Assembly (NCBI GenBank): GCA_025360005.1
Contig: JANYDA010000063.1
Coordinates: forward strand, 1 to 64,000
DNA length: 64,000 nt
DNA from: Fibrobacteria bacterium
GTDB taxonomy: Bacteria; Fibrobacterota; Fibrobacteria; UBA11236
Direction of reading: 5' to 3'
The translations under genes were made by a program, and so were the position numbers. A model generated the notes under the pieces. That model saw only the letters and a program-made list of their open reading frames with translations. It did no database searches and was not told where the DNA came from. This document shows, one piece after another, positions 1-64,000 of the stretch (position 1 is its first letter; the number at the start of each line of letters is the position of its first letter).

Positions 1-1
1 C

Positions 2-2686
2 AAACTCGATAATAAATCCGATTATGGCGCGGCGATCCGTGCCAGTAGGACGTCGGGGAGCTGCATGGAGTTCAATAGCGACCAGTTGCTTATCACCGCC
101 TCTCCGAATTATTTCACGGCGACGCACCAAGGCGCCCGCGTCATGCTTTTTTATGCGCTCGACCAAACTGGGACGGGATTCACAGAGATGACCCAAAAAC
201 TTCCCGTCGTGGGAGGCGGGGCGCAACGGGCGGGTTATCCGATGAACTGGACGGTCAATATCATTTCCGTAGTAGCCGCAACGGACTACTTCGTGATGGT
301 AACCGATCTCAGCAGTTCATCCATTCAAGTCATGTATTTCAACGGGGATGCGATCTATGACGTTGCTGCGTTGGGCGGCATTACAACCGGGGTTCCGAAT
401 GTCTGGGTGTCCAACGATTATTTCCTGGAAAAAGGACCTGATTTCCGCTTCTGGCAAAAAAAAGCCCTCTCGAATGGGAGCGTCACTTTTGTCCGCGGCG
501 CTACCGCTCTTCCTTTCAATTATCCTAACAACGTAGCCAATGCATTTCCTCTGGTTCGCACCCATCCCACTGCCTTCGCCATCGAATATTACGATAAGCC
601 GGATAGCATCGGTACCCGTCCGCTTTTGAATACCAATGGAAGCGTCTACTCCGTGGGTCTGTTCCAAGTCAACCGAAACCTTACCAATGGTTGGGCTTAT
701 AGGACCACCCAGCTGACCCAAAACGGAAGTAACTTTTTCGATATCAGCTTCTCCCCATCGGACAACCAGATATTCGCTTTATCGGGTTATAATGCCAGCG
801 GACATGTTTGCGGGGCCGGTCAAAGTTGCACATTCGGATATAATTTCGTGCGGACCCATCCTTTCAACACAACCACGTTCATTGACCCGGTCAATGATCT
901 CGCCTCTTTCCCAATCGACCCTCCCAGCCTGCTTACGCAAACCCATGCCGCTCTCAGCAATGCGGGACGCATCGCCGTATTCGCCTACCTTAACCCAACC
1001 AGCCGGCATGTGGAATTCAACTACTTGCAATGGAACAGCAACGGATATGATGTACCGGAATCCTATGCCTATGTCTCCGAATTCTCCTCCAGTTCCGGGC
1101 TAAGCTCTGACCCCAAAGACAATGTCAAGTATGCCATCGATTGCATGAAAGACGCCACTTGGTCCGTAGACCTGAACTCCAATACGCAAAACCTGGAATT
1201 TGAATCTTGCGACGTGAGCCAATCCAGCAGCACAGGCGTGAGCCTTGGCGCCACCCGCTACATTTTCAATGTGGATATCCGCAGCCATCCCCTGTACGGC
1301 AAATACGCCGCGCTGAAAGGACAACTTCTGGCCACCGCAGCCTACTCGCAGGGATTGGATACGACCTACAAGGCGAACACCTTGAACGAGCCCGCCCATA
1401 ATAGCGCCTGGCCAACTTCCCTATACGTCACCCGTCCCTATAAGCAAACCGCAAAGGTTATCGCCGCGAACCAATCGCACATGACCTCCACCACCAGCTT
1501 CCATACCTACAATGACAATAACGGCGCCCCCGCCTTCACGGTGCAAGCGCTGGGCTCCGGACCGCACCGGGTATCCCAAACGCTTTTCGACTCCAAATTC
1601 CTTCCTACCCAGTCCATTACGTATGCTGCCGCATCCTATCCGGATACGGGGTCTTTAAAAAACGCCTCGATCACGACCTATTTAAACAGCCAATCGCCGT
1701 TCACTGGTTTAAAACCAATCAGCAGTTCCAAAAGCGTCACTGATAATACCTACCGGTTCCAGCATAGCGAAGCCTGGCGGGACATCGATGCGTCGCTGAG
1801 CCAAGCGGGCATGAAAACGGGCAACACGCCGGCTTTCAATCTCAATGAGGGGTGGATGACCACGCAGGAAATGACTCAGTGGAACCGCTTCAATCAACCC
1901 ACTGAATCCAGATCCCCCCGCAGCAACCAGTCCGCGGACTCGTCCTATACCAGTTTCTTTTATGAAGGCATGCGAAGCGATCCCGTTGCCTTTGTTTCCA
2001 ATGCCAAGCTGGAAAATTGTGCCGTGCTGACTGCGGAAAACAATAATGCCGGCCTCTCCACCTTGGATGAACCGGGCAAATGGACGACCTCGTCAGCGGT
2101 TTCCTATTCCTCATCCCTTTCGCATACCGGCCGCTACAGCTTCAAGGTGGTGGACAGTTACGGACCCACCCTCAACCGAATCCTAAAGGATGTGACCCGT
2201 TACCAATTCGGGTATCGGATTTCCGGGTGGATGTATGCTACTACTGGAACCACGCCTGTTTTAGGCGTAGAACGCCGCCGGGCGGACAACTCCATCGCCT
2301 CGGCCTTCACGGGACAGCCCGTGCATGGCTCGTTCCCGGAAAACCAATGGGTGCGCTGGGAAGCGAATCTTTCCTATGCGGACCTGACCGCCAACGGGTT
2401 ATTCACCACTTCTTCGGCGGATTATCTTCGCATCTATTTCGGGACCGGAAGTCCGAAAGGCAATGCCGCCAATGTCGTTTATGTGGACGATATCGTGTGC
2501 ACGCCCTCCAATTCCTCTTTCAGCCTCTCTTCTTACGACAGCCGCGGACTTACAACCAGCGCCACCGCGTCTAACCATAGCACCACGTTTTTTGATCTGA
2601 GCGCCCGCGGGGAAACCACCGCAGCAAGGGACGAGAACTTCCGCATCCATGGACAAAACGGACTCCATCGAATGGGAGAAAACTAA
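2..2686 (+). CDS. RHS-associated protein, N-terminal component (5' end outside window)
   Basis: The frame is open back to base 2, so the gene probably begins upstream; the first ATG is at 65. The first part shows recurring short blocks around N/D-Y-F motifs that look like a beta-propeller or beta-rich shell. At about residues 660-810 there is a beta-sandwich module resembling a carbohydrate-binding domain, ending in a V-Y-V-D-D-I motif. The extreme C-terminus (YDSRGL, FDLSARG) is an RHS/YD-type repeat that stops abruptly. The stop codon overlaps the start of the next RHS gene (TAATG at 2684-2688), so the two are probably translationally coupled. By analogy with TcB/TcC pairs it may supply half of an RHS cocoon; that is inference. 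The substrate and the secretion route are unknown. Confidence 0.7.
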   Translation, partial: KLDNKSDYGAAIRASRTSGSCMEFNSDQLLITASPNYFTATHQGARVMLFYALDQTGTGFTEMTQKLPVVGGGAQRAGYPMNWTVNIISVVAATDYFVMVTDLSSSSIQVMYFNGDAIYDVAALGGITTGVPNVWVSNDYFLEKGPDFRFWQKKALSNGSVTFVRGATALPFNYPNNVANAFPLVRTHPTAFAIEYYDKPDSIGTRPLLNTNGSVYSVGLFQVNRNLTNGWAYRTTQLTQNGSNFFDISFSPSDNQIFALSGYNASGHVCGAGQSCTFGYNFVRTHPFNTTTFIDPVNDLASFPIDPPSLLTQTHAALSNAGRIAVFAYLNPTSRHVEFNYLQWNSNGYDVPESYAYVSEFSSSSGLSSDPKDNVKYAIDCMKDATWSVDLNSNTQNLEFESCDVSQSSSTGVSLGATRYIFNVDIRSHPLYGKYAALKGQLLATAAYSQGLDTTYKANTLNEPAHNSAWPTSLYVTRPYKQTAKVIAANQSHMTSTTSFHTYNDNNGAPAFTVQALGSGPHRVSQTLFDSKFLPTQSITYAAASYPDTGSLKNASITTYLNSQSPFTGLKPISSSKSVTDNTYRFQHSEAWRDIDASLSQAGMKTGNTPAFNLNEGWMTTQEMTQWNRFNQPTESRSPRSNQSADSSYTSFFYEGMRSDPVAFVSNAKLENCAVLTAENNNAGLSTLDEPGKWTTSSAVSYSSSLSHTGRYSFKVVDSYGPTLNRILKDVTRYQFGYRISGWMYATTGTTPVLGVERRRADNSIASAFTGQPVHGSFPENQWVRWEANLSYADLTANGLFTTSSADYLRIYFGTGSPKGNAANVVYVDDIVCTPSNSSFSLSSYDSRGLTTSATASNHSTTFFDLSARGETTAARDENFRIHGQNGLHRMGEN

Positions 2687-5600
2687 TGCGCTTCGTGAAT
2701 CTTCGTACTCTGAGTTCAGTAGCAATTCTTTCTCTCACGGTGTCTTCCAGCGAAGCCTTGACGCCTTCCCGCGCCTACGCTTGGTCCATGGAAAAAGGAA
2801 ACCTGCTCCCCAATTGGAGTTTCGAGAACTTTTCCCAATTCTGGTTCGACTCCGCGCCGACGGGGTTCACGGTCACCTCCCGATATCTGGCCGCGAGCGG
2901 CGTTCCCGGTGGCGCCAAAACGGGTAGCTACGTCGCAAAAGTCAGCGGCACCTCGCCGGACAACAACACGAATAAGCGCCTCACCACAGAATCGTTTCCC
3001 ATTCTTCCCGGTCAATTCTACACCTTATCCTTTTATTACCAGGCGTCTTCCTTGGCCGGATCAACGCGTCCCGAAATGGATTTTTTCTCCGATCGGAAGC
3101 AGACCGTGGCGGCTTCACCGATCGGGGCGTCGTATACGGGGCAAGGCGCATGGACGTTGTACTCGGCGCAGTTCACGGCTCCGGCCAACGCCCAATTCGC
3201 AGCCCTGACTTTAGCTCAATCCACAACGCAAGGATCGGGGGGCACCTTTTATTTTGACGATGTGATAGTGGAAGAAAGCACTCCCACCACGGCGGAAATG
3301 CTGGGAGAGCGGGCCCGCATCACCGAGACCATGGCCTTTGGAGACGGCCTGGGCCGCAGCCTGCAAAGCCAAACCAAAATCGCGCCTGGAAAATACCTGG
3401 TAGGCGGTACGGGTTATGATGACTTGGGCCGGCCCGATTCCACCTTCCTGCCCTTCCCCGTTTCCCAAAATGGAGCCGCACTCAATGCCAATCTCCTCTC
3501 CGCCTCCAAAGCCTATTATGCGGGAGGGACAGGTAAAGGGCCCGATGCGGGCGGATACCCTTTCTCGGAAATGCTCTATGCCAACGACCCCGGTTCCCGG
3601 GTCCTGGCCGCCAGCGCGCCCGGAGCCGCATGGAAATTGACCGGAACCCACACCACCAAAAAGGGATTCTACTTCACCTCCTTCCTGCTCCAACTGCCGG
3701 CCGATATCGAGAATCCCTCCGCTGACAATACGGAGGGCGCCTACCGGGTAGAGTGGATGCGCGACGCCGACAGTAACTTCACCTTGACCTACGCCAATCA
3801 ACTGGGACAAGTCGTTGAGGAAATCAGGCCACTGACGCATAGCGGCAGTACCTCCAGTTGGAAACTGACCGCCACCCAATACGAATATTATCCCGACGGA
3901 CGCTTGCGGAGGATCCGCACGCCCCTGGACGTGCAAGCGGTCAATTACAACTTCGCCGAGGTCTACGAGTTCAATACCCTGGGCCAACTCACCAGTAAAT
4001 TCACGCCCAATTCCGGCCTGACGCAGTATTGGTACGACCGCTCCGGGAACCTCCGTTACTCACAGGATTCGGGTGAAGCCATCCGCGGCCAATACCGCTA
4101 CCGCGCTTATGATGAACAAGGCCGATTGAAAAGCGAAGGCCTGCAGACGCTTTCTTCCCTGACCCAGGACATGGCCGACCAGGACGATTATGCCGGAGGC
4201 ACCCGGGACGAGGAGGTCGGCTACATTTACGATGACCTCTTAACCTTTACCGCCCGGACCGGCTATACCCTCAATGCCGTCATGCCCTACTATTATTTCT
4301 TCGATGGAACGCATTCCCAAGGCCGCCTGGTGTGCGCCTATAATCGCAACAGCGCCAACTCCACCAACGCCTTCACGGCCCAGGATAAATTCGTCGCCGA
4401 TTTCTATGATTACGATGAGCGTGGGCGCATGGCGAAAACCCTGAGATCCATTCAGCCAATCCGGGACCCGGACATGAAATACCAGGACGGGTACTTCACC
4501 TACGATGAGAACGACCGTCTCATCGAGACCTACAATTTCCTCAACGCCGCCTCCGGCACGCTTTCCACCCAGCACATTTACGCTTACGATTCTTTGGGAC
4601 GGCTGAGCCAAGTGCATGGGCTCTCGAACCAACCCTTGGCCCAATTCAAGTACTATGATTTTGGGCCCGTGCAGCAAGTGCTTTTGGGGGGCGACGGCAC
4701 CGGTACCAAGGGCACCAAGGTGGAATACGTCTATAACATCCACGGCGCCGTCCAGGAAATCCGCGCCACGGATTTGCTCAATGGCAAAATCGTCTACCAG
4801 GATTACCTGGGGTATGATCAGAAAAGCAACAGCGCCTCCACCGTCCCCAATCCCATCAAGCCCCGGTTCAATGGGACTATTTCCCAGGAGCTCTATCGCT
4901 TCACCAACGATGTGGCCGCCCTGAACCCGGTGCGCTTGATGAACTACGATTATGACGGCTTGGGCCGCATGATCAAATCCGACTACCGGAAGAACACAGG
5001 CACGCAGCCGTTCTACTCCGACGGAACGGTGAACTTTCCCATCCTGGCCTGGAACACCACCAGCGCGGATGAGAGCAGCAGCTTCAACTATGACGTGAAC
5101 GGACGGATCACAGGCCAGCGCACGGGCGGCATCGCCGCAGCGGATTCGGCCCGCTATGTCTATCGGCCCAACAGCTATCAGCTCGACCAAGTCACGGGGA
5201 AGGTGAATGCAGTGGTATCCCGGGACATGTCGGGACCGGGAGCGTTCGGCTACGATGAACAAGGCAACCTGAACTGGGACGGGTCCAAGGGCATGAGTAT
5301 CCAGTATAACTGGAACCAGCAGCCCATCTCCTTTTTCGTGGAAGGCGCGACGTTCGGACTGGCGGAAGCCTATTACGATGCGGGTGGGAACCGGGTGTTC
5401 AGCCGGGTGGATGACAACACCCAGGTGGTCTGCAAGTACTACCTGAACATGGGCACGGGCATGTCCAAGGAATACACCGAGGTCTTGGATGAGAATACCC
5501 TAGCGATAAAATCCACTTCGATGACGGTGAACGTGTTCGCCCATAGCCAGGTGGGGCGCCTGCGCAATGACGGGGTGTATGAGTTTTTCATCAAGAACCA

Positions 5601-6831
5601 TCAGGGCTCGACGATGAAGACGATGGGGCTGTTGGGCGGGGATCCGCCGAGCGGGGGCGCGAGTTATGATTACCTGGCGTATGGGGATGTGCGGAAACTG
5701 AAGGAGACGGGGAGTTCGGTCACGCAGAAGTATACGGGGAAGGAGCATGAGGACTTGACCCGGCTGACCTACTTTGGGGCTAGGTGGTATGACCCGGAAT
5801 TGGGGCTGTTTATGAGCACGGACCCGGCGGGGCAATACGCTAATCCTTACTCTTTTGGCCCGGGTGATCCTGTGAACGGAACCGACCCCACAGGAATGAC
5901 TTGGGGTATTTTTAGACCCAGCAAATGGGGAAATTTCTTTAGCGATGTCGGCGATGGTTTTGTAGGGGCGGGGAAAGAGGCCAATGAATATACCGAGAAG
6001 GCGTATAATAAATATTTCAATGATGAATGCCACTATGAAACGAACGAACATTGCCGTGGGCACATTCAACAAGCTGTTTCTTCTTCAAACACCATGAATC
6101 AGTTGGTTGAAAATTGTGGACATGGAGATGCGAATGCCTGTAATACATTGCGTGCCATAGGATATTCAGATCAACCTAATGGATGGCCTGGCAGTTATGA
6201 TCGAAAGCTCGCCGTCTACATCATGGAAAACGGTAGCCATAAAATAGGGGCTACTCTCACGGTAGGCGGTGGCAAGGCTGCTCCTGCAGTTCAATACGAC
6301 AATGCGACAATTCCTTTAGGTGTCTTTAGTACTGGAGGGGGTGGCGGCATATCAAGTAACGAGGCCTCCGCAAATGCCGCAGTTCACGATTATCAAAGTA
6401 GATTTTCGATTGATTATGCCATTGCAAATGGACCCGGTCCTTCAGCTGATAATTTGATTGCTGCAAATGGGTATACATTTGGAGTCTCAGGAGAAGTTTC
6501 AACGGTTTATTGGGGCGGCGGTAGAGTACTAGGCTTAAATCTCCAGTATGCCTCCGGAAACGGACTTCACTTGTATGGCGTATACACTAGACCTGAGGAC
6601 ATGTCTAAAAATCGTTGGTTTGCGCCGGGAGTTTCTATTACTGCCAATTATGGCAGAGGTAATGGTAGTTGGGCGGGACCTTTTAGCGAAACGTTTGGAG
6701 GAGTAGGGCCGGTTTCATTCGGCACCTACAATGGAGGTTCTGGCGGATGGCATGGAAGCAGTTTGGGGTGGGGGGCGCCACTCTGGTTAAGTTATGGCAA
6801 GGGTACATTATTTTATACACCACTTTATTAA
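2686..6831 (+). CDS. RHS repeat protein with core domain and variable C-terminal toxin tip
   Basis: The 1381-aa protein starts with a signal-peptide-like stretch (residues 1-25), then a carbohydrate-binding-like beta-sandwich (about 35-195). A DUF6443-like block (FGDGLGRSLQ, YDDLGRPD) and many YD repeats follow. The RHS-associated core occupies about residues 1010-1065 (YTGKEHEDLTRLTYFGARWY ... DPTG), which is the usual boundary before a polymorphic tip. The last 310 residues are unlike the core: a Cys-containing stretch (NDECHYETNEHCRGH), then a Gly- and aromatic-rich region. The DNA there is AT-richer, typical of exchangeable toxin tips. I cannot name the toxin activity. The gene is coupled to the upstream RHS gene, and a small membrane protein follows at once. 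Confidence 0.88.
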   Translation: MRFVNLRTLSSVAILSLTVSSSEALTPSRAYAWSMEKGNLLPNWSFENFSQFWFDSAPTGFTVTSRYLAASGVPGGAKTGSYVAKVSGTSPDNNTNKRLTTESFPILPGQFYTLSFYYQASSLAGSTRPEMDFFSDRKQTVAASPIGASYTGQGAWTLYSAQFTAPANAQFAALTLAQSTTQGSGGTFYFDDVIVEESTPTTAEMLGERARITETMAFGDGLGRSLQSQTKIAPGKYLVGGTGYDDLGRPDSTFLPFPVSQNGAALNANLLSASKAYYAGGTGKGPDAGGYPFSEMLYANDPGSRVLAASAPGAAWKLTGTHTTKKGFYFTSFLLQLPADIENPSADNTEGAYRVEWMRDADSNFTLTYANQLGQVVEEIRPLTHSGSTSSWKLTATQYEYYPDGRLRRIRTPLDVQAVNYNFAEVYEFNTLGQLTSKFTPNSGLTQYWYDRSGNLRYSQDSGEAIRGQYRYRAYDEQGRLKSEGLQTLSSLTQDMADQDDYAGGTRDEEVGYIYDDLLTFTARTGYTLNAVMPYYYFFDGTHSQGRLVCAYNRNSANSTNAFTAQDKFVADFYDYDERGRMAKTLRSIQPIRDPDMKYQDGYFTYDENDRLIETYNFLNAASGTLSTQHIYAYDSLGRLSQVHGLSNQPLAQFKYYDFGPVQQVLLGGDGTGTKGTKVEYVYNIHGAVQEIRATDLLNGKIVYQDYLGYDQKSNSASTVPNPIKPRFNGTISQELYRFTNDVAALNPVRLMNYDYDGLGRMIKSDYRKNTGTQPFYSDGTVNFPILAWNTTSADESSSFNYDVNGRITGQRTGGIAAADSARYVYRPNSYQLDQVTGKVNAVVSRDMSGPGAFGYDEQGNLNWDGSKGMSIQYNWNQQPISFFVEGATFGLAEAYYDAGGNRVFSRVDDNTQVVCKYYLNMGTGMSKEYTEVLDENTLAIKSTSMTVNVFAHSQVGRLRNDGVYEFFIKNHQGSTMKTMGLLGGDPPSGGASYDYLAYGDVRKLKETGSSVTQKYTGKEHEDLTRLTYFGARWYDPELGLFMSTDPAGQYANPYSFGPGDPVNGTDPTGMTWGIFRPSKWGNFFSDVGDGFVGAGKEANEYTEKAYNKYFNDECHYETNEHCRGHIQQAVSSSNTMNQLVENCGHGDANACNTLRAIGYSDQPNGWPGSYDRKLAVYIMENGSHKIGATLTVGGGKAAPAVQYDNATIPLGVFSTGGGGGISSNEASANAAVHDYQSRFSIDYAIANGPGPSADNLIAANGYTFGVSGEVSTVYWGGGRVLGLNLQYASGNGLHLYGVYTRPEDMSKNRWFAPGVSITANYGRGNGSWAGPFSETFGGVGPVSFGTYNGGSGGWHGSSLGWGAPLWLSYGKGTLFYTPLY
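5723..5780 (+). repeat. 58-bp direct repeat, copy 1 (RHS core)
   Basis: This stretch, from CGCAGAAGTATAC to CTTTGGGGC, is identical base for base to 14243-14300. It encodes the conserved part of the RHS core. Similarity then decays over the next roughly 30 bp. The copies lie 8520 bp apart in the same orientation, so homologous recombination between them could swap RHS tips and excise the interval. Confidence 0.95.
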
Positions 6832-6871
6832 GCTTTATTGGTCAACCAATCATTTATTGGTCGAGGTACAA

Positions 6872-7144
6872 TTGATTCATTTTTTAATGTGGTGCGTTCT
6901 ACTAGTTATGCTTATAAGGACAGTCGTTTTCCACCTTTTTAGAGGAAAGCTTAAAACCTCTGGCATCAAATTGAACATTCTTGGTTTCAATGTCCCATTT
7001 TATCCTCAGCTTATTTACAAAATGCAGAAACAGACTCGTAGCGAAGAGCTGGAACGATTTTGTGCCATACTTAACTATTTAGAAATTCTGGTTTTATCGT
7101 TACTGCTTGTGCTTTTCGCTTTGATGTTTATACTGAATAAATAA
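6872..7144 (+). CDS. Small two-helix membrane protein, candidate immunity to the RHS tip
   Basis: This product of about 90 aa starts 40 bp after the RHS stop. I chose the TTG at 6872 because GAGGT lies 4 nt upstream (6863-6867); an ATG at 6887 or one at 6794 inside the end of the RHS gene are alternatives. It has two strongly hydrophobic segments (MWCVLLVMLIRTVVF near the N-terminus, EILVLSLLLVLFALMF at the C-terminus) joined by a basic loop of about 40 residues. Position directly after a variable toxin tip, small size and low GC are the usual marks of an immunity gene. A membrane immunity protein would fit a membrane-acting toxin, but that is inference. No family recognised. Confidence 0.6.
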   Translation: MIHFLMWCVLLVMLIRTVVFHLFRGKLKTSGIKLNILGFNVPFYPQLIYKMQKQTRSEELERFCAILNYLEILVLSLLLVLFALMFILNK

Positions 7145-7201
7145 GTTGATTCAAGGCGCGCCCCTAATCCCGAATAGGAATCGCTCATTTCTTGATAAAC
7201 T

Positions 7202-7669
7202 TCACGATTTGAAAATCGTCTCCCAGAACTTCGGGGTCGGAATGTCCTTGAATCGATCGGACCAGGGTGGCCGCGCCTCCTCTTCCGGAGTGAAGTGGCT
7301 GATGCCCACCAAGACAGCCATGGCCAGCAGGATCAAGATCAGCGCAGGCCTATCCAGCATGTTCGCGTTAGCGATCATATCCTTAGAGAATTGAGCCGGA
7401 GAACGCACCACCTTCTGCAGGTAGAAGAGGCTGCTCAGGCTGCAGCAGGACGCGGCGATATCCATGATGAACCGTCGATTGCCCCCCTTGGGGATCTTGA
7501 AATACCACTTCCAGCGCCGCGCCGTGGAACTCATCTCCCTAAGTCCGATATAAGTTGGCCAAGCGAGCAGGGTGCAAAAGCCCCGTATGTATTTGAACAG
7601 AAGCCCCGTCAAGGTGGCGAAGAACAGGATGAGGGGAATGAGGTTTAGAAACGCCTCCCACCCCTTCAT
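7202..7669 (-). CDS. Membrane protein of unknown function coupled to a XRE repressor
   Basis: The 155-aa protein has hydrophobic segments near residues 8-25 (LIPLILFFATLTGLLF), 30-45 and 105-122 (ALILILLAMAVLVGI), with a basic central loop and a charged C-terminus. It is probably an inner-membrane protein with two to four helices. Its ATG overlaps the stop of the upstream XRE gene in an ATGA, so both are probably made from one leftward transcript. It lies at the left end of the primase/recombinase module and may belong to it. No family recognised. Accessory roles such as exclusion are possible but have no direct support. Confidence 0.6.
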   Translation of the reverse strand: MKGWEAFLNLIPLILFFATLTGLLFKYIRGFCTLLAWPTYIGLREMSSTARRWKWYFKIPKGGNRRFIMDIAASCCSLSSLFYLQKVVRSPAQFSKDMIANANMLDRPALILILLAMAVLVGISHFTPEEEARPPWSDRFKDIPTPKFWETIFKS

Positions 7670-7995
7670 GCTTTCCCCACTAAGCCTTTAGCCTGCCGGA
7701 GCAAAGCCCTTTGATCGGCCGGTGAAAGCGAGTCGAACACCTCCTGCATCTTGCCGGCCCGCTTGTGCTTCGGCGCCTTAGAAGGCGTCTTGGGTTTTTC
7801 CTCGATGCCGTACAGGGCGTTAAGGCCAACCCCCAATACCTCTGCGATTTTGGCGAGCCGCTCCGGGGTCGGGCTGTTCTGGCCCTTTTCCCAGCGCGCG
7901 ATGGAATACTGCTTCACCCCGATCTTCCGGGCGAGTTCGGCCTGGGTCACCCCTTGCTGCCTGCGAAACTGACGGATCTGCATTCCGATGTCCAT
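7666..7995 (-). CDS. XRE-family HTH repressor
   Basis: An N-terminal Cro/C1-type HTH fills residues 1-60: IRQFRRQQGVTQAELARKIG, then the recognition helix KQYSIARWEKG, then NSPTPERLAKIAEVLGV. A basic linker (PKTPSKAPKHKR) leads to a short C-terminal helix (LSPADQRALLRQAK). I place the start at the ATG at 7995; a GTG two codons upstream (8001) is possible. A minus-strand TATATT (8002-8007) ends about 7 nt before that ATG, so the mRNA may be leaderless. It is divergent from the primase/recombinase genes and faces a spacer with two matching palindromes, so it is very likely the repressor of both directions. The membrane protein gene overlaps its stop codon. Confidence 0.85.
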   Translation of the reverse strand: MDIGMQIRQFRRQQGVTQAELARKIGVKQYSIARWEKGQNSPTPERLAKIAEVLGVGLNALYGIEEKPKTPSKAPKHKRAGKMQEVFDSLSPADQRALLRQAKGLVGKA

Positions 7996-8001
7996 GGACA
8001 C

Positions 8002-8077
8002 AATATAAGGCGGGTTTTGGAGGCGCTTGCCAAAGTATGCAAATTGTGCATATATTCGTAATATGCAAAAAGTGCAT
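8002..8077. promoter_or_regulatory. Divergent promoter region with two ATGCA-N5-TGCAT operators
   Basis: Two palindromes of identical form, ATGCA-N5-TGCAT, lie at 8037-8051 and 8063-8077, 26 bp centre to centre. A rightward promoter can be read as TTGCCA (8027-8032), 18 bp, TATATT (8051-8056), placing operator 1 between -35 and -10 and operator 2 over the start point. A leftward -10 (TATATT, 8002-8007 on the minus strand) serves the XRE gene. Binding by the XRE protein is inferred from position. Confidence 0.7.
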
Positions 8078-8115
8078 TAAACCCCTTGACAGGTTTTTAG
8101 CAGGAGGGCTTTCTC

Positions 8116-8412
8116 ATGATGGATGAACTGGAAACGGGAGACGTGTTCCGGGCGGCCTACCTGGTTAGCCAAGGCGGGCACTTGGTCAAAGCCACGGCTA
8201 GCGGCGGCCACGTGATTCTAACCCTTAGCGGCGAGGCTTTGAAGGTCGAGGACCAGCGCTATCGCAAGGCCGCTGGCCTGGTCGAACCGCTGACCCTCAA
8301 AGAAAATCTGAATCGCCTGCGCGACCTGGTGAAAGACACGCTTCGCAATAACAATACCCCAGACAGGAGACTCCCTCATGCCCATGCCGCGTATCCCGCA
8401 AGACGCGCTTGA
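8116..8412 (+). CDS. Small protein resembling DUF5659
   Basis: The 98-aa product begins at an ATG with GGAGGG seven bases upstream. Residues 5-75 (TGDVFRAAYLVSQGGHLVKA... then LTLKENLNRLRDLVKD) resemble DUF5659 proteins, small acidic proteins often found beside replication and recombination genes of mobile elements; the match is from memory and only moderate. The last 20 residues overlap the primase start and are Arg/Ala-rich, which may just be out-of-frame overlap. It is the first gene of the rightward operon under the paired operators. Function unknown. Confidence 0.55.
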   Translation: MMDELETGDVFRAAYLVSQGGHLVKATASGGHVILTLSGEALKVEDQRYRKAAGLVEPLTLKENLNRLRDLVKDTLRNNNTPDRRLPHAHAAYPARRA

Positions 8413-11400
8413 TCGCCTCAAGGCCGAGATAGACCTCCCGGCCCTCATCCGCGCCAAGGGCATCGAGCTAAAGCCCCATGGCGAAAAGGATCTCGTTGGC
8501 CGCTGCCCGTTCCACGACGACAAAACCCCCTCGCTCATCGTCACGCCCGCAAAGGGCCTGTGGCATTGCATGGGAGCCTGTCAGACCGGCGGCGACGTGG
8601 TGAGCTGGGTGATGAAGGCCGACGGTGTGTCGTTCCGCCACGCCGTCGAACTCATCCGCGACGGCAAGGCCTCTTCACTTCTGGCCACCGATAAAATCCT
8701 CAAGCAAACCACGGTCCCGCGGTTGCCCTCGCCGGTGAGCCTCACCGCCGATGACGACACGCTCTTGAGCCAGGTGGTGGACTACTACCACGCCACCTTG
8801 AAGCAAAACCCCGGCGCGCTGGACTATCTCACCAAGCGCGGCCTCAACAATCCCGAAGTGATCGACACGTTCCGCCTTGGCTACGCCAACCGCACCTTGG
8901 GGCTTCGCCTCCCGGATAAAAACCGCGACGCCGGCGCGGCCATCCGGGGCCGCCTGGAAGCGCTCGGCGTGTACCGAAAGGCCAGCGGCCACGAACACTT
9001 AAGCGGCTCGCTCACGATCCCGATCCTGGGTGATGCCGGCGACGTGCTCGGCCTTTACGGCCGCAAGATCCTCCCCAACTTAAGCGCCAACGTGCCCCGG
9101 CATCTGTACTTGCCTGGGCCGCACCGCGGCGTGTTCAATCCCGCGTGCCTGGAGTCCAAGGAGATCATCCTCTGCGAAGCCTTGATCGATGCGCTTTCCT
9201 TCTGGGCCCATGGCTTTAAGAACGTGACCACCAGCTACGGCGTGGAAGGGTTCACGGAGGAAATGCTCGCGGCCTTCCTCCGTCACGGCGTGAAGCGGAT
9301 GTACATCGCCTACGACCGCGACGAGGCCGGGGACCGCGCGGCGGACAAGCTCGCGCAAAAGCTGCTCTCCGAAGGGATCGAAGTCTTGCGCATCCTGTTC
9401 CCGCATGGCATGGACGCCAATGAATATATCCGCAAGGTCAGCCCGCCGGAGAAGGCCCTTTCCGTCCTTTTGCAGTCGGCGACGTGGATCGGAAAAGGCA
9501 CTAAGCCCCAGGCGATGACCCTGCCGGCACCCACGGTGGAGGAAACACCTTCTCCCTCCTTAGCCGCTATAGCTGCGGCACCGATGGCGGAAAAGGCCGA
9601 ACCGGAAAAAGTGAATGTGCCCTGCCAGATCCAAGGCGAGGACGTGCACCTCTCCTTGGGGGACCGCCACTTCCGCGTGCGCGGCCTGTTCAAAAACCTG
9701 TCCTTTGACCTGCTCCGCGTGAACCTACGCGTCTCGGTCGGCGAACGCTACTACATCGATCAGTTGGACCTCTACCACGCCAAGCAGCGCGACACCTTTA
9801 TCGCCCATGCCGCCCCGGAAGTGGCCGTGAAGCCCGAAGTGTTAAAGCGCGACCTCGGCCGCGTCCTTTTGAAACTCGAAGAGTTGCAGGAGGAAAAGAT
9901 CGAAGAAACCCTGCGGCCCAAGGACAAGGCCGCCCACATGATGACGGCGGAGGAGGAGAAAGACGCCCTCGCCTTGCTCAAGGATCCGGAGCTCTTCTCC
10001 CGCATCCTTAAGGACTTCACCACTTGCGGCATGGTAGGCGAGGACACGAACAAGCTCCTCGGGTATTTGGCCGCCACCTCGCGCCTCTTTGAAGATCCCC
10101 TGGGTGTCGTCATCCAGAGCTCTTCCGCGGCCGGCAAGTCCTCGCTCATGGATGCGGTGCTGGCCCTGATGCCCGAAGAGACGCGTATCAAGTACAGCGC
10201 CATGACGGGCCAGGCCCTCTTCTACATGGGCGAGACGAACCTGGAGCACAAGATCTTAGGGATCGTGGAAGAAGCGGGCGCGGAAAAGGCGAGTTATGCC
10301 CTGAAGATCCTGCAATCGGAAAAGGAACTCTCCATCGCCTCCACCGGCAAGGACCCGCAAACCGGCAAGCTCATCACGCAGGAATACCGGGTCAAAGGGC
10401 CCGTGATGCTGCTCATGACCACGACCAAAATCGAGGTGGATCCGGAGCTGATGAACCGGTGCCTGGTCCTCTCCGTGGACGAGGATCGGGAGCAGACCCG
10501 GGCCATCCATGCCGCCCAGCGCGAAGCGGAAACGCTGGAAGGCTACCTCGTGAAGAAGGAGAGAAAGGCCATCGAGACGCGCCACCAGAACGCCCAGCGC
10601 CTGCTTCGCCCCTTAAAGGTGTTCAACCCCTACGCCAAGCGCCTGACCTTCCTGGACGACAAGACGCGCCTGCGCCGCGATCATAAGAAGTACCTGATCC
10701 TCATCCGCACCATCGCGCTTCTCCATCAATACCAACGGCCCTTGAAGAAAGACGGCCGCTTGGGGGACGTCCCTTATCTCGAAGTCACCCTGTCCGATAT
10801 CGCCTTGGCCAATCGCATTGTGCACGGCGTGCTCGGCCGCAGCCTGGACGAACTGCCGCCGCAGACGCGGCGGCTGCTCCATCTTCTGCATGGGCATGTG
10901 CGAGAGGCCTCAAAGGTACGTGCCGTGGATCAGGCGGACTTTCGCTTCACGCGCGGGGAAGTGAGGGCGTGGACGGGATGGAGCGATAGTCAGCTTAAAA
11001 CGCACCTCTCCCGGCTTCTGGACCTCGAATACCTGCTTCTCCATCGCGGCGGCCGGGGGCAGTGCCTGGTCTATGAAATGCTTTACAAAGGCGAGGGGAA
11101 GGAAGGAAAGCCCTTCCTCCTGGGGCTTCTGGATGTGGACGCGCTGCGTAAAAAGGCGGCGGGATATCCCTACGATTTGAACATGTCTGGGTCTTTAGAG
11201 GGGAAGTCTGGGACAAATGGCAAGGAGGAGGGCCCAAGTCTGCCCCAAACAGGGGTTAAGTCTGGGGGTAACATGGATGTTCATACACCCATAAACGCCA
11301 ATGAGAACAGGGCTCGCCGCGTTCGGAATGCAAAAGAGTCCGAAATCGCACATCTGGACGCTTTGAAAAAAGACGCCGATTCTAGTCGTACCTTAAGCGG

Positions 11401-11443
11401 TCCTCCTTCCTTAGCCGCGGCCTCCCTCGTCCCGGAGCCTTGA
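8378..11443 (+). CDS. CHC2/TOPRIM primase fused to a P-loop ATPase (mobile-element primase-helicase)
   Basis: The 1021-aa protein starts with a DnaG-type CHC2 zinc finger (C43-P-F-H46 ... W-H-C64-M-G-A-C68). A primase core and TOPRIM domain follow, with an acidic residue in ILCEALIDAL and the D313-x-D315 pair in AYDRDEAGD. After a Pro/Ala-rich linker (about 380-410) comes a second half with a P-loop (SSSAAGKSS, Lys587), an acidic IVEEAGAE motif and a TTTK sensor-like motif, i.e. a helicase-like ATPase, then a helical C-terminus. It probably primes and unwinds DNA for replication of a mobile element. It overlaps the preceding small gene and ends in ATGA shared with the recombinase gene. The size and domain order differ from chromosomal DnaG. 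Confidence 0.85.
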   Translation: MPMPRIPQDALDRLKAEIDLPALIRAKGIELKPHGEKDLVGRCPFHDDKTPSLIVTPAKGLWHCMGACQTGGDVVSWVMKADGVSFRHAVELIRDGKASSLLATDKILKQTTVPRLPSPVSLTADDDTLLSQVVDYYHATLKQNPGALDYLTKRGLNNPEVIDTFRLGYANRTLGLRLPDKNRDAGAAIRGRLEALGVYRKASGHEHLSGSLTIPILGDAGDVLGLYGRKILPNLSANVPRHLYLPGPHRGVFNPACLESKEIILCEALIDALSFWAHGFKNVTTSYGVEGFTEEMLAAFLRHGVKRMYIAYDRDEAGDRAADKLAQKLLSEGIEVLRILFPHGMDANEYIRKVSPPEKALSVLLQSATWIGKGTKPQAMTLPAPTVEETPSPSLAAIAAAPMAEKAEPEKVNVPCQIQGEDVHLSLGDRHFRVRGLFKNLSFDLLRVNLRVSVGERYYIDQLDLYHAKQRDTFIAHAAPEVAVKPEVLKRDLGRVLLKLEELQEEKIEETLRPKDKAAHMMTAEEEKDALALLKDPELFSRILKDFTTCGMVGEDTNKLLGYLAATSRLFEDPLGVVIQSSSAAGKSSLMDAVLALMPEETRIKYSAMTGQALFYMGETNLEHKILGIVEEAGAEKASYALKILQSEKELSIASTGKDPQTGKLITQEYRVKGPVMLLMTTTKIEVDPELMNRCLVLSVDEDREQTRAIHAAQREAETLEGYLVKKERKAIETRHQNAQRLLRPLKVFNPYAKRLTFLDDKTRLRRDHKKYLILIRTIALLHQYQRPLKKDGRLGDVPYLEVTLSDIALANRIVHGVLGRSLDELPPQTRRLLHLLHGHVREASKVRAVDQADFRFTRGEVRAWTGWSDSQLKTHLSRLLDLEYLLLHRGGRGQCLVYEMLYKGEGKEGKPFLLGLLDVDALRKKAAGYPYDLNMSGSLEGKSGTNGKEEGPSLPQTGVKSGGNMDVHTPINANENRARRVRNAKESEIAHLDALKKDADSSRTLSGPPSLAAASLVPEP

Positions 11444-12561
11444 GCATGACCCGCAAGAGCCTGCGTAAAAAGGAAAGCCCCTCGCAGCATGCCGAGCCCG
11501 GCACGCTCTTGTTCCAAGTGGAGCCCTATCTCGAATCGCTACGCGCCCGGCACTACTCGTCTTTGACCGTCGAGGTCCGCCAGCGCATCCTCTGCTACTT
11601 CGTGAGGTGGAGCCATGAGCGGGGGGTCACCGCTCCAGAAGAGGTCTCCAGGGCCATCCTGGAGCGGTATCAGCGGCATCTGTTCCATACCCTGTGTAGG
11701 AAGGGCAAGCCCGTGGCCGCCCGGACGCAGCTCGCGTACCTCTTGCCGCTCAAGGGCTTCTTCAAGTGGATGACCCGAAACCATATCATCCCCGCGAACC
11801 CGGCCGCCGATCTGGAAATGCCGCGGGTCCCGCACCGCCTGCCCCGGCAAGTGCTCACCGCCTTGGAAGCGGAAGAGATCCTCTCCATGCCCGACCTCAC
11901 CACATTCGTGGGGCTTAGAGACCGGGCCATCCTGGAAACCTTCTACTCCACGGGCGTGCGGCGCCGGGAACTCATCTTCCTCAAGCTTTCGGACCTGGAC
12001 CTTAAAAACGGCGTGCTTTTCGTGGACCAGGGCAAGGGCAAGAAGGATAGGTACATCCCCATCGGGAAGCGGGCCTTGCTTTGGATCGAGAAGTATCTGG
12101 AAGAGGTACGGCCTCGCTTTGCGGTGGAACCCGACCCGCTCTATCTCTTCCTCACGCCCTTTGGGGAGTTCATCAATCCCAACCACATGACCGCCATCAT
12201 GGCGGACTATATCAAGGGCTCGAGCGTGGGGAAAGTTGGTTCCTGCCATCTTTTCCGGCACACGATGGCCACGTTAATGTTAGAGGGCGGTTCGGATCTG
12301 CGTTATGTGCAGCTGATGCTCGGGCACAGTCGACTTGAGACCACGGAGGTCTATACGCATGTGGCGATCCATAAGCTCAAGGCCGTCCATGAGGCCACGC
12401 ACCCGGCGAAGATGAAAACCAAAGAGTCCTGTCCGCCTCCTCCCCCCGCTGGGGCTGCTCCGCAGCCGTTCGCGTTCGGGGCTATGCCTCCCATACGCCC
12501 CGAACGCGAAAAGGCCGGCCTTGGGGTTGGTTCTTCCCCAGGAGTCAGCCCGGTTACATAA
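11440..12561 (+). CDS. Tyrosine recombinase (XerC/D-like integrase)
   Basis: The 373-aa protein has an N-terminal SAM-like core-binding domain (about 25-125) and a catalytic domain with the full tyrosine-recombinase set: Arg174 (TGVRRREL), a Lys in GKGKKDRYIP, His270-x-x-Arg273 (HLFRH), His296 (LGHS) and the nucleophile Tyr305 (VYTH). It therefore looks active. About 50 residues beyond the catalytic domain are Pro/Ala-rich. Its start overlaps the primase stop (ATGA), so they form one operon. Its stop codon (12559-12561) lies inside the left arm of a 71-bp structured element, a likely target site. I see no reason to assign it to IntI; it reads as a generic XerC/D-like element integrase. Confidence 0.92.
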   Translation: MSMTRKSLRKKESPSQHAEPGTLLFQVEPYLESLRARHYSSLTVEVRQRILCYFVRWSHERGVTAPEEVSRAILERYQRHLFHTLCRKGKPVAARTQLAYLLPLKGFFKWMTRNHIIPANPAADLEMPRVPHRLPRQVLTALEAEEILSMPDLTTFVGLRDRAILETFYSTGVRRRELIFLKLSDLDLKNGVLFVDQGKGKKDRYIPIGKRALLWIEKYLEEVRPRFAVEPDPLYLFLTPFGEFINPNHMTAIMADYIKGSSVGKVGSCHLFRHTMATLMLEGGSDLRYVQLMLGHSRLETTEVYTHVAIHKLKAVHEATHPAKMKTKESCPPPPPAGAAPQPFAFGAMPPIRPEREKAGLGVGSSPGVSPVT

Positions 12562-12627
12562 GGCCTGTTACGCAAACTGCCCTTGGCAGTCCGGCCGCTT
12601 CCCGGCCTTCGCGTAACAGGCCTTATG
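12557..12627. repeat. Three-way-junction DNA element, copy 1
   Basis: Perfect 17-bp arms, CATAAGGCCTGTTACGC (12557-12573) and its complement (12611-12627), enclose two smaller hairpins: ACTGCC-CTT-GGCAGT (12576-12590) and GGCCG-N5-CGGCC (12593-12607). The layout matches copy 2 at 13802-13873, and two base pairs of the outer stem differ in a compensated way. The recombinase stop codon lies in the left arm. Candidate roles are a single-strand recombination site (attC-like in concept, not in sequence) or a primase-recognised replication start. Confidence 0.85.
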
Positions 12628-12972
12628 CAAACCACAAGGTAAAGATGCGCCGAGTCGGCGCATCCTCGGCCTTAGCCAGCGCCCACCCACCCGGAGGAGG
12701 GGAATCCTTCTTCTCTTAATAGCAAACCAGGTTGCTTCGCGGCGACCGAAGGTCGCTGGGAAGCAACCTGGCCGGGGCCAAACAATACAGCCTGAGCGGG
12801 AAAGAATGGGTCATGGCCACGCCCGCACAGGTTCCGGCGCGGGGCACGCACGGGGGCACAGCCGCGCTCGCCCTCACCGCTTCGCCCGCGCGTGGCTTTG
12901 AGACCGCCAAGGGCGGCCTCAAAGGTTGTTTTAATACCCCAAAACCCAACGAGTTCGCCTTGTTCGGAGGGG
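12628..12972. other. Hairpin-rich spacer upstream of the toxin-antitoxin pair
   Basis: No convincing gene is present. It holds three further stem-loops: GATGCGCC-N5-GGCGCATC (12644-12664), CCAGGTTGCTTC ... GAAGCAACCTGG (12727-12738 with 12760-12771) enclosing GCGACC-GAA-GGTCGC, and CTTTGAGACCGCC ... GGCGGCCTCAAAG (12896-12908 with 12912-12924, one mismatch). The first could terminate the recombinase transcript, though no T-run follows. The toxin reading frame stays open back to 12732, but the promoter at 12973 argues against an upstream start. Confidence 0.6.
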
Positions 12973-13007
12973 TTGACAAGACAACACCTATGTTGTATTC
13001 TAAAAGA
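12973..13007 (+). promoter_or_regulatory. Toxin-antitoxin promoter with internal operator
   Basis: TTGACA (12973-12978) is followed after 17 bp by TATTCT (12996-13001), a strong sigma70-type promoter. The palindrome ACAACA-N4-TGTTGT (12981-12996) fills the spacer and is the probable autoregulatory operator for the HigA-like antitoxin. The predicted transcription start falls at or next to the ATG at 13008, so the toxin message may be leaderless. Confidence 0.75.
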
Positions 13008-13355
13008 ATGGCCATCATCGTCTTTTACCGGAATGAGAATGGTCGTATGCCAGTGAAGGAGTCGCTAGAGGAGTTATCCAGCCCCGATCAGGCGAAGGCC
13101 GCAGCTCATCTTTCTCTTTTGGAGGAATATGGGCATACCCTGCGGGAGCCTCATGTTAAGACGCTTAAAGAGGGGTTGAAGGAGTTACGGTTCAAAATTT
13201 CGGCGGGCCAGTATCGGATCTTTTTCTTTTTCCATGTAGGGGATACCGTGGTTCTGCTCCACACCTTGCAAAAGAAAACGCAGGAGACACCGAAGCAGGA
13301 TATCAAGCTCGCACTTAAGCGCATCAAGGACTGGCAGGAGATGCATGGAGGGTAA
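13008..13355 (+). CDS. HigB/RelE-type toxin
   Basis: The 115-aa product (MAIIVFYRNENGRMPV) matches the RelE-superfamily HigB-like group, often annotated as phage-derived Gp49-like, that cleaves mRNA at the ribosome. Visible family features are the K-E-S-L-E-E-L helix, the central KTLKEGLKELRFKISAGQYRIFFF strand pair with its conserved Arg, and the C-terminal TPKQDIKLALKRIKDW helix. I chose the ATG at 13008 because it follows the promoter directly; an in-frame extension to 12732 has no family support. The antitoxin gene starts 1 bp after the stop. Toxin-first order is normal for HigBA. The pair lies between the two three-way-junction elements like a gene cassette. Confidence 0.9.
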   Translation: MAIIVFYRNENGRMPVKESLEELSSPDQAKAAAHLSLLEEYGHTLREPHVKTLKEGLKELRFKISAGQYRIFFFFHVGDTVVLLHTLQKKTQETPKQDIKLALKRIKDWQEMHGG

Positions 13356-13356
13356 G

Positions 13357-13710
13357 ATGAAAAAGGAAGATAAGGACAATACCTTCAAGGGCTACCTTGA
13401 TGGCAAGCTCAAGAACAAGACCTTCCGCGAGGCCTATGAACACTATCGCGATGGACTCGCCATCGGCCTGCAGATCCGCGACCTTAGGGAAACCGCAGGC
13501 TTTACGCAGAAGAAGCTGGCTGACCGTCTTGGCGTGTCGCAGCAGGTGATCGCGCGGCTGGAAAGCGGCGAGGCCGATAATCCCACCGTCAGCACGTTGG
13601 AGCGGATCGCCAAGGCCACCGGACACCGTCTGCACTTCCAGTTCGAACGAACCCGGAAGACTGCTCCTTTGCAGCGAAGCCGCACCAAGTCTGCCACCAA
13701 ATCCGCATAG
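13357..13710 (+). CDS. HigA-type XRE antitoxin
   Basis: The 117-aa protein has an N-terminal helical extension (KLKNKTFREAYEHYRDGLAIGLQ) and a Cro/C1 HTH: IRDLRETAGFTQKKLADRLG, VSQQVIARLESGEA, then NPTVSTLERIAKATGHRL. The basic tail ends KSATKSA. GGAGGG at 13347-13352 lies 4 nt before the ATG at 13357, so I prefer this start to the ATG at 13345 inside the toxin gene. It should neutralise the toxin and repress the shared promoter by binding ACAACA-N4-TGTTGT; this is family knowledge plus position. Confidence 0.9.
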   Translation: MKKEDKDNTFKGYLDGKLKNKTFREAYEHYRDGLAIGLQIRDLRETAGFTQKKLADRLGVSQQVIARLESGEADNPTVSTLERIAKATGHRLHFQFERTRKTAPLQRSRTKSATKSA

Positions 13711-13801
13711 ACTAAACTGTCTTCTCCTCCCGGGTGGGACGGCGCGCGGAAGTACCCGGGCTAGGCCGCGCACGCGGCCGTAGCCGAAGCCGGCCAGTTG
13801 G

Positions 13802-13873
13802 CATAATGCCTTTTACGCGAAGGCTGGGAAGCAGCCGGACCGCCGCCAGGCGGTTCGCGTAAAAGGCATTATG
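13802..13873. repeat. Three-way-junction DNA element, copy 2
   Basis: Perfect 20-bp arms (13802-13821 and 13854-13873) begin CATAATGCCTTTTACGC and enclose two hairpins: GGCTG-N5-CAGCC (13822-13836) and CCGCC-N4-GGCGG (13840-13853). Compared with copy 1, positions 6 and 11 of the left arm change G to T and the right arm changes C to A at both partners, so pairing is kept. Total length is 72 bp against 71 bp. It closes the segment carrying the HigBA-like pair. Confidence 0.85.
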
Positions 13874-14043
13874 GCAAGGACCAAGGCACCCTTGGTGCCC
13901 GGGGACGGACTGCCCGGCCGGGACCTGGGGTGTGAGATGCGGGGAGCGCGGAGCACCGAACACCCCGCCGCGTCAGCGGCCCGCGCGGGGGCGGGAGGTG
14001 GAATCCCTGGCCAGAGAAATAAACGACATCTACCTTTGAATCG
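13874..14043. other. Very GC-rich structured spacer between the TA cassette and the orphan RHS tip
   Basis: No gene is seen. It contains a hairpin GGCACC-CTT-GGTGCC (13885-13899) and dense runs of C and G up to about 14000, then turns AT-richer just before the RHS remnant. It probably contains the right boundary of the mobile module, but I see no clear terminal repeat. Confidence 0.5.
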
Positions 14044-15366
14044 GTGGTAGAAACCGAGCCCGGCACGTTCTATACTTCGCCCTTCTTCCTCTTAGCCACC
14101 GTGCTCAGTGGCCCAAAACTCGCGTCTAGGAAAAAATCGTTCCAGGGTAACACCTGCGATACGGGTAAATCTCGCTTAAGCCCAGAAACCGCGCCGGGTT
14201 ACAATGCCTGGCCTTTGAAAAGTCGCATCAGACCGGTCATTGCGCAGAAGTATACGGGGAAGGAGCATGAGGACTTGACCCGGCTGACCTACTTTGGGGC
14301 CAGATGGTATGATCCTGAGTTGGCCACCTGGTTGAGTCCCGACGCCGTTGATGTTTACGCCAACCCCTATGTGTTCGGCGGCGGGAAAGCCGGTGCCGAT
14401 CCCCTTAGCTATGTCGATCCTGATGGAAATTGTCCGATTTGCGTTGTTCTCGTGATCGCGGCAATTGGCGCATACGCGGGTGCCTCGAAGGCCAATCACT
14501 CTATCGATCCTACCAAATGGGACTACTCTAGCGGCTCCACATACGGATACATGGCCGGAGGGGCCGTTATCGGTGCTGCTTCAGCCGTGACGGGTGGATA
14601 TGTAGGCGGCGCGGTGCTGGCGGGGATGGGTGGGGCGGCTGCGGGAGCCGGAGCGACTCTGGCGGCTGGTATGGCGGGTGGTGCCGTTGGAAGCTTAGTC
14701 TCCGGAGTTGGGAATTATTCTCTGGATGCCGCCTACGGGAATGCCAATTTCTCGGGTACCGGCTTGTTAAGAGTCGCCAGTGTAAGTCCGGCTACGGGTG
14801 CCATAGGTGGCGCTGCGGGTTCGGGATTCACCTCGTTGGTTGGAACTGTCAATATTGGGAGCTACCAGATTGCGAGCCCAGTGGTTCGTGGCATGATCAC
14901 AGGCGCGATGGGTGGCGCGGCTGCAGGGTATGCGACTGGATTTGGAGGAACATTGATTGCTGGCGGGAGCTTGGCACAAGCCAATAGAGGAGGCTTGAGT
15001 GGACTGTATATTGGGGCTGTTGGAGGTGGGATTGGTGGCGGTATTTCAGGATATGCCAGTGCACAACGAAGCGGTATTAATCCATGGACGGGGAGGTCGT
15101 TGGAAAAATCGAGAGATATTTCTGGATTTAGCAGCCACTCTGACTTTTTGAAGCAGACAAAACTGCTTCCTGCGGATTTAAAAGATCCTTCTTCTGCGCT
15201 TCAACCTGCGCAGGTCAGGGATCTTGGAGTGTCTCCGCAACAATGGCAAACGCATTTAGATTACTATGACTATCTGAATACGTTTACTCCCGCTACTAAT
15301 GCTGCTCCTAGAATCGATAGAATAAATGAGTACCTAAGGGCCCTTGGTGAAGGTGGTAGCTATTGA
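14044..15366 (+). CDS. Orphan RHS core fragment with toxin tip (displaced RHS-CT)
   Basis: The open frame begins with a GTG at 14044. Its first 65 codons resemble nothing and are probably not native; recognisable RHS core begins at 14243 with the 58-bp repeat. The core continues FGARWYDPELATWLSPD ... YVDPDGN, then a long Gly/Ala-rich stretch with hydrophobic segments (about residues 135-345), then a charged tip of about 95 residues (GINPWTGRSLEKSRDI to the end). This is the layout of an orphan rhsCT: the tip and immunity gene of a former RHS protein left downstream after a new tip was installed. Alone it has no signal peptide or shell. The tip activity is unknown. Its stop overlaps the next gene. 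Confidence 0.75.
   Translation: MVETEPGTFYTSPFFLLATVLSGPKLASRKKSFQGNTCDTGKSRLSPETAPGYNAWPLKSRIRPVIAQKYTGKEHEDLTRLTYFGARWYDPELATWLSPDAVDVYANPYVFGGGKAGADPLSYVDPDGNCPICVVLVIAAIGAYAGASKANHSIDPTKWDYSSGSTYGYMAGGAVIGAASAVTGGYVGGAVLAGMGGAAAGAGATLAAGMAGGAVGSLVSGVGNYSLDAAYGNANFSGTGLLRVASVSPATGAIGGAAGSGFTSLVGTVNIGSYQIASPVVRGMITGAMGGAAAGYATGFGGTLIAGGSLAQANRGGLSGLYIGAVGGGIGGGISGYASAQRSGINPWTGRSLEKSRDISGFSSHSDFLKQTKLLPADLKDPSSALQPAQVRDLGVSPQQWQTHLDYYDYLNTFTPATNAAPRIDRINEYLRALGEGGSY
14243..14300 (+). repeat. 58-bp direct repeat, copy 2 (orphan RHS core)
   Basis: Identical to 5723-5780. It marks the start of recognisable RHS core in the orphan tip. Sequence before it is unrelated between the two loci, as expected if the rest of the old RHS gene was lost or replaced. 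Confidence 0.95.
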
Positions 15367-15629
15367 AGCAGAAATTTCGTTTCACTGTCAATATTTCTAA
15401 TGAATCTATCAAGTATGTCTATCTGGAGCCCAACGCCTTTGAGTACAAGGTCAATGTTGGTGATAAGTTGGAAGTTGTCATAAACGAAGCGCAGATTCCA
15501 GAAAAGTTTTTCGACGAAACAACTCCGTTTCAGATTGACGTTGATAAAGACGCAATTACGATTTGGTTCAATGTGATTCCAGAAGATGCTTTTTTGAACG
15601 GAAAGTCAGTTCATTTTCGCACGCAATAA
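15363..15629 (+). CDS. Candidate immunity protein for the orphan RHS tip
   Basis: The 88-aa protein starts with TTG at 15363, overlapping the RHS tip stop in TTGA, which implies coupling. It is acidic, soluble-looking and beta-rich by alternating pattern (FRFTVNISNESIKYVYLE, NVGDKLEVVINEAQ, AITIWFNV). AT-rich codon use matches the tip, not the surrounding genome. Position, size and overlap make an immunity role likely, against a tip that probably acts in the cytoplasm. No family recognised. Confidence 0.65.
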   Translation: MKQKFRFTVNISNESIKYVYLEPNAFEYKVNVGDKLEVVINEAQIPEKFFDETTPFQIDVDKDAITIWFNVIPEDAFLNGKSVHFRTQ

Positions 15630-15675
15630 AGCCTTTTGAGGCTTGCCTATATTCAAACTGGACAAGAAGCCTTAG

Positions 15676-15960
15676 CTAATTGTTCGCGTGGCGCATGGTC
15701 TGGAACTTCGGATGCGTGAGTAGGCCGGCATCGGGATCGATCGTGAGATTGCACGTGGTCTTCCCTTCCTTCTGCCACTGGAAATGCTCGCTCACGGTCA
15801 TCGCGTAGAGCAAGTCCGCATCGAGCAGCATCCCGACCACTCGCGCCTCCGTCAAAAATGCCTCGGCCTTTTCCTTGGTCGTGAAGGCGAAGGTGAAGGC
15901 GAAGGTGAACGCGCGTTTCGTGTCGGTGAATCCTCGCGCTTGTTTATCCCGTGATCCCAT
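15676..15960 (-). CDS. Hypothetical protein (94 aa)
   Basis: The product has a Thr/Phe/Ala repeat (FTFA twice, from a 12-bp tandem DNA repeat at 15883-15906) and then a mixed alpha/beta stretch (EKAEAFLTEARVVGMLLDADLLYAM). It lies 61 bp downstream of a truncated XRE regulator gene in the same direction and may have been its partner, now cut off from its promoter by the IS insertion. No family recognised. Confidence 0.45.
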   Translation of the reverse strand: MGSRDKQARGFTDTKRAFTFAFTFAFTTKEKAEAFLTEARVVGMLLDADLLYAMTVSEHFQWQKEGKTTCNLTIDPDAGLLTHPKFQTMRHANN

Positions 15961-16021
15961 GACCAGGAAAATCTCCGTCTCCTCGGTATATCCTGCCTCG
16001 GCGGGCCCCGCTTGCGTTCCT

Positions 16022-16305
16022 TCATCGGGGCGTCTTGATCCCGTCCTGGCTAGCCAAGCTGTCGATGATGCGGGCCAGGGTCTGCTGATCCTTCTGCGGG
16101 AGCTTCGAGATCATGGGCAAGCGCTTTTGGATGGACTTGGGCGGCAGGGGGCCGCTTCCTTCGACCTGGACATCGCCGAGCAGCACTTTGACCGACACGC
16201 CCAGGGCGGCGGCGAAGCGCTTGAGGAGATCCGGCGTCGGCCCTTCGGAGTTCCCTTCGTAATGGGAAATGAACCCCTGGTTAACTCCCATCTTCTCAGC
16301 GAGTT
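16022..16305 (-). pseudogene. XRE-family regulator, 5' end removed by IS insertion
   Basis: About 94 codons survive, from the HTH recognition region (LAEKMGVNQGFISHYEGN) through PDLLKRFAAALGVSV to a C-terminal helix (LPQKDQQTLARIIDSL). This is the same overall plan as the XRE repressor at 7666. The coding sequence meets the left inverted repeat of an IS3-family element at 16306, so the start and first helix are missing. I could not find the missing part beyond the right end of the IS, which suggests a flanking deletion. Confidence 0.7.
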
Positions 16306-16355
16306 TGAACCGCACCGGAAACTCTGGAGGCATTTTATCTTGAGAGGACGAGGTA

Positions 16356-16676
16356 ATGATGCCGACAAAACGATATTCATCAGAGGTCAAAGAGCGGGCA
16401 GTTCGGATGGTCGGAGAACACCGATCCCAGTACGAGTCTGAGTGGGCGGCGATCGTTTCAATCGCCACAAAAATAGGCTGTACTCCAGAGTCGCCTCGCG
16501 CCTGGATTCGACAGGGTGAACGGGACAAGGGCAAGGGCCCTGGCCCGACCACGGATGAGAAAGAGCAGATCAAGGTATTGGAGCGGGAAGTTCGCGAATT
16601 GAAGCGGGCCAACGAGATCCTGCGCCTGGCATCTGCTTTTTTCGCACAGGCGGAGCTCGACCGCAAACTGAAGTAA
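16356..16676 (+). CDS. IS3-family transposase OrfA
   Basis: The 106-aa protein has the helix-turn-helix of IS3 OrfA (YSSEVKERAVRMV, then SEWAAIVSIATKIGCTPESPRAWIRQ) and a C-terminal leucine-zipper-like coiled coil (EKEQIKVLEREVRELKRANE). It looks intact. Its stop overlaps the ATG of OrfB (TAATG at 16674-16678) instead of the slippery frameshift seen in many IS3 elements. Because OrfB is broken, it is probably inactive on its own. Confidence 0.9.
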   Translation: MMPTKRYSSEVKERAVRMVGEHRSQYESEWAAIVSIATKIGCTPESPRAWIRQGERDKGKGPGPTTDEKEQIKVLEREVRELKRANEILRLASAFFAQAELDRKLK

Positions 16677-17551
16677 TGGTTTCCTTCATCGATTCCCACA
16701 AGGGGAAATTCGGGGTCGAGCGATCTGCAAAAGCTTGCCGATCGCCCCGGCGACATACTACGAGCAGAAGGCCCGGCAACGGGACTTTACACGCCTGCCG
16801 GAGCGAAAAAAGCTCGATATGCGGCTGAAGGAAAGATTCAGCGTATATGGAACGAGAACTTCGCGGTTTACGGCGTGCACAAAGTGTGGATCCAATTGGA
16901 ACGTGAAGGCACGTCCGCAGCCCGCTGCACCGTGGCGCTGTTGATGCGTGTATTGAGCCTGAAGGGCGCGGTTCGGGGCAAGAAATGTTTCACCACGGTT
17001 TCTGATGGTTCGAATCCTCGGCCGCCGGACCTGGTGGATCGGAAGTTCAGGGCCAGCCGCCCCAACCAGCTCTGGGTGGCCGACTTTACTTTCGTGGCAA
17101 CCTGGAATGGCTTTGTCTTCGTCGCCTTCGTAATTGATGCCTTCGCTCGGAAGATCGTCGTTTGGCGAGCGGCGGGATCAATGAAAACGGATCTTGTGTT
17201 GGATGCTTTGGAGCAGGCGTTTCACGAAAGGACCGACAAGGAAGGCCTTGTGCACCACAGCGATCGAGGCGGCAATATTTGTCGATCCGTTACACTGAGA
17301 GGTTGGGTGAGTCTGGAATCCAGGCCTCTGTCGGGACCACGGGCGACTCGTATGACAACGCAATGGCGGAATCCATCATTGGCCTGTTTAAGACCGAAGT
17401 CATTCGTCGGCGCGGTCCCTGGTGCAATCTGGAGACAGTGGAATTCGCGACCCTGGAGTGGGTTGATTGGTTCAATAACCGGCGGTTGCTCGAACCCATC
17501 GGCGACATCCCGCCCAGAGAATTGGAAGAGATGTATTATTCAAATCTTTGA
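16676..17551 (+). pseudogene. IS3-family transposase OrfB, three frameshifts
   Basis: The reading frame starts MVSFIDSHKGKFGVE but must change frame near 16725, near 16836 and near 17271 to follow the known IS3 OrfB pattern. The DDE residues are still readable across the frames: Asp in WVADFTFVATW, Asp in HHSDRGG, and Glu in YDNAMAESI. The end (FNNRRLLEPIGDIPP) is typical of the family. No single protein can be made, so the element can move only if transposase is supplied elsewhere. Confidence 0.85.
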
Positions 17552-17706
17552 GAACCCAGCCGAGGTGGCTGGACTCAAGCAAACCAGCCTCCGGTAAAAC
17601 CGGTGCGGTTCAAAATCGCAAAAACTAGCTTTTAACATTAGGCCATACAGTTGGCTTAGTTTTTAAGTATCGCGCTTTCTGAAACACGACCGGCCCCGCT
17701 GGATCG

Positions 17707-17829
17707 ATGGGCAGGACGCTGCGATGGGATGGGACCGGAGCCAACGGGTGGAAGGTCCCACTAGGCCTCTACCTGGCCGAAGCCCGCGCCGGCGAGCGCG
17801 TCCTCCGGGGTCGGGCTTGCCTACCAATG
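17707..17829 (+). pseudogene. Remnant of a FlgD-like / C-terminal sorting domain
   Basis: About 40 codons read LRWDGTGANGWKVPLGLYLA and then EARAGERVLRGR, the classic end of a FlgD-Ig-like or T9SS-type C-terminal domain. There is no start or upstream domain, and the right inverted repeat of the IS is 95 bp upstream. It is probably the tail of a lost secreted protein. The rest of 17613-17878 holds nothing I can identify. Confidence 0.5.
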
Positions 17830-17878
17830 ATAGGCGGCAAGCCTGACCCCGGCATACCGCCATCGCGCGGCCCGTCCG

Positions 17879-20290
17879 CTATTGCTTGGTCAGCACGATT
17901 TTGTCGATGTGCATGGAATAGCCGGAACTGGCCCCGTTCTTGCCAGTCACAGTGAGGCGCAGCACCCGGTTGCCCGTGGTCGAGAAGGTCATTGAGCCCA
18001 GATTGGCCGGGACCTGCCAGGCCTCGGTCGCGCCATACATATCCACAGTGCCGCCTTGGTTGCTTCCATCGATACTGGATTGCACCACGGCGCGGGTGTT
18101 GAGGCGTTTGTAATAGAAGGTCACATTATAGGTGCCCGCGGTCACATTGGGCAAGGTCCATTCGCAATAATTGCCGACGGCGGTTCCGAATACCTTGATC
18201 GCTTTCCCATTGCTGAAGCGCGCGTCCGATTCGATCACGGTGGAAACGTTCGCGGTCGTGGCCAGATTTTCCGTTTCCAAGGTGACGGCGGAGCCGGATC
18301 CATAGGTGGCCGTGAAGGTGGCATTGGCGCCGGGGGTGGAGATGTCATGCGTGGCGGCCATGCCGTCGGACCAGGATTGGAATGTCCACGTTTCGCCTCC
18401 GGATGATTGCGGCGAAACCACGCCCAAGGTCCGGGTTATCCCCACCACGCCGGTGAAAGTGAACGGGGTGGCTTGCGCCATTCCGTCCAAGGTCACTTGC
18501 AAACCGGTGGGATTGGCCGCCAAGGTGATGGAAACCTTCACGGGAAGGACGTCCACCGAATCGCGGGCGATGAGCCCCTTGCTGTCCTTCACCGTAAGGT
18601 AGAAGCGGTACCAGATGTTCGGGGACGTTTCCCCTTGGGTGGGAATGGTGATGGAACCGGATTTGCTTCCGCTTACGGGGCCATAGATAGGATGCGAGTG
18701 AAGGTTGCCATCGTTATGCCAGAGCCTCACTTCCCAAGTAAAGGCCGAGGCCGGCAAGGTCCCGTCTTCCGGATCCGTACCGCTACCCGCGAACCCGATG
18801 ACCTGGCCGCCCTTGAAGGTGGCTCCCGCGGCCGGACTGGTGATGTTCGCCGCAGGGGGCATATCGGCGATCACGGTCAGGGTAGCCTCATTGCTGGTGG
18901 CGCTGCCGCTGGCATTGCTTACGATGCATCGGAATTTGGCCCCGTTATCGGAGACCTGCACGTTGCCGAGGGTATAGGAAGGCGAAGTGGCCCCGCTGAT
19001 ATCGATTCCGTTCCGTTGCCACCCATAGCTGAATGGCGTCGCTCCGGATGCGGCCACCGTGAAGGTGGCGCTGTCGCCCACGGGCACGGTTTGGCTGGCG
19101 GGCTGCTGGGAGATCACCGGAGCGGAACTGTTTGTGTAAGAGATTTTCCGCACCGATCCGGAGCCACGCTCCACGTAATAGAGGGCTCCGTCATCTCCCA
19201 CCACGATGTCCGTGAGGCTGCTGATACCGCTGGCGAAATTGGAAACCGTCTTGGAACCCACGTCCAGCCGCTTGATCCAGCCGCCGCAATAATCCCCAAA
19301 GAAATAATCCCCGACATAATCGGAGGGAAAGCGGGTGTTGGTCGGATTGTAGAAATCTCCTCCCGTGATGGCGCATCCCGAGCTATGGTTGTAAGTGTAG
19401 AAGGGGGATTTGAACCGGCTGTCCGAGGTGACGCCTTCCGTGGTCGGCCAACCGTAGTTGGCGCCCTTGGCACCGTCATTGATCTCTTCCCAGGTGCTCT
19501 GGCCCACATCGTTGATGAACAGCCTGCCCGTTCCCGGTTGGAAGGCGAAAGTATAGGGATTGCGCAGGCCCATGGCCCAGATCGCGCGGTTGTTGCCCGA
19601 GGTGCTTCCATAAAAGGGGTTATCGCTGGGAATGGTTCCATCCGCATTGATGCGCAGCAACTTGCCCAAGGGAGTGTTCAGGCTTTGGGCATTGGCCCCA
19701 TTGGCATTTTCCCCCACCGAGATGTACAGCTTGCCATCCTCGCCGAAGTGGAGGGAGCCGCTGTTGTGATTGGTGGCGCTGCTGAGGGTAGGCAGATCCA
19801 GGAGCACCGTTTCCCCGCCGGAGGCCACGTCCCCATTGGCGGTGAAACGACTCACGCGGTTATGCGGTCCGGAGCTGGACGTGTAGTATACGTAGACGAA
19901 ATGGTTGGAAGAAAAGGCCGGATCGAAAGCGATGCCCAGGGCGCCGCGCTCCCAGCTGGAGTTCACATTCAGGGTCACGAACGGCGTACCCAGCAAGGAC
20001 CCGTTCTTGATCACGCGGACCCGGCCGGCCTGCTCGCTTACGAAAATCCTCCCGTCCGGGGCGATGGCCATCAAAGTGGGGTTGGTAAGGCCTCCCGCCA
20101 CCGTGACATCCGAAAACGAGGCCGGCACCGTCGCCAGGCCAACGGCCAAGGTCAACTGATCCGGGTGGCTCTTGACGGGATTGGAAGATTCCATGCAAGC
20201 CGCCAGCAACCAAGGGCTCATGCCGGCGAGGATCCATCGGCCTAGGCCTTGGCGGGAAAGAACGTTTCGGAACATAGGAAACCGGGTCAT
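17879..20290 (-). CDS. PQQ-type sugar dehydrogenase lipoprotein with Ig and carbohydrate-binding domains
   Basis: I start at the ATG at 20290, with AGGAG 8 nt upstream; this gives a lipoprotein signal ending LLAACMES. Residues about 45-390 form a glucose/sorbosone-dehydrogenase beta-propeller (MAIAPDGRIFVSEQAGRVRV, ALGIAFDPAF, NHNSGSLHFGEDGKLY, GLRNPYTFAF, NYGWPTTEG). An Ig-like domain (QPASQTVPVGDSATF), a second beta-sandwich (ITSPAAGATFKGG), a short AANPTGLQVTLDG block and a C-terminal CBM6/35-like module (LETENLATTANV ... IDKIVLTK) follow. It probably oxidises sugars bound at the cell surface using PQQ; the substrate is unknown. Confidence 0.88.
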   Translation of the reverse strand: MTRFPMFRNVLSRQGLGRWILAGMSPWLLAACMESSNPVKSHPDQLTLAVGLATVPASFSDVTVAGGLTNPTLMAIAPDGRIFVSEQAGRVRVIKNGSLLGTPFVTLNVNSSWERGALGIAFDPAFSSNHFVYVYYTSSSGPHNRVSRFTANGDVASGGETVLLDLPTLSSATNHNSGSLHFGEDGKLYISVGENANGANAQSLNTPLGKLLRINADGTIPSDNPFYGSTSGNNRAIWAMGLRNPYTFAFQPGTGRLFINDVGQSTWEEINDGAKGANYGWPTTEGVTSDSRFKSPFYTYNHSSGCAITGGDFYNPTNTRFPSDYVGDYFFGDYCGGWIKRLDVGSKTVSNFASGISSLTDIVVGDDGALYYVERGSGSVRKISYTNSSAPVISQQPASQTVPVGDSATFTVAASGATPFSYGWQRNGIDISGATSPSYTLGNVQVSDNGAKFRCIVSNASGSATSNEATLTVIADMPPAANITSPAAGATFKGGQVIGFAGSGTDPEDGTLPASAFTWEVRLWHNDGNLHSHPIYGPVSGSKSGSITIPTQGETSPNIWYRFYLTVKDSKGLIARDSVDVLPVKVSITLAANPTGLQVTLDGMAQATPFTFTGVVGITRTLGVVSPQSSGGETWTFQSWSDGMAATHDISTPGANATFTATYGSGSAVTLETENLATTANVSTVIESDARFSNGKAIKVFGTAVGNYCEWTLPNVTAGTYNVTFYYKRLNTRAVVQSSIDGSNQGGTVDMYGATEAWQVPANLGSMTFSTTGNRVLRLTVTGKNGASSGYSMHIDKIVLTKQ

Positions 20291-20389
20291 CCGTGCAACT
20301 CCTGAAGAATGTGGGTTTGGGAATCGGGGTTCCCGGAATACGGGGCCGAATGTAATTTGAGGCGGCAAGCTGTCGAAACATTTTTTCCG

Positions 20390-20827
20390 TCACGACTCTA
20401 TGCTTCCATTCGGATCATTGGAAAGGAGTCCAAATCGGGTGGAGCCGGAGTTTCTCCGTTCACCCGCCCGGCAACACTTTTTCACGGCTTGGCGTTTTTT
20501 GCGAGCAGGATTTGCGGGCTGAACAGTAACGAAAACGAATGCCTCCGGCGGTTTACTGCCGGTGCAAAGAAGCAAGGTGGCCGTGTCTCGATCGACCAAA
20601 AGGAAGTCTGCTCCGTACTCGGCGGCCTTCGCATCCGCCAGGCCCGCCAGCAGCGACTCCATGGGCAGACCACAGGAATTCGGGCCCTCAACAACCGTGA
20701 CCGTTGGCTGGAACAAGGCATACGCATCCTTGCCCGGTCCACCCTGGTCGGGCGCCTGGCAGCCGATCAGGAACAGGGTAACAGCTAGGATACCCAGCAG
20801 CGGAAGCTACCGGGGCCGTCTACCCAT
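20390..20827 (-). pseudogene. Small lipoprotein gene with an in-frame amber codon in its signal peptide
   Basis: From the ATG at 20827 the frame reads M-G-R-R-P-R, then TAG (20807-20809), then LPLLGILAVTLFLIGC, a textbook lipoprotein signal with Cys at the lipobox, and about 120 further codons. The body contains CGLPMESLLAGLADAKAA and ADFLLVDRDTATLLL. A basic n-region, hydrophobic core and Cys all in one frame make the stop look like a recent nonsense mutation, a suppressed codon or a sequence error. No good ribosome-binding site precedes the ATG. No family recognised. Confidence 0.45.
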
Positions 20828-21376
20828 GGGTAGGAGCCGTGAAGGCGAAGCCGGGTTACCGGCAGGACCCCGGATCCGCGCGCCCCCGGCGGAAGAAACG
20901 GAAGATCACCCGGTTGGGCCCGGTTTCAGTAAACCGGCAGCCAGCAGGATCCCGGCCTGCACGGCCCGATATCCTTTGTCCGCCGTAAGCCGGAACCCGT
21001 TTACGTAGATCTCCCGGACGTCCCATCCGGGCGCGGCCAGGGTAACCTGGGCATGACGGGTGGAATCGGCGCTTCCCTCCACCTTGGCCGCTGCTTCTGG
21101 AAGGGAATTGCGGTCCGGAGCCAATCTTGCGCTTGCTTGATTTGATGGAGGGCGCCGGCCTCTTCGGCTTGCCGGATGAGGGGCGGGGAAGGATCTTTAT
21201 ACTGTAGAACAAATGATCGGGGCGGCAAAGCTGGTAGCGGGCCAATGCCTTCCTGAAGCATTGAATAACCGCTTCTTTCCTTCCTTGGCCCCGCCTGAAC
21301 CCGGGTATGGGACTTTTCCACTAATGAAACCGTCCTGTTCCGCAATCCACCCGGTGAAAATCGTCGAAGGGATAAG
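20828..21376. other. Intergenic region with one weak minus-strand reading frame
   Basis: A 72-codon frame on the minus strand (21124-20906, TTG start) contains VTLAAPGWDVREIYVNGFRL and could be the tail of a lost gene. It has no convincing start or upstream domain. Nothing else is supported here. Confidence 0.3.
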
Positions 21377-22243
21377 ATGTTCCGTTCCGCTTTGCGTCCT
21401 CTTTCCCGCCCGGCTCCCCGCGCGATTCTTTTTTCCAGCCTGTTCTGGATTATGCGCCCGGGCCTGATGCTGCTGATCATGCAATGTTCCGGCGAGAACC
21501 CTTCCATAGCTCCGGGAACCTCCGATGCGGGCCCCAAACCGATCCCGGTTTCCTATTACGAATCCTTCGACACGCTGGATCCGGGAAAGTGGGGGTACCA
21601 ATTGTATACGTTTGACGGCAACGGCTGCAATATGAGGAAGGAAAACGTTCGGGTAGATAGCTCGCTGGCTTCCCTGAAAACGGAGGTTAACCTGGACCCT
21701 ACCCTTCCCAAGAAATACAACGGAGGCGAAATCGCCGACACGCGGTTTTACCTGTACGGGTACTATTCCGTCCGCATGAAATCGAATCTCTGCAAGGGCA
21801 CCGTAAGCGCCTTCTTCCTCATGAACCAATGGACCGCCCTGGACTGGGAGCATAAGGAAATCGACATCGAGTTCCTGGGAGCCAACCGGGCCGCCATGCA
21901 ATGCACCAATCACGACTTCCAGGACGGGGGCAGAACCTGGAAATCGTCCAGTAAGACCCTGGCGCTTCCCTTCGACGCCGGAGCGGCCTTCCATGAATAT
22001 GGAATTCTCTGGACTCCGGACAGCGTCAGCTGGTTCGCGGACGGCCGACGCATGCATACCGACACCAGTTATGTCCCCCATGTGCCGTTGCAGATCCGGA
22101 TCAATTATTACGCGGGGGAGGCGGCCGTGCCCGGCATCCTCCAATGGCTGGGGGAGGTGGAGGATGCCTGCCTGCCGACCACGGTGGACATCGATTGGAT
22201 AAAAAGGCAAACGCTGGAAGAATATCGTGAATCGCGCCCTTAA
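21377..22243 (+). CDS. GH16 family endo-glucanase-type lipoprotein
   Basis: The 288-aa protein starts at an ATG preceded by GAAGGGAT. It has a long hydrophobic leader with a lipobox ending at Cys37 (LIMQC), so it is probably anchored to the outer membrane. The catalytic domain is a GH16 jelly-roll: the active-site motif reads E161-I-D163-I-E165 (HKEIDIEFLG), with the nucleophile Glu161 and the acid/base Glu165. Downstream blocks FHEYGILWTPDSVSWFADG and MHTDT are standard for the family. GH16 enzymes cut beta-1,3/1,4-glucans and related galactans; the exact substrate cannot be read from the sequence. The length is usual for a single-domain GH16. Confidence 0.92.
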   Translation: MFRSALRPLSRPAPRAILFSSLFWIMRPGLMLLIMQCSGENPSIAPGTSDAGPKPIPVSYYESFDTLDPGKWGYQLYTFDGNGCNMRKENVRVDSSLASLKTEVNLDPTLPKKYNGGEIADTRFYLYGYYSVRMKSNLCKGTVSAFFLMNQWTALDWEHKEIDIEFLGANRAAMQCTNHDFQDGGRTWKSSSKTLALPFDAGAAFHEYGILWTPDSVSWFADGRRMHTDTSYVPHVPLQIRINYYAGEAAVPGILQWLGEVEDACLPTTVDIDWIKRQTLEEYRESRP

Positions 22244-22283
22244 CATTCGGTGTTGAAAAGTAATGCGTCGGCCAATCCCTTCA

Positions 22284-22646
22284 TTACTTGCCTGTCTCGA
22301 AGAATCCCATCCGCCGGCCACGCAGATTGAAGAGGGGAATAGGTTCCTTCCCATTCGAGGCGGATCCATACCCCACCAGAAATGAGGAAACCTTGAGCCC
22401 ATTGCGTCCTTCCCGGCTTTTGCGCGGCACGGAGCCGAGTGCGGCGGAACCGGGGGCGCCGATGACGATGATGGATCCGCTATTGGCGCCGGTGACGAAG
22501 GCGTTATGGGAAGTGATGTCGAAGGCGATGGTCTTGGACCCGTTGTCGGGCGAGATGGACCATGGGAACTCCCGGTTGTTTAACTCTTCTTTCATAGCCC
22601 AACACCGCCATTTTCCGGACCAGTCCACCCGTTCCGGCACCCCCAT
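22284..22646 (-). pseudogene. C-terminal fragment of a secreted protein (CBM96/DNRLRE-like end plus sorting tail)
   Basis: Residues about 38-63 (KTIAFDITSHNAFVTGANSG, then SIIVIGAPGS) resemble the last strands of a DNRLRE/CBM96-type module. The end (LFNLRGRRMGFF) resembles the C-terminal tail of Fibrobacter-type secreted proteins. The first 30 codons are not recognisable and no signal peptide or catalytic domain precedes it. It is probably a decayed gene end. The rest of 22244-23038 shows no gene. Confidence 0.4.
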
Positions 22647-23038
22647 CCCGCATCAGCAGCATTCCGAAAGCGATGATACGCCGCCCGCCCGATATGTCTT
22701 CCGGAACAGTACGGATTTCTTTTGCCAAGGCTTTACAAGCCCCGGCGGGATTCCCACGGTGATGACAAGCCGGCAGGTGTTCGGCATGAAATGCTTAGCT
22801 CCGGAAAAAACTTGCGTCAGGCCGAAAGCATTATTTATTCAACTTAGTGCATGGCCTAGAGATCCAAAAGTCACCGGGTAAGGGGACATATTTATGGACG
22901 GCTATGGACTATTGAAAAAATTTATGAGGGCGAATGCCCATCAGAGGATTTCCCAAGGTTGCGTATGCTTCCCTTGGTGATACTGTCTTTGTGCAACCAT
23001 GGGACAATAAAATTTTGATAATTCAGCTCCCGCCCTTA

Positions 23039-23067
23039 TTGACAGAGTTTATCCGGATTCCCATAAA
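23039..23067 (+). promoter_or_regulatory. Probable promoter of the hybrid histidine kinase gene
   Basis: TTGACA (23039-23044) is followed after 17 bp by CATAAA (23062-23067), 15 bp before the ATG at 23083. The -35 is perfect and the -10 is moderate. No Shine-Dalgarno sequence is seen before the ATG. Confidence 0.5.
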
Positions 23068-23082
23068 GTCGTCTTTCCCCTA

Positions 23083-25869
23083 ATGGATATTAAAGGGTAT
23101 AAAGGACAACTTCGGAATCCCATTCTTCCCCAAAACGGGCTTACCGAATCGAGCCACTCCGTCCAGTTCTATGAAAAGGACGAGTTCCTGATTTCCCAGC
23201 TTTCCCGGTACGTTTCCTCCGGGTTAACCTCCGGAGAGACCTGCCTGGTCATTGCCACGTCCGCACATGGGGCCGCGCTTCTGGAAGAGCTGGCGAAGAT
23301 CGGGTTGAATGTGGAAGCGCAGGTTGCAGAATCCCGATTGATCTTGAAAGATGCGGCCGATACCCTGGCGGCTTTTATGATCGGGGCCGCCCCGGATGAG
23401 GCCCTCTTCCGGAAAGCGCTACAATCGATTCTCACTCAGGCTTTGGCCCTGGACAAGCCCCTGCGAGCCTTCGGCGAGATGGTGGCCTTGCTCTGGGCGA
23501 GTGGCGAGGCGGACGCAGCCGTGGAGCTCGAGGGACTCTGGGAAAATATCCTCGCCGAAAAATCCATCCGGCTTCTTTGCGCTTATCCCCTGCAAGGCTT
23601 CAAGGACCCCTCCACCCTGGGACAATTCCTAAAGATGTGCGATCGCCATGCCCATATCCTGCCCTCGGAAGCGCTTTCCTCCCCGGATATGTCAGAAGGG
23701 GAAAAACTGCGGGCCATGGCCCTTCTGCAGCAGAACGCCGTCATGCTGCAGGCGCAGACCCTGGAGGCGGAGGCCGGCCTTATAGAATCCCGACAGTTGC
23801 ATGCCGCCCTCGAGGTCCTGAACAGGACCGGGGCCAGCCTGGTGGCGGAGCATGACCTGGATAAGATTTTACAGCTGGTGACGGACGGAGGCCGGGAAAT
23901 CACCCGTGCCGCGTTCGGTGCCTTCTTCTACAACGCGGTCAATGCCGAGGGTGAGGTCTTGTCGCTCTACACCTTGTCCGGTGCTCCCCGGGAGGCTTTT
24001 GCAGGATTCCCCTCACCGCGCAAGACGGGGATTTTCGGTCCTACCTTGGAGGGACGCGGACCGGTCCGTTACGATGACGTCACCCTGGCTCCGGAATTCG
24101 GTAAAATGGGTCCTCACCATGGCATGCCGAAAGGGCACCTTCCGGTCCGCAGTTATTTGGCCGTGTCCGTCATTTCGCGCACCGGCGCGGTGCTGGGCGC
24201 CCTTATCTACGGGCATCCGCAGCCGGGCGTCTTCAAGGAAAGGACGGAGCACCTCATTACCAATCTGGCTTCTCAAGCGGCCGTCGCCATCGACAATGCG
24301 AAACTCCAGACCGCCCTGCAAGAAGAGCTCAAACAGAGGCGACTGCATGAGAAGGAATCCCAGAAATATACGGCTATTATCCGCACCTCCAGCGACGCTA
24401 TCATCATCAAGGATCTCAATTCCACTGTCACGAGCTGGAACAAGGCCGCGGAGGCCATTTTCGGTTATCCGGCCGAGGAGATGATCGGGAAATCCATTAC
24501 CCTGCTTATCCCTTCCCATCTCCAGGACGAGGAGGGAATCATACTCGGCCGTATCCGGAACGGCGAAACCATAAATCATTATGAGACCATCCGCCAGAGG
24601 AAGGACGGAAAGCTCATTCAGATCTCCCTCACCGTTTCGCCCATTATGGACTCGTCCGGAATCATCGTGGGGGCCTCGAAGATCGCCCGGGACATCACGG
24701 GCATCAAGAACACCGAGGAACAGCTCAGGCAGAGCCAGAAGATGGAGGCCATCGGCCGCCTGGCAGGGGGCATCGCCCACGATTTCAATAACCTTCTCAC
24801 CTCCATCAACGGATTCACCGACATGGCCCTGGCCGAGGTAGGGAAAGAAGGCGAGGTTGCGGACTACCTGGCGGAGGTCCGGAAGTCCGGAGAGCGGGCT
24901 GCGGCCCTTACCCAACAGCTTCTCGCTTACAGCCGGAAGCAAATACTGTCCCCAAAACTCACGAACCTGAATGAAGTCGTCACGGACATGAACAGGATGT
25001 TGAGGCGGATCATCGGGGAGGACATCACCATCCGCACGACCCTCCATCCGAATCTGGGAACCGTCCGGGTGGATCCCACCCAGATCCAGCAGATCATCGT
25101 GAACTTGGCCATCAATGCCCGGGACGCCATGCCCGGGGGCGGGACTCTCTCCCTGGAAACCGCCAACGTTTTCATGGACGCCAATTTCGAGGCGCATCAT
25201 TTCGAAGCCCCGCCAGGGCCCTTTGTCATGCTTAGCGTCCGGGATACGGGAACGGGCATGAGTCCGGAAGTGAAGGCTCGCATATTCGAACCCTTCTTCA
25301 CGACCAAGGCGGTCGGCCAGGGAACGGGCCTGGGGCTATCGAGCGTGTTCGGCATCGTCAAGCAAAGCGGAGGCGGCATCACCTTTGAAAGCGAACTTGG
25401 GACGGGGACGACGTTCAGCGTCTTCTTTCCCCTGGTGGATTCCAAGGATAAGAAGGGCGATTCCGGTCTGAGGTCGGGCGGTTCGCCCCGTCCCTCCAAA
25501 GGCACCATCCTTCTGGCCGAAGACGAGGGCGCGGTTAGAAAGTTCCTGGCGGCTACCTTAAGGCGGGATGGGTACAATGTTCTGGAAGCTCCGGACGGCG
25601 CACTCGCCCTGGAGACAGGAAGGCATGCGGAAAAATTGAACGTGCTGTTGACGGATGTCGTGATGCCCGGCATGAATGGCGGCAAGCTGGCCGAGGAGTT
25701 GAAATCCATCCATCCCGGCCTCAAAGTCCTCTTCGTCTCCGGTTATACCCAGGACATAATCTCCATCGGCGTCCTGGAAGACAGGGATACGGCGTTTATC
25801 CAAAAGCCCTTCAACAGGGAGGACATCCTGGGGAAAATCTCCCAACTGATAGATACCCAGCCTAATTGA
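23083..25869 (+). CDS. Hybrid sensor histidine kinase (MEDS-GAF-PAS-HisKA-HATPase-REC)
   Basis: The 928-aa cytoplasmic protein has no membrane segment. Residues about 20-180 form a MEDS/DcmR-like sensory domain (HSVQFYEKDEFLISQLSRYV). A GAF domain follows (about 240-410), then a PAS domain (about 430-545, KYTAIIRTSSDAIIIKDLNS). The H-box is GGIAHDFNN with His566. The ATPase has the N-box NLAINARDAMPGG and the G-boxes RDTGTGMS and GQGTGLGLS. A C-terminal receiver carries the phosphoacceptor Asp858 (LLTDVVMPGMNG) and the conserved Lys in FIQKPF. The receiver at the C-terminus suggests phosphotransfer to a separate partner. The signal is unknown and no regulator gene adjoins. Confidence 0.95.
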   Translation: MDIKGYKGQLRNPILPQNGLTESSHSVQFYEKDEFLISQLSRYVSSGLTSGETCLVIATSAHGAALLEELAKIGLNVEAQVAESRLILKDAADTLAAFMIGAAPDEALFRKALQSILTQALALDKPLRAFGEMVALLWASGEADAAVELEGLWENILAEKSIRLLCAYPLQGFKDPSTLGQFLKMCDRHAHILPSEALSSPDMSEGEKLRAMALLQQNAVMLQAQTLEAEAGLIESRQLHAALEVLNRTGASLVAEHDLDKILQLVTDGGREITRAAFGAFFYNAVNAEGEVLSLYTLSGAPREAFAGFPSPRKTGIFGPTLEGRGPVRYDDVTLAPEFGKMGPHHGMPKGHLPVRSYLAVSVISRTGAVLGALIYGHPQPGVFKERTEHLITNLASQAAVAIDNAKLQTALQEELKQRRLHEKESQKYTAIIRTSSDAIIIKDLNSTVTSWNKAAEAIFGYPAEEMIGKSITLLIPSHLQDEEGIILGRIRNGETINHYETIRQRKDGKLIQISLTVSPIMDSSGIIVGASKIARDITGIKNTEEQLRQSQKMEAIGRLAGGIAHDFNNLLTSINGFTDMALAEVGKEGEVADYLAEVRKSGERAAALTQQLLAYSRKQILSPKLTNLNEVVTDMNRMLRRIIGEDITIRTTLHPNLGTVRVDPTQIQQIIVNLAINARDAMPGGGTLSLETANVFMDANFEAHHFEAPPGPFVMLSVRDTGTGMSPEVKARIFEPFFTTKAVGQGTGLGLSSVFGIVKQSGGGITFESELGTGTTFSVFFPLVDSKDKKGDSGLRSGGSPRPSKGTILLAEDEGAVRKFLAATLRRDGYNVLEAPDGALALETGRHAEKLNVLLTDVVMPGMNGGKLAEELKSIHPGLKVLFVSGYTQDIISIGVLEDRDTAFIQKPFNREDILGKISQLIDTQPN

Positions 25870-26193
25870 TGTAACTCGTAAGATAAAGAGCCCCTTCTTG
25901 ATACCCGATGCCGCGCCATGGATCCGATTCTGGAGTAACCATGGTGTTACCTAAACGGGGGATCCAGTTTATCCGGCGATTGTTTCTTGACCTAAATCAC
26001 CGCTTTCATATACATCCTCTCAATCCGTTACGCTTTCGTAATTTACTCAAATCATTTCGTACTTCCGCCGCCAAATCGAATTCAATTCTTTTGAAAGCGG
26101 GTTGCGAACGGATCCAGGTTCCCCGGGCACCCTTGGCCACTCTCACTTCGTAGCCCTGCAATTGCAGATGGGAAGCAATATGGCCCAATGAAA
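25870..26193. other. Intergenic region with a possible small minus-strand frame
   Basis: A 60-codon minus-strand frame (26188-26006) reads HLQLQGYEVRVAKGARGTW and RIEFDLAAEVRNDLSKLRKR. Its composition is protein-like, but start, family and function are unclear. It directly follows the TIGR02147/lipoprotein pair on the same strand. Nothing else is seen. Confidence 0.3.
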
Positions 26194-26916
26194 TCAGAAA
26201 ACAGCCAAACTATCGGCTTGGAAACAAGCCGGCAGCAACGCCTTCAGGCGTAAATAGGCCATTTGGTTTTCCGATTCATCAACGATAACATAGGGGTTAC
26301 CCTGGCTATCGTATCGGGTCCGCAGAACTCCGTCGCCGATTCCGGCCAGCCAACGGTTCAAATCGAAGATGACATCCAGGGAAACGCGGCCCGTGGAACA
26401 CCAAGGCTGCACGGTTGCGCTGTCGAAAAAAAGACGGAATTTCAAATCCGGCGGGAATTCGATTTGGAACCGGGTGGGTATTCCGCCGATATTTTTCGCC
26501 GTTTGGATATAACGCGGATTGTCGGGCAACGGAATGACGGAGGATTCGGGAAGGGCGAAGGAACCTTCCGGGGGATAGAGCAGCATATCCGCGCCTATCC
26601 AATTCGAAGATCGGATTAAAATCTGCGGCAAGGAAGAGGTATCCGCCGTCTTGGCGATATCCACTTGGCGACCATTGGGATATTCCCACAGCGTTTCTTC
26701 CAATTCACCGCGGCCCCGATAATGCACGTTCATGACGCGAAGGGCCATGTTGTAGGCAATGCTTTGGGTATCCGCGGACACCGTGCGAATGCGGATGGAA
26801 GCGACTATTTCCGGGTTGCCCACTTCGGTGCTGGCCAGGTTCATATCCCTGCATCCCTGCGTCCCCAGTAGGAGAATCAGGAAGGCCCTGGCCACGTGCA
26901 CGGTGATTTTACCCAT
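26194..26916 (-). CDS. Lipoprotein partner of a TIGR02147-family regulator
   Basis: The 240-aa product has a hydrophobic leader with a lipobox-like end (LLLGTQGC, Cys22). The mature part is beta-rich (ASIRIRTVSADTQSIAYNMALRVMN, WIGADMLLYPPEGSF, RFQIEFPPDLKFRLFFDSA) with two Cys. It overlaps the 3' end of the TIGR02147 gene by 8 nt, so the two are co-translated. In Fibrobacter, TIGR02147 genes are commonly followed by a secreted or lipoprotein gene; that pairing is family knowledge. No enzymatic motif is visible. It is probably exported to the cell envelope. Confidence 0.7.
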   Translation of the reverse strand: MGKITVHVARAFLILLLGTQGCRDMNLASTEVGNPEIVASIRIRTVSADTQSIAYNMALRVMNVHYRGRGELEETLWEYPNGRQVDIAKTADTSSLPQILIRSSNWIGADMLLYPPEGSFALPESSVIPLPDNPRYIQTAKNIGGIPTRFQIEFPPDLKFRLFFDSATVQPWCSTGRVSLDVIFDLNRWLAGIGDGVLRTRYDSQGNPYVIVDESENQMAYLRLKALLPACFQADSLAVF

Positions 26917-27766
26917 TTTCGGAAATCAAAGGGAACAGCTGGATGTTGACCTGGACGATATCCTCCGCGTTTCCCGAGTCCGTGGTGAAGTTCAACAATT
27001 CCTTCCGCATCAATTGGATCTGTTCTTTGATCTTGGGAAAATCCTTTTTGTGGATCGCCAGGGTCAAAGAGGAAATATCCCTGCGATGGGAAGGCTCCTT
27101 GTCCAAAGCCTCCATCCCCTTCTGCATCAGTTGGCGATGGTAATTCTTGACAAGATGCGAGCGAACCTCATCGGCCGTGGTGATGATCACGTCAGCCTGA
27201 ATGTATCCGTTCGCGGTCCTTTTCAAAAGCCCGAGGGAGCACAACAGATGCAAAGATTCCTTGGCTTCCTGGGCCGTGAAAGGGATTCCCAATTTGGAGC
27301 CTATCCAATCGGCATTGGGCCGGAAGGTTTTCAAGGCGGTCAGTTCACGGATTACGATATTCCGCCAGTCAGAGAAAAGCTGCAATTGCGCTTCATCCAT
27401 TTTGCGGAGGCCTAAACGGGTCCTTACCTTCAGGATTTTTTGATAGTATCCGTTTCGCTCCACGGTTGCGGAGGACTGGTTGAAGAATACCAGGTTTCCG
27501 AAGAATTCGGCCTTCTGTCCCTTGAGCTCCAAACCCACCAGAAAGCGGGAAATTGTTTTTTGGCTCAAATTACGTTTGCCGTCAATCACCATCTTCAAAT
27601 GGCTCGCGCTTTTCAATCCGGCTTTCTTTGCGAAAAACCGATAGGAAAAAATGACTTGCCGGCTTTTTTGATACTCGTAGAAATCCTTTAGAAAGGTTCT
27701 GTAATTCGTGTAATGGAATACGTTGGGTTCGGAGGATGAGTAGATATCGGCCTCGAAGACGGAGAC
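26909..27766 (-). CDS. TIGR02147-family protein (Fibrobacter-type regulator), start codon unclear
   Basis: The sequence matches the TIGR02147 family from its start: FHYTNYRTFLKDFY, IFSYRFFAKKAGLKSASHLKM, VIDGKRNLSQKTISRFLVGL, KAEFFGNLVFFNQ, then a C-terminal half with RRDISSLTLAIHKKDF. The N-terminal half is HTH-like, so a DNA-binding role is likely. The frame is open up to about 27893 but has no ATG, GTG or TTG before the conserved start; the first TTG (27616) would delete the conserved first 40 residues. The end given here is the start of the plausible region, not a proven start. The lipoprotein gene overlaps its 3' end. Confidence 0.75.
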   Translation of the reverse strand, partial: VSVFEADIYSSSEPNVFHYTNYRTFLKDFYEYQKSRQVIFSYRFFAKKAGLKSASHLKMVIDGKRNLSQKTISRFLVGLELKGQKAEFFGNLVFFNQSSATVERNGYYQKILKVRTRLGLRKMDEAQLQLFSDWRNIVIRELTALKTFRPNADWIGSKLGIPFTAQEAKESLHLLCSLGLLKRTANGYIQADVIITTADEVRSHLVKNYHRQLMQKGMEALDKEPSHRRDISSLTLAIHKKDFPKIKEQIQLMRKELLNFTTDSGNAEDIVQVNIQLFPLISENG

Positions 27767-27929
27767 TCCAAAAGGATAAGTCCCGCACCTGCTCCCGGCA
27801 AGACGCCGCCTTGCATTGGCGTTTACAAAAGTATACGGATAGTGAGTCCCGCCCGATAGGACATCCCCGCCGCGAAAGGAATTTTTAAGCCATCAAGAAG
27901 GGGCATTCCCTTCCCAACAGGAGAAAAAC

Positions 27930-29009
27930 ATGCTCTCTAAAAAGGCGGATGGATCATTGTTCATGCGCGGGTTGTTCGGCGCTTCCGTTCTCATGGTTTC
28001 CGGTTGCATGAGCACCGATAATTCCAAAACCTCCAATGGTTTCCAACAGGTCAATCTGGTATCGGACACGGCCGGCTTTTCCGCCAAGAACCTGGACCCG
28101 GATCTTCTCAACGCTTGGGGAATCGCGGTAGGCTCCGGAGGAACTTTCTGGATATCCGACAATCATTCCGGAAAATCCACCTTGTACGACCTTAACGGAA
28201 ACACGCAAGGGGCCCCGGTTTCCATACCCGCGGGCAAGGATTCCGTCGGATCGCCTACGGGCGCCGTTTTCAACGCCACTTCCGATTTTCAAATGCCGGA
28301 TGGGAGCGGCAAGGCGCTTTTCATTTTCGCCGGAGAAGATGGATCCCTATCGGCGTGGAATACCGGGGCCGCGGCGAAAATCGTCGTGGACCGTTCCGAC
28401 TCCGACGCCGTATATAAGGGCTTGGCCTTGGCCGCCGATAACGGGAAGAATTTCCTCTACGCAGCCAATTTCAAAGGCCGCGCCGTGGACGTTTTCGACG
28501 CAAGCTTCCACCGTGACCTTACCAAGGCTTTCCGCGATTCGACTTTGCCGGCGGATTATGGTCCTTTCAACATCGCCTCCATCGGAGCGAACCTTTTCGT
28601 CGCTTATGCGAAACTCAATCCCCCCGATAACCATGACGATCAGGCTGGGGCGGGAAACGGTTTCATCAACGAGTTCAAAACCGACGGAACGCTGATCAGG
28701 CGCTTTCTTTCGGGCGGAGAACTCAATTCCCCATGGGCGATGGTTTCCATTCCCGGCATGTTCGGCCCGTTCCTGGACGGAATCTTCGTGGGCAATTTCG
28801 GGGACGGCCTTATTCACGTTTATGATGGGCAGGGGAAATTGCTTGGCCAAGTGCAGGACGCGGGGGGCCGCGCCATCGGCAACCAGGGATTGTGGGGCTT
28901 ATACTATTCCAGCGTTGCCGTTTATGGCGGCACTACCAGGAAGCTTTTTTTCACGGCCGGTCCGGACGAGGAAAGCCACGGAGTGTTCGGCTATTTGGCG
29001 CCGCAATAG
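27930..29009 (+). CDS. TIGR03118-family beta-propeller lipoprotein
   Basis: The 359-aa protein starts at an ATG with AGGAG 6 nt upstream. The leader ends in LMVSGC, a lipobox. The body matches the TIGR03118 family: QVNLVSDTAGFSAKNLDPDL and NAWGIAV, GTFWISDNHSGKSTLYD, GLALAADNGKNFLYAANFKG, FGPFLDGIFVGNFGDG, then NQGLWGLYYSS. The family is predicted to fold as a beta-propeller and has no assigned reaction. It is probably surface- or periplasm-exposed. Neighbours give no operon context. Confidence 0.85.
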   Translation: MLSKKADGSLFMRGLFGASVLMVSGCMSTDNSKTSNGFQQVNLVSDTAGFSAKNLDPDLLNAWGIAVGSGGTFWISDNHSGKSTLYDLNGNTQGAPVSIPAGKDSVGSPTGAVFNATSDFQMPDGSGKALFIFAGEDGSLSAWNTGAAAKIVVDRSDSDAVYKGLALAADNGKNFLYAANFKGRAVDVFDASFHRDLTKAFRDSTLPADYGPFNIASIGANLFVAYAKLNPPDNHDDQAGAGNGFINEFKTDGTLIRRFLSGGELNSPWAMVSIPGMFGPFLDGIFVGNFGDGLIHVYDGQGKLLGQVQDAGGRAIGNQGLWGLYYSSVAVYGGTTRKLFFTAGPDEESHGVFGYLAPQ

Positions 29010-29063
29010 AACGATCCTCCTCTTGGCCGGGGCGCTGGGCTGTTTATCCCGGGCCGACTGAGT

Positions 29064-30269
29064 TCACTTCTTCAGGGTGAACAAGGTGTCGGCCTGGGGC
29101 GCCGTCAGTACTACCAAATCCTTGTATTGCACCTCGGACGCGCCGGCGTGGATTTGCAACCCGATGGGCCCGCGTTTCAGACGGGCCGGATTCTTATCGG
29201 TGTAATTGACCACGGCTACGCCATTGACTGCCATGCGGATGGTTCCTTTTCCGATATCCGCGAGGATTTCGGCATGGTTCCAAACGTCATCGGGGAAACT
29301 CGGCTTCGGTTCCGGAAGCCCGGCGTTGAGTCCGCCGGCCGAATAGTCCCACATCCAATTATGCGGGGGCATGACGTCGATGCAGTTTCCGTATCCCCAA
29401 TCGTTGACCTTGGTGGGGCGGCTGCCCCAGAAGCAGATTCCCAGATGCTGGGACTTGGAAGGGAGGCGGGATGAGACCACCAGCCGGAAGCTGCCGAAGT
29501 CGTCCTTGGAAATGGCCAATTGGCCTCCGTTGGTCGCCTTGCCGTCGATGGCATCGTCCTTGATGGACCAGATGGCGGGATTCGCGCTCCAACCCTTCAG
29601 GGTAGCGCCGTCGAAGAGGATGGAGTCTCCGACCGATGCCAGGTACACGGCCAAGCCGATGCGGTCCGCGAGGGTCGGGGATAGGGTAACCGGGCGGTAA
29701 CCCTGGCGGGAGACCGCGATGCCGGCCGGGTCGGCCGCGCTCTTCCCCAGACCTGCCGCCTCGCGCCGGGGCGGATCCAAGGGCTTCAGGGAAAATGCCT
29801 CCCCTGCGCTCATCACCATCCAAGCCCGCGAGAATCCCGGGGCGCGAATGCGCAGGATGCCCATGCCCGCTCCCAATGATGCCGGCAGGCCCGGGTCGAT
29901 TTCCCCGTTGGCGGATATCCGCTTGGGTCCCTCCGCGAGATCGCCGCCGATCCTGAACCACTCCCGTGTGGCCATAGTGCCTTCCGGCGCCGATAGGATC
30001 AGCTTTCCGCCGCGTAAAACCGGGGATGTTCGCGAGGACGCATAGGAGGCGGGGAATGCCGAAACCGTGGCTTCGGTGAGTTTATAGGAGCCGTCCATTC
30101 CCGTCGCCACGCAGCCCTCGCCGGGAGGAGTGAGGCATACCTGGGCCGCAACGATCGGCGCCGCGAACTTGTCGAAAACCTTTCCGGAAAATTCATAGGC
30201 TCGCGATTCCGGGGCGAGCGAAAACAACGCCGCGACGCTTATGGCCGCCCGCTTCCATCCTCTATCCAT
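29064..30269 (-). CDS. Secreted DUF1080 (3-keto-disaccharide hydrolase-like) protein with regulatory-like N-terminal domain
   Basis: I use the ATG at 30269 (AGAGG just upstream), which gives a signal peptide ending near SRAYEFSG. Residues about 30-95 are a CarboxypepD_reg-like beta-sandwich (GKVFDKFAAPIVAAQVCLTP). A short MG-rich linker leads to the C-terminal DUF1080 domain (about 215-395): SILFDGATLKGWSAN, DDAIDGKAT, GICFWGSRPTKVNDWGYG, WNHAEILADIGKGTIRMAVNG, GPIGLQIHAG. DUF1080 domains have a concanavalin-like fold, and some members act on 3-keto-glycosides. The substrate here is unknown. Confidence 0.85.
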   Translation of the reverse strand: MDRGWKRAAISVAALFSLAPESRAYEFSGKVFDKFAAPIVAAQVCLTPPGEGCVATGMDGSYKLTEATVSAFPASYASSRTSPVLRGGKLILSAPEGTMATREWFRIGGDLAEGPKRISANGEIDPGLPASLGAGMGILRIRAPGFSRAWMVMSAGEAFSLKPLDPPRREAAGLGKSAADPAGIAVSRQGYRPVTLSPTLADRIGLAVYLASVGDSILFDGATLKGWSANPAIWSIKDDAIDGKATNGGQLAISKDDFGSFRLVVSSRLPSKSQHLGICFWGSRPTKVNDWGYGNCIDVMPPHNWMWDYSAGGLNAGLPEPKPSFPDDVWNHAEILADIGKGTIRMAVNGVAVVNYTDKNPARLKRGPIGLQIHAGASEVQYKDLVVLTAPQADTLFTLKK

Positions 30270-30718
30270 TTTGCCTCTGACTAACGGCATCGAAATACCC
30301 CGGGGTTGAAGTTTACAAAGCGAGGGAAGTCTGATCGCCCCCCTGCATGTTCAACAAAGGCTTCGACGTAGACTTAGAGCTTCCGCCTGCGACCCCGGAC
30401 GGGACCAGAAAAAGAGGAACCGCCAAAAATGGGTCGAACGGCAGAGATGTTACTTCGCAGTTTAAGCCCAATAGGCTTAATCGAAACCATGCCCATCCGG
30501 GATTCCGTTGGCATTTTGCCAGCGTAGACAAAAGCCGATGGCGCCGACCGGCGGAAGACACGGCAAGGCGAAGCTACCCCGGGAGATGTACTATTTATCC
30601 CGGCCCTTGGAATCGGGTCAGCCGGGAATCCTACATGACCGTTTCCGAACGACATGCCGTCCGCAGAAGCATGGCCGGATCCATCCTTGCAGGCGGCGCC
30701 ATCCTTAAGGTTAGGCTC
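30270..30718. other. Intergenic region between divergent genes
   Basis: The downstream lipoprotein frame stays open back to 30347, but a signal peptide and an AAGGTTAGG ribosome-binding site put its start at 30719. I see no gene, strong promoter or repeat in this stretch. Confidence 0.4.
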
Positions 30719-31252
30719 ATGCTTCACCGACGCGGCTTCATGGGCATGGTTCTATCGGTCGCTCTGGCCGCCCTTTGCGGGTCCTGCGCCACGGACGCGG
30801 GCGATTCCGCCCCGGATGGCAATCCGCTGCGGGCCGACTCCATCACCTTGGATTTATTCTCCCTGAATGCCGTCTTGCGCACCCGCAACAATGCGGGCGA
30901 GTTGACTCCTTTGGGGAATTCCCTGCGGATGGATTTCGATTCCACCGTTACCGTGGGGGAGCAAGTGGTGATCCGTACGGAAAAAAGGGTGAGGACCTAC
31001 GCGGCGTATTTCCTCCATGAGCATGACATCCATTGCGATGGCGTGTATCAGGGCGATGCGGCGCTGCTCATCCTGTTCGACGACAGCATGCCGGGAAAAT
31101 GCCGGGACACGGTGCTTGCCGATGTTCCGGCTTATCCTTACCGGACGCCCGTGGCGGTGAACTTCCTGGAGGGAAAGGGTTTCTGGATCGGTGCGGGGCA
31201 GGTGGAGTTCGCGCGCGGGAAATTGGAAATCCTTTTCGATTATTTCCCCTGA
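30719..31252 (+). CDS. Small lipoprotein of unknown function
   Basis: From the ATG at 30719 the 177-aa product has the leader MLHRRGFMGMVLSVALAALC and a lipobox GSC. The mature domain is beta-rich (ADSITLDLFSLNAVLRTRNN, EQVVIRTEKRVRTYAAYFLH) and has two Cys (HCDGVY, GKCRDT) that could pair. Its end (GQVEFARGKLEILFDYF) lies 7 bp from the end of treY, convergent. No family recognised. Probably exported. Confidence 0.65.
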   Translation: MLHRRGFMGMVLSVALAALCGSCATDAGDSAPDGNPLRADSITLDLFSLNAVLRTRNNAGELTPLGNSLRMDFDSTVTVGEQVVIRTEKRVRTYAAYFLHEHDIHCDGVYQGDAALLILFDDSMPGKCRDTVLADVPAYPYRTPVAVNFLEGKGFWIGAGQVEFARGKLEILFDYFP

Positions 31253-31259
31253 GCGGGGA

Positions 31260-34200
31260 TTATTCCATCCACAGCCAGGCCGTGGGGAAATCCGCCGCGA
31301 TCGCGGCCAGCGGGACGCGGCAATCCTCCCCGTTCTCGGCTGCCCGGAAACGCGTTCCCGTAAAGGCATGCACCAGCCACTTGCCGGACCATTCCCCGGG
31401 CAGTACCAATTCCTCTCCTCCGGTTCTTTCGGCCCGGCCCCCGTTAACCTCCGCGTTACCTGTGGCAAGGCCATCCGCGTTTCCGGAGACTTCCCGATAG
31501 GCCAGAGACAGGGGCGGAACCGGATCCGGTAACGTTAAGGTTACGGAAGGGGAGCGGATACGGATGCAGACGAGCAGGTTGCGGCCACCGTGCTGCCGAT
31601 AAAAAGCCAGCCAGGACAAGGCCGCCGGCCCATCGCCCCGGATGGCCACGGGATGGTAGGCGCCCGCCAAGAACAGATCCGGGAAGGCTTTCCTCCATTG
31701 CAGGCATTGCCAGAGCACGAATTGCTTGATGCGGCCGTCCGGCCAGCGATCGAGCAGGTCCAGGATCCGGCCGCGCCGCGCCTCCGCTCCCGGATCGCTT
31801 TCGCCGGGGACGGCGCGATCGCCAAAGGCGGGGGAAGGGGCAAAGGCGTTCCGGATCCACGTCAGGCCGGATGCCAGCTCCTCGAAATCGACCGCGCGGC
31901 GATTGTCCGGATCGACCAGGGAAAGATCCCATGTTTCGGTTCCCTGGTATACGTCCGGAACTCCCGGCGCCGCGCATTTGCAGGCGATCTGGTTGAGGGA
32001 ATGGAACGCGCCCTCGCGCGCGCAGGTTTCCAGAACCGGGAACAGGGCTTTGGCGACCTTGGGACCGGAGGCGCCCAAGAGCAATTCATCCACCAATCCC
32101 GCCAAGGCCGATTCGTACTTTCCGTTGGGATTGATCCAACTGGTGCGCAACTTGGCTTCTCTGGCCGCCTTTACCGCGAAGGCCCGCAAGCGATCGGCAA
32201 GGGCCGCATCCGCAGGAAGCGGTTTGCCGTCCGGTCCCATCGGCCAGCATCCAATCATGGATTGGAACAGGAGATAGGCATCGATGTCGGAGGGAGCGGC
32301 CTCGCCCGGGCCGCGCCGGATTGCGGCCGCCAGCTTGGCCAGGCGGGACACCGCCCGGCGCCACGCGTCGGGAACCTGGGACAGCACGTTGATGCGCGCG
32401 CGCGCATCCTCGCCGCGCTTGGTATCGTGCGTGGCCGTGGCCAACAGGGTATGCGGAAAGGTCTGCATCCTGATCCGGATGCGCCGGTGGAATTCGTCGG
32501 CGGGAATCCCGGAGGAACCGGGGTCGCCGCCCACCTCGTTGAGGGAAAGCAAAACGAGATGGCGGTAGAAAGCGGTATCCTCCACGCCCTTGGCCTGCAC
32601 GGCGCCGCTCAATTGCTGGAGCTTCATGGAGAAATCCAGGCGCTGTTCCGCGCTCAAGGTGGTCTCGGGCGTTCGCGTTTCCGGGCTCGGGCCATTCCCG
32701 CCGGAAGGCAACAGGACCGTGCGGAGGAAACCGAAAATGGAACCCTCCATGGCGGGATTTTCCAAAGCGGCGGCCTGCAGGGCCGCCTCGATGGCTTCCC
32801 GATCCCGTTCCGAAATCTCCCCGCTGTCCTCGTAGGTGCGGTAGATGGGCAGGCAGACTACCGTCTCCCGCAAGGCATTTCGCAGGGCCTCCAGGGTGAA
32901 GTCGCGGAAATTCCGATCGGCTTCGGAAAGCCTGTCGATACCGTTGGCCAGCACGTTGAGTTCACTGCTCATGGAGGTTTCCAGGATCAGGCGCTTGCCG
33001 TGGCGGGCTTCCTGGATAAAGGATTGCGAGCGTCCCGTGACGCTGCGGAATAGCCGGCCGAGCTTGGCCAGCCCCGCAGGATCGACGAACAGGCCGTTCA
33101 GGTCGCTCAGGAATTCGTAGCCGGTGGTCCCTTGCACGGGCCAATCCCGCGACAGCAGTTCTTCGCCGCAGAGGATTTTTTCCACTATGATGTAGAAGGG
33201 CGATGGGGAGCCTTGGGAAAAGGCCTTGCCGGAAGCTTCGGCCGCGCCGACAGCCGCCCCGGCCGCGCCCACGGCCCCACCAACGGCGGCTTCCGCCATT
33301 GACCGCAAACGCGCGAGATAGCCGGCGGGATTGTAAAGCCCGTCCACGTGGTCAATGCGCAGCCCCAGGATGGAGCCCTCGGCCGCGAGCCGCAGCACCA
33401 GGGAATGGGTGGCGTCCATCACCTCCGGGTTCTCCATGCGCAGGCCCGCGAGCCCGTTGACGTCGAAGAAGCGCCGGTAGTTGATCTCCTGGCCCGCCGT
33501 GCGCCAATAGGCCAGGCGGTAGAATTGCCCCTCCAGCAAAGCATGCAAGCGATCGTAGCTCTTGACTTGGCCGGCAATGCCGTTCACCTCCGCCACCTTG
33601 GCCTCGATAAAGGTCCGGACGACCGGGTACGCCTCCACCAACGCGGCCAGGCGTTTGCGCGCAACTTCCTTTTCGCGGTGGCGCTCCTGGACAAGCTTCC
33701 CGTCCGCGCCTGGGTTAACCGGCAAGTTACGGTAGGCGGTCATAATGCTCAGGTATTCGATGGCTTCCGGTTCCGCGTCGCCCATGGGAAGGCCGCTTTG
33801 ATCCCCCAGCGCGGCCGGGATCATCCCCGGGTTCACGGGGAAGATGTTGTCCCCGTACCGGAACCGGAATCCGCCCTCCGCGAATTCCAGGCGGATCTCC
33901 CCCCGTTCCAGCGTCTTGCCGTATTGGTCGCCCAGGATGGGCAGCAGCACCTTGCCTTTGAGGTCCGGTTTCAGCGGATCCCAATCGATATCGAAGTATC
34001 CGCGGTAAGGGGAGGATTGGCCGTTCTCCAGGATATCCCACCACCAAGGGTTGCTCCCCGAATCCGCGCCCATGTGGTTGGGCACGAAATCCAGCAGGCA
34101 CCCGATACCGGCTTCCTTGAGCGCCGCGGCATAGGCCAGGAAACCTTCTTCCCCCCCAAGCTCCGGATTGATGCGATTGTGATCACAAATATCATAACCG

Positions 34201-34349
34201 TGCGTGCTGCCGGGCTTGGCCAGCAATATGGGGCTCAGGTACACCGCTCCGATGCCCAGATCCTTCAGATAGCCGATTCTTTTCCCTGCCTCGCTGAAAG
34301 GGAAATCCTTATGCATTTGCAAGCGGTAGGTGGAGGAGGGGATGCTCAT
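31260..34349 (-). CDS. treY: Malto-oligosyltrehalose synthase
   Basis: I start at the ATG at 34349, which overlaps the treZ stop in ATGA; a longer upstream frame overlaps treZ and has no support. The 1029-aa GH13 enzyme converts the reducing end of malto-oligosaccharides into a trehalose unit. Family marks are STYRLQMHKDFPFSEA, YLSPILLAKPGSTHGYDICD, LLDFVPNHMG, WWWDILENG, GLRIDHVDGLYNP (catalytic Asp) and SELNVLANGI. A Gly/Ala-rich insert of about 30 residues (around 340-370) and a beta-sandwich tail (EELVLPGEW) make it somewhat longer than most TreY. It works with treZ upstream. Confidence 0.95.
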   Translation of the reverse strand: MSIPSSTYRLQMHKDFPFSEAGKRIGYLKDLGIGAVYLSPILLAKPGSTHGYDICDHNRINPELGGEEGFLAYAAALKEAGIGCLLDFVPNHMGADSGSNPWWWDILENGQSSPYRGYFDIDWDPLKPDLKGKVLLPILGDQYGKTLERGEIRLEFAEGGFRFRYGDNIFPVNPGMIPAALGDQSGLPMGDAEPEAIEYLSIMTAYRNLPVNPGADGKLVQERHREKEVARKRLAALVEAYPVVRTFIEAKVAEVNGIAGQVKSYDRLHALLEGQFYRLAYWRTAGQEINYRRFFDVNGLAGLRMENPEVMDATHSLVLRLAAEGSILGLRIDHVDGLYNPAGYLARLRSMAEAAVGGAVGAAGAAVGAAEASGKAFSQGSPSPFYIIVEKILCGEELLSRDWPVQGTTGYEFLSDLNGLFVDPAGLAKLGRLFRSVTGRSQSFIQEARHGKRLILETSMSSELNVLANGIDRLSEADRNFRDFTLEALRNALRETVVCLPIYRTYEDSGEISERDREAIEAALQAAALENPAMEGSIFGFLRTVLLPSGGNGPSPETRTPETTLSAEQRLDFSMKLQQLSGAVQAKGVEDTAFYRHLVLLSLNEVGGDPGSSGIPADEFHRRIRIRMQTFPHTLLATATHDTKRGEDARARINVLSQVPDAWRRAVSRLAKLAAAIRRGPGEAAPSDIDAYLLFQSMIGCWPMGPDGKPLPADAALADRLRAFAVKAAREAKLRTSWINPNGKYESALAGLVDELLLGASGPKVAKALFPVLETCAREGAFHSLNQIACKCAAPGVPDVYQGTETWDLSLVDPDNRRAVDFEELASGLTWIRNAFAPSPAFGDRAVPGESDPGAEARRGRILDLLDRWPDGRIKQFVLWQCLQWRKAFPDLFLAGAYHPVAIRGDGPAALSWLAFYRQHGGRNLLVCIRIRSPSVTLTLPDPVPPLSLAYREVSGNADGLATGNAEVNGGRAERTGGEELVLPGEWSGKWLVHAFTGTRFRAAENGEDCRVPLAAIAADFPTAWLWME

Positions 34350-36226
34350 GGCGCGCCTCCCTCCGGCCCCAGCAACGGCGCTTCCGCGATCCAGGCTCCG
34401 GCGCGCCGGAATTCCAGCGCCAACCGCCCCGCGCCCAAAAGATGTTCCCGGACGGGGAGTGAGTCCATGCCCATGGCTTCGTCTTCGGAACTGGCGATGC
34501 GGGTCCAGGCTCCGATGGCGGGCCCGCTCCACGCGGGTTCCAGGGTGCCGCCGCCGGGCGCCAGGCAAACCACGCAGGCCAATGCCTTCCCTCCCGCATG
34601 GCGGAATAGCAGGATGCCCGTTCGGCCGGAATGCCTGACCGTGGCCGCGCCGCGATCGGCGGATTGCGCGGCGGGATGCTCGCGCCGCAGGCGCAACAGC
34701 AAGCGATGCCACGCCAGGATGGCGGCGGGCTCCCTTTCGGCGGGTTCCTGCCAGTTCAGTTTGCTCCTCTGCCAGGTGGCCGCATCCTGCGGATCCGGGA
34801 TCCGCTCGCGGAGGACGGGATCGCGGAACGCGGAGAAGCCCGCGAATTCGCGCCGCCGCCCTTCCGTGACTTTGCGCCCCAGCTCCGGATGATGGTCGGT
34901 GAAGAATTGGAAAGGCGTGGCCGCGCCCCATTCCTGCCCCATGAAAAGCAAAGGCGTCTCCGGGGCCAGCAGCAGCAGGGCCGTGAGGGCGAGGAAGGTC
35001 TCCCGGGAAACCCGGTGATGGAGCCGTTCGCCCATGGGCCGGTTGCCGACCTGGTCATGGTTCTGCAGGAAGATCACGAAATTGTCGTAGGCCAAGGGGA
35101 CGGGATCGCTGCCGGTGCCCAGATAGCCTTCGCCGGTGCCGTTGCGATGCCAGCCCTGATGCAAGGTATAGGCGATGAGTTCCAGGCTGCCCAGGAAAGG
35201 CTGGATGTAGCCTTCCCCGTCCCCGGTAACGTGCCGGTATACATGGTGGTGCCAATCATCGGCCCAGACTCCGTCCAGCGCATAGCCGCCTTTGGCCGGC
35301 GGAAAGCAGAAATGATTGGGGTTGCGATGATCTTCCGCATACAGGAGGACTTCCCGATGAGGAATATGCCCGCGCGCCACCGCGGACAATTGCGCCAGGA
35401 AAGGGTTGCCGGCATCGTCCTTGAGAGCGTGGGTGGCGTCCAGGCGCAGTCCGTCGAAGCGGTAGTCGCGCAGCCATTGGAGCGCGTTGGCCAGGAAAAA
35501 CCGGCGCACCTGATCGCTGCCGGGCCCGTTCAGGTTCATGCCTTCCCCCCAGGGCGTACGCGCGGCGGCGCTGAAATAATCCCGGCTGAAACGGGCCAGA
35601 TAATTGCCGTCCGGCCCCAGATGGTTATAGACCACGTCCAGGAGCACGCCCAGGCCGAGTTCATGGGCGGCATCGATGAGGCCGCAGAGATCCTCGGGAG
35701 AGCCGTAGGAGCGATCGGGGGCGAACAGGGAGACTCCGTCGTAGCCCCAGTTCCAGCGCCCCGGGAAGGCGGCCACGGGCATGAGCTCAATCAGGGTAAC
35801 ACCCAGGTCACGTAGGTGGGGCAGCTTGTTCCGGGCCGCGGAGAAAGTTCCCTGGGGGGTGAAGGTTCCGATATGCAATTCATAGATAACCCGGTTGGCG
35901 CGCGGGGGCAAAGGCGGGTTGGGCCGGCGGAAGGGCAGTCCGGTTACATCCACGGCCCGGGAGAACGCGTGCACGCCTTGCGGCTGGGAACGGGAAGCCG
36001 GATCGGGAAAAGGTCCGGCGCCGTCCACCTTGAACCCATAGTCGTCTCCGGGGCGGAAATCCTCCCGGGAAAGGAACCAGGTTCCCTCCGCTTCGCGCCG
36101 CATGGCCAACGCCTCGCCCGTGGCGGCGCGGATCCATTCCACCCTGGCGGCGGCCGGCGCCCACACGCGAAAGCAGGCGAGGGGCGGCTGGAACCAGCAT
36201 CCCAGATTATCATCGGACTCGATCAT
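34346..36226 (-). CDS. treZ: Malto-oligosyltrehalose trehalohydrolase
   Basis: The 626-aa GH13 enzyme cuts free trehalose from the maltooligosyltrehalose made by TreY. It starts with an N-terminal CBM48-like domain (FRVWAPAAARVEWI), then the barrel: YELHIGTFTPQGTF, GVTLIELMPVAAFPGRWNWG, LLDVVYNHLGPDGNYL, the nucleophile Asp in FDGLRLDATHAL, the acid Glu in YAEDHR and FLQNHDQVGN. These are diagnostic for TreZ. Length is usual. It is the first gene of a leftward treZ-treY operon and is divergent from the treS fusion gene across 206 bp. Confidence 0.95.
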   Translation of the reverse strand: MIESDDNLGCWFQPPLACFRVWAPAAARVEWIRAATGEALAMRREAEGTWFLSREDFRPGDDYGFKVDGAGPFPDPASRSQPQGVHAFSRAVDVTGLPFRRPNPPLPPRANRVIYELHIGTFTPQGTFSAARNKLPHLRDLGVTLIELMPVAAFPGRWNWGYDGVSLFAPDRSYGSPEDLCGLIDAAHELGLGVLLDVVYNHLGPDGNYLARFSRDYFSAAARTPWGEGMNLNGPGSDQVRRFFLANALQWLRDYRFDGLRLDATHALKDDAGNPFLAQLSAVARGHIPHREVLLYAEDHRNPNHFCFPPAKGGYALDGVWADDWHHHVYRHVTGDGEGYIQPFLGSLELIAYTLHQGWHRNGTGEGYLGTGSDPVPLAYDNFVIFLQNHDQVGNRPMGERLHHRVSRETFLALTALLLLAPETPLLFMGQEWGAATPFQFFTDHHPELGRKVTEGRRREFAGFSAFRDPVLRERIPDPQDAATWQRSKLNWQEPAEREPAAILAWHRLLLRLRREHPAAQSADRGAATVRHSGRTGILLFRHAGGKALACVVCLAPGGGTLEPAWSGPAIGAWTRIASSEDEAMGMDSLPVREHLLGAGRLALEFRRAGAWIAEAPLLGPEGGAP

Positions 36227-36432
36227 GGCGGAAATGTCTCCTTGGACCCGGGATTCTAAAAACCTTCGCGGAATTCCGGGGTCCGAATGTTTATAGGAAA
36301 ATATCCAATCGCGGGAGCGGGCGGCGATTTTTTTGGGCCGGGGTTCCTACCCGAAGAACGACGCGAAGAGCGGCGCGAAGAATCCCGCGATTTTACTATG
36401 GAGGCCGGCGCGCGGATTTTAATTCAAGTTGG

Positions 36433-39400
36433 ATGCGCAAGATCCAAGCAAACGAAGTCGCCCGGCCGATTCAGGACACCCCGGCCCCCCAGGCCACCCA
36501 AGTCACAGGGGACCCGCTCTGGTACCGGGACGCCGTCATCTATGAAGTGCGCGTGCGTTCCTTCCACGACGGCAATCAGGACGGCATCGGCGATTTCAAG
36601 GGCCTGGCGGAAAAGCTCGACTACCTGGAAGAGCTGGGCGTGGATACCCTGTGGCTGCTTCCTTTCTATCCCTCGCCCTTGCGCGATGACGGGTACGACA
36701 TCTCCCATTATACGGCGGTGCATCCGGACATGGGCACCCTCGAGGACTTCAAGGCGTTTCTCGCGGAAGCGCACCGGAGAGGTTTGCGCGTGATCACCGA
36801 GCTGGTACTCAACCACACCTCCGACGCGCATACCTGGTTCCAACGCGCCCGGGCCGCGCCTGCGGGAAGCCCGCAACGGGAGTTTTACGTGTGGAGCGAC
36901 AGCCCATCCCGCTATGCGGACGCGCGCATCATCTTCAAGGATTTCGAGCGATCGAATTGGACTTGGGATCCCGTTGCGGAGGCTTACTATTGGCATCGCT
37001 TCTATAGCCACCAGCCCGATCTCAACTTCGATAATCCCGCGGTGCAGGAAGCCTTGCTCGCGTGCGTGGATTTCTGGTTGAAGCTGGGGGTGGACGGATT
37101 GCGGCTGGATGCCGTGCCGTACCTTTTCGAGCGCGAAGGGACCACTTGCGAAAACCTCCCGGAAACCATCGATTTTCTCCGCCGTTTGCGGAGTCATGTG
37201 GACGCGGCCTATCCCGGAAGGATGCTGCTGGCCGAGGCCAACCAATGGCCGGAGGATTCCGTCCGCTACCTGGAAGGCGGCGACAAATGCCATATGGCCT
37301 TCCATTTCCCCGTGATGCCGCGTATGTATCTGGCCCTGCACATGGAGGACCGGTTCCCCATCGTGGATATCCTGACGCAGACTCCGGCCTTGCCGGAGAG
37401 CTGCCAATGGGCGCTGTTCCTGCGGAACCACGACGAACTGAGCCTGGAAATGGTGACCGACGAGGAGCGCGACTATATGTACCAGGCCTACGCCAAGGAG
37501 CCCAACATGCGGCTCAACATGGGCATAAGGAGACGCCTGGCGCCCCTGCTGGAAAACGATCGCCGCAAGCTGGAGCTGCTCAATTGCCTGCTGTTCTCTT
37601 TGCCCGGCACGCCCGTGCTGTATTACGGCGATGAGATAGGCATGGGCGACAATACCCACCTGGGGGATCGCAACGGCGTGCGCACCCCGATGCAGTGGAG
37701 TTCGGATCGCAATGCCGGATTCTCCAAGGCGAACCCCCAAAGCTTGTATCTACCCGTCATCGTCGATCCGGAATACCATTTCGAATCCCTGAACGTGGAA
37801 ACCCAGCAGGCGAATCCGAATTCCCTGCTATGGTGGCACAAGCGCCTCATCGCTCTGCGCAAACGCTTCCGCGCTTTCGGACGCGGCAGCTTCGAGCTCC
37901 TGCAACCGGACAACCACCGCATCCTGGCTTTCATCCGCGAATACGGGGACGAGCGGATCCTGGTGGTGATGAACCTGTCCCGCTTCGCCCAATATACGGA
38001 GTTGGATCTTTCCCGTTTTGAAGGCGCCGTGCCCTTGGAACTGTTCGGCAATACGGGATTCCCTCCCGTGAAAGGCGACAAGTACCCATTCACCACCGGG
38101 CCCCACATGGTGCTTTGGTTTTCCCTGGCAGCCGCCCTCCATCCCGATCCGGGCAAGCCGGCCTTGGAACGCCTTCCCCTCCCCGTTTTGCAAGGCGCGG
38201 ACTGGGATGCGTCGCGGCCGGAAACATGGAGGACGGATGCTTTCGCCGCGCTTGGAAAAACCCTCATCGGGTATCTGCCGGGTTGCCGCTGGTATGCGGG
38301 CAAGGGCAGGAACCTGAAAGCGGTGCGCGTGGAACGAGCATCGGCATTGCCGATTCCCGGCAGGCAGGCATTGCTGCTGATGCTGCGCTGCGAATACGCT
38401 GAAGGCAATGCGGAAACCTATTTCCTGCCGGTGGCGGCGTTGACCTCCGAGGAAGGGAAGGATGTCCTAGCGCGCACGCCCTCGGCCGGCATCGCGTGGA
38501 TATCCGGGGCCGGCGCGTCGGCCGCGGCCGGAGAGGGAGGAGAGAGGACGGGCCTGCTCGCGGATGCGATGGCATTCCCGGATTTCTGCCGGGCATTGTA
38601 CCAACGCATGTATGGGTCGGGGTCCATGGGAGATGATTGGGACGGAAGCGCGCTGCGAGGCGGCGGCAGCGAGGCTTTCCGGCAGCAGGACGTTTCCGGA
38701 TCCTTGCCCGTGAAGGTCATGGATGGACAACAGAGCAACACTTCGGTGGTATTCGGCGACAAGTATATCCTGAAGGTTTACCGCAAGCCGGAAGCGGGGA
38801 TGAATCCCGATTTGGAACTCAGCCGTTTCCTTACCGAGCAGGCTTCCTTTGCGCATGCTCCCAAGGTGGCGGGCTGGCTGGAGCTGAAGCTGGAGGGCGG
38901 CTGGGCCACGTTGGGCATCCTGCAGGAATTCGTTTCCGAATCGCGGGACGCTTGGTCCTACACCCGGGACGAGGTCTGCAAGTTCTTCGAGCGCGCGCTC
39001 GCGGCCGATGCGGCGCAGGGCGTGGCCATCCCGGAACCGGAAGCGCTCCCCGGTCTTTTGGACGGGGAAATCCCCGAATCCGCCAAGGCCTTGGCGGGGG
39101 GATTCCTGGCCAAGGCCGAGCTACTGGGGAAGCGCACCGCCGAACTCCACCTCGCTTTGGGCCAAAGCCACGGCGATCCCGGTTTCGCGCCGGAAAACTA
39201 CGGTGCCATGTACCAGCGCTCGGCCTTCCAGAGCATGCGGAACCTGGCTTTGGGGGTGTTCCGGATGCTGCGGCAACGGTTGGGGAAACTACCGGCCGAC
39301 ACGGCGGAGGCCGCACAGAGACTGCTTGAACATGAGAAGGAGCTGCTGGACATCCTGGAAACGTTCAAGCGGACGCCCATCGACGCCACGCGCATCCGCC

Positions 39401-39864
39401 ATCACGGGGATTTCCATTTGGGGCAGGTGCTGTTCACGGGCAAGGATTTCATGATCCTGGATTTCGAGGGCGAGCCCATGCGCTCGCTGGCGGAACGCAG
39501 GCGCAAGCGTTCGCCGCTGCGGGACGTAGCCGGCATGATACGCTCGTTCCACTATGCCAGCGTCTCGGCCTTGAATGACCAGGCCGATTCCGGCGTGGTC
39601 CGCGCTGCGGATCGCGCGCGCCTGCTGGAGTGGGGACGCCGCTGGTGCCGCTGGGTTTCCATCGCCTACCTGCGCGCCTATCTCAAAGCGGCGGAGGGAG
39701 CCGGGTTCATCCCCCGGCATCGCAACGAGCTGTCGGTACTGCTCCAGGTGTTCCTGCTGGAGAAATCCCTGTACGAGGTTTCCTACGAGTTGAATAACCG
39801 TCCGGGTTGGCTCGCCATCCCCCTGCAAGGCATCCTGGACGTGCTTGTCGAGGGAGGGCGGTGA
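36433..39864 (+). CDS. treS: Trehalose synthase / maltokinase fusion (TreS-Mak)
   Basis: The 1143-aa protein joins two enzymes. Residues about 15-560 are TreS (GH13), which interconverts maltose and trehalose: WYRDAVIYEVRVRSFHDGN, GYDISHY, LVLNHTSDAHTWF, the nucleophile in DGLRLDAVPYL, LLAEANQWPE, FLRNHDEL, LPGTPVLYYGDEIGMGD. Residues about 610-1140 are a maltokinase (Pep2/Mak): CRWYAGKGR, VKVMDGQQSNTSVVFGDKYI, LHLALGQSHGD, IRHHGDFHLGQVLF and ILDFEGEP, the phosphotransferase motifs. Product maltose-1-phosphate normally feeds GlgE, which is not in the window. The first 12 codons resemble nothing. It is convergent with the next gene, leaving 10 bp. Confidence 0.95.
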   Translation: MRKIQANEVARPIQDTPAPQATQVTGDPLWYRDAVIYEVRVRSFHDGNQDGIGDFKGLAEKLDYLEELGVDTLWLLPFYPSPLRDDGYDISHYTAVHPDMGTLEDFKAFLAEAHRRGLRVITELVLNHTSDAHTWFQRARAAPAGSPQREFYVWSDSPSRYADARIIFKDFERSNWTWDPVAEAYYWHRFYSHQPDLNFDNPAVQEALLACVDFWLKLGVDGLRLDAVPYLFEREGTTCENLPETIDFLRRLRSHVDAAYPGRMLLAEANQWPEDSVRYLEGGDKCHMAFHFPVMPRMYLALHMEDRFPIVDILTQTPALPESCQWALFLRNHDELSLEMVTDEERDYMYQAYAKEPNMRLNMGIRRRLAPLLENDRRKLELLNCLLFSLPGTPVLYYGDEIGMGDNTHLGDRNGVRTPMQWSSDRNAGFSKANPQSLYLPVIVDPEYHFESLNVETQQANPNSLLWWHKRLIALRKRFRAFGRGSFELLQPDNHRILAFIREYGDERILVVMNLSRFAQYTELDLSRFEGAVPLELFGNTGFPPVKGDKYPFTTGPHMVLWFSLAAALHPDPGKPALERLPLPVLQGADWDASRPETWRTDAFAALGKTLIGYLPGCRWYAGKGRNLKAVRVERASALPIPGRQALLLMLRCEYAEGNAETYFLPVAALTSEEGKDVLARTPSAGIAWISGAGASAAAGEGGERTGLLADAMAFPDFCRALYQRMYGSGSMGDDWDGSALRGGGSEAFRQQDVSGSLPVKVMDGQQSNTSVVFGDKYILKVYRKPEAGMNPDLELSRFLTEQASFAHAPKVAGWLELKLEGGWATLGILQEFVSESRDAWSYTRDEVCKFFERALAADAAQGVAIPEPEALPGLLDGEIPESAKALAGGFLAKAELLGKRTAELHLALGQSHGDPGFAPENYGAMYQRSAFQSMRNLALGVFRMLRQRLGKLPADTAEAAQRLLEHEKELLDILETFKRTPIDATRIRHHGDFHLGQVLFTGKDFMILDFEGEPMRSLAERRRKRSPLRDVAGMIRSFHYASVSALNDQADSGVVRAADRARLLEWGRRWCRWVSIAYLRAYLKAAEGAGFIPRHRNELSVLLQVFLLEKSLYEVSYELNNRPGWLAIPLQGILDVLVEGGR

Positions 39865-39874
39865 CGCCGTTCGA

Positions 39875-42349
39875 TCAACCGCCCAGGACTTGCATGCGCC
39901 TGACAAGCGATTTTCCGCCGGAAGCCAGCTGCACCAGATACACTCCCGGTTGCAGGGCCGCGTCCAGGCCCAGGCGCTGGGGGCCCTTGGCGGCATGGAC
40001 AACAGTCAGGTCGTAGCGCTTGCTTCCGCCGGCGGAGTAGATCCTCACACTGTAGCCGCCCGCCTGCGGCAGGTAGAATGATAGGGAGCCCGGGGCAAGC
40101 GAGTACAATCCCATGGGCTTCTCCGCGGCGATGTTGGCCGCAACCCCGCTTACGATTTGGCAGACATGGCTCGCCGATCCGCCCAGCTTGGTGAACTCCG
40201 CCGTCACCGCCGCATCCTGCGCATGCCAGTTGGCCAGATCGTTGACCCGTTGCATCTTCATCCCGGTGTACATGGCGTCCATGAGGGCGGCGTAATTCTT
40301 CCAATCGCAATCGGCTTTTCCCATGGCGTCGCGCGCGGTGACGGTTTGGCCCGCGGCCTTGTATGCCGCTCCCCGCAGTTTCTCGGCGTAGTAGAGTCCC
40401 AACCAGGCCAGGGCCTTGATATTGTCGAGGTCGATGCGCAATTCGCTGCCGGACGCCGCTCCCGACCCGCTAATCAGATCCAGCGCGCCCTGCGAGGCGG
40501 TCTGGATCTCATCCGCCACCTTATATCCGGTGCGCCCGTTGGCGCCGCATTTGCCCGCGGCCGTGTTGGCGATGGAGCACATGGTCGATCCGTTGGTGGG
40601 CTGGACGCCGGCCATCTCATCGATGGTTTTGAAGCCGCTGCTGGAGTGGCAGGCCTCCGGCCACCAATGGTAATCCAGGTTCCAGGTGCCTTGCACAATC
40701 TCCGTGAACAAGGGCACGCCCTGCGAGGCTTTGCCCCAGGCGGAAAAGAGGGTAGCGGCGGAGATACCCGGATATTTCCCGGCCATCTTGTTTATGAATA
40801 CCGCATCCGGGGTGTTGGGGTTGTAGCTGAGCCGGCCCCAGAGCATTTGCGTGTACCAGGTCCGCCGGATCTCCAGATCGCCCTTGAAGAGCGCGTCCTT
40901 GCTGGCGAATACGCGCGTATTGACCCAGCCATCGGACCCATAGAAGAAACCCTGGATATATTTGTCCTTGTCCGGGAAGCCGAGCAAGTAAGCCTTCGCG
41001 AAAGCGGGATCGCCCCAATGCAGCATGAAGAAATCCTCGTTGCGGACCTCCAACCAGGTCTTCAATCCCGCCTTGGTCAAATCGGCGGGGATGTTCCCGT
41101 CCACGGTGGTTATCCAGGTAGGATCCGGGGCGGCATACATATGGGCCTTGGAATACTTATAGGACATGTCGAGGCGGACGTTGGGAAGGTTGAAGAGCGG
41201 TTGGAAATTGGAAACCACCGCCGGCCCGCCGGTCTGGTGATAGCGGTGCACGAAGGTGACTTTCCGCTCGGGATGGGCTTTGGCATAGTCGTACATGCCC
41301 TGGCCGATGGTGGACCACATCCATTTCTCCTCGCCGTCCGACGAGAGGTTTCCCATGTTCTCGCCGGAGGTGACGCCGAACCCGGTGAGGTCCGGATAGG
41401 TTTCCAGCAACTGGGTCATGCACTTGCGCATGTAGGTGACGGTGGCGGCGTTGGTGGGGCTGTTGTCGATTCCGTATTTGCCGGTGGCCCCGTCGGTGTA
41501 GATGCTCCAATCGATGATGTAGATCTCGAAACCCCGGTCGCGTCCGTAAGCCATGACCTTTTTCCAGAAAACGATTTTCTCATCGATGCTCATGGTCTTG
41601 GTGAACCCGTTGAAGCCTTTCACGTCCTGGAGCGCCACGTTGGGGTACTCCGGCATGTTCAGGAGCGCGGGGAAAGGATGCAGATTCCACAGGGAAAGCA
41701 CGTTGTAGCGATGGCGCGCCATTTCATCGAACCAGGCCGACCAGAAGGTGAAGTCCCAGACGTGGGGAATGGCGTCCTGCATCACCGTTCCCGGAAAGGT
41801 ATTGGCGGCGGTGCCGGCCCCGTAGTAGGTGGGGCAGCGCGCATCGAGCGGGATGTTGAATTTGATCCCGCGCCTCTTGATGTAAGGGGATTCCTGGGTA
41901 TTGTAGCTTCCGGACAAACCGTCCGTGCGGATGTTCTCCGCCAATTGCAGGCCGCCGTACATGGCGCCGTTGGCGTCCCCGCCCAGCGCCCAGAACCCGG
42001 CCTGCGTTTGCGTCGTGGTGCGCAGGGCGTAGGCCTGTTCCCCCAGGCCCGTCACCGCGTTTCCGCCCTGGGCGGCCAGTTGCGTGGCCACCATCGCGTC
42101 GGCCGCGGTGGCGATCACGATTTTCTTGTTGCCGTAAGCCGCGCCCAGTTGCGCCAGGCCGAACGATTCCACGCCTATGCTCCGGGCTTGCAGAGCGGCC
42201 TTTACATCCCCGGCCGCGAAAGCGACTTGCGCCACCGTGCTATCGTAAAACAGGCCCACGGTTTCCCCGTAGGAAACGGATGCCATTGCCAAAGGTCCTA
42301 CCGCCAAGGCCCACGCCAATGCGAAACCGGGAATACCGCCATGCCTCAT
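39875..42349 (-). CDS. Secreted GH67/GH20-like glycosidase with C-terminal sorting-type domain
   Basis: I start at the ATG at 42349, preceded by GGGGGCG; ATGs at 42361 and further up are alternatives. A signal peptide (residues 1-25, ending ASVSYGE) precedes an N-terminal GH20b/GH67N-like domain (KKIVIATAADAMVATQ, GFWALGGDANGAMYGGLQLA). A TIM-barrel-like middle follows (FDEMARHRYNVLSLWNLHPF, YGRDRGFEIYIIDWSIY, LTGFGVTSGENMG, VTFVHRYHQTGG). A helical region and a C-terminal tail of 75 residues (YSVRIYSAGGSKRYDL, LQPGVYLVQLASGG) resemble a T9SS-type sorting domain. It may be an alpha-glucuronidase relative; acid residues in SGENMG and EVRNED are candidates. Substrate unproven. Confidence 0.7.
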   Translation of the reverse strand: MRHGGIPGFALAWALAVGPLAMASVSYGETVGLFYDSTVAQVAFAAGDVKAALQARSIGVESFGLAQLGAAYGNKKIVIATAADAMVATQLAAQGGNAVTGLGEQAYALRTTTQTQAGFWALGGDANGAMYGGLQLAENIRTDGLSGSYNTQESPYIKRRGIKFNIPLDARCPTYYGAGTAANTFPGTVMQDAIPHVWDFTFWSAWFDEMARHRYNVLSLWNLHPFPALLNMPEYPNVALQDVKGFNGFTKTMSIDEKIVFWKKVMAYGRDRGFEIYIIDWSIYTDGATGKYGIDNSPTNAATVTYMRKCMTQLLETYPDLTGFGVTSGENMGNLSSDGEEKWMWSTIGQGMYDYAKAHPERKVTFVHRYHQTGGPAVVSNFQPLFNLPNVRLDMSYKYSKAHMYAAPDPTWITTVDGNIPADLTKAGLKTWLEVRNEDFFMLHWGDPAFAKAYLLGFPDKDKYIQGFFYGSDGWVNTRVFASKDALFKGDLEIRRTWYTQMLWGRLSYNPNTPDAVFINKMAGKYPGISAATLFSAWGKASQGVPLFTEIVQGTWNLDYHWWPEACHSSSGFKTIDEMAGVQPTNGSTMCSIANTAAGKCGANGRTGYKVADEIQTASQGALDLISGSGAASGSELRIDLDNIKALAWLGLYYAEKLRGAAYKAAGQTVTARDAMGKADCDWKNYAALMDAMYTGMKMQRVNDLANWHAQDAAVTAEFTKLGGSASHVCQIVSGVAANIAAEKPMGLYSLAPGSLSFYLPQAGGYSVRIYSAGGSKRYDLTVVHAAKGPQRLGLDAALQPGVYLVQLASGGKSLVRRMQVLGG

Positions 42350-42727
42350 CGTCGCCCCCATAGTGATACTTGTGACGCTATTCTTCTGAATCCGTGGCCG
42401 GAATCCGGTTTGCCGCCGAGAATGGAGTGTCGTCCGCACAATCTATCCCCAAAAAAGTGGGGCCACCGCGGCTATGTCTAAAGGGCTTTTGGAGCGGGGA
42501 GAATCCGTACTCTGTAGAGTACGGGGCTTGGGTGAATTCTCTTAGGCCCTCGTCGTCGCAGCGGGTTTGCTGCATCCAACCCGCCAGATTCTCATAGTCC
42601 TCAAGCCCTGCGAGGCGCAGGAAATAGGAAATACGAAGTAACCGCAAGTAACGATCCCCGAAGCCGGTTTCTGGGAATTTTCCCGCCTTCTACCCTAGTT
42701 TTACCCTTGTCTACAGGGGGGTGGGGT
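42350..42727. other. Divergent intergenic region with two palindromes
   Basis: No gene is supported. The region contains CCGTACTC-TGTA-GAGTACGG (42505-42524) and a stem GCGGGTT-N10-AACCCGC (42561-42584). A minus-strand frame across it has no recognisable product. It separates a secreted glycosidase (left) from the sugar-oxidation genes (right), so it should carry both promoters. Confidence 0.5.
42505..42524. promoter_or_regulatory. Perfect palindrome, candidate operator or hairpin
   Basis: Eight-base arms CCGTACTC / GAGTACGG flank the tetraloop TGTA. It lies between divergent genes for carbohydrate degradation and sugar oxidation, fitting a shared operator. No T-run follows, so it is not a clear terminator. 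Confidence 0.45.
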
Positions 42728-44578
42728 ATGAACGCAAGGGAAGCGAGTAATCTGCTACGGGCGGGCCGCCGGATAAACGGCAGAAGGGTCGGCAAGCGGA
42801 TGCAGTGGCCGGCGTTGGGAACGGCCGTTTTCCTGGCGATGATGGGACCGGGTTCCGCGCTGGCGCAGGGCAGGTTCAGCATCGGCAATTGCCCGGACGT
42901 GATGGAAAGCCAGTTCAAATACGTGCCCCTGGTTGGTAAGGCCACCAGCGCGCAGACCAAGGCGCTGGCCATCGATCCCTCCCTCTCCGAACCCATTCAC
43001 ATGGCTTTCGATGCGCAACCGGGCGGCAAGGTGGACGTCTATTTCACGCAACGCAACGGCACCGTCAAGAAATTCGCCGGCGCTACCAATACGTTGTCCG
43101 TCCTCGGCCAGATCAACGTGACCAACAGCGGCGAGATGGGCATGACCGGCATCGCCCTGGATCCCGGCTTCAAGACCAACAATTACTTGTGGCTGTTCTA
43201 CGCGCTCGCCGGCCAATTGCATCTTTCCCGTTTCACCCTTACCGCCGGGCAGATCACCTCCGCCACGGAGAAGCCCATCCTCACCTACCGCAAGGTGAGC
43301 AATTCCCATATGGGCGGCGCCTTGGCCTTCGACTCCAACGGGGACCTATGGATTTCCACCGGCAACGACGCTTCCGATTATCCGCATGCCTACGATGAGA
43401 ACAGCGAAAACGGCAGCAGCGAAGCTTCCTCCGCCAACATGAACGATTTGCGCGGAGGCATCCTGCGCATCCATCCGGACAATTCCGTCAAAGGCTATTC
43501 CATCCCGGCCGGCAATTTCGGCGAATACTGGTCCAAGTATTTCAATGGCAAGGGCGATACCGCTTTGGGCAGGGAGTATGCGGATCCCACCCGGGTCAAG
43601 CCCGAGCTGTTCGTCAAAGGCACGCGCAACGCCTACAATATCGCGGTGGATACCGCCAAGCATTGGGTGGCCTTCGGCAGCATCGGCATCAACGTGACCA
43701 CATCGATTTCGGAAGCGCATTTCCTGCTCACGCGTCCCGCCTTCATCGGCTATCCGTATTTCGCGGGAGGCTTCGGCACGGAACCGGGCACGGGCTATTA
43801 CGAGTTGTGGTCCGGGGCGGGGGCCTCCACCTTCAGCGCCGCCCATCCCGGATTGACGGAGAGCAACACCGCTCCCGTGAACAATTCCAAGTGGAACACG
43901 GGTCCCAAGCGATTGCCGCCCGTGACTCCCGGTATGCACTCCTACCTGCGCGGCACCACCGGCGGGGCGGCCGTGACCGGATCCTTTTACCATTATGATC
44001 CCGCTTCGCCTTCCCCCATCAAGTTCCCGCCCCATTTCGACGGCGTCTGGTCCATCACCGATTGGGTCCAGAACGACAACATCGCCAAGCCCTCCGGGGG
44101 AGGCTTCAAAGGCGTGAAGATCTTCAAGGTCAAGCCCACGGGCGACGGCTTGCTGGACTCGCTGAAATGGTTCAGGAACTTCGGCATCACCGGTCCCCTG
44201 GACATGCAGTTCGCGCCCGATGGGGCCATCTACGTGCTCAACTACGGCCCCGCCTATTTCGGTACCACGGCGGAAACCAAGCTGGCCCGCATCGAATACA
44301 CGGGTGCCTGCCATCCCACCGGCGCCGATTATGTGCGGCAGCCTTCCCAGCGCGAGCCCTCGCGGGCCAATGGCTCGCGCCTGACGGTGAACCGCGAAGG
44401 CGCGTACACCCTTACCATCCGGGATATGCGCGGGCGCGTATTGGCCAGCCGGACTGGCTCGGGTCCCCGGACCTATTCCATGCGGGAATTGCTGCCCGCT
44501 TACGCGCGGAGCGGCCTGCTGATGGTCGCCCTTTCCGGCGAACAAGGCACCGAACGGTTCCGGATCCTGGCCGAATAG
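42728..44578 (+). CDS. Secreted PQQ-type sugar dehydrogenase with C-terminal sorting-type domain
   Basis: I start at the ATG at 42728 after a G-rich ribosome-binding region; the frame can extend to a GTG at 42707. The n-region is long and basic, then MQWPALGTAVFLAMMGPGSALAQ ends the signal peptide. The propeller is of the glucose/sorbosone dehydrogenase type: FDAQPGGKVDVYFTQRNGTV, TGIALDPGFKTNNYLWLFYA, HMGGALAFDSNGDLWISTGN, RGGILRIHPD, FVKGTRNAYNIAVD, GAIYVLNYG. The last 60 residues (EGAYTLTIRDMRGRVLASRT) form a T9SS-like tail. A di-haem cytochrome gene follows 30 bp downstream, a plausible electron acceptor. Confidence 0.85.
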   Translation: MNAREASNLLRAGRRINGRRVGKRMQWPALGTAVFLAMMGPGSALAQGRFSIGNCPDVMESQFKYVPLVGKATSAQTKALAIDPSLSEPIHMAFDAQPGGKVDVYFTQRNGTVKKFAGATNTLSVLGQINVTNSGEMGMTGIALDPGFKTNNYLWLFYALAGQLHLSRFTLTAGQITSATEKPILTYRKVSNSHMGGALAFDSNGDLWISTGNDASDYPHAYDENSENGSSEASSANMNDLRGGILRIHPDNSVKGYSIPAGNFGEYWSKYFNGKGDTALGREYADPTRVKPELFVKGTRNAYNIAVDTAKHWVAFGSIGINVTTSISEAHFLLTRPAFIGYPYFAGGFGTEPGTGYYELWSGAGASTFSAAHPGLTESNTAPVNNSKWNTGPKRLPPVTPGMHSYLRGTTGGAAVTGSFYHYDPASPSPIKFPPHFDGVWSITDWVQNDNIAKPSGGGFKGVKIFKVKPTGDGLLDSLKWFRNFGITGPLDMQFAPDGAIYVLNYGPAYFGTTAETKLARIEYTGACHPTGADYVRQPSQREPSRANGSRLTVNREGAYTLTIRDMRGRVLASRTGSGPRTYSMRELLPAYARSGLLMVALSGEQGTERFRILAE

Positions 44579-44608
44579 GGTTCAGGATTCAGGGTTCGGG
44601 ATTCCGGC

Positions 44609-46099
44609 ATGGGTAACAGGGCGGTTACTGCAATGCGCGCGCGCCCGCCTATCCTTGCGCTGCTCGGGCTATCCCTCTTCGGCCCGCTTGCGGCCCATGC
44701 GCGCCTGGTAGAAGCCGTCACCGGGTATCGCATGGACGATAGCGCCGCGCACCCGCCCCTGTTGCTTTCGGAAACCGGTTTGTACCTCCGCCCGGCCGCT
44801 ATCGGCAGCGCGGTCCGGGCGCCGTCGCCTGCGGTCGACCCGGCTTCGCTTTCCGATTCCATCTACCCATTCTCCGTCAACGTCCCGTTCTGGAGCGACG
44901 GCGCCGCCAAAGAGCGTTTTATCTGCGTGCCTTTCGGCCGGAAAATCACGCCCAGCGATTCCGCGCCGTACGTCTTTCCGGAAAGCACCGTCTTCATCAA
45001 AACCTTCGCATTGGACACCATCGCGGGCGATTCCTCCAGCCGCATCCGCATCGAAACCCGCTTCCTGGTTTTCCGCACCCATTACGGCTACCCCTATTTT
45101 TCCGGCCTCAGCTATCGCTGGCGCCGGGATCAAAGCGACGCCGATCTGGTGCCGCCCAAAACGGGCGAGGACGCGCTGATCCCGGTGCGCGCGGGCGGGC
45201 AAGCCAAGGGCCTGCGTTGGCGCTTCCCCAGCCAGATCGAATGCAACCGCTGCCATGTCCCGGAATACCGCGGCGCGCTGGGATTCCTCACCCCGCAATT
45301 GAACCGGCCGTCCCCGGGAAACCCCGCCATCAATCAGCTTCAGGACCTGTTCGAGAAAGGCTTGCTGGCCTCCAATCCCATCCAGGGGAAACCCTCGGCC
45401 TTCCGCTGGCATGGCTGGGATGATTCCTCCGCCGGTCTGGAGGCGCGCGCCCGATCCTATCTGGCGGCCAACTGTTCGCAATGCCATGGCAATAGCTACA
45501 AGAACCACTCCGTGATCAATTTCGATTACTTCGATTCCTCCCAAGCCATCGCTTATAGCCCGGAGAACTACGAAGGCTATGTAGGGCGGCCCAAGCCGGG
45601 CGATTCCATCACGCCGCAATTCGTCTATCCGGGCCGGCCGGACAGCTCCTATCTGCTGCTGCGGATGCTCTCGCGCGGGACTCCGGAGGCATTGAGCCCT
45701 GAACAGATGCCGCCTTTGGCCAGCTACCGGGCGGATTCGGCGGGCGTGCGGGGATTGCGCGATTGGATTTGCGGGATGCCGGGCGCCACCGCGGATACGG
45801 TATCTTGCACGTTACCTTTTGCGGATGCCGCCGATGGCTATGCGGATGCGGCCGTTCCGGGGGCGCATTCCGGGCTTGCCCGCTTGGGCGGATTCAAGGC
45901 CGTGCTGCGCGGCAGGGAATTGCGGGTGCTCTCGCGGGAGCCAGGCGGGCCGGATCCGCGCCTTTATGATGCCGGGGGCCGCCGGGTGCGATTATGGCGC
46001 GTCGGGCCGGGACGATACATAGTGGCCGGGCGTCCGCGCCGGGGGATACTCTACCTGCAGGCGCAGGGACGGGTGATCCGGTTGGAGTATCCGGAATAA
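44609..46099 (+). CDS. Di-haem c-type cytochrome (SO2930/TIGR03806-like) with sorting-type tail
   Basis: The 496-aa protein (ATG 44609; 44633 also possible) has a signal peptide ending PLAAHARL. Two haem-c motifs are present, C212-N-R-C-H and C289-S-Q-C-H. The body has the TIGR03806/SO_2930 pattern: YPFSVNVPFWSDGAAKERFI, PESTVFIKTFAL, RIETRFLVF, YRWRRDQSDADLV, SQIECNRCHVPE, then EQMPPLAS. The C-terminus (LYDAGGRRVRLWRVGPGRYI) resembles the tails of its neighbours. It probably takes electrons from the upstream sugar dehydrogenase. The 30-bp spacer holds an imperfect GGTTCAGGATT repeat, and no clear ribosome-binding site is seen. Confidence 0.85.
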   Translation: MGNRAVTAMRARPPILALLGLSLFGPLAAHARLVEAVTGYRMDDSAAHPPLLLSETGLYLRPAAIGSAVRAPSPAVDPASLSDSIYPFSVNVPFWSDGAAKERFICVPFGRKITPSDSAPYVFPESTVFIKTFALDTIAGDSSSRIRIETRFLVFRTHYGYPYFSGLSYRWRRDQSDADLVPPKTGEDALIPVRAGGQAKGLRWRFPSQIECNRCHVPEYRGALGFLTPQLNRPSPGNPAINQLQDLFEKGLLASNPIQGKPSAFRWHGWDDSSAGLEARARSYLAANCSQCHGNSYKNHSVINFDYFDSSQAIAYSPENYEGYVGRPKPGDSITPQFVYPGRPDSSYLLLRMLSRGTPEALSPEQMPPLASYRADSAGVRGLRDWICGMPGATADTVSCTLPFADAADGYADAAVPGAHSGLARLGGFKAVLRGRELRVLSREPGGPDPRLYDAGGRRVRLWRVGPGRYIVAGRPRRGILYLQAQGRVIRLEYPE

Positions 46100-46110
46100 C
46101 TGGGGAAATA

Positions 46111-47076
46111 ATGAGAAATTCCATATGTATGGCATCACGGGTAGCGGATGCCGTTACCGGAAGGTTATGCGCGCGAGTCTTATCCGTTGGGTCAGGCGTC
46201 GCCGGCCGGATTTTCCTGTCCTTTGCAACGGCTTTCGCCGTTTTCCCATCCACAGCCCAATCCGAACCCGCTCCTGTAGCTCCTGTAGAGGCTCCCGTTC
46301 CGGCCTTCTATTACAATACCCTGGGGCAACCCTGGCAATCCGTAACGCCCGGTTCGATCGATTGGGAAAATACCGGGGGCTATGCCAATGTCCATACCTA
46401 TCCCGCATCCGCCCGATCCTCTTCCGTTATGGCTTTGACCTCGCTGGTAACGGGTCTGACCTCTTGGGCGGAAATAGCCGGAGTAGCCGGGGGGAACTTG
46501 ACCGGCTCGGATGGAGTCCAGGAGATCAACTTCTTCGGTTCCACCATCCATTTCGCCTGGGACATGGGAGAAGATAATGGATTCGCTTTGTACGCGGCCC
46601 CCGCATGGACCGTCGATCATAACGGCATCGCCTCTTCCTCCCTCTCGATTACCGGTTCCATGGGCCACGAACCCTCCGAAGGCTGGAGCCGGGATATCAA
46701 TGCGGCCGTCAATTACATAGACCAAAGTTCCTTCTCCGCGGTGACTTCGCCGGAGGTGAACAACTTGTGGACGGGCACGATGCTCGCTTCCCTGGGACGC
46801 GCCTGGGGGCAACACTCAAGCTATTCCGTAGAAGGTTTCGCATCCTATTCATCCGGAGACCTCCCCCCAGGTGCCGGATTCCCGGCTACGGGCAGTGCCT
46901 GGCGGCTGGGAGGAGGCGCGGGCTATCAGAGAAACTTCGGAAAAGATCCGATCGGATTGGCCTGGGCCGTCTATGGCGGGTCCCAATGCGAATGGGCGGA
47001 CGTCGGCACAGGGCAAAAACCGTTCTCGCCGTCCTTTGTCGTGAATTTCAGCGTCGGTATGATCCGCCGCAGATAG
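46111..47076 (+). CDS. Probable outer-membrane or secreted beta-rich protein
   Basis: The 321-aa product starts at an ATG 12 bp after the cytochrome stop, preceded by GGGGA; it has a long leader ending FPSTAQSEP. The mature part has alternating hydrophobic strands and many Gly/Ser turns (TIHFAWDMGEDNGFALYAAP, SSYSVEGFASYSSGDL, AWRLGGGAGYQRNFG). It ends in FVVNFSVGMIRRR, like a beta-barrel terminal strand plus an Arg tail. It probably belongs to the rightward sugar-oxidation operon as an envelope component. No family recognised. Confidence 0.6.
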   Translation: MRNSICMASRVADAVTGRLCARVLSVGSGVAGRIFLSFATAFAVFPSTAQSEPAPVAPVEAPVPAFYYNTLGQPWQSVTPGSIDWENTGGYANVHTYPASARSSSVMALTSLVTGLTSWAEIAGVAGGNLTGSDGVQEINFFGSTIHFAWDMGEDNGFALYAAPAWTVDHNGIASSSLSITGSMGHEPSEGWSRDINAAVNYIDQSSFSAVTSPEVNNLWTGTMLASLGRAWGQHSSYSVEGFASYSSGDLPPGAGFPATGSAWRLGGGAGYQRNFGKDPIGLAWAVYGGSQCEWADVGTGQKPFSPSFVVNFSVGMIRRR

Positions 47077-47079
47077 GCT

Positions 47080-48096
47080 TCAGGGCCGAGTCCCTCGGCC
47101 TCGGAAATACTTCTTGGGCGCCCCCGTTCCCTTCCGCAACCGTTTCCGCTCCCCCGCCGGCAAGGCCGCCCGCTCCACGCATGCCTCCGAGCAACACCCG
47201 TTCAACCGCGCCACGCAGGCTTGGCATTCGATCAGCAGGATATGGCAGGCTTCATTCCGGCAATTGCGATGCGTGTCGCAGGGTTCCCCGCAGAGATGGC
47301 ATTGGGAGACGATATGCGGCGAGATCCGTTCCGCCATGCGGTTGTCGAAGACGAAATTCTTGCCCAGGAACTTGTTCTCCAGTCCTTCCGCTTTCACCTG
47401 CCGCAAATACTCGATGATGCCGCCCTCCAATTGGGCCACGGACCGGAAGCCTTGGTGCCGGAACCAGGCGCTGGCCTTTTCACAGCGGATGCCGCCGGTG
47501 CAATACATCACCAGGTTCCCATCCTCCTTATGTCCCTTGAGCTCTCCGGCGATGATGTCCAGCGACTCGCGGAAGGTGTCCACGTCCGGCGTGAAGGCGC
47601 CCTGGAAATGGCCGATCTCGCTTTCGAAATGGTTGCGCATATCCACCAGCAAGGTTTTCGGATCCGCGATCAGATCGTTGAACTCGCGCGCCCGCAAATG
47701 CCGGCCCGCCTTGCCGGCGTCGAAGGATGGATCCTCGATGCCGTCCGCCACGATGCGATCGCGAACCTTGAGGGTCAGCTTGAGGAAGGACTTGTTGTCC
47801 TGTTCCACGGCGATGTTGAGGCGGACGCCCAAAAGGAAGGGATAGCCGTCCAGATGGGCTTTGAATTCCGCGAAGCGGAGAGCGGGGACGGAGAGCTGCG
47901 CATTGATGCCCTCCCGAGCCACATAGATACGTCCCAGTACGTCCAGCTTTTCCCAGGCGACGTATAGTTCGTCCCGGAAGGCTTGCGGATTTTCCAGGCG
48001 GTGGTATTTATAGAAAGACAGCGTGAGCCGCTCCTGGCCCGCTTCATCTATCAATCCGGCCCGTTGCGCCGCGCTCAGGGTGTTGTACAGGGTCAT
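47080..48096 (-). CDS. trhO: tRNA uridine 5-hydroxylase TrhO (rhodanese-domain protein)
   Basis: The 338-aa protein matches the TrhO/YceA family, which makes 5-hydroxyuridine at tRNA position 34 in an oxygen-dependent, prephenate-independent way. Residues about 20-115 are the N-terminal acylphosphatase-like domain (SFYKYHRLENP, GRIYVAREGINAQLS). The rhodanese domain (about 130-235) has the catalytic Cys in MYCTGGIRCEKAS. The C-terminus has the usual Cys-rich end (CHLCGEPCDTHRNCRNEAC). Length is slightly above average. It starts 6 bp after the ABC permease gene and is probably co-transcribed with it, although the functions look unrelated. Confidence 0.93.
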   Translation of the reverse strand: MTLYNTLSAAQRAGLIDEAGQERLTLSFYKYHRLENPQAFRDELYVAWEKLDVLGRIYVAREGINAQLSVPALRFAEFKAHLDGYPFLLGVRLNIAVEQDNKSFLKLTLKVRDRIVADGIEDPSFDAGKAGRHLRAREFNDLIADPKTLLVDMRNHFESEIGHFQGAFTPDVDTFRESLDIIAGELKGHKEDGNLVMYCTGGIRCEKASAWFRHQGFRSVAQLEGGIIEYLRQVKAEGLENKFLGKNFVFDNRMAERISPHIVSQCHLCGEPCDTHRNCRNEACHILLIECQACVARLNGCCSEACVERAALPAGERKRLRKGTGAPKKYFRGRGTRP

Positions 48097-48102
48097 GCGG
48101 CC

Positions 48103-48906
48103 TTAAGCCACGCTTTCGGCGCTGTAGCGCGCGATGAGGCCGGTGCGGATGGCATATCGGTAGGTGCGTTTGAACACCCAACAGGAAAGTGCCAGGTAGG
48201 CCGCGGCCAGCGCTCCGCCGACGGCCATCGATCCCGCGGAAACGGTCCCCGAAGCAAGGCTGGCGCGCATGCCCTCGAACACATAGGAAGGGGGTAACGC
48301 GTACGATACGGCGCGCATCCAGGCGGGCAGCACGGAAACGGGGTAGAATACCCCCGCGAAGGGGGAGATGAGGATGGGAATGGGCCAGATGAACCATTCG
48401 GAGGCGGGGCCCAGCCGGAGCACCATGGCGCAGCCCAGGACCCCCAAGGATATGCCGGTGAGGAACAGGATGGCGATGAAGGGGATGGACACCAGGCCGT
48501 AGGAGAAGAAGGACAGGCCGAACAGGGTGGTGGCCAATGCCAGCATGACGGCCAGGCCTACCGAGCTGGTGAGGATGCTGGTGATGACCAAGCCGCCCAC
48601 GTATTCCGAAACGGAGAGCGGCGTGGCGAAGAAGTTCAGGAAGTTGCGCGACCAGACGTCTTCCAGGAAGGCGATGGTCACGCCTTGCATGACGCGGGTA
48701 AGGAAATCCCACAACAGCACCGCCCCCAGCAGCTTGGGCACGAAACCCATGCCGTGGGCGGTCAGGGAATCCAGGTAACGCGAAAGGAACCCCCACAGCA
48801 CCATGTCGATGGCCACCCACAGGAACAGCGGGATGAAGCGGGAGAAGCTTCCGCGCATCAGGTAATATTGGCGCAGCACGATGGCGAAGGTGCGGTCAGG
48901 CGACAT
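48103..48906 (-). CDS. ABC-2 type transporter permease
   Basis: The 267-aa protein has about six hydrophobic helices (FSRFIPLFLWVAIDMVLWGF, LLGAVLLWDFLTRVMQGVT, LAVMLALATTLFGLSFFSY, IPFIAILFLTGISLGVLGCAMV, WPIPILISPFAGVFYPVSVL, SMAVGGALAAAYLALSCWVF) and the ABC-2 layout with a loop before helix 5. It starts 3 bp after the ATPase gene, so the two form one exporter in the inner membrane. The substrate is not evident; such pairs export lipids, polysaccharides or drugs. Confidence 0.88.
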   Translation of the reverse strand: MSPDRTFAIVLRQYYLMRGSFSRFIPLFLWVAIDMVLWGFLSRYLDSLTAHGMGFVPKLLGAVLLWDFLTRVMQGVTIAFLEDVWSRNFLNFFATPLSVSEYVGGLVITSILTSSVGLAVMLALATTLFGLSFFSYGLVSIPFIAILFLTGISLGVLGCAMVLRLGPASEWFIWPIPILISPFAGVFYPVSVLPAWMRAVSYALPPSYVFEGMRASLASGTVSAGSMAVGGALAAAYLALSCWVFKRTYRYAIRTGLIARYSAESVA

Positions 48907-48909
48907 GGT

Positions 48910-49650
48910 TCAGGCGCCTCCGTCCACATGCGTGTCGCGGGCCACGGCGATGAACAGGTCTTCCAGGGACTTTTGTCCGTGCTTGGCAGGCAGGGTTTTG
49001 GGATCCCCTTCTAACAGAATGCGGCCCTGGGAGAGGAACAGGACGCGATCGCAAACCTCTTCCACCTCGTACATGTTATGCGATGTCCACAGCACTCCGC
49101 CCGCGCGGCCGTCCGCGAATGCGCGGATATGCTTGCGGATATCGCTCGCCATGGCGGGATCGAGCGAAGCGGTGGGTTCGTCCAGCAGCAGCAGCTTGGG
49201 ACGGTTGAGCATGGCCTTGGCCAGCGCCACGCGCGTCTGCTCGCCGGAAGACAGGACTCCGCACTTGGTGCGGCGGAATTTCTCCAGCTCGAAATGGACC
49301 AGCAATTCCTCGATGCGATGGCGCAGATCCTTGACGCCGTAGATTAGGCCGAAGATGCGCAGGTTGTGGTAGACGGTGAGGTTGCCGGGCAGGGGCGCGT
49401 ATACGGCCGCGAAGTTGGTGCGCTCCAGGGCCCGCACGCGTTGGGCGCGCAGGTCGATGCCCTCGATGTGGATACTGCCCGAGGTTGGTTCCAGCACGCC
49501 CAGGATCATGTTGATGGTGGTGGTCTTGCCGGCGCCGTTGGGTCCCAGCAACCCCACGATTTCATTCGCTTGGACCTGGAAGGAAATGGCCCGCACCGCT
49601 TCGACGGCTCCATAACGCTTGCCCAGGGATTGGACGGAGAGGACGGGCAT
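48910..49650 (-). CDS. ABC transporter ATP-binding protein
   Basis: I start at the ATG at 49650 (MPVLSVQSLGKRYG); a longer upstream frame is not supported. The 246-aa ATPase has Walker A GPNGAGKTT, Q-loop region FAAVYAPLPGN, signature LSSGEQTRVALAKAM, Walker B LLLLDEPTASLDP and the switch His in WTSHNMYEVEEV. The signature carries SSGE where SGGQ is most common, still normal for ABC-2 ATPases. It powers the permease encoded next on the same strand. Confidence 0.93.
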   Translation of the reverse strand: MPVLSVQSLGKRYGAVEAVRAISFQVQANEIVGLLGPNGAGKTTTINMILGVLEPTSGSIHIEGIDLRAQRVRALERTNFAAVYAPLPGNLTVYHNLRIFGLIYGVKDLRHRIEELLVHFELEKFRRTKCGVLSSGEQTRVALAKAMLNRPKLLLLDEPTASLDPAMASDIRKHIRAFADGRAGGVLWTSHNMYEVEEVCDRVLFLSQGRILLEGDPKTLPAKHGQKSLEDLFIAVARDTHVDGGA

Positions 49651-49756
49651 GGCGGTGTAACATAGTTTTTTTCGCCCGGGCATGGGAAAGGCTGCGGGAA
49701 ATTTCCCGGGGGCGTACGAAAAGTTATACTTTACCCTTTCCGCAAAGGCCGGCCGC

Positions 49757-50314
49757 TTGGGACAATCCACGACTCTCTACCGTTTCCACATCAATCTCTC
49801 GGATATCGATCAGGGCGTGTACAAAACCCTGGACCTGCGCCTGGCGATGCATCCTTCCGAGTCGTATGCCTACCTCATCACACGCCTGATCGCCTTCGTG
49901 CTCAACGAGCAGGAATTCCTGGAATTCGCCCCCGAGGGCCTGGGGGATCCGGACGCCGCCGGCATCAGCGCGGCCACGCCCAACGGGGAGATCCGGCTAT
50001 GGATCGAAATCGGAAATCCCAGCGCCCGCAAGCTTCACAAGGCCGCCAAGGCCGCGAAAAAAGTGCTCGTCTACACCTATAAGGATCCGGAACCCCTGCT
50101 CAAGGAAATCCGCGCCAACAAGGTCTATCATGCGGAAAGCATAGGCATCTTCTCGCTGGCCCCGAAATTCCTCGAAGCCTTGGCCGCCCGCCTGGAGCGG
50201 ACCAACACCTGGAACATAGTCCTGCATGAAAAGACCCTGAACATAAGCGTGGGGGATGATTCCGAAACCGCCGACCTGCTGGAACATCCCGTCCAGCTTG
50301 CCGGTAACGGATAA
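49757..50314 (+). CDS. yaeQ: YaeQ family protein
   Basis: I place the start at the TTG at 49757 (LGQSTTLYRFHINLSDID), because YaeQ proteins begin about there and are near 180 aa; an ATG at 49682 would add 25 unrelated residues across a TATACT -10-like box. The body has LRLAMHPSESYAYLITRLIA, LNEQEFLEFAPEGL, EIRLWIEIGNPSARKLHKAAK and VLVYTY. The family has a PD-(D/E)XK nuclease-like fold with the Asp/Glu and Lys residues in the WIEIG ... K region. Its precise function is unknown. It is divergent from the ABC operon. Confidence 0.88.
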   Translation: MGQSTTLYRFHINLSDIDQGVYKTLDLRLAMHPSESYAYLITRLIAFVLNEQEFLEFAPEGLGDPDAAGISAATPNGEIRLWIEIGNPSARKLHKAAKAAKKVLVYTYKDPEPLLKEIRANKVYHAESIGIFSLAPKFLEALAARLERTNTWNIVLHEKTLNISVGDDSETADLLEHPVQLAGNG

Positions 50315-50345
50315 GTTACCTTAGGCCGGACCCGCTCCCAGGAGA

Positions 50346-50801
50346 TCAGCGCGGTAAAGCCAGGATTTCCAGCTCGGATCCTTTCCACGCGATCCTGTCG
50401 CCCACGCCTTTGCCTTGGAGGGCCGAACCCAACGGGCTGGCCAGGGACACGGTATTCACCATGCCTTCCGCCGTCTCCAGTTCCCCCAGGCTGATGCCCA
50501 CCCAATACCAACCGGAAGCCGTACCTACCAGGCTCCCGAAGCCCACTTTGTCGCGTAGGGGCGCGGCCGCCATGCGATCCAGCACATCCAGGTGGACCAA
50601 TGTCGCCGCGTGATTGCGCTGGATGAGCGCTCGCGATTGGGCGATCATCTCCCGGCCGGTTTCGTATTTGTCTCCGGCGCTGCTCTTGGTTTCCGCCGCC
50701 GCCGCTTGATCCAAGCTTGACAATTCGCGGGCATATTCGGCCATGCGGTTGTCCAGGTATTGCCGGCATTGGGCCAAAAGCGATTGCCTATGGGGCGTCA
50801 T
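50346..50801 (-). CDS. GreA/GreB C-terminal-like protein
   Basis: The 151-aa protein has an N-terminal helical part with the signature ETKSSAGDKYETGREMI, and a C-terminal GreA/B-like FKBP-fold part (GSLVGTASGWYWVGISLGEL, SLASPLGSALQGKGVGD). Similar small proteins are common in Bacteroidetes and relatives, sometimes misnamed 3-oxoacyl-ACP synthase. The GreA coiled-coil acid loop that enters RNA polymerase is not evident, so it may bind polymerase without cleavage activity. It is convergent with yaeQ, 31 bp apart. Confidence 0.75.
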   Translation of the reverse strand: MTPHRQSLLAQCRQYLDNRMAEYARELSSLDQAAAAETKSSAGDKYETGREMIAQSRALIQRNHAATLVHLDVLDRMAAAPLRDKVGFGSLVGTASGWYWVGISLGELETAEGMVNTVSLASPLGSALQGKGVGDRIAWKGSELEILALPR

Positions 50802-50937
50802 GTCCTGTCATCGGGCTTTGGCATGATCGATTCCTTACCAATGGGAAAATGCAACATGTCAAAAAGATCGTCTACAAGAAAGGCCGAGTCCCGCTTAAAA
50901 GGAATGGGGCGCAAAGTCCCGTCCCGCCTTCCCGGGT

Positions 50938-51567
50938 TTATTTCACTTCGATGTCGCGGAAGGAAATATGGGCGATGCCCTTACGCTCCTGCGAGAACAG
51001 CACCCCGTTGCGGGTGACGTAGTCCTCCCAAGTCCAGGACACTCCCTTGCCGCGGCTTTTCTTATGGTAGGTCCACTCTTTGATCAGCCCATCCTGCGTT
51101 ACGAACAGTTCATAACTGTCGTTGGGCGTATAGCCGTCCGATTTAAGATAGGCCACCGTCACCCGCCGCAGCTTTTCCTTGGCCTTGGGCGAAGCGGAAA
51201 AGCCGGAGTCGATTTGGATGCGCGTGTCTTTGTCCATGCCCAGGTGCAGCGGGAAAATCAGCCAGTATTGATCGTTGATGAAATCCTTGTCCAGCGACTT
51301 CGCCTTTTCGCTCATATCCTTCCGCGAATAGGAGAAGCCCTTGTCCACGCGGGTAACGCTGTCGTTTTTGGGTTTCCAGATCCAGGTGCGGCTGGGGCCC
51401 ATGCCCAGCATCTTGCCGGCGAAGGTGAAGCGGATCTCGTTGGCCTGCTTGAAGGCCGGGTAACCGTAGCGGGCCAGAATGGTGTCCACCAGGGTTTCCG
51501 CGCGGACGGGAACCAGGCATCCCAGGGTAACCGCCATGATACCTAAATATTTTGCCGTGGAAACCAT
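50938..51567 (-). CDS. Exported protein of unknown function
   Basis: The 209-aa product has a signal peptide (MVSTAKYLGIMAVTLGCLVP-VRA). The mature protein is beta-rich with motifs QANEIRFTFAGKMLG, RTWIWKPKNDSVTRV, DQYWLIFPLHLGMDKD and LKSDGYTPNDSYELFV, a pattern reminiscent of LolA/LolB-like periplasmic lipid-binding folds, but I cannot confirm it. It lies 94 bp downstream of an Omp85-like gene on the same strand, which fits an envelope role. Confidence 0.6.
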   Translation of the reverse strand: MVSTAKYLGIMAVTLGCLVPVRAETLVDTILARYGYPAFKQANEIRFTFAGKMLGMGPSRTWIWKPKNDSVTRVDKGFSYSRKDMSEKAKSLDKDFINDQYWLIFPLHLGMDKDTRIQIDSGFSASPKAKEKLRRVTVAYLKSDGYTPNDSYELFVTQDGLIKEWTYHKKSRGKGVSWTWEDYVTRNGVLFSQERKGIAHISFRDIEVK

Positions 51568-51661
51568 CGGACCTCCCGGGAAACGGCCCCGGATATCAAA
51601 ATACCTACTCGGAGCGGGGAAGACGGTAAAATCCGCGCTGCCGTCCGGATGGCGACCGGGC

Positions 51662-52777
51662 CTAGAACGCTTCCTTGATATTGATGGCCGGCGCCACCGT
51701 CCCGTCCACGAAGCCGATGTCGATGCGGATGTTCATGCGTTCGGCGGGATTCATGGCATAGCGCAGCCCCGCTCCGTAATCCGGCCGGAACGCATCCAAC
51801 GCGAAGTCCCCGGGCCCATGCGCCACTTGTCCCGTTTCCGCGAAAAGGGCGTAGCCCAGGCGATTGCGGATCCAGGGATGGCTCAACCAGGACCAATCCG
51901 GGAAATAGCTTTTGTACTCCGCCTGCAGCAGCAGGAGATCGCGATCCCGGTATTTGCCGCGTATGATGCCGCGCATGGTATGATCGCCGTCCGCCGTGGC
52001 CAGATCGCGGAAAGGCACGTCGCCCGCCGTCGCCAGCCAGGTGGCGGAAAGGCCGATAGCGCCCGTGGCGAAAACCGGAAAGAACCGGCGCGCTTCCAGG
52101 GAATAGGAGTCGTAGTCGTATCCGCTGCCCCAGGCGCCCCGATACCAGGATGCCATGCCGCGCAGCAGGCAGCCTCGGCGGGCCCAGTAGATGGCGTCGC
52201 GGCCGTCGTAGGTCATCACCGCGCCCAACCCGCTGGTGAACCCGCCCTCCCTGCCGGCCACGCTATCCGTAAGCAGGGAGCGGGTCCCTTTGTCCTCGAT
52301 GGATTCGTTCTTGAACAAGGCCTGCGGGCCCGCGGAGAAATTCCGGAACCATTCCCGCTCCACGGTAACGTTGCCGCTAACCCCTTTGGCGACATACTTG
52401 TCGGCGCTGTCCTTGGGGATGTCGCTGCCGTTCCCGATCCCGTAATAATCCGCCGGCCATTGGATAAAATCCAGATCCGCGGTCACATGGTAAAGGTTTT
52501 TTCGCAGGTACCATTCCGGATACAGGTCCACTTCCGCCTGGGCCTTTTGCGAGATCCGCGCGGTGAAACCCAGGGTGGACGGCTTGTTGAGGGTGTCGCC
52601 CGGATTTAAAAAACGGATCACCAGGGCGCCCACCTGCACGCCCGTCTCGGCGTTGGAGATGAGAATGGGCACAAAGGCCCAATGCTGCGCTTCCGGCGCC
52701 GCCTGCGCGCGCGGAAGCCTGGGAAGCGCCGCGGCCGCGCATAAGCAGAAAGTCAGGCAGGGACGCGATAGGTTCAT
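51662..52777 (-). CDS. Omp85/BamA-like outer-membrane beta-barrel protein
   Basis: I start at the ATG at 52777, which overlaps the stop of the CDP-alcohol phosphatidyltransferase gene (ATGA). A 371-aa protein results: a signal peptide (LTFCLCAAAALPRLPRAQA), then barrel strands only, with no POTRA domains. Strand-rich stretches include VPILISNAETGVQVGALVIR, GLGAVMTYDGRDAIYWARRG, GHTMRG-type DGDHTMRGIIRGKYRD and the end GAGLRYAMNPAERMNIRIDI. The MRG motif and terminal strand place it with the bacterial surface-antigen (Omp85 C-terminal) family. Third gene of a membrane-lipid operon. Confidence 0.8.
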   Translation of the reverse strand: MNLSRPCLTFCLCAAAALPRLPRAQAAPEAQHWAFVPILISNAETGVQVGALVIRFLNPGDTLNKPSTLGFTARISQKAQAEVDLYPEWYLRKNLYHVTADLDFIQWPADYYGIGNGSDIPKDSADKYVAKGVSGNVTVEREWFRNFSAGPQALFKNESIEDKGTRSLLTDSVAGREGGFTSGLGAVMTYDGRDAIYWARRGCLLRGMASWYRGAWGSGYDYDSYSLEARRFFPVFATGAIGLSATWLATAGDVPFRDLATADGDHTMRGIIRGKYRDRDLLLLQAEYKSYFPDWSWLSHPWIRNRLGYALFAETGQVAHGPGDFALDAFRPDYGAGLRYAMNPAERMNIRIDIGFVDGTVAPAINIKEAF

Positions 52778-53364
52778 GTTCCGCCTTGCGCGCCCGAGCG
52801 GGTTTTCAGGATCCAGTACAAGCCTTTGGCATCGGATACCATTTCCTTCTGCATCAGAAGCGCGGCGGTTTCCTCCAGCCAGGATAGGATTCCCCACGCC
52901 ACGGCCGCATGGAACAGCCAGGCCCGGAATCCCCATGTGAATAGGATGAAGAAGAAAAGGCCCTGGAGGTAAGCGCCCAACTTGCAGGAGTAGAGGTGCA
53001 GGCTGGGATACTTTCCGAATTTGAGGAAGGCGACGGCGATGGGGAGCAGATAGCAGGCGAAGGCCAGCAACAGCGGAACGGCATGGGGAGCCAGGTCGGC
53101 CCGTTTGAACTTCGCCATTCCCGCCGCGGCCAGGATGTACAGGGTGATATCGGCCAGCGAGTCCAGGCGCGCGCCCAAGCGGGTTGCCTGGTTGAAGGCC
53201 CGGGCGATGAGACCGTCGAGGATATCGCTGATCAGGTTGATGCAGAAGAGAACGGCGAAGAGGGTTTCCCGGCCCGTCGCCGCCAGCCATAGGATCAGGG
53301 GGAAGGTGGCCAGACGATACCCGCTGATCAGGTTGGGAAGCGTGAACAACCTCTCCGCGCGCAT
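52774..53364 (-). CDS. CDP-alcohol phosphatidyltransferase
   Basis: The 196-aa integral membrane enzyme carries the family motif D-G-x2-A-R-x8-G-x3-D-x3-D as DILDGLIARAFNQATRLG, then ARLDSLAD. It starts LFTLPNLISGYRL, typical of phosphatidylglycerophosphate- or phosphatidylserine-type synthases, and has five to six hydrophobic helices. It moves a phosphatidyl group from CDP-diacylglycerol to an alcohol; the alcohol cannot be read from sequence. Its ATG overlaps the stop of the MFS-acyltransferase gene (TGATG) and its stop overlaps the Omp85-like gene, so three genes are coupled. Confidence 0.88.
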   Translation of the reverse strand: MRAERLFTLPNLISGYRLATFPLILWLAATGRETLFAVLFCINLISDILDGLIARAFNQATRLGARLDSLADITLYILAAAGMAKFKRADLAPHAVPLLLAFACYLLPIAVAFLKFGKYPSLHLYSCKLGAYLQGLFFFILFTWGFRAWLFHAAVAWGILSWLEETAALLMQKEMVSDAKGLYWILKTRSGAQGGT

Positions 53365-55277
53365 CAGGCCGGCGATTGTTCGCTAGGGTCCCCGGTCTTG
53401 GCGCCCGCGGCGCCCCCTGAACCCAGCAGGGCGCGCACCGCGGCTTCCATCGTTTCCGCCGTGGTGGCGGCCGGCATGGGTTCGCCTACCGTGATGGAGA
53501 CCGTCCGACGCGAGGGCTTGGGCAGGCCGTGCATGGCTTTCCCGCCTTTGCGGCTGAAGAAGCTGCCCCACAGGCCGTCGATGGCCATGGGCACCACCGG
53601 CACCGGGTCCCGCGCCAATATGCGCTCCACGCCGGGCCGGAAGGGGTTGAGCGCTCCGTCGTAGGTGATCTTGCCCTCCGGAAAAATGCAGACCAGGCCG
53701 CCGTCCTTGAGCCGGGCGGAAATCAGATCGAAGGCCTTTTCCTTGACGGCCGGGTCCTCTTTGGCGGGGGCGATGGGGATGGCCTTGGACAGGCGGAAAA
53801 GCCAACCGAGCAGGGGATTCTTGAACATGGAATTGTCCATTACGAAATGCACCGGGCGGCGGCAGGCGGCGGTGATGACGAACCAATCGATGAAGCTGAC
53901 GTGGTTGCAGACGATGACGGCGGCGCCCTCGTGGGGGACGGATCCCCGCCCGGAGTAACGCAGACGGTACGTGGTGCTGGCCAGCATCCAGACCACCAAG
54001 CGCATGGCGAATTCCGGGATCAGGAGGAAAATGTAGGCGGAGACGGCCAGATTTAGGATGGCGGTGAAGAACAGGATCTCCACGGTGTTGAAGCCGATTT
54101 TGAAAAGCAGCATGGTGATGACCGCGGAGGCCACCATGAACAGGGCGTTGAAGATGTTGTTGGCGGCGATGACGCGGGAACGGGAGTCCTCGTCCGCGCG
54201 GTGCTGGATGAGGGCGTACAAGGGTACGATGAAGAGGCTGCCGGATATTCCCACCATGGCCAGATCGATCATGACGCGCAGTCCGGCGGAAAGGTAAAGG
54301 CCGTGCAGCAATGCGCTCACGCCCAACAGGCCGGGCAAGGCGGGCGGGTAATGGATGAAGGCGAGATCGGCGCAGAAGACGGTCAGGCCCAACGCTCCCA
54401 TGGGCACCAGGCCCAATTCGATTTCGCCGCGGGAAAGTTTGGCGCAAAGCACGGATCCGATTCCCACGGAAAGGGAGAAGATGGCCAGCAGCAGGGTGAC
54501 CACGGCCTCGTTGCCTTGCAGCATGTGCTTGGTGAAGTTGGGCAGTTGCGCCAGCAGGGTGGCCCCGAAGTACCAGAACCAGGAGATGCCGAGGATGGAA
54601 TTGAATAGCGCTTCCTTCTTGCGGATGATGCGCGTGAGCGCGGCGGTTTGCGAGAAGGGGTTCCAGGAAAGCTTCAGTTCCGGGGCCATGGCCGGAGCCG
54701 GGGGGATCTTAAGGGACACCAGGTAACCCAGGAAGGCCACGCCGACGATGGAGCCGGAGATGGCGGGGATATCCCGCTTGCCTGCCAGCAGCCCGCCCGC
54801 CAAGGTGCCGATGAGGATGGCCAGGAAGGTTCCCATTTCCACCAGCGCGTTCCCGGTCATCAGTTCGTTTTCCTTGAGGTGCTGGGGCAGGATGCTGTAC
54901 TTGGCGGGGCCGAAAAAGGCCGAGTGGACGCCCATCATGAACAGGGTGAGGAAGAGCAACGGGTTTATGCCGGTGAAGAAGCCGATGGAACCGACGATCA
55001 TGATCCCGATTTCCGCGGCCTTGATGATGCGCATGATGCGGGATTTCTCGAACTTGTCGGCGATTTGCCCGGCCACGCCCGAGAACAGGAAGAACGGCAA
55101 TATGAAAAGCCCCGCGGCCAGGTTGGTCAGCATTCCGGACTCGGCCTCGTTGGCGGCGCGGAAGGCGAACAGGATGACCATGGTATTCTTGAACAGATTG
55201 TCGTTCAAGGCTCCCAGGAATTGCACCCCGAAAAAAGGCCCGAACCTTTTCCGGGCCAGCAGATTGAACATGCTCAT
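53364..55277 (-). CDS. MFS transporter fused to a PlsC-type acyltransferase (LplT-Aas-like)
   Basis: The 637-aa protein starts at an ATG with GGAGA upstream. Residues 1-410 form a 12-helix MFS transporter with LplT-like features (FFGVQFLGALNDNLFKNTMV, FSGVAGQIADKFEKSRIMR, HSAFFGPAKYSILPQHL). Residues about 430-620 are a 1-acylglycerol-phosphate acyltransferase domain: N-H-x4-D in CNHVSFIDWFV and FPEGKIT. In proteobacteria LplT flips lysophospholipids inward and Aas re-acylates them; here transport and acyl transfer are in one chain, and an AMP-ligase domain is absent. First gene of the coupled lipid operon. Confidence 0.92.
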   Translation of the reverse strand: MSMFNLLARKRFGPFFGVQFLGALNDNLFKNTMVILFAFRAANEAESGMLTNLAAGLFILPFFLFSGVAGQIADKFEKSRIMRIIKAAEIGIMIVGSIGFFTGINPLLFLTLFMMGVHSAFFGPAKYSILPQHLKENELMTGNALVEMGTFLAILIGTLAGGLLAGKRDIPAISGSIVGVAFLGYLVSLKIPPAPAMAPELKLSWNPFSQTAALTRIIRKKEALFNSILGISWFWYFGATLLAQLPNFTKHMLQGNEAVVTLLLAIFSLSVGIGSVLCAKLSRGEIELGLVPMGALGLTVFCADLAFIHYPPALPGLLGVSALLHGLYLSAGLRVMIDLAMVGISGSLFIVPLYALIQHRADEDSRSRVIAANNIFNALFMVASAVITMLLFKIGFNTVEILFFTAILNLAVSAYIFLLIPEFAMRLVVWMLASTTYRLRYSGRGSVPHEGAAVIVCNHVSFIDWFVITAACRRPVHFVMDNSMFKNPLLGWLFRLSKAIPIAPAKEDPAVKEKAFDLISARLKDGGLVCIFPEGKITYDGALNPFRPGVERILARDPVPVVPMAIDGLWGSFFSRKGGKAMHGLPKPSRRTVSITVGEPMPAATTAETMEAAVRALLGSGGAAGAKTGDPSEQSPA

Positions 55278-55468
55278 GGAATCTCCGCTATCGGATGGGG
55301 AAGGAAGGTTGGAAATCGATTCCCCTCAGTATAGTATTTATCGCGTTTCCGGTTCATTTCCAAGTTGGACGCGCGGAGCCGCGCGCGCTGTAACGGGGAG
55401 GGGCGGAACCCTGTGCGGGAGATGATTATCGGCGCGGAAAAACCACCGACGCGAAGGACATAGCGGGC

Positions 55469-55498
55469 AAAAAAAACCGGAGAGGTCACCCCCTCCGG
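55469..55498 (-). terminator. Rho-independent terminator of the polyglycine repeat gene
   Basis: On the minus strand, CCGGAG ... CTCCGG (55498-55493 with 55482-55477) forms a stem followed by eight T (55476-55469). It lies 31 bp beyond the stop of the CarboxypepD_reg gene and in the right orientation for it. Confidence 0.88.
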
Positions 55499-55529
55499 AT
55501 CCGGTTCCCGTTACCGTAAATAAAAGATG

Positions 55530-56984
55530 TCAGTTTTGCGATTGCAGCAAGAGGCGCTGTCCCGGCTTCACGTTCTGGGGCATCACCACTCTGCCGCTGC
55601 CGGGAGCCACCGGTACGCGGCCCAGCAGGCCGCCGTCGGCGGACCATACCAGAATGGCGCGGACCGGACTCGCGGCGTCCAGGTCCACAACCATGCGGGT
55701 TCCCACCCAATGGGAACGCAGGGACAAGCCCCGCCCCGCTCCGGGCGATACCAAGGTGGTCGGGGAAACGAGCGCGAAATCGGCGATGCCGGTTTCCCCG
55801 GCGGCCAGGTTCAGGTTATTGCTTTGCTCGGTCTGGAACCCTGTCATGGAGACGCTGACGCGGTAGGCCCGGGGAGCGAGCTTGGTGAAAGCAAAGGCTC
55901 CGTTTGCATCCGTGAGCATGGTATCGAGAGCATTTCCATTACCTCCTCCTCCTCCTCCGCCCCCGCGGATCTGGAAAAGGATCACGCGCACATTGGCCAT
56001 GGGTGCATGCGTCGCCCTATTCGTCACCACTCCCTTGAGGGTAGCGGTAGTATCCCCGGTCGCCATGGCGGTCAGGGCCAAGTCCACAGTGGTTTTGAGA
56101 CCCCCGGCCACGGCCACGCTTCCCATTACCGCGGTGCTGAATCCGGATGAACTTACCGTGATGGTATAGTTCGCCTGGTTGGCTACGCTGTCAAATGAGA
56201 ACGTGCCTTGCGCATCAGTCATGACCGTATCCGGCCTGCCCCCGAAGCCTCCTCCTCCCCCGCGCATCAGGATGACGCGCGCGCCCGCGATGGCGGACCC
56301 GTTGGCCGCATTGGTGATCTTACCGGCGACGGATCCGGGTCCTACCGGCGCGGCCACGGTGAAATCCTCCCTGGTGGTCTTGGCGGCCGTTACCGCCACG
56401 CCGTTGCGCGTGGTTGTCACGAATCCGGTGGCGGAAACCTGGAGCGAATAATTCCCGGTGGAGATGCTGTCGAAGGCGAACGTCCCTTGGGCATCGGTCT
56501 TGGCGGAATCCAGAGCGAATCCACCCCCTCCGCCGCCTCCCCCGCGCCGTAAGATCACCAGGGCCCCTGCGACGGGCGTTCCGGGAACCCCGCTGGTAAC
56601 GGTACCGGAGATGTTACCCTTGCCGGCCGTCGATCCGCCCGCAGCGGCCAAAGAGACATTACTGGTGTAGGTTCCCGTGGCGGAGGCGACATTGACGGCG
56701 CCATTCCCGTTGTCATAACCGGTAGCGGAGACAAGCAGGCGGCGAAAACCGGTGCTGTCGGTAGTGAAGGTATATTCTCCTTGCGCATTGGTGGTGGTTG
56801 AATCAAGCCGGGTTCCGCCCCCGCCCCCGCCCCCTCCGCCACCGCGGGTTAAGACTACTTTGGCGCCCGCCACAGGAGCGGCGGCGACGCCGGTCCCGGT
56901 GGTGACTTTACCCGTGATGGTGGCCGCGAACAATGCGGCCGGAAACAGCATCATCGCAAAAAATAGATTCATCCGCTTTTTCAT
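55530..56984 (-). CDS. Secreted protein with four CarboxypepD_reg repeats carrying polyglycine loops
   Basis: The 484-aa protein has a signal peptide (residues 1-20) with AGAGGA upstream. Four tandem beta-sandwich repeats follow (about 21-112, 120-210, 215-305, 310-405). Each has the form G-x-V-x(n)-P-V-A-G-A-x-V-h-L-x-R, then a glycine run (10, 8, 5+2 and 8 Gly), then L/P-D-(S/T)-x2-T-D/N-A-Q-G-x-F. Glycine codons are mixed, so the runs are held at protein level. A C-terminal domain of about 75 residues (GRGLSLRSHWVGTRMVVDL, VWSADGGLLGRVPV) looks like a sorting-type tail. Probably a surface or adhesion protein. Terminator at 55469. Confidence 0.85.
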   Translation of the reverse strand: MKKRMNLFFAMMLFPAALFAATITGKVTTGTGVAAAPVAGAKVVLTRGGGGGGGGGGTRLDSTTTNAQGEYTFTTDSTGFRRLLVSATGYDNGNGAVNVASATGTYTSNVSLAAAGGSTAGKGNISGTVTSGVPGTPVAGALVILRRGGGGGGGGFALDSAKTDAQGTFAFDSISTGNYSLQVSATGFVTTTRNGVAVTAAKTTREDFTVAAPVGPGSVAGKITNAANGSAIAGARVILMRGGGGGFGGRPDTVMTDAQGTFSFDSVANQANYTITVSSSGFSTAVMGSVAVAGGLKTTVDLALTAMATGDTTATLKGVVTNRATHAPMANVRVILFQIRGGGGGGGGNGNALDTMLTDANGAFAFTKLAPRAYRVSVSMTGFQTEQSNNLNLAAGETGIADFALVSPTTLVSPGAGRGLSLRSHWVGTRMVVDLDAASPVRAILVWSADGGLLGRVPVAPGSGRVVMPQNVKPGQRLLLQSQN

Positions 56985-57291
56985 GGTACTCGATTCCTCT
57001 CGATGTTTATAAAAGCAAACCCATCAACAGACAATGAAGACAGGAGCCCGGCTTCGTCACCGGGCATGGGGAGTGCGCTTATCCGACGCAAGAAATATTC
57101 CAGGATAAGAAAAGAATCCGGAACCTTTTTTGTCCGAATGGATAAAGTTCCCAATCGAAAGCGTACGGTTCCGTACGGAGGCGCGTTCGCTGCGGTACAA
57201 GCGGGGTTCCGCGCCAGTAACGGCGCCGGTGCGCGTATTATACGGAACTAGTTGTTTTAAGGGGGGAATTGTGCATTGCCGGGGTATCTTG
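56985..57291. other. Divergent intergenic region
   Basis: It separates the polyglycine repeat gene (left) from a small lipoprotein gene (right). Short frames on both strands lack starts and families. GTACGGTTCCGTACGG near 57166-57181 is a short near-palindrome. Nothing else is supported. Confidence 0.35.
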
Positions 57292-57595
57292 ATGGAAAAA
57301 TCGGTTTCCAAAAAAGTTCGCATCCACGCGCTATCTGTATCTGCCCTTAGCCTTGCTCTCCATGGCTTTTCTAGCCGCCTGCACGACAGAGGTTGATCCG
57401 GAGGATCGATCCTTGCGCGGGGATTTCGCCCCGCTCCGGCAGGGGGATGAATGGGAGTACCAGAGCGCGGATTATTTCCCGGTTAATGAGGGTTGGGTTG
57501 AAAATATCGGATTGGTTTCCCAATCGATCCAGTTCGCATGTCAGGCTTGCCCCCTAGGCTCGTCCCTGACGTTGATCCGATTCAGTTCCCCCTAG
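57292..57595 (+). pseudogene. Small lipoprotein gene with a frameshift in an A6 tract
   Basis: From the ATG at 57292 the frame reads M-E-K-S-V-S-K-K and continues into nonsense, but losing one A from the A6 tract (57310-57315) would join it to K-K-F-A-S-T-R-Y-L-Y-L-P-L-A-L-L-S-M-A-F-L-A-A-C-T-T, a perfect lipoprotein signal. The mature part (LRQGDEWEYQSADYFPVNEG) runs to a stop at 57595 and looks short. Phase variation, a fixed mutation or a sequencing error would each explain it. No family recognised. Confidence 0.5.
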
Positions 57596-57655
57596 GTTGG
57601 GAATCCCGGTGCTTTATTTTGCACCTCATTGCCAATGCGCATTTTATGACTCCGC

Positions 57656-58849
57656 TCACGGCAGCTCCTGTACCTGCCAGCCTTTCGACCCGAAGCGCAA
57701 ATCCCTTTCCACGAAGGTCCATACCACCAGCTTTTTTCCTTGCAGCAATTCCCCGCGCCGCGCCAATTGCTGCCGCACCACGGTGGATGCGCCGCCGTCA
57801 TTGACGATAGAGGCCAGCGGCCGGTTGAGGCGATAGGCCACATGCGAGATGATGCCGGCGCTGCCGGGCGCATCCGTCTGGTAGATGCGCGAATAGCTGT
57901 CGCCCAGCCAAAGGATGGTGGAAGCGGGATCGTCCTGATAGGGTTTACCCGTTTTCGCGTCCAGGATCTGGGTGGCCGGCACGGATTCTTCCGGCCAGAT
58001 TTTGCGGCGGTCCGGCACCTTGGTCATCTCCGCGATGTCGCCCCAGCGGTTCACCGTCGTGTCCTTGATCATATAGCGCGGGGTGAACACTATCGAGTCG
58101 CGCGGGCCCAGTGCGGCGGCGGTGTCCGGATCGGGGATCATCTGCTTGATGCGCCCGGCCAGGGCTTCGGCCGCCACCTCCATGCCCTGCGGGGTCCAAT
58201 GGGTATCGCGCTTAAGGTAAAGCTGGGGCGCGCCGGCGGCCTTGGCGTCCAGCAGGGGATGGAACAGGTCGGCCACGTTGAAGCCGCGCCTTTTCAGATC
58301 GTCCAGCAAGGCCAGGGTTGGGGAGGCGGGCTGCCCTTGGACGCCATGCCATAGCTTTTCCGGATAGATGGAAGGCTTGCCGGGGATGGGCACCAGCAGC
58401 AGTTCGATGCCGCGCGCCTTGAGGCGATCGCGGAAATCCTCCATTGCCACCAGGGGATTGCGCGGGTTCACGCGCTTGCCCGCGATCAGGGTATCGAAGG
58501 TGCCCTTGTAGAAACGATCGCTGGCGTAAGTGGGTTGCAGCAGGTAGTCCACGTCCTGGTTGTAGAAGAGCCAGTCGCCCTCGCCTTTGACGGACTTGGG
58601 CGCCATCTCTCCGAAAAGATCGTAGCGTAACTGCAAGGTTACCGGGCGCAGCCATTTGGCGAAGACGCTGCGGTCCTTGGAATTGTCGTCCCAGCGGTGC
58701 AGGTTTTCCTTGCTGGGGATTTTGCGCAGCAGGTCGAACACGTGCGGCGCTTCCTTGTCCACCACGGCTTCGTGCCCGGCCTGGATCAGGGGAAAGCCCG
58801 CGATCACGGCGAGCAGGGCGAAAGCGAAGGTCAATTCCAGTTTACGCAT
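57656..58849 (-). CDS. AlgJ/AlgX-like SGNH acetyltransferase-associated protein
   Basis: The 397-aa protein has an N-terminal signal anchor (LELTFAFALLAVIAGFPLI). The catalytic marks of the AlgX/AlgJ SGNH-like fold are present: DTHWTPQG (Asp-x-His) and the nucleophile Ser in WLGDSYSRIY. Other typical blocks are GEGDWLFYNQD and LLLVPIPGKPSIYPEKL. Such proteins transfer acetyl groups to exopolysaccharide in the periplasm, taking them from an MBOAT partner, which is encoded 6 bp upstream on the same strand. The polysaccharide is unknown; no alginate biosynthesis genes are in the window. Confidence 0.88.
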   Translation of the reverse strand: MRKLELTFAFALLAVIAGFPLIQAGHEAVVDKEAPHVFDLLRKIPSKENLHRWDDNSKDRSVFAKWLRPVTLQLRYDLFGEMAPKSVKGEGDWLFYNQDVDYLLQPTYASDRFYKGTFDTLIAGKRVNPRNPLVAMEDFRDRLKARGIELLLVPIPGKPSIYPEKLWHGVQGQPASPTLALLDDLKRRGFNVADLFHPLLDAKAAGAPQLYLKRDTHWTPQGMEVAAEALAGRIKQMIPDPDTAAALGPRDSIVFTPRYMIKDTTVNRWGDIAEMTKVPDRRKIWPEESVPATQILDAKTGKPYQDDPASTILWLGDSYSRIYQTDAPGSAGIISHVAYRLNRPLASIVNDGGASTVVRQQLARRGELLQGKKLVVWTFVERDLRFGSKGWQVQELP

Positions 58850-58855
58850 GCGGCC

Positions 58856-60289
58856 TCAGAACTGGAAGTAGAGGAAAGGGTTGAAGGATTGCGTATACAT
58901 CATCACCACGCCCGCCAGGAACAGCGCGAAAGCCACCGCGAACTTCCCCCAGGAGAGACGCTTGCCGAATTCGTAGCTCTGGAATGGCTGGGCGACGGCC
59001 ACGGCGCAGACGGCCATGTTGATGAGATCGTGCCGGTCGTAGATTTCCGCTTTGAGCAGATCCGCGAAAGGGCCGGGATGGCCCAGGCCGAACATGCTGC
59101 CCAGGTAGCTGAAGGCATGCGGCAATCCGTCCGCGCGGAAGAATACCCAGGTAATCAGGACGACCCCGAAAGTCACCCCCACCCTCAGCCAACGCGGGGA
59201 GTTGGCGTAGAAGGGTTGCTTGCCGCTCCAGCGTTCGATGCCGAGCATGGTGCCGTGGATGCCGCCCCAGAAGAGGAATTGCCATTGCGCCCCGTGCCAT
59301 AGCCCGCCCAGGAGCATCACCAGCGCCAGGTTGATATAGGTGCGGCGTTCGCCTTTGCGGTTGCCGCCCAGGGAGATGTAGAGGTATTCGCGCAGCCAGG
59401 TGGACAGGGAGATATGCCAGCGGCGCCAGAAATCCGTGATGCTGTCCGCATGGTAGGGCGCGTTGAAGTTGCGGATCAGCTCGAAGCCGAACAGCATACC
59501 CAATCCCAACGCCATCACCGAGTAGCCGTTGAAATCGAAATAGATCTGGAAGGCGTAGGCGAGCACGCCCCACCACGCGTCGATGGCGTGCGGCGCTTGG
59601 GCGCCGAAGGCCGCATCGGCAATGCGGCCCACCGGATTGGCCAGCAGGATTTTCATGGCGAAGCCCAGGAAGAAAAGCATCACCCCGCGCGAGAACAGGG
59701 AGAGGCTATGGGTGCGCGAATGCAGTTGCAGGGAAAGCACGTTGTAGCGCAGGATGGGCCCGGCCACCAGTTGCGGGAACAGGGAGACGAAACAGGAGAA
59801 GTCCGCGAAGGATTTCACCGGCCGTTCGCCCCGGTAGATATCGATGATGTAGCTCATGGAATGGAAGGTGTAGAAGGAGATGCCGATGGGGAAGGCGATT
59901 TGCAGTACGCTGAAGGTGGGGTGCCCCACGGCCGCCAGCAGGTGGTTCAGGTTCTCCTGCGTGAAAACGCCGTACTTGAAGAGGCCCAGCAGCCCCAGGT
60001 TCATGCACATGGAAACGATCAGCACCAGCTTGCGGCGGCCCGACGGCACATCGTCCCGGCCCAGGTACAGGCCGAACAGGTAATCCGCCACGTTGGTGAA
60101 CATCATGGGCAGCACGAACCAGGGTTCGAACCAGGAGTAGAAGATATAGCCCACCGCCGTGAGCCAAAGGTTCCGCATCCAGTACCGGGATTTGCCCGGC
60201 TTGGGATCCCGCTGGTAGGGGATCAGGTAATAGACCAGCAATACCAAGGGCAGGAAATAGAAGAGGAAGACGTCTTCGGTGAAAACCAT
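58856..60289 (-). CDS. MBOAT-family O-acyltransferase (AlgI-like)
   Basis: The 477-aa polytopic membrane protein starts VFTEDVFLFYFLPLVLLVYY and has about ten helices. MBOAT marks are FPIGISFYTFHSMSYIIDIY, FVSLFPQLVAGPILRY, INLALVMLLGGLWHGAQWQF with the catalytic His and FWRRWHISLSTWLREYLYI. It should carry acetyl groups across the inner membrane for the AlgJ-like protein encoded downstream. It starts 21 bp after the TolB-like gene; the three form one leftward operon. Confidence 0.93.
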   Translation of the reverse strand: MVFTEDVFLFYFLPLVLLVYYLIPYQRDPKPGKSRYWMRNLWLTAVGYIFYSWFEPWFVLPMMFTNVADYLFGLYLGRDDVPSGRRKLVLIVSMCMNLGLLGLFKYGVFTQENLNHLLAAVGHPTFSVLQIAFPIGISFYTFHSMSYIIDIYRGERPVKSFADFSCFVSLFPQLVAGPILRYNVLSLQLHSRTHSLSLFSRGVMLFFLGFAMKILLANPVGRIADAAFGAQAPHAIDAWWGVLAYAFQIYFDFNGYSVMALGLGMLFGFELIRNFNAPYHADSITDFWRRWHISLSTWLREYLYISLGGNRKGERRTYINLALVMLLGGLWHGAQWQFLFWGGIHGTMLGIERWSGKQPFYANSPRWLRVGVTFGVVLITWVFFRADGLPHAFSYLGSMFGLGHPGPFADLLKAEIYDRHDLINMAVCAVAVAQPFQSYEFGKRLSWGKFAVAFALFLAGVVMMYTQSFNPFLYFQF

Positions 60290-60310
60290 GGCTTGCTATG
60301 TCCGGCGGCG

Positions 60311-61354
60311 CTATTCGAAGAAGATGTCCGGCCAGCGGTCGTTGCCGGAATGGTAGGTGAGGCGCGCGGCCTTTTCCGGCGCGTCGCCTATTTTCCACAG
60401 GTAGATTTCGTAGTCGGCGATATCGTGATCATGGCCTTTCTGGGTGATGCCCCAGATGAGGTAATCCCCCTTGGGCGAAAGACGCGGGAAGTATTCATGG
60501 GAGCGGCGGCCGGGCATGTCCATGAAGACGATGCTCTTGCCGTCGATCTCGCCGCCGTCGATCTTACCGTGGGTGCCGTCCGGCTTCAGGTCGAATGCGA
60601 AGATGGAAGTGCCGCCGATGCCGGTTTCATTGACGCGGATGCAGCGATGGGAGTTGGGGAAGAAGCTGAATTGGCAGCCGCCCCCGGAAGTGAAATACTT
60701 ATGCGTTTCCAGGTTCAGGATGCCGGTCTCGCGGCCGCTGCCGCGCAGGGTCAGGGCCAGGAACTTGCCGTCATCGGAAAGGGTGGGGTGCTGGGCCAGC
60801 GCGCCCTTCACTTGGGTATCGGCATCGTCCACCAGGGTTTCCCCGCTGCCGTCGGGATTGCACTTGAACACCTTGGAGCCGCGCGAATAGAGGATCGATT
60901 TGCCGTCCCGGGTCCAATTGGCCCAGGTGGAATTGGGGATGAGGATCTTCTCATCGCTGCCGTCCGTGTTGATGACCCAGGTGTCCCAGCGTTCGGGATA
61001 ATTCGCGTCCGTCTCGATGGTCCAATCCAGCTTGGAGCGCGTGAAGAGCACGCGCTTGCCGTCCGGGGAGAAATGCGAGAACCAATCCGTCTTGGGTCCC
61101 TTAGTCAAGGGCTTCGCGTCCGATCCGTCGATGTTGGAGATATAGATATCGTGGTTGCCATCGCGGGAGGTGGACCAGATGATCTTGCCTTTAAGCCCCT
61201 TGGTGAGCGCCTGCAGAGCCGCGGTCTCGGCGGGCTCGGGCTGCACGGGCTTGCCGCGCGGGGGTTCCGCACGGGCGGGGGAAGCCAAGAAGGCCATGCT
61301 CGCGGTGAGGGTGAATGCAGCGACGAATCTCCTGGTACCCGCGGAATCCAACAT
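60311..61354 (-). CDS. Exported TolB-like (PD40) beta-propeller protein
   Basis: I start at the ATG at 61354 with AGGAGG 9-10 nt upstream. A 347-aa protein with a signal peptide (VAAFTLTASMAFLASPARA) results. PD40/WD40-like repeats are clear: IWSTSRDGNHDIYISNIDGS, HFSPDGKRVLFTRS, NWTRDGKSILYSRGSKVFKC, TLSDDGKFLALT, RLSPKGDYLIWG and YEIYLWKIGD. It is the first gene of the AlgI/AlgJ-like operon and may recognise or hold the modified polysaccharide; this is inference. No catalytic motif seen. Confidence 0.85.
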   Translation of the reverse strand: MLDSAGTRRFVAAFTLTASMAFLASPARAEPPRGKPVQPEPAETAALQALTKGLKGKIIWSTSRDGNHDIYISNIDGSDAKPLTKGPKTDWFSHFSPDGKRVLFTRSKLDWTIETDANYPERWDTWVINTDGSDEKILIPNSTWANWTRDGKSILYSRGSKVFKCNPDGSGETLVDDADTQVKGALAQHPTLSDDGKFLALTLRGSGRETGILNLETHKYFTSGGGCQFSFFPNSHRCIRVNETGIGGTSIFAFDLKPDGTHGKIDGGEIDGKSIVFMDMPGRRSHEYFPRLSPKGDYLIWGITQKGHDHDIADYEIYLWKIGDAPEKAARLTYHSGNDRWPDIFFE

Positions 61355-61637
61355 GGACAAGCCCTCCTTATGACACTGGCATAAGTTACAAAACAAAGGA
61401 CGGCACGACTCCAAGGCACGCAGTCCCCAGGCGCTTCTAAGGTCCGATACGAAATACCGCGTCACACCCGGGGGCGGGGGAGATCCGCCCGCCTGGCAAG
61501 ACGCTAGGAGCGCGGCCCGAGCGCATGCGGAAACGGGTCCGGGACAGGTAAACCTGCGCGTTACGGTAACGCCGTTTTCCCTTGCAATCGATCCGGCCCG
61601 GCATTAACTTGATGGGGCACCCGAACCCGGAAGGCAT

Positions 61638-62159
61638 ATGCGATCTCCAGCTTCGAAAAAAAACCGATCCTTTTCTCCCCGGACCTTCGCCGTCACTGCG
61701 CTCGCCGGGATGCTCTCCTCTTTGGCCCTGGGCGCTTGCAATAAAAACGATTCGGGCACGGCCGCCGCGGATCCCAATGCCATGATCACCCTCACCAAGC
61801 CCCTTGGAGGGGAGACCTACCATGTCGGCGACACCTTGCGCGTCGGCTGGACGGTCAAAACGGATCCTTCCGATCAAATCACCTCCGTCGACGTGGTGCT
61901 TTCGCCGGACAGCGGGAAAACCTGGGTGTATCTGCCTTATGGGCCGCTTCAGAATAGGACGGGATCCATAACACCTCTTTCTCCCTATTGGAATAAATTC
62001 GCCTGGGCGGTCACGGAAAGCCTATACGTGGCCGGGACGAATTCCAAAATCAAATTGGCCGGGAACGCGCATTGTCTGGTACGGGTCGAGGACTACGATA
62101 ATCCGAACCTGGCGACCCGGCACGCGACCACGCCTTCTTACATCACCATCAGCCCTTGA
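61638..62159 (+). CDS. Small lipoprotein with an Ig-like fold
   Basis: The 173-aa product has a leader ending SSLALGAC (lipobox, Cys34). The mature domain begins ITLTKPLGGETYHVGDTLRV and continues VGWTVKTDPSDQITSVDVVL, SPDSGKTWVYLPYG, CLVRVEDYDNP, the pattern of an extracellular Ser/Thr-rich GPI-anchored or fibronectin-like beta-sandwich common in secreted Fibrobacter proteins. It is alone between divergent and convergent neighbours. Function unknown; surface exposure likely. Confidence 0.75.
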   Translation: MRSPASKKNRSFSPRTFAVTALAGMLSSLALGACNKNDSGTAAADPNAMITLTKPLGGETYHVGDTLRVGWTVKTDPSDQITSVDVVLSPDSGKTWVYLPYGPLQNRTGSITPLSPYWNKFAWAVTESLYVAGTNSKIKLAGNAHCLVRVEDYDNPNLATRHATTPSYITISP

Positions 62160-62173
62160 TTCCTCTTCCGCCG

Positions 62174-63265
62174 CTAGCTCCCCTGGGCCTTGGATTGCGG
62201 CGCTGACAGCCGTTTGTCCTTGGCTTGGGAAATATCCGGCCGGCCGCGTTCGGCCCCTTCGCGGCCTACTGCCGTCCCGTCAAGGCGGTATTCCGTTTCC
62301 CCGCTTTGCAAAGTCATCGCCCCTTGTTCCGTTCGGAGCCAGGGACCGCTGAACGCGGCCGCATGGCGCGGCGCGGAAACGCTGATGGCGGCGCTGCCGG
62401 TGGGGAAGAATTTATTCGCCTGGATCACGGCCACGGCCCGGCTGGCCCATTCCGGCTGCCCCTTGTCGGCCTTGTAATGGTGATCGTCGAGCATGGGGAT
62501 GCCTTGGGAATTCACGGTGGCGGAAAATGGAAGCTTGCCGGGGATCAATTTGATCTGGGATAGGATGATGGCGGGGAGAGGCAAGGTGGGCGCGAAGCTC
62601 CCGGACGCGCCGGCTTCGTACTCGCCCATGATGAAAGGCAATTCCGGCATGCCCAGATCGCGGCGGAAGAATCTCGCCAGGCTGGAAATGTCGTCCGAGA
62701 AAGCGTTGCAGACGGTGGCGTTGGTGCGCGTAGCCTCCACCGTGCCCAGCATGCACAGGATGCCGCCCAGGGTTACGTCCTTCTGCACGTCCTTGGCCGC
62801 GGTGACGATTTGGTTGTACAGATAGGTGGAGTCCCAGTACCTGTTATCCGAAGGGTCCAGACCGGATCCGTTGTTGCCGGTATTCATGCCCCGGCATGTG
62901 GACGAGAGGCTGGCGTTGGTGACCACTCCGAAATAATAATCGGGGTAGGCCGCGGCCATGGCTTTCAGGAACGGCATGCCGGGACCTCCGGACCCGTTGC
63001 CGGAAAGGCCCGTGGTCTTGCTGTTCACCGGTTCCTTGGCCAGCACCCATTGCTTGGTCGCGATGGGATAGTTCCAGCCGTGCGGGATCGCGACCGGATC
63101 CGAATGAGGATAATCAATCCCGGCCATGTTGGAATGGCCGATGAGGATATAGACGACGAATTTCTCCTTGGGCACATTTACCGTTCCCAGCATCACGGCT
63201 TCGGTCGGCGCGGCGCGCAGCAGGGCTGCAAGGCATAGGCAATGGTATGCTCTTTTGATTGCCAT
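62174..63265 (-). CDS. Secreted sialate O-acetylesterase-like SGNH esterase
   Basis: I start at the ATG at 63265, with GGGAG 9 nt upstream. A 363-aa protein with a signal peptide (YHCLCLAALLRAAPTEA) results. The nucleophile Ser lies in ILIGHSNMAGID (family form GQSNM). The block GGILCMLGTVEATR is where GxWxQGExD is expected but has diverged: the Gln-Gly-Glu is replaced. The Asp-His pair is probably MLDDHHYK. It may be a CE6-like or sialate-type acetylesterase acting on acetylated polysaccharide. The C-terminus (about 280-363) is a beta-rich tail. It is convergent with the upstream lipoprotein, 14 bp apart. Confidence 0.8.
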   Translation of the reverse strand: MAIKRAYHCLCLAALLRAAPTEAVMLGTVNVPKEKFVVYILIGHSNMAGIDYPHSDPVAIPHGWNYPIATKQWVLAKEPVNSKTTGLSGNGSGGPGMPFLKAMAAAYPDYYFGVVTNASLSSTCRGMNTGNNGSGLDPSDNRYWDSTYLYNQIVTAAKDVQKDVTLGGILCMLGTVEATRTNATVCNAFSDDISSLARFFRRDLGMPELPFIMGEYEAGASGSFAPTLPLPAIILSQIKLIPGKLPFSATVNSQGIPMLDDHHYKADKGQPEWASRAVAVIQANKFFPTGSAAISVSAPRHAAAFSGPWLRTEQGAMTLQSGETEYRLDGTAVGREGAERGRPDISQAKDKRLSAPQSKAQGS

Positions 63266-63755
63266 GGTATATTCTCCCGATAATGTTTGGTCCTGGAAAA
63301 TCCACCGCCCGTGGGCCCGGAGTCCCATGATCCGGAATGCAGTCTTCTTCCTAGAAATGCCGTTCTCGTCGCCCCAATGTATCGCAATGTAGGGTAGAGG
63401 TTGTAGCCATGCCCGGCATTTCCACCTGAGAAACCGGGCCAAATGCGCCTAAGCGATGCGCCTGGATGCGGGCGGAGGCGTCCCAAGAGGTCTATATTAC
63501 CATTTGGGTTATCGATTACCGGCCTCTTTATGGGGGTGCCGGGTCCGCTAAAGGCTGAATCGAGGCGCGTTTCCCTCCCAAAGGCGGGGAATTATCTTTG
63601 CTACGCGTCCGTTCACTCAGGTAAACGGAATTTTATCGCGGGTCCGGAATCGTAGCCCCGGTTTTCGCGGAGCAGCGGATATTGAGGCGCGGGGAGCCGT
63701 TCCGGAGCGGGGCGTTGAAGGGTATCAGCTTTATGGCTATAGAGGCGCAGCGATC
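63266..63755. other. Divergent intergenic region
   Basis: No gene is supported in this 490-bp stretch. Short frames on both strands lack starts, ribosome-binding sites and recognisable families. Promoters for the esterase (left) and the lipoprotein (right) must lie here, but I cannot point to strong boxes. Confidence 0.4.
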
Positions 63756-64000
63756 ATGACCCGTAACCTAGGTGTTTCCTCCCCCCTTTCCCCGCTCCTC
63801 CTGCGTCTCCTGGCCGCCGCGGTCCTTTGCTGTTCCTGCGATCAGCAAGGCTCGGGCGCCGTGATCTTCCCGGATCCGCCTTGCGAGAGTCCCAACCAGG
63901 TTGAGTTGACGGCGCTTTTCCCCACGCCGCACAAGAAGCCCAAAACGGTGGTGGGGGCGGATACCGTTCTGGCCGGGACGGAATGGACCCCGGGCGATTC
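63756..64000 (+). CDS. Lipoprotein, 3' end outside window
   Basis: From the ATG at 63756 (AGAGGCG upstream) the frame is open to the window edge. The leader runs MTRNLGVSSPLSPLLLRLLA and AAVLCCSC, a lipobox ending in Cys. The start of the mature part (DQQGSGAVIFPDPPCESPNQ, VELTALFPTPHKKPKTVVGA) shows no recognisable domain. About 82 codons are visible. Confidence 0.65.
   Translation, partial: MTRNLGVSSPLSPLLLRLLAAAVLCCSCDQQGSGAVIFPDPPCESPNQVELTALFPTPHKKPKTVVGADTVLAGTEWTPGD

Follow-up and report, generated by a model that had tools for sequence, protein, structure and literature searches.

Introduction

In the available part of a 2025 review (PMC12871550), D-S/T-A/L/V/I/M/T is given as the general O-glycosylation motif of Bacteroidota, and a similar motif enrichment, as enrichment only, is reported for Fibrobacterota; the same part leaves open the question of whether O-glycosylation of the Bacteroidota type extends to this phylum. 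The available text of the F. succinogenes envelope proteome (PMC6851124) lists CarboxypepD-like lipoproteins, and no mention of glycine loops was found in that text. Here, we describe a gene of a Fibrobacteria bacterium whose product carries four CarboxypepD_reg repeats, each with a run of glycines in the same loop. The gene lies in a window of 64,000 nucleotides, which is the whole stretch of DNA that was analyzed. At a rough probability of 45%, the protein is best explained as an exported stalk whose flexible loops precede, and perhaps expose, O-glycan acceptor sites. The most useful lead is the conserved acceptor-like D-S/T site after the loop and not the glycine itself.

Architecture and genomic context

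The Pfam model of CarboxypepD_reg (PF13620) matched the 484-residue protein along four stretches with 173.6 bits (cut-off 32.3), and in the genome search repeats 2-4 each passed the model alone, repeat 1 reaching 28.9 bits (Table 1). An AlphaFold2 model based on 17 sequences (mean pLDDT 80.1, pTM 0.38) contains four beta-sandwiches and a C-terminal beta-domain that is folded and reached a pLDDT of 82.8 when modelled alone; the glycine runs appear in it as loops of low confidence. The single domains of this model are credible, whereas their arrangement is not because of the pTM of 0.38. In a Foldseek search with the whole model, the best PDB matches were mostly surface proteins and pilins, complement components among them, with TM-scores that are low owing to the domain arrangement; a search of the PDB by sequence gave no match at 0.01. 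Prealbumin-like and CNA-B are presumably the domain family names of the stalk proteins matched by Foldseek. The gene product would be an exported stalk, probably on the cell surface, in which a signal peptide is followed by four beta-sandwich repeats of the transthyretin-like type and then by a C-terminal domain; it may have a role in adhesion.

Table 1. Positions of the gene, its domains, glycine runs and loop-end triplets in the window.
Feature	Position	Strand	Basis or remark
Gene, 484 aa, four CarboxypepD_reg repeats and C-terminal beta-domain	55530..56984	-	ORF, Pfam, structure model
Signal-peptide-like N-terminus, residues 1-20	56925..56984	-	by eye from sequence
CarboxypepD_reg repeat 1	56649..56921	-	PF13620 match
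Glycine run 1, 10 residues (48-57)	56814..56843	-	pLDDT <50 at 50-55
D-S-T (residues 61-63) following loop 1, putative O-glycan acceptor	56796..56804	-	modification inferred
CarboxypepD_reg repeat 2	56355..56612	-	PF13620 match
Glycine run 2, 8 residues (148-155)	56520..56543	-	pLDDT <50 at 150-154
D-S-A (residues 159-161) following loop 2, putative O-glycan acceptor	56502..56510	-	sequence
CarboxypepD_reg repeat 3	56070..56333	-	PF13620 match
Glycine run 3, GGGGGFGG, 5 G (242-246), then F and GG	56238..56261	-	pLDDT <50 at 244-248
D-T-V (residues 252-254) following loop 3, putative O-glycan acceptor	56223..56231	-	sequence
CarboxypepD_reg repeat 4	55770..56042	-	PF13620 match
Glycine run 4, 8 residues (341-348), contains GGA x5	55941..55964	-	pLDDT <50 at 342-347
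D-T-M (residues 354-356) following loop 4, putative O-glycan acceptor	55917..55925	-	sequence
C-terminal beta-domain, residues 409-484, T9SS type A sorting-domain-like	55533..55760	-	profile comparison, structure model
Intrinsic-terminator-like hairpin and T run, directly downstream of gene	55477..55498	-	sequence

Upstream of the gene, an AlgX-like SGNH protein, an MBOAT acyltransferase and a sialate-esterase-like protein are encoded at 57656-58849, 58856-60289 and 62174-63442, respectively (all on the minus strand), a set of genes that points to a locus for polysaccharide O-acetylation; the AlgX-like SGNH and MBOAT genes are syntenic in G002, another genome of the same genus. Elsewhere (G000:C58:58500-66500, L063), about twenty CarboxypepD_reg-like repeats were found in one open frame of 2859 aa, and no long glycine run was present among those of its loops that were aligned.

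Glycine runs in the loop between strands B and C

All four glycine runs occupy identical alignment columns, in the loop that joins strands B and C, and their starts are spaced by 100, 94 and 99 residues. The strand ahead of each run ends in arginine (VVLTR, VILRR, VILMR and ILFQIR), in agreement with the initial annotation, which had placed the runs at one loop of every repeat, right after a hydrophobic-x-R strand. Its statement that each repeat has 7-10 glycines holds for three repeats, the third having five glycines before a phenylalanine and two more. The longest run in the rest of the protein is two. When the sequence was shuffled 20,000 times at constant composition, the runs did not exceed nine, a length that came up once, and none was ten. 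Similarly, the longest run in 135 other repeats (40 from the same genome and 95 from relatives) was three. The mean glycine fraction of the loop segment was 0.47 in the four repeats of the window, 0.29 in genus homologues (17 rows, one of which is a stray unrelated ORF), 0.11 in the other repeats of the genome (n = 40) and 0.10 in relatives (n = 95). In a tighter filter set (39 instead of 40 repeats of the genome, 16 instead of 17 homologue rows) and with the last four residues of the loop left out, the fractions were 0.60 in the window, 0.40 in genus homologues, 0.14 in the other repeats of the genome and 0.09 in a sister genus, where Ser/Thr/Ala instead accounted for 0.41 of the loops.

Each of the four runs contains a stretch with pLDDT <50, which, together with the glycine enrichment of the loop in genus homologues, supports the suggestion of flexible loops at a fixed position. 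The same annotation had raised a polyglycine-II-like patch. In that reading, or in one of ordered spikes, the loops would pack against each other or between molecules to form an adhesive, ice- or polysaccharide-binding face. Four runs at near-equal spacing would suit such packing, and a single-chain model leaves room for it between molecules; however, the runs are predicted to be disordered, each of the separate domains has a single run, the long runs are not conserved even in an orthologue of 65% identity, those of the closest relatives being shorter and interrupted by other residues, and Gly gives way to Ser/Thr/Ala in the sister genus. Structure prediction of the four repeats, which had been proposed as a check, yielded, for a single chain, four beta-sandwiches with glycine loops that are predicted to be disordered. 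The patch was rejected as the leading reading and appears highly improbable. Protease-resistant or elastic spacers that let the stalk pass a secretion channel or bend, the triplet being unrelated, are improbable as well: the loops are flexible and of low confidence in the model and the fold resembles surface stalks and pilins, but the loops are internal to the domains and would therefore provide no hinge from one domain to another. It is more likely that the loop is a flexible spacer than new structural material.

At the DNA level, glycine codons in the runs are mixed, as had been pointed out earlier, and the conclusion then drawn from it, that the runs are not simple slippage, was overstated. 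In three of the runs, Tandem Repeats Finder detected short tandem arrays (GGA x5.7, a perfect hexamer x3.3 and a 9-mer x2.1). Compared with the syntenic orthologue in G002, two loops differ by four codons, and the other two are equal in length and changed in composition. Repeat slippage probably contributes to the runs, given the arrays in three of them and the four-codon length differences. In addition, GGA makes up 28 of the 82 glycine codons of the gene, whereas three neighbouring genes mostly use GGC.

Distribution and lability of the loop

Homologues with the same layout were found in four of five same-genus genomes, and further ones in other families of this phylum. With its G002 orthologue the protein shares 62-65% identity, compared with 79-91% for the flanking genes; the gene has diverged more quickly than the syntenic genes beside it. 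The initial annotation had named close homologues without the runs as a point against its reading: the G002 orthologue has runs of 5, 4, 6 and 4 glycines, and the loops of the remaining three genus homologues are Gly-rich and mixed with other residues. An assembly artefact was rejected, as homologues from other genomes are Gly-rich at identical columns. In a tree of 20 repeats calculated without the loop, repeats 1, 3 and 4 each formed one side of a branch, repeat 2 being unresolved; the runs were therefore not copied among repeats 1, 3 and 4 within the species, and the spread of one glycine loop among repeats is unsupported.

Across 167 genomes of the phylum, the pattern AGAxVxLxxGGGGG matched only the genome itself (three sites, all in this gene) and G091, a member of another class, and the backward control of the pattern matched none of the 167 genomes; the pattern, being strict, does not pick up the remaining genus homologues. 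The protein of G091, of the same layout, has five repeats; four of them have Gly-rich loops, and VDSAI follows three loops (repeats 2, 4 and 5). A relative in G092 (58% identity to the G091 protein) has shorter glycine loops. In family f7, some loops of the G083 homologue have GGG to GGGGG, and that of G081, from the same genus as G083, is mostly without them. The Gly-rich loop is present in three families (f1, f7 and f9) and labile in each, and is thus a labile but recurrent feature of the phylum.

Several further observations were made in these searches. A second CarboxypepD_reg repeat protein with many D-S/T-phi motifs adjoins the glycine-loop homologues of G091 and G092 (L334, L353 and L335, L352, respectively), and a homologous match with one in-frame TAG was found at G007:C71:7108-7887. 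A protein look-up in genome contigs returned 23 stretches, none of which was confirmed. A DNA-pattern scan of genome contigs gave at least 116 stretches; from the 80 loci covered among them, 81 in-frame matches were examined, nearly all of which appear to be out-of-frame or unrelated GC-rich DNA; among the matches listed, L227 and L232 had weak repeat-HMM matches (E 5e-4 and 9e-4).

A possible account of these data is neutral loop expansion, in which any small residues are tolerated, GGN repeats vary by slippage and substitution in a GC-rich gene, the glycine has no function and D-S/T caps strand C. It would agree with the tandem arrays, the four-codon differences at two loops, the shorter or mixed loops of the closest relatives, the Ser/Thr/Ala of the sister genus and the lower identity of the protein compared with its flanks. 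On the other hand, all four repeats are enriched at one and the same loop only, such enrichment is seen again across three families of the phylum, no run above three occurs in the 40 other repeats of the genome, and two loops kept their length while their composition changed. In the preferred reading of a stalk with flexible loops, the B-C loop of each repeat would be a flexible, fast-evolving spacer of small residues, Gly-rich in the genus and lengthened or purified to glycine runs in the species, probably in part by in-frame codon repeats. The runs look like a lineage-specific lengthening of a flexible loop on a known domain, real and unusual. The earlier remark that no described family has this feature met no contradiction in the literature searched, most subscription journals lying outside that search.

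A conserved D-S/T triplet at the end of the loop

The triplet D-S/T-(A/I/L/M/V/T) occurs at the end of the loop, at the start of strand C, in all four repeats of the protein, in 16/16 repeats of genus homologues and in 41 of 53 sister-genus repeats (46/53 for D-S/T alone), compared with none of 39 other repeats of the genome (1/39 for D-S/T alone); these counts are not independent, the repeats being related by descent. It was also present in 12/28 other genus repeats, a mixed set that includes six-domain paralogues in which only part of the repeats keep it, and in 2 of 14 farther repeats. A hydrophobic residue at the third position of the triplet is also common in strand C of unrelated repeats, which leaves D-S/T as the truly distinctive part. 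In the G091 protein, repeat 3 lacks the triplet although its loop is Gly-rich, and repeat 5 carries the triplet but no glycine run.

In the whole protein, all eight D[ST] pairs are followed by A/I/L/M/V/T, and shuffles reached eight in 2 of 10,000 cases, whereas the motif was not significantly above shuffles in the homologues of G083, G081 and G010 (56, 174 and 904 of 1000 shuffles as high, respectively). The protein carries the motif of Bacteroidota-type O-glycoproteins, and its N-terminus points to a noncytoplasmic location. Within the genome, the motif was enriched 2.19-fold over the shuffled expectation in 20 of the 22 proteins with over-cut-off T9SS sorting tails, and 2.01-fold in 34 signal/TM-like ORFs versus 1.16-fold in 80 others, these ORFs having been picked crudely from twelve 20-kb stretches with a simple hydrophobic N-terminal pattern as the signal peptide.

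The most likely role of the loop would be to keep the D-S/T site at its end exposed for O-glycan attachment, which would make the protein a glycan-decorated surface stalk; a structural role of D-S/T as a turn or strand cap would conserve it as well. It is rather unlikely that the loop represents a recurrent module of secreted CarboxypepD_reg stalks in the phylum, namely a swappable flexible spacer (poly-Gly in some lineages and Ser/Thr/Ala in others) before a D-S/T O-glycan acceptor, with at least one glycan per repeat. If true, Bacteroidota-type O-glycosylation would have in this module a defined family of substrates beyond the Bacteroidota. The triplet offers a concrete, repeat-wise candidate substrate for asking whether this type of O-glycosylation extends to the phylum.

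Secretion

The genome encodes SprA (TIGR04189, E 4.5e-152, over the cut-off) along with the sorting tails mentioned above. The sorting-domain model TIGR04183 gave no match at E<=1 to the 484-aa protein or to its tail alone, and the tails of the G010 homologues scored 15.2 and 18.4 bits, under the cut-off of 23. At the level of the family, the tails matched 19 T9SS tails of the genome with an hhalign probability of 73.7% (P 2.9e-5), and a Foldseek search with the tail found T9SS complex chains weakly (8gl8_D, E 0.06; 8gl6_D, E 0.18) among many Ig-like folds. Export by T9SS is likely, and the C-terminal domain probably directs the protein to this system. Two more matches similar to T9SS tails, under the curated cut-off, were seen in other ORFs of the window (39893-40081 on the minus strand and 44378-44566 on the plus strand).

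Comparison with known systems

Several described systems share parts of this organization. The Kustd1514 anammox S-layer glycoprotein (NF052345) matches partially (E 1.7e-23), but with 82 bits against a cut-off of 1400, and the likeness is at the level of shared domains only. CNA-B/prealbumin-like stalks of pilins and adhesins (BcpA, 3rkp; TIE protein, 6fwv) are likewise surface proteins with tandem beta-sandwiches, at about 8-14% identity, and differ in that the protein described here has a T9SS-like tail. With T9SS cargo recognized by TIGR04183, it shares a signal-peptide-like start, a C-terminal beta-domain and a genome with SprA and many tails, whereas its own tail is not recognized by that model, and the similarity is confined to the family-level profile. 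Its four stretches belong with CarboxypepD_reg (PF13620), from which they are set apart by B-C loop runs of 5-10 glycines. Finally, O-glycosylation is described for Bacteroidota, whereas here the motif is known from sequence and the glycan is putative; as in that system, the motif is enriched in the secreted proteins of the genome, and in this protein it ends each of the glycine loops.
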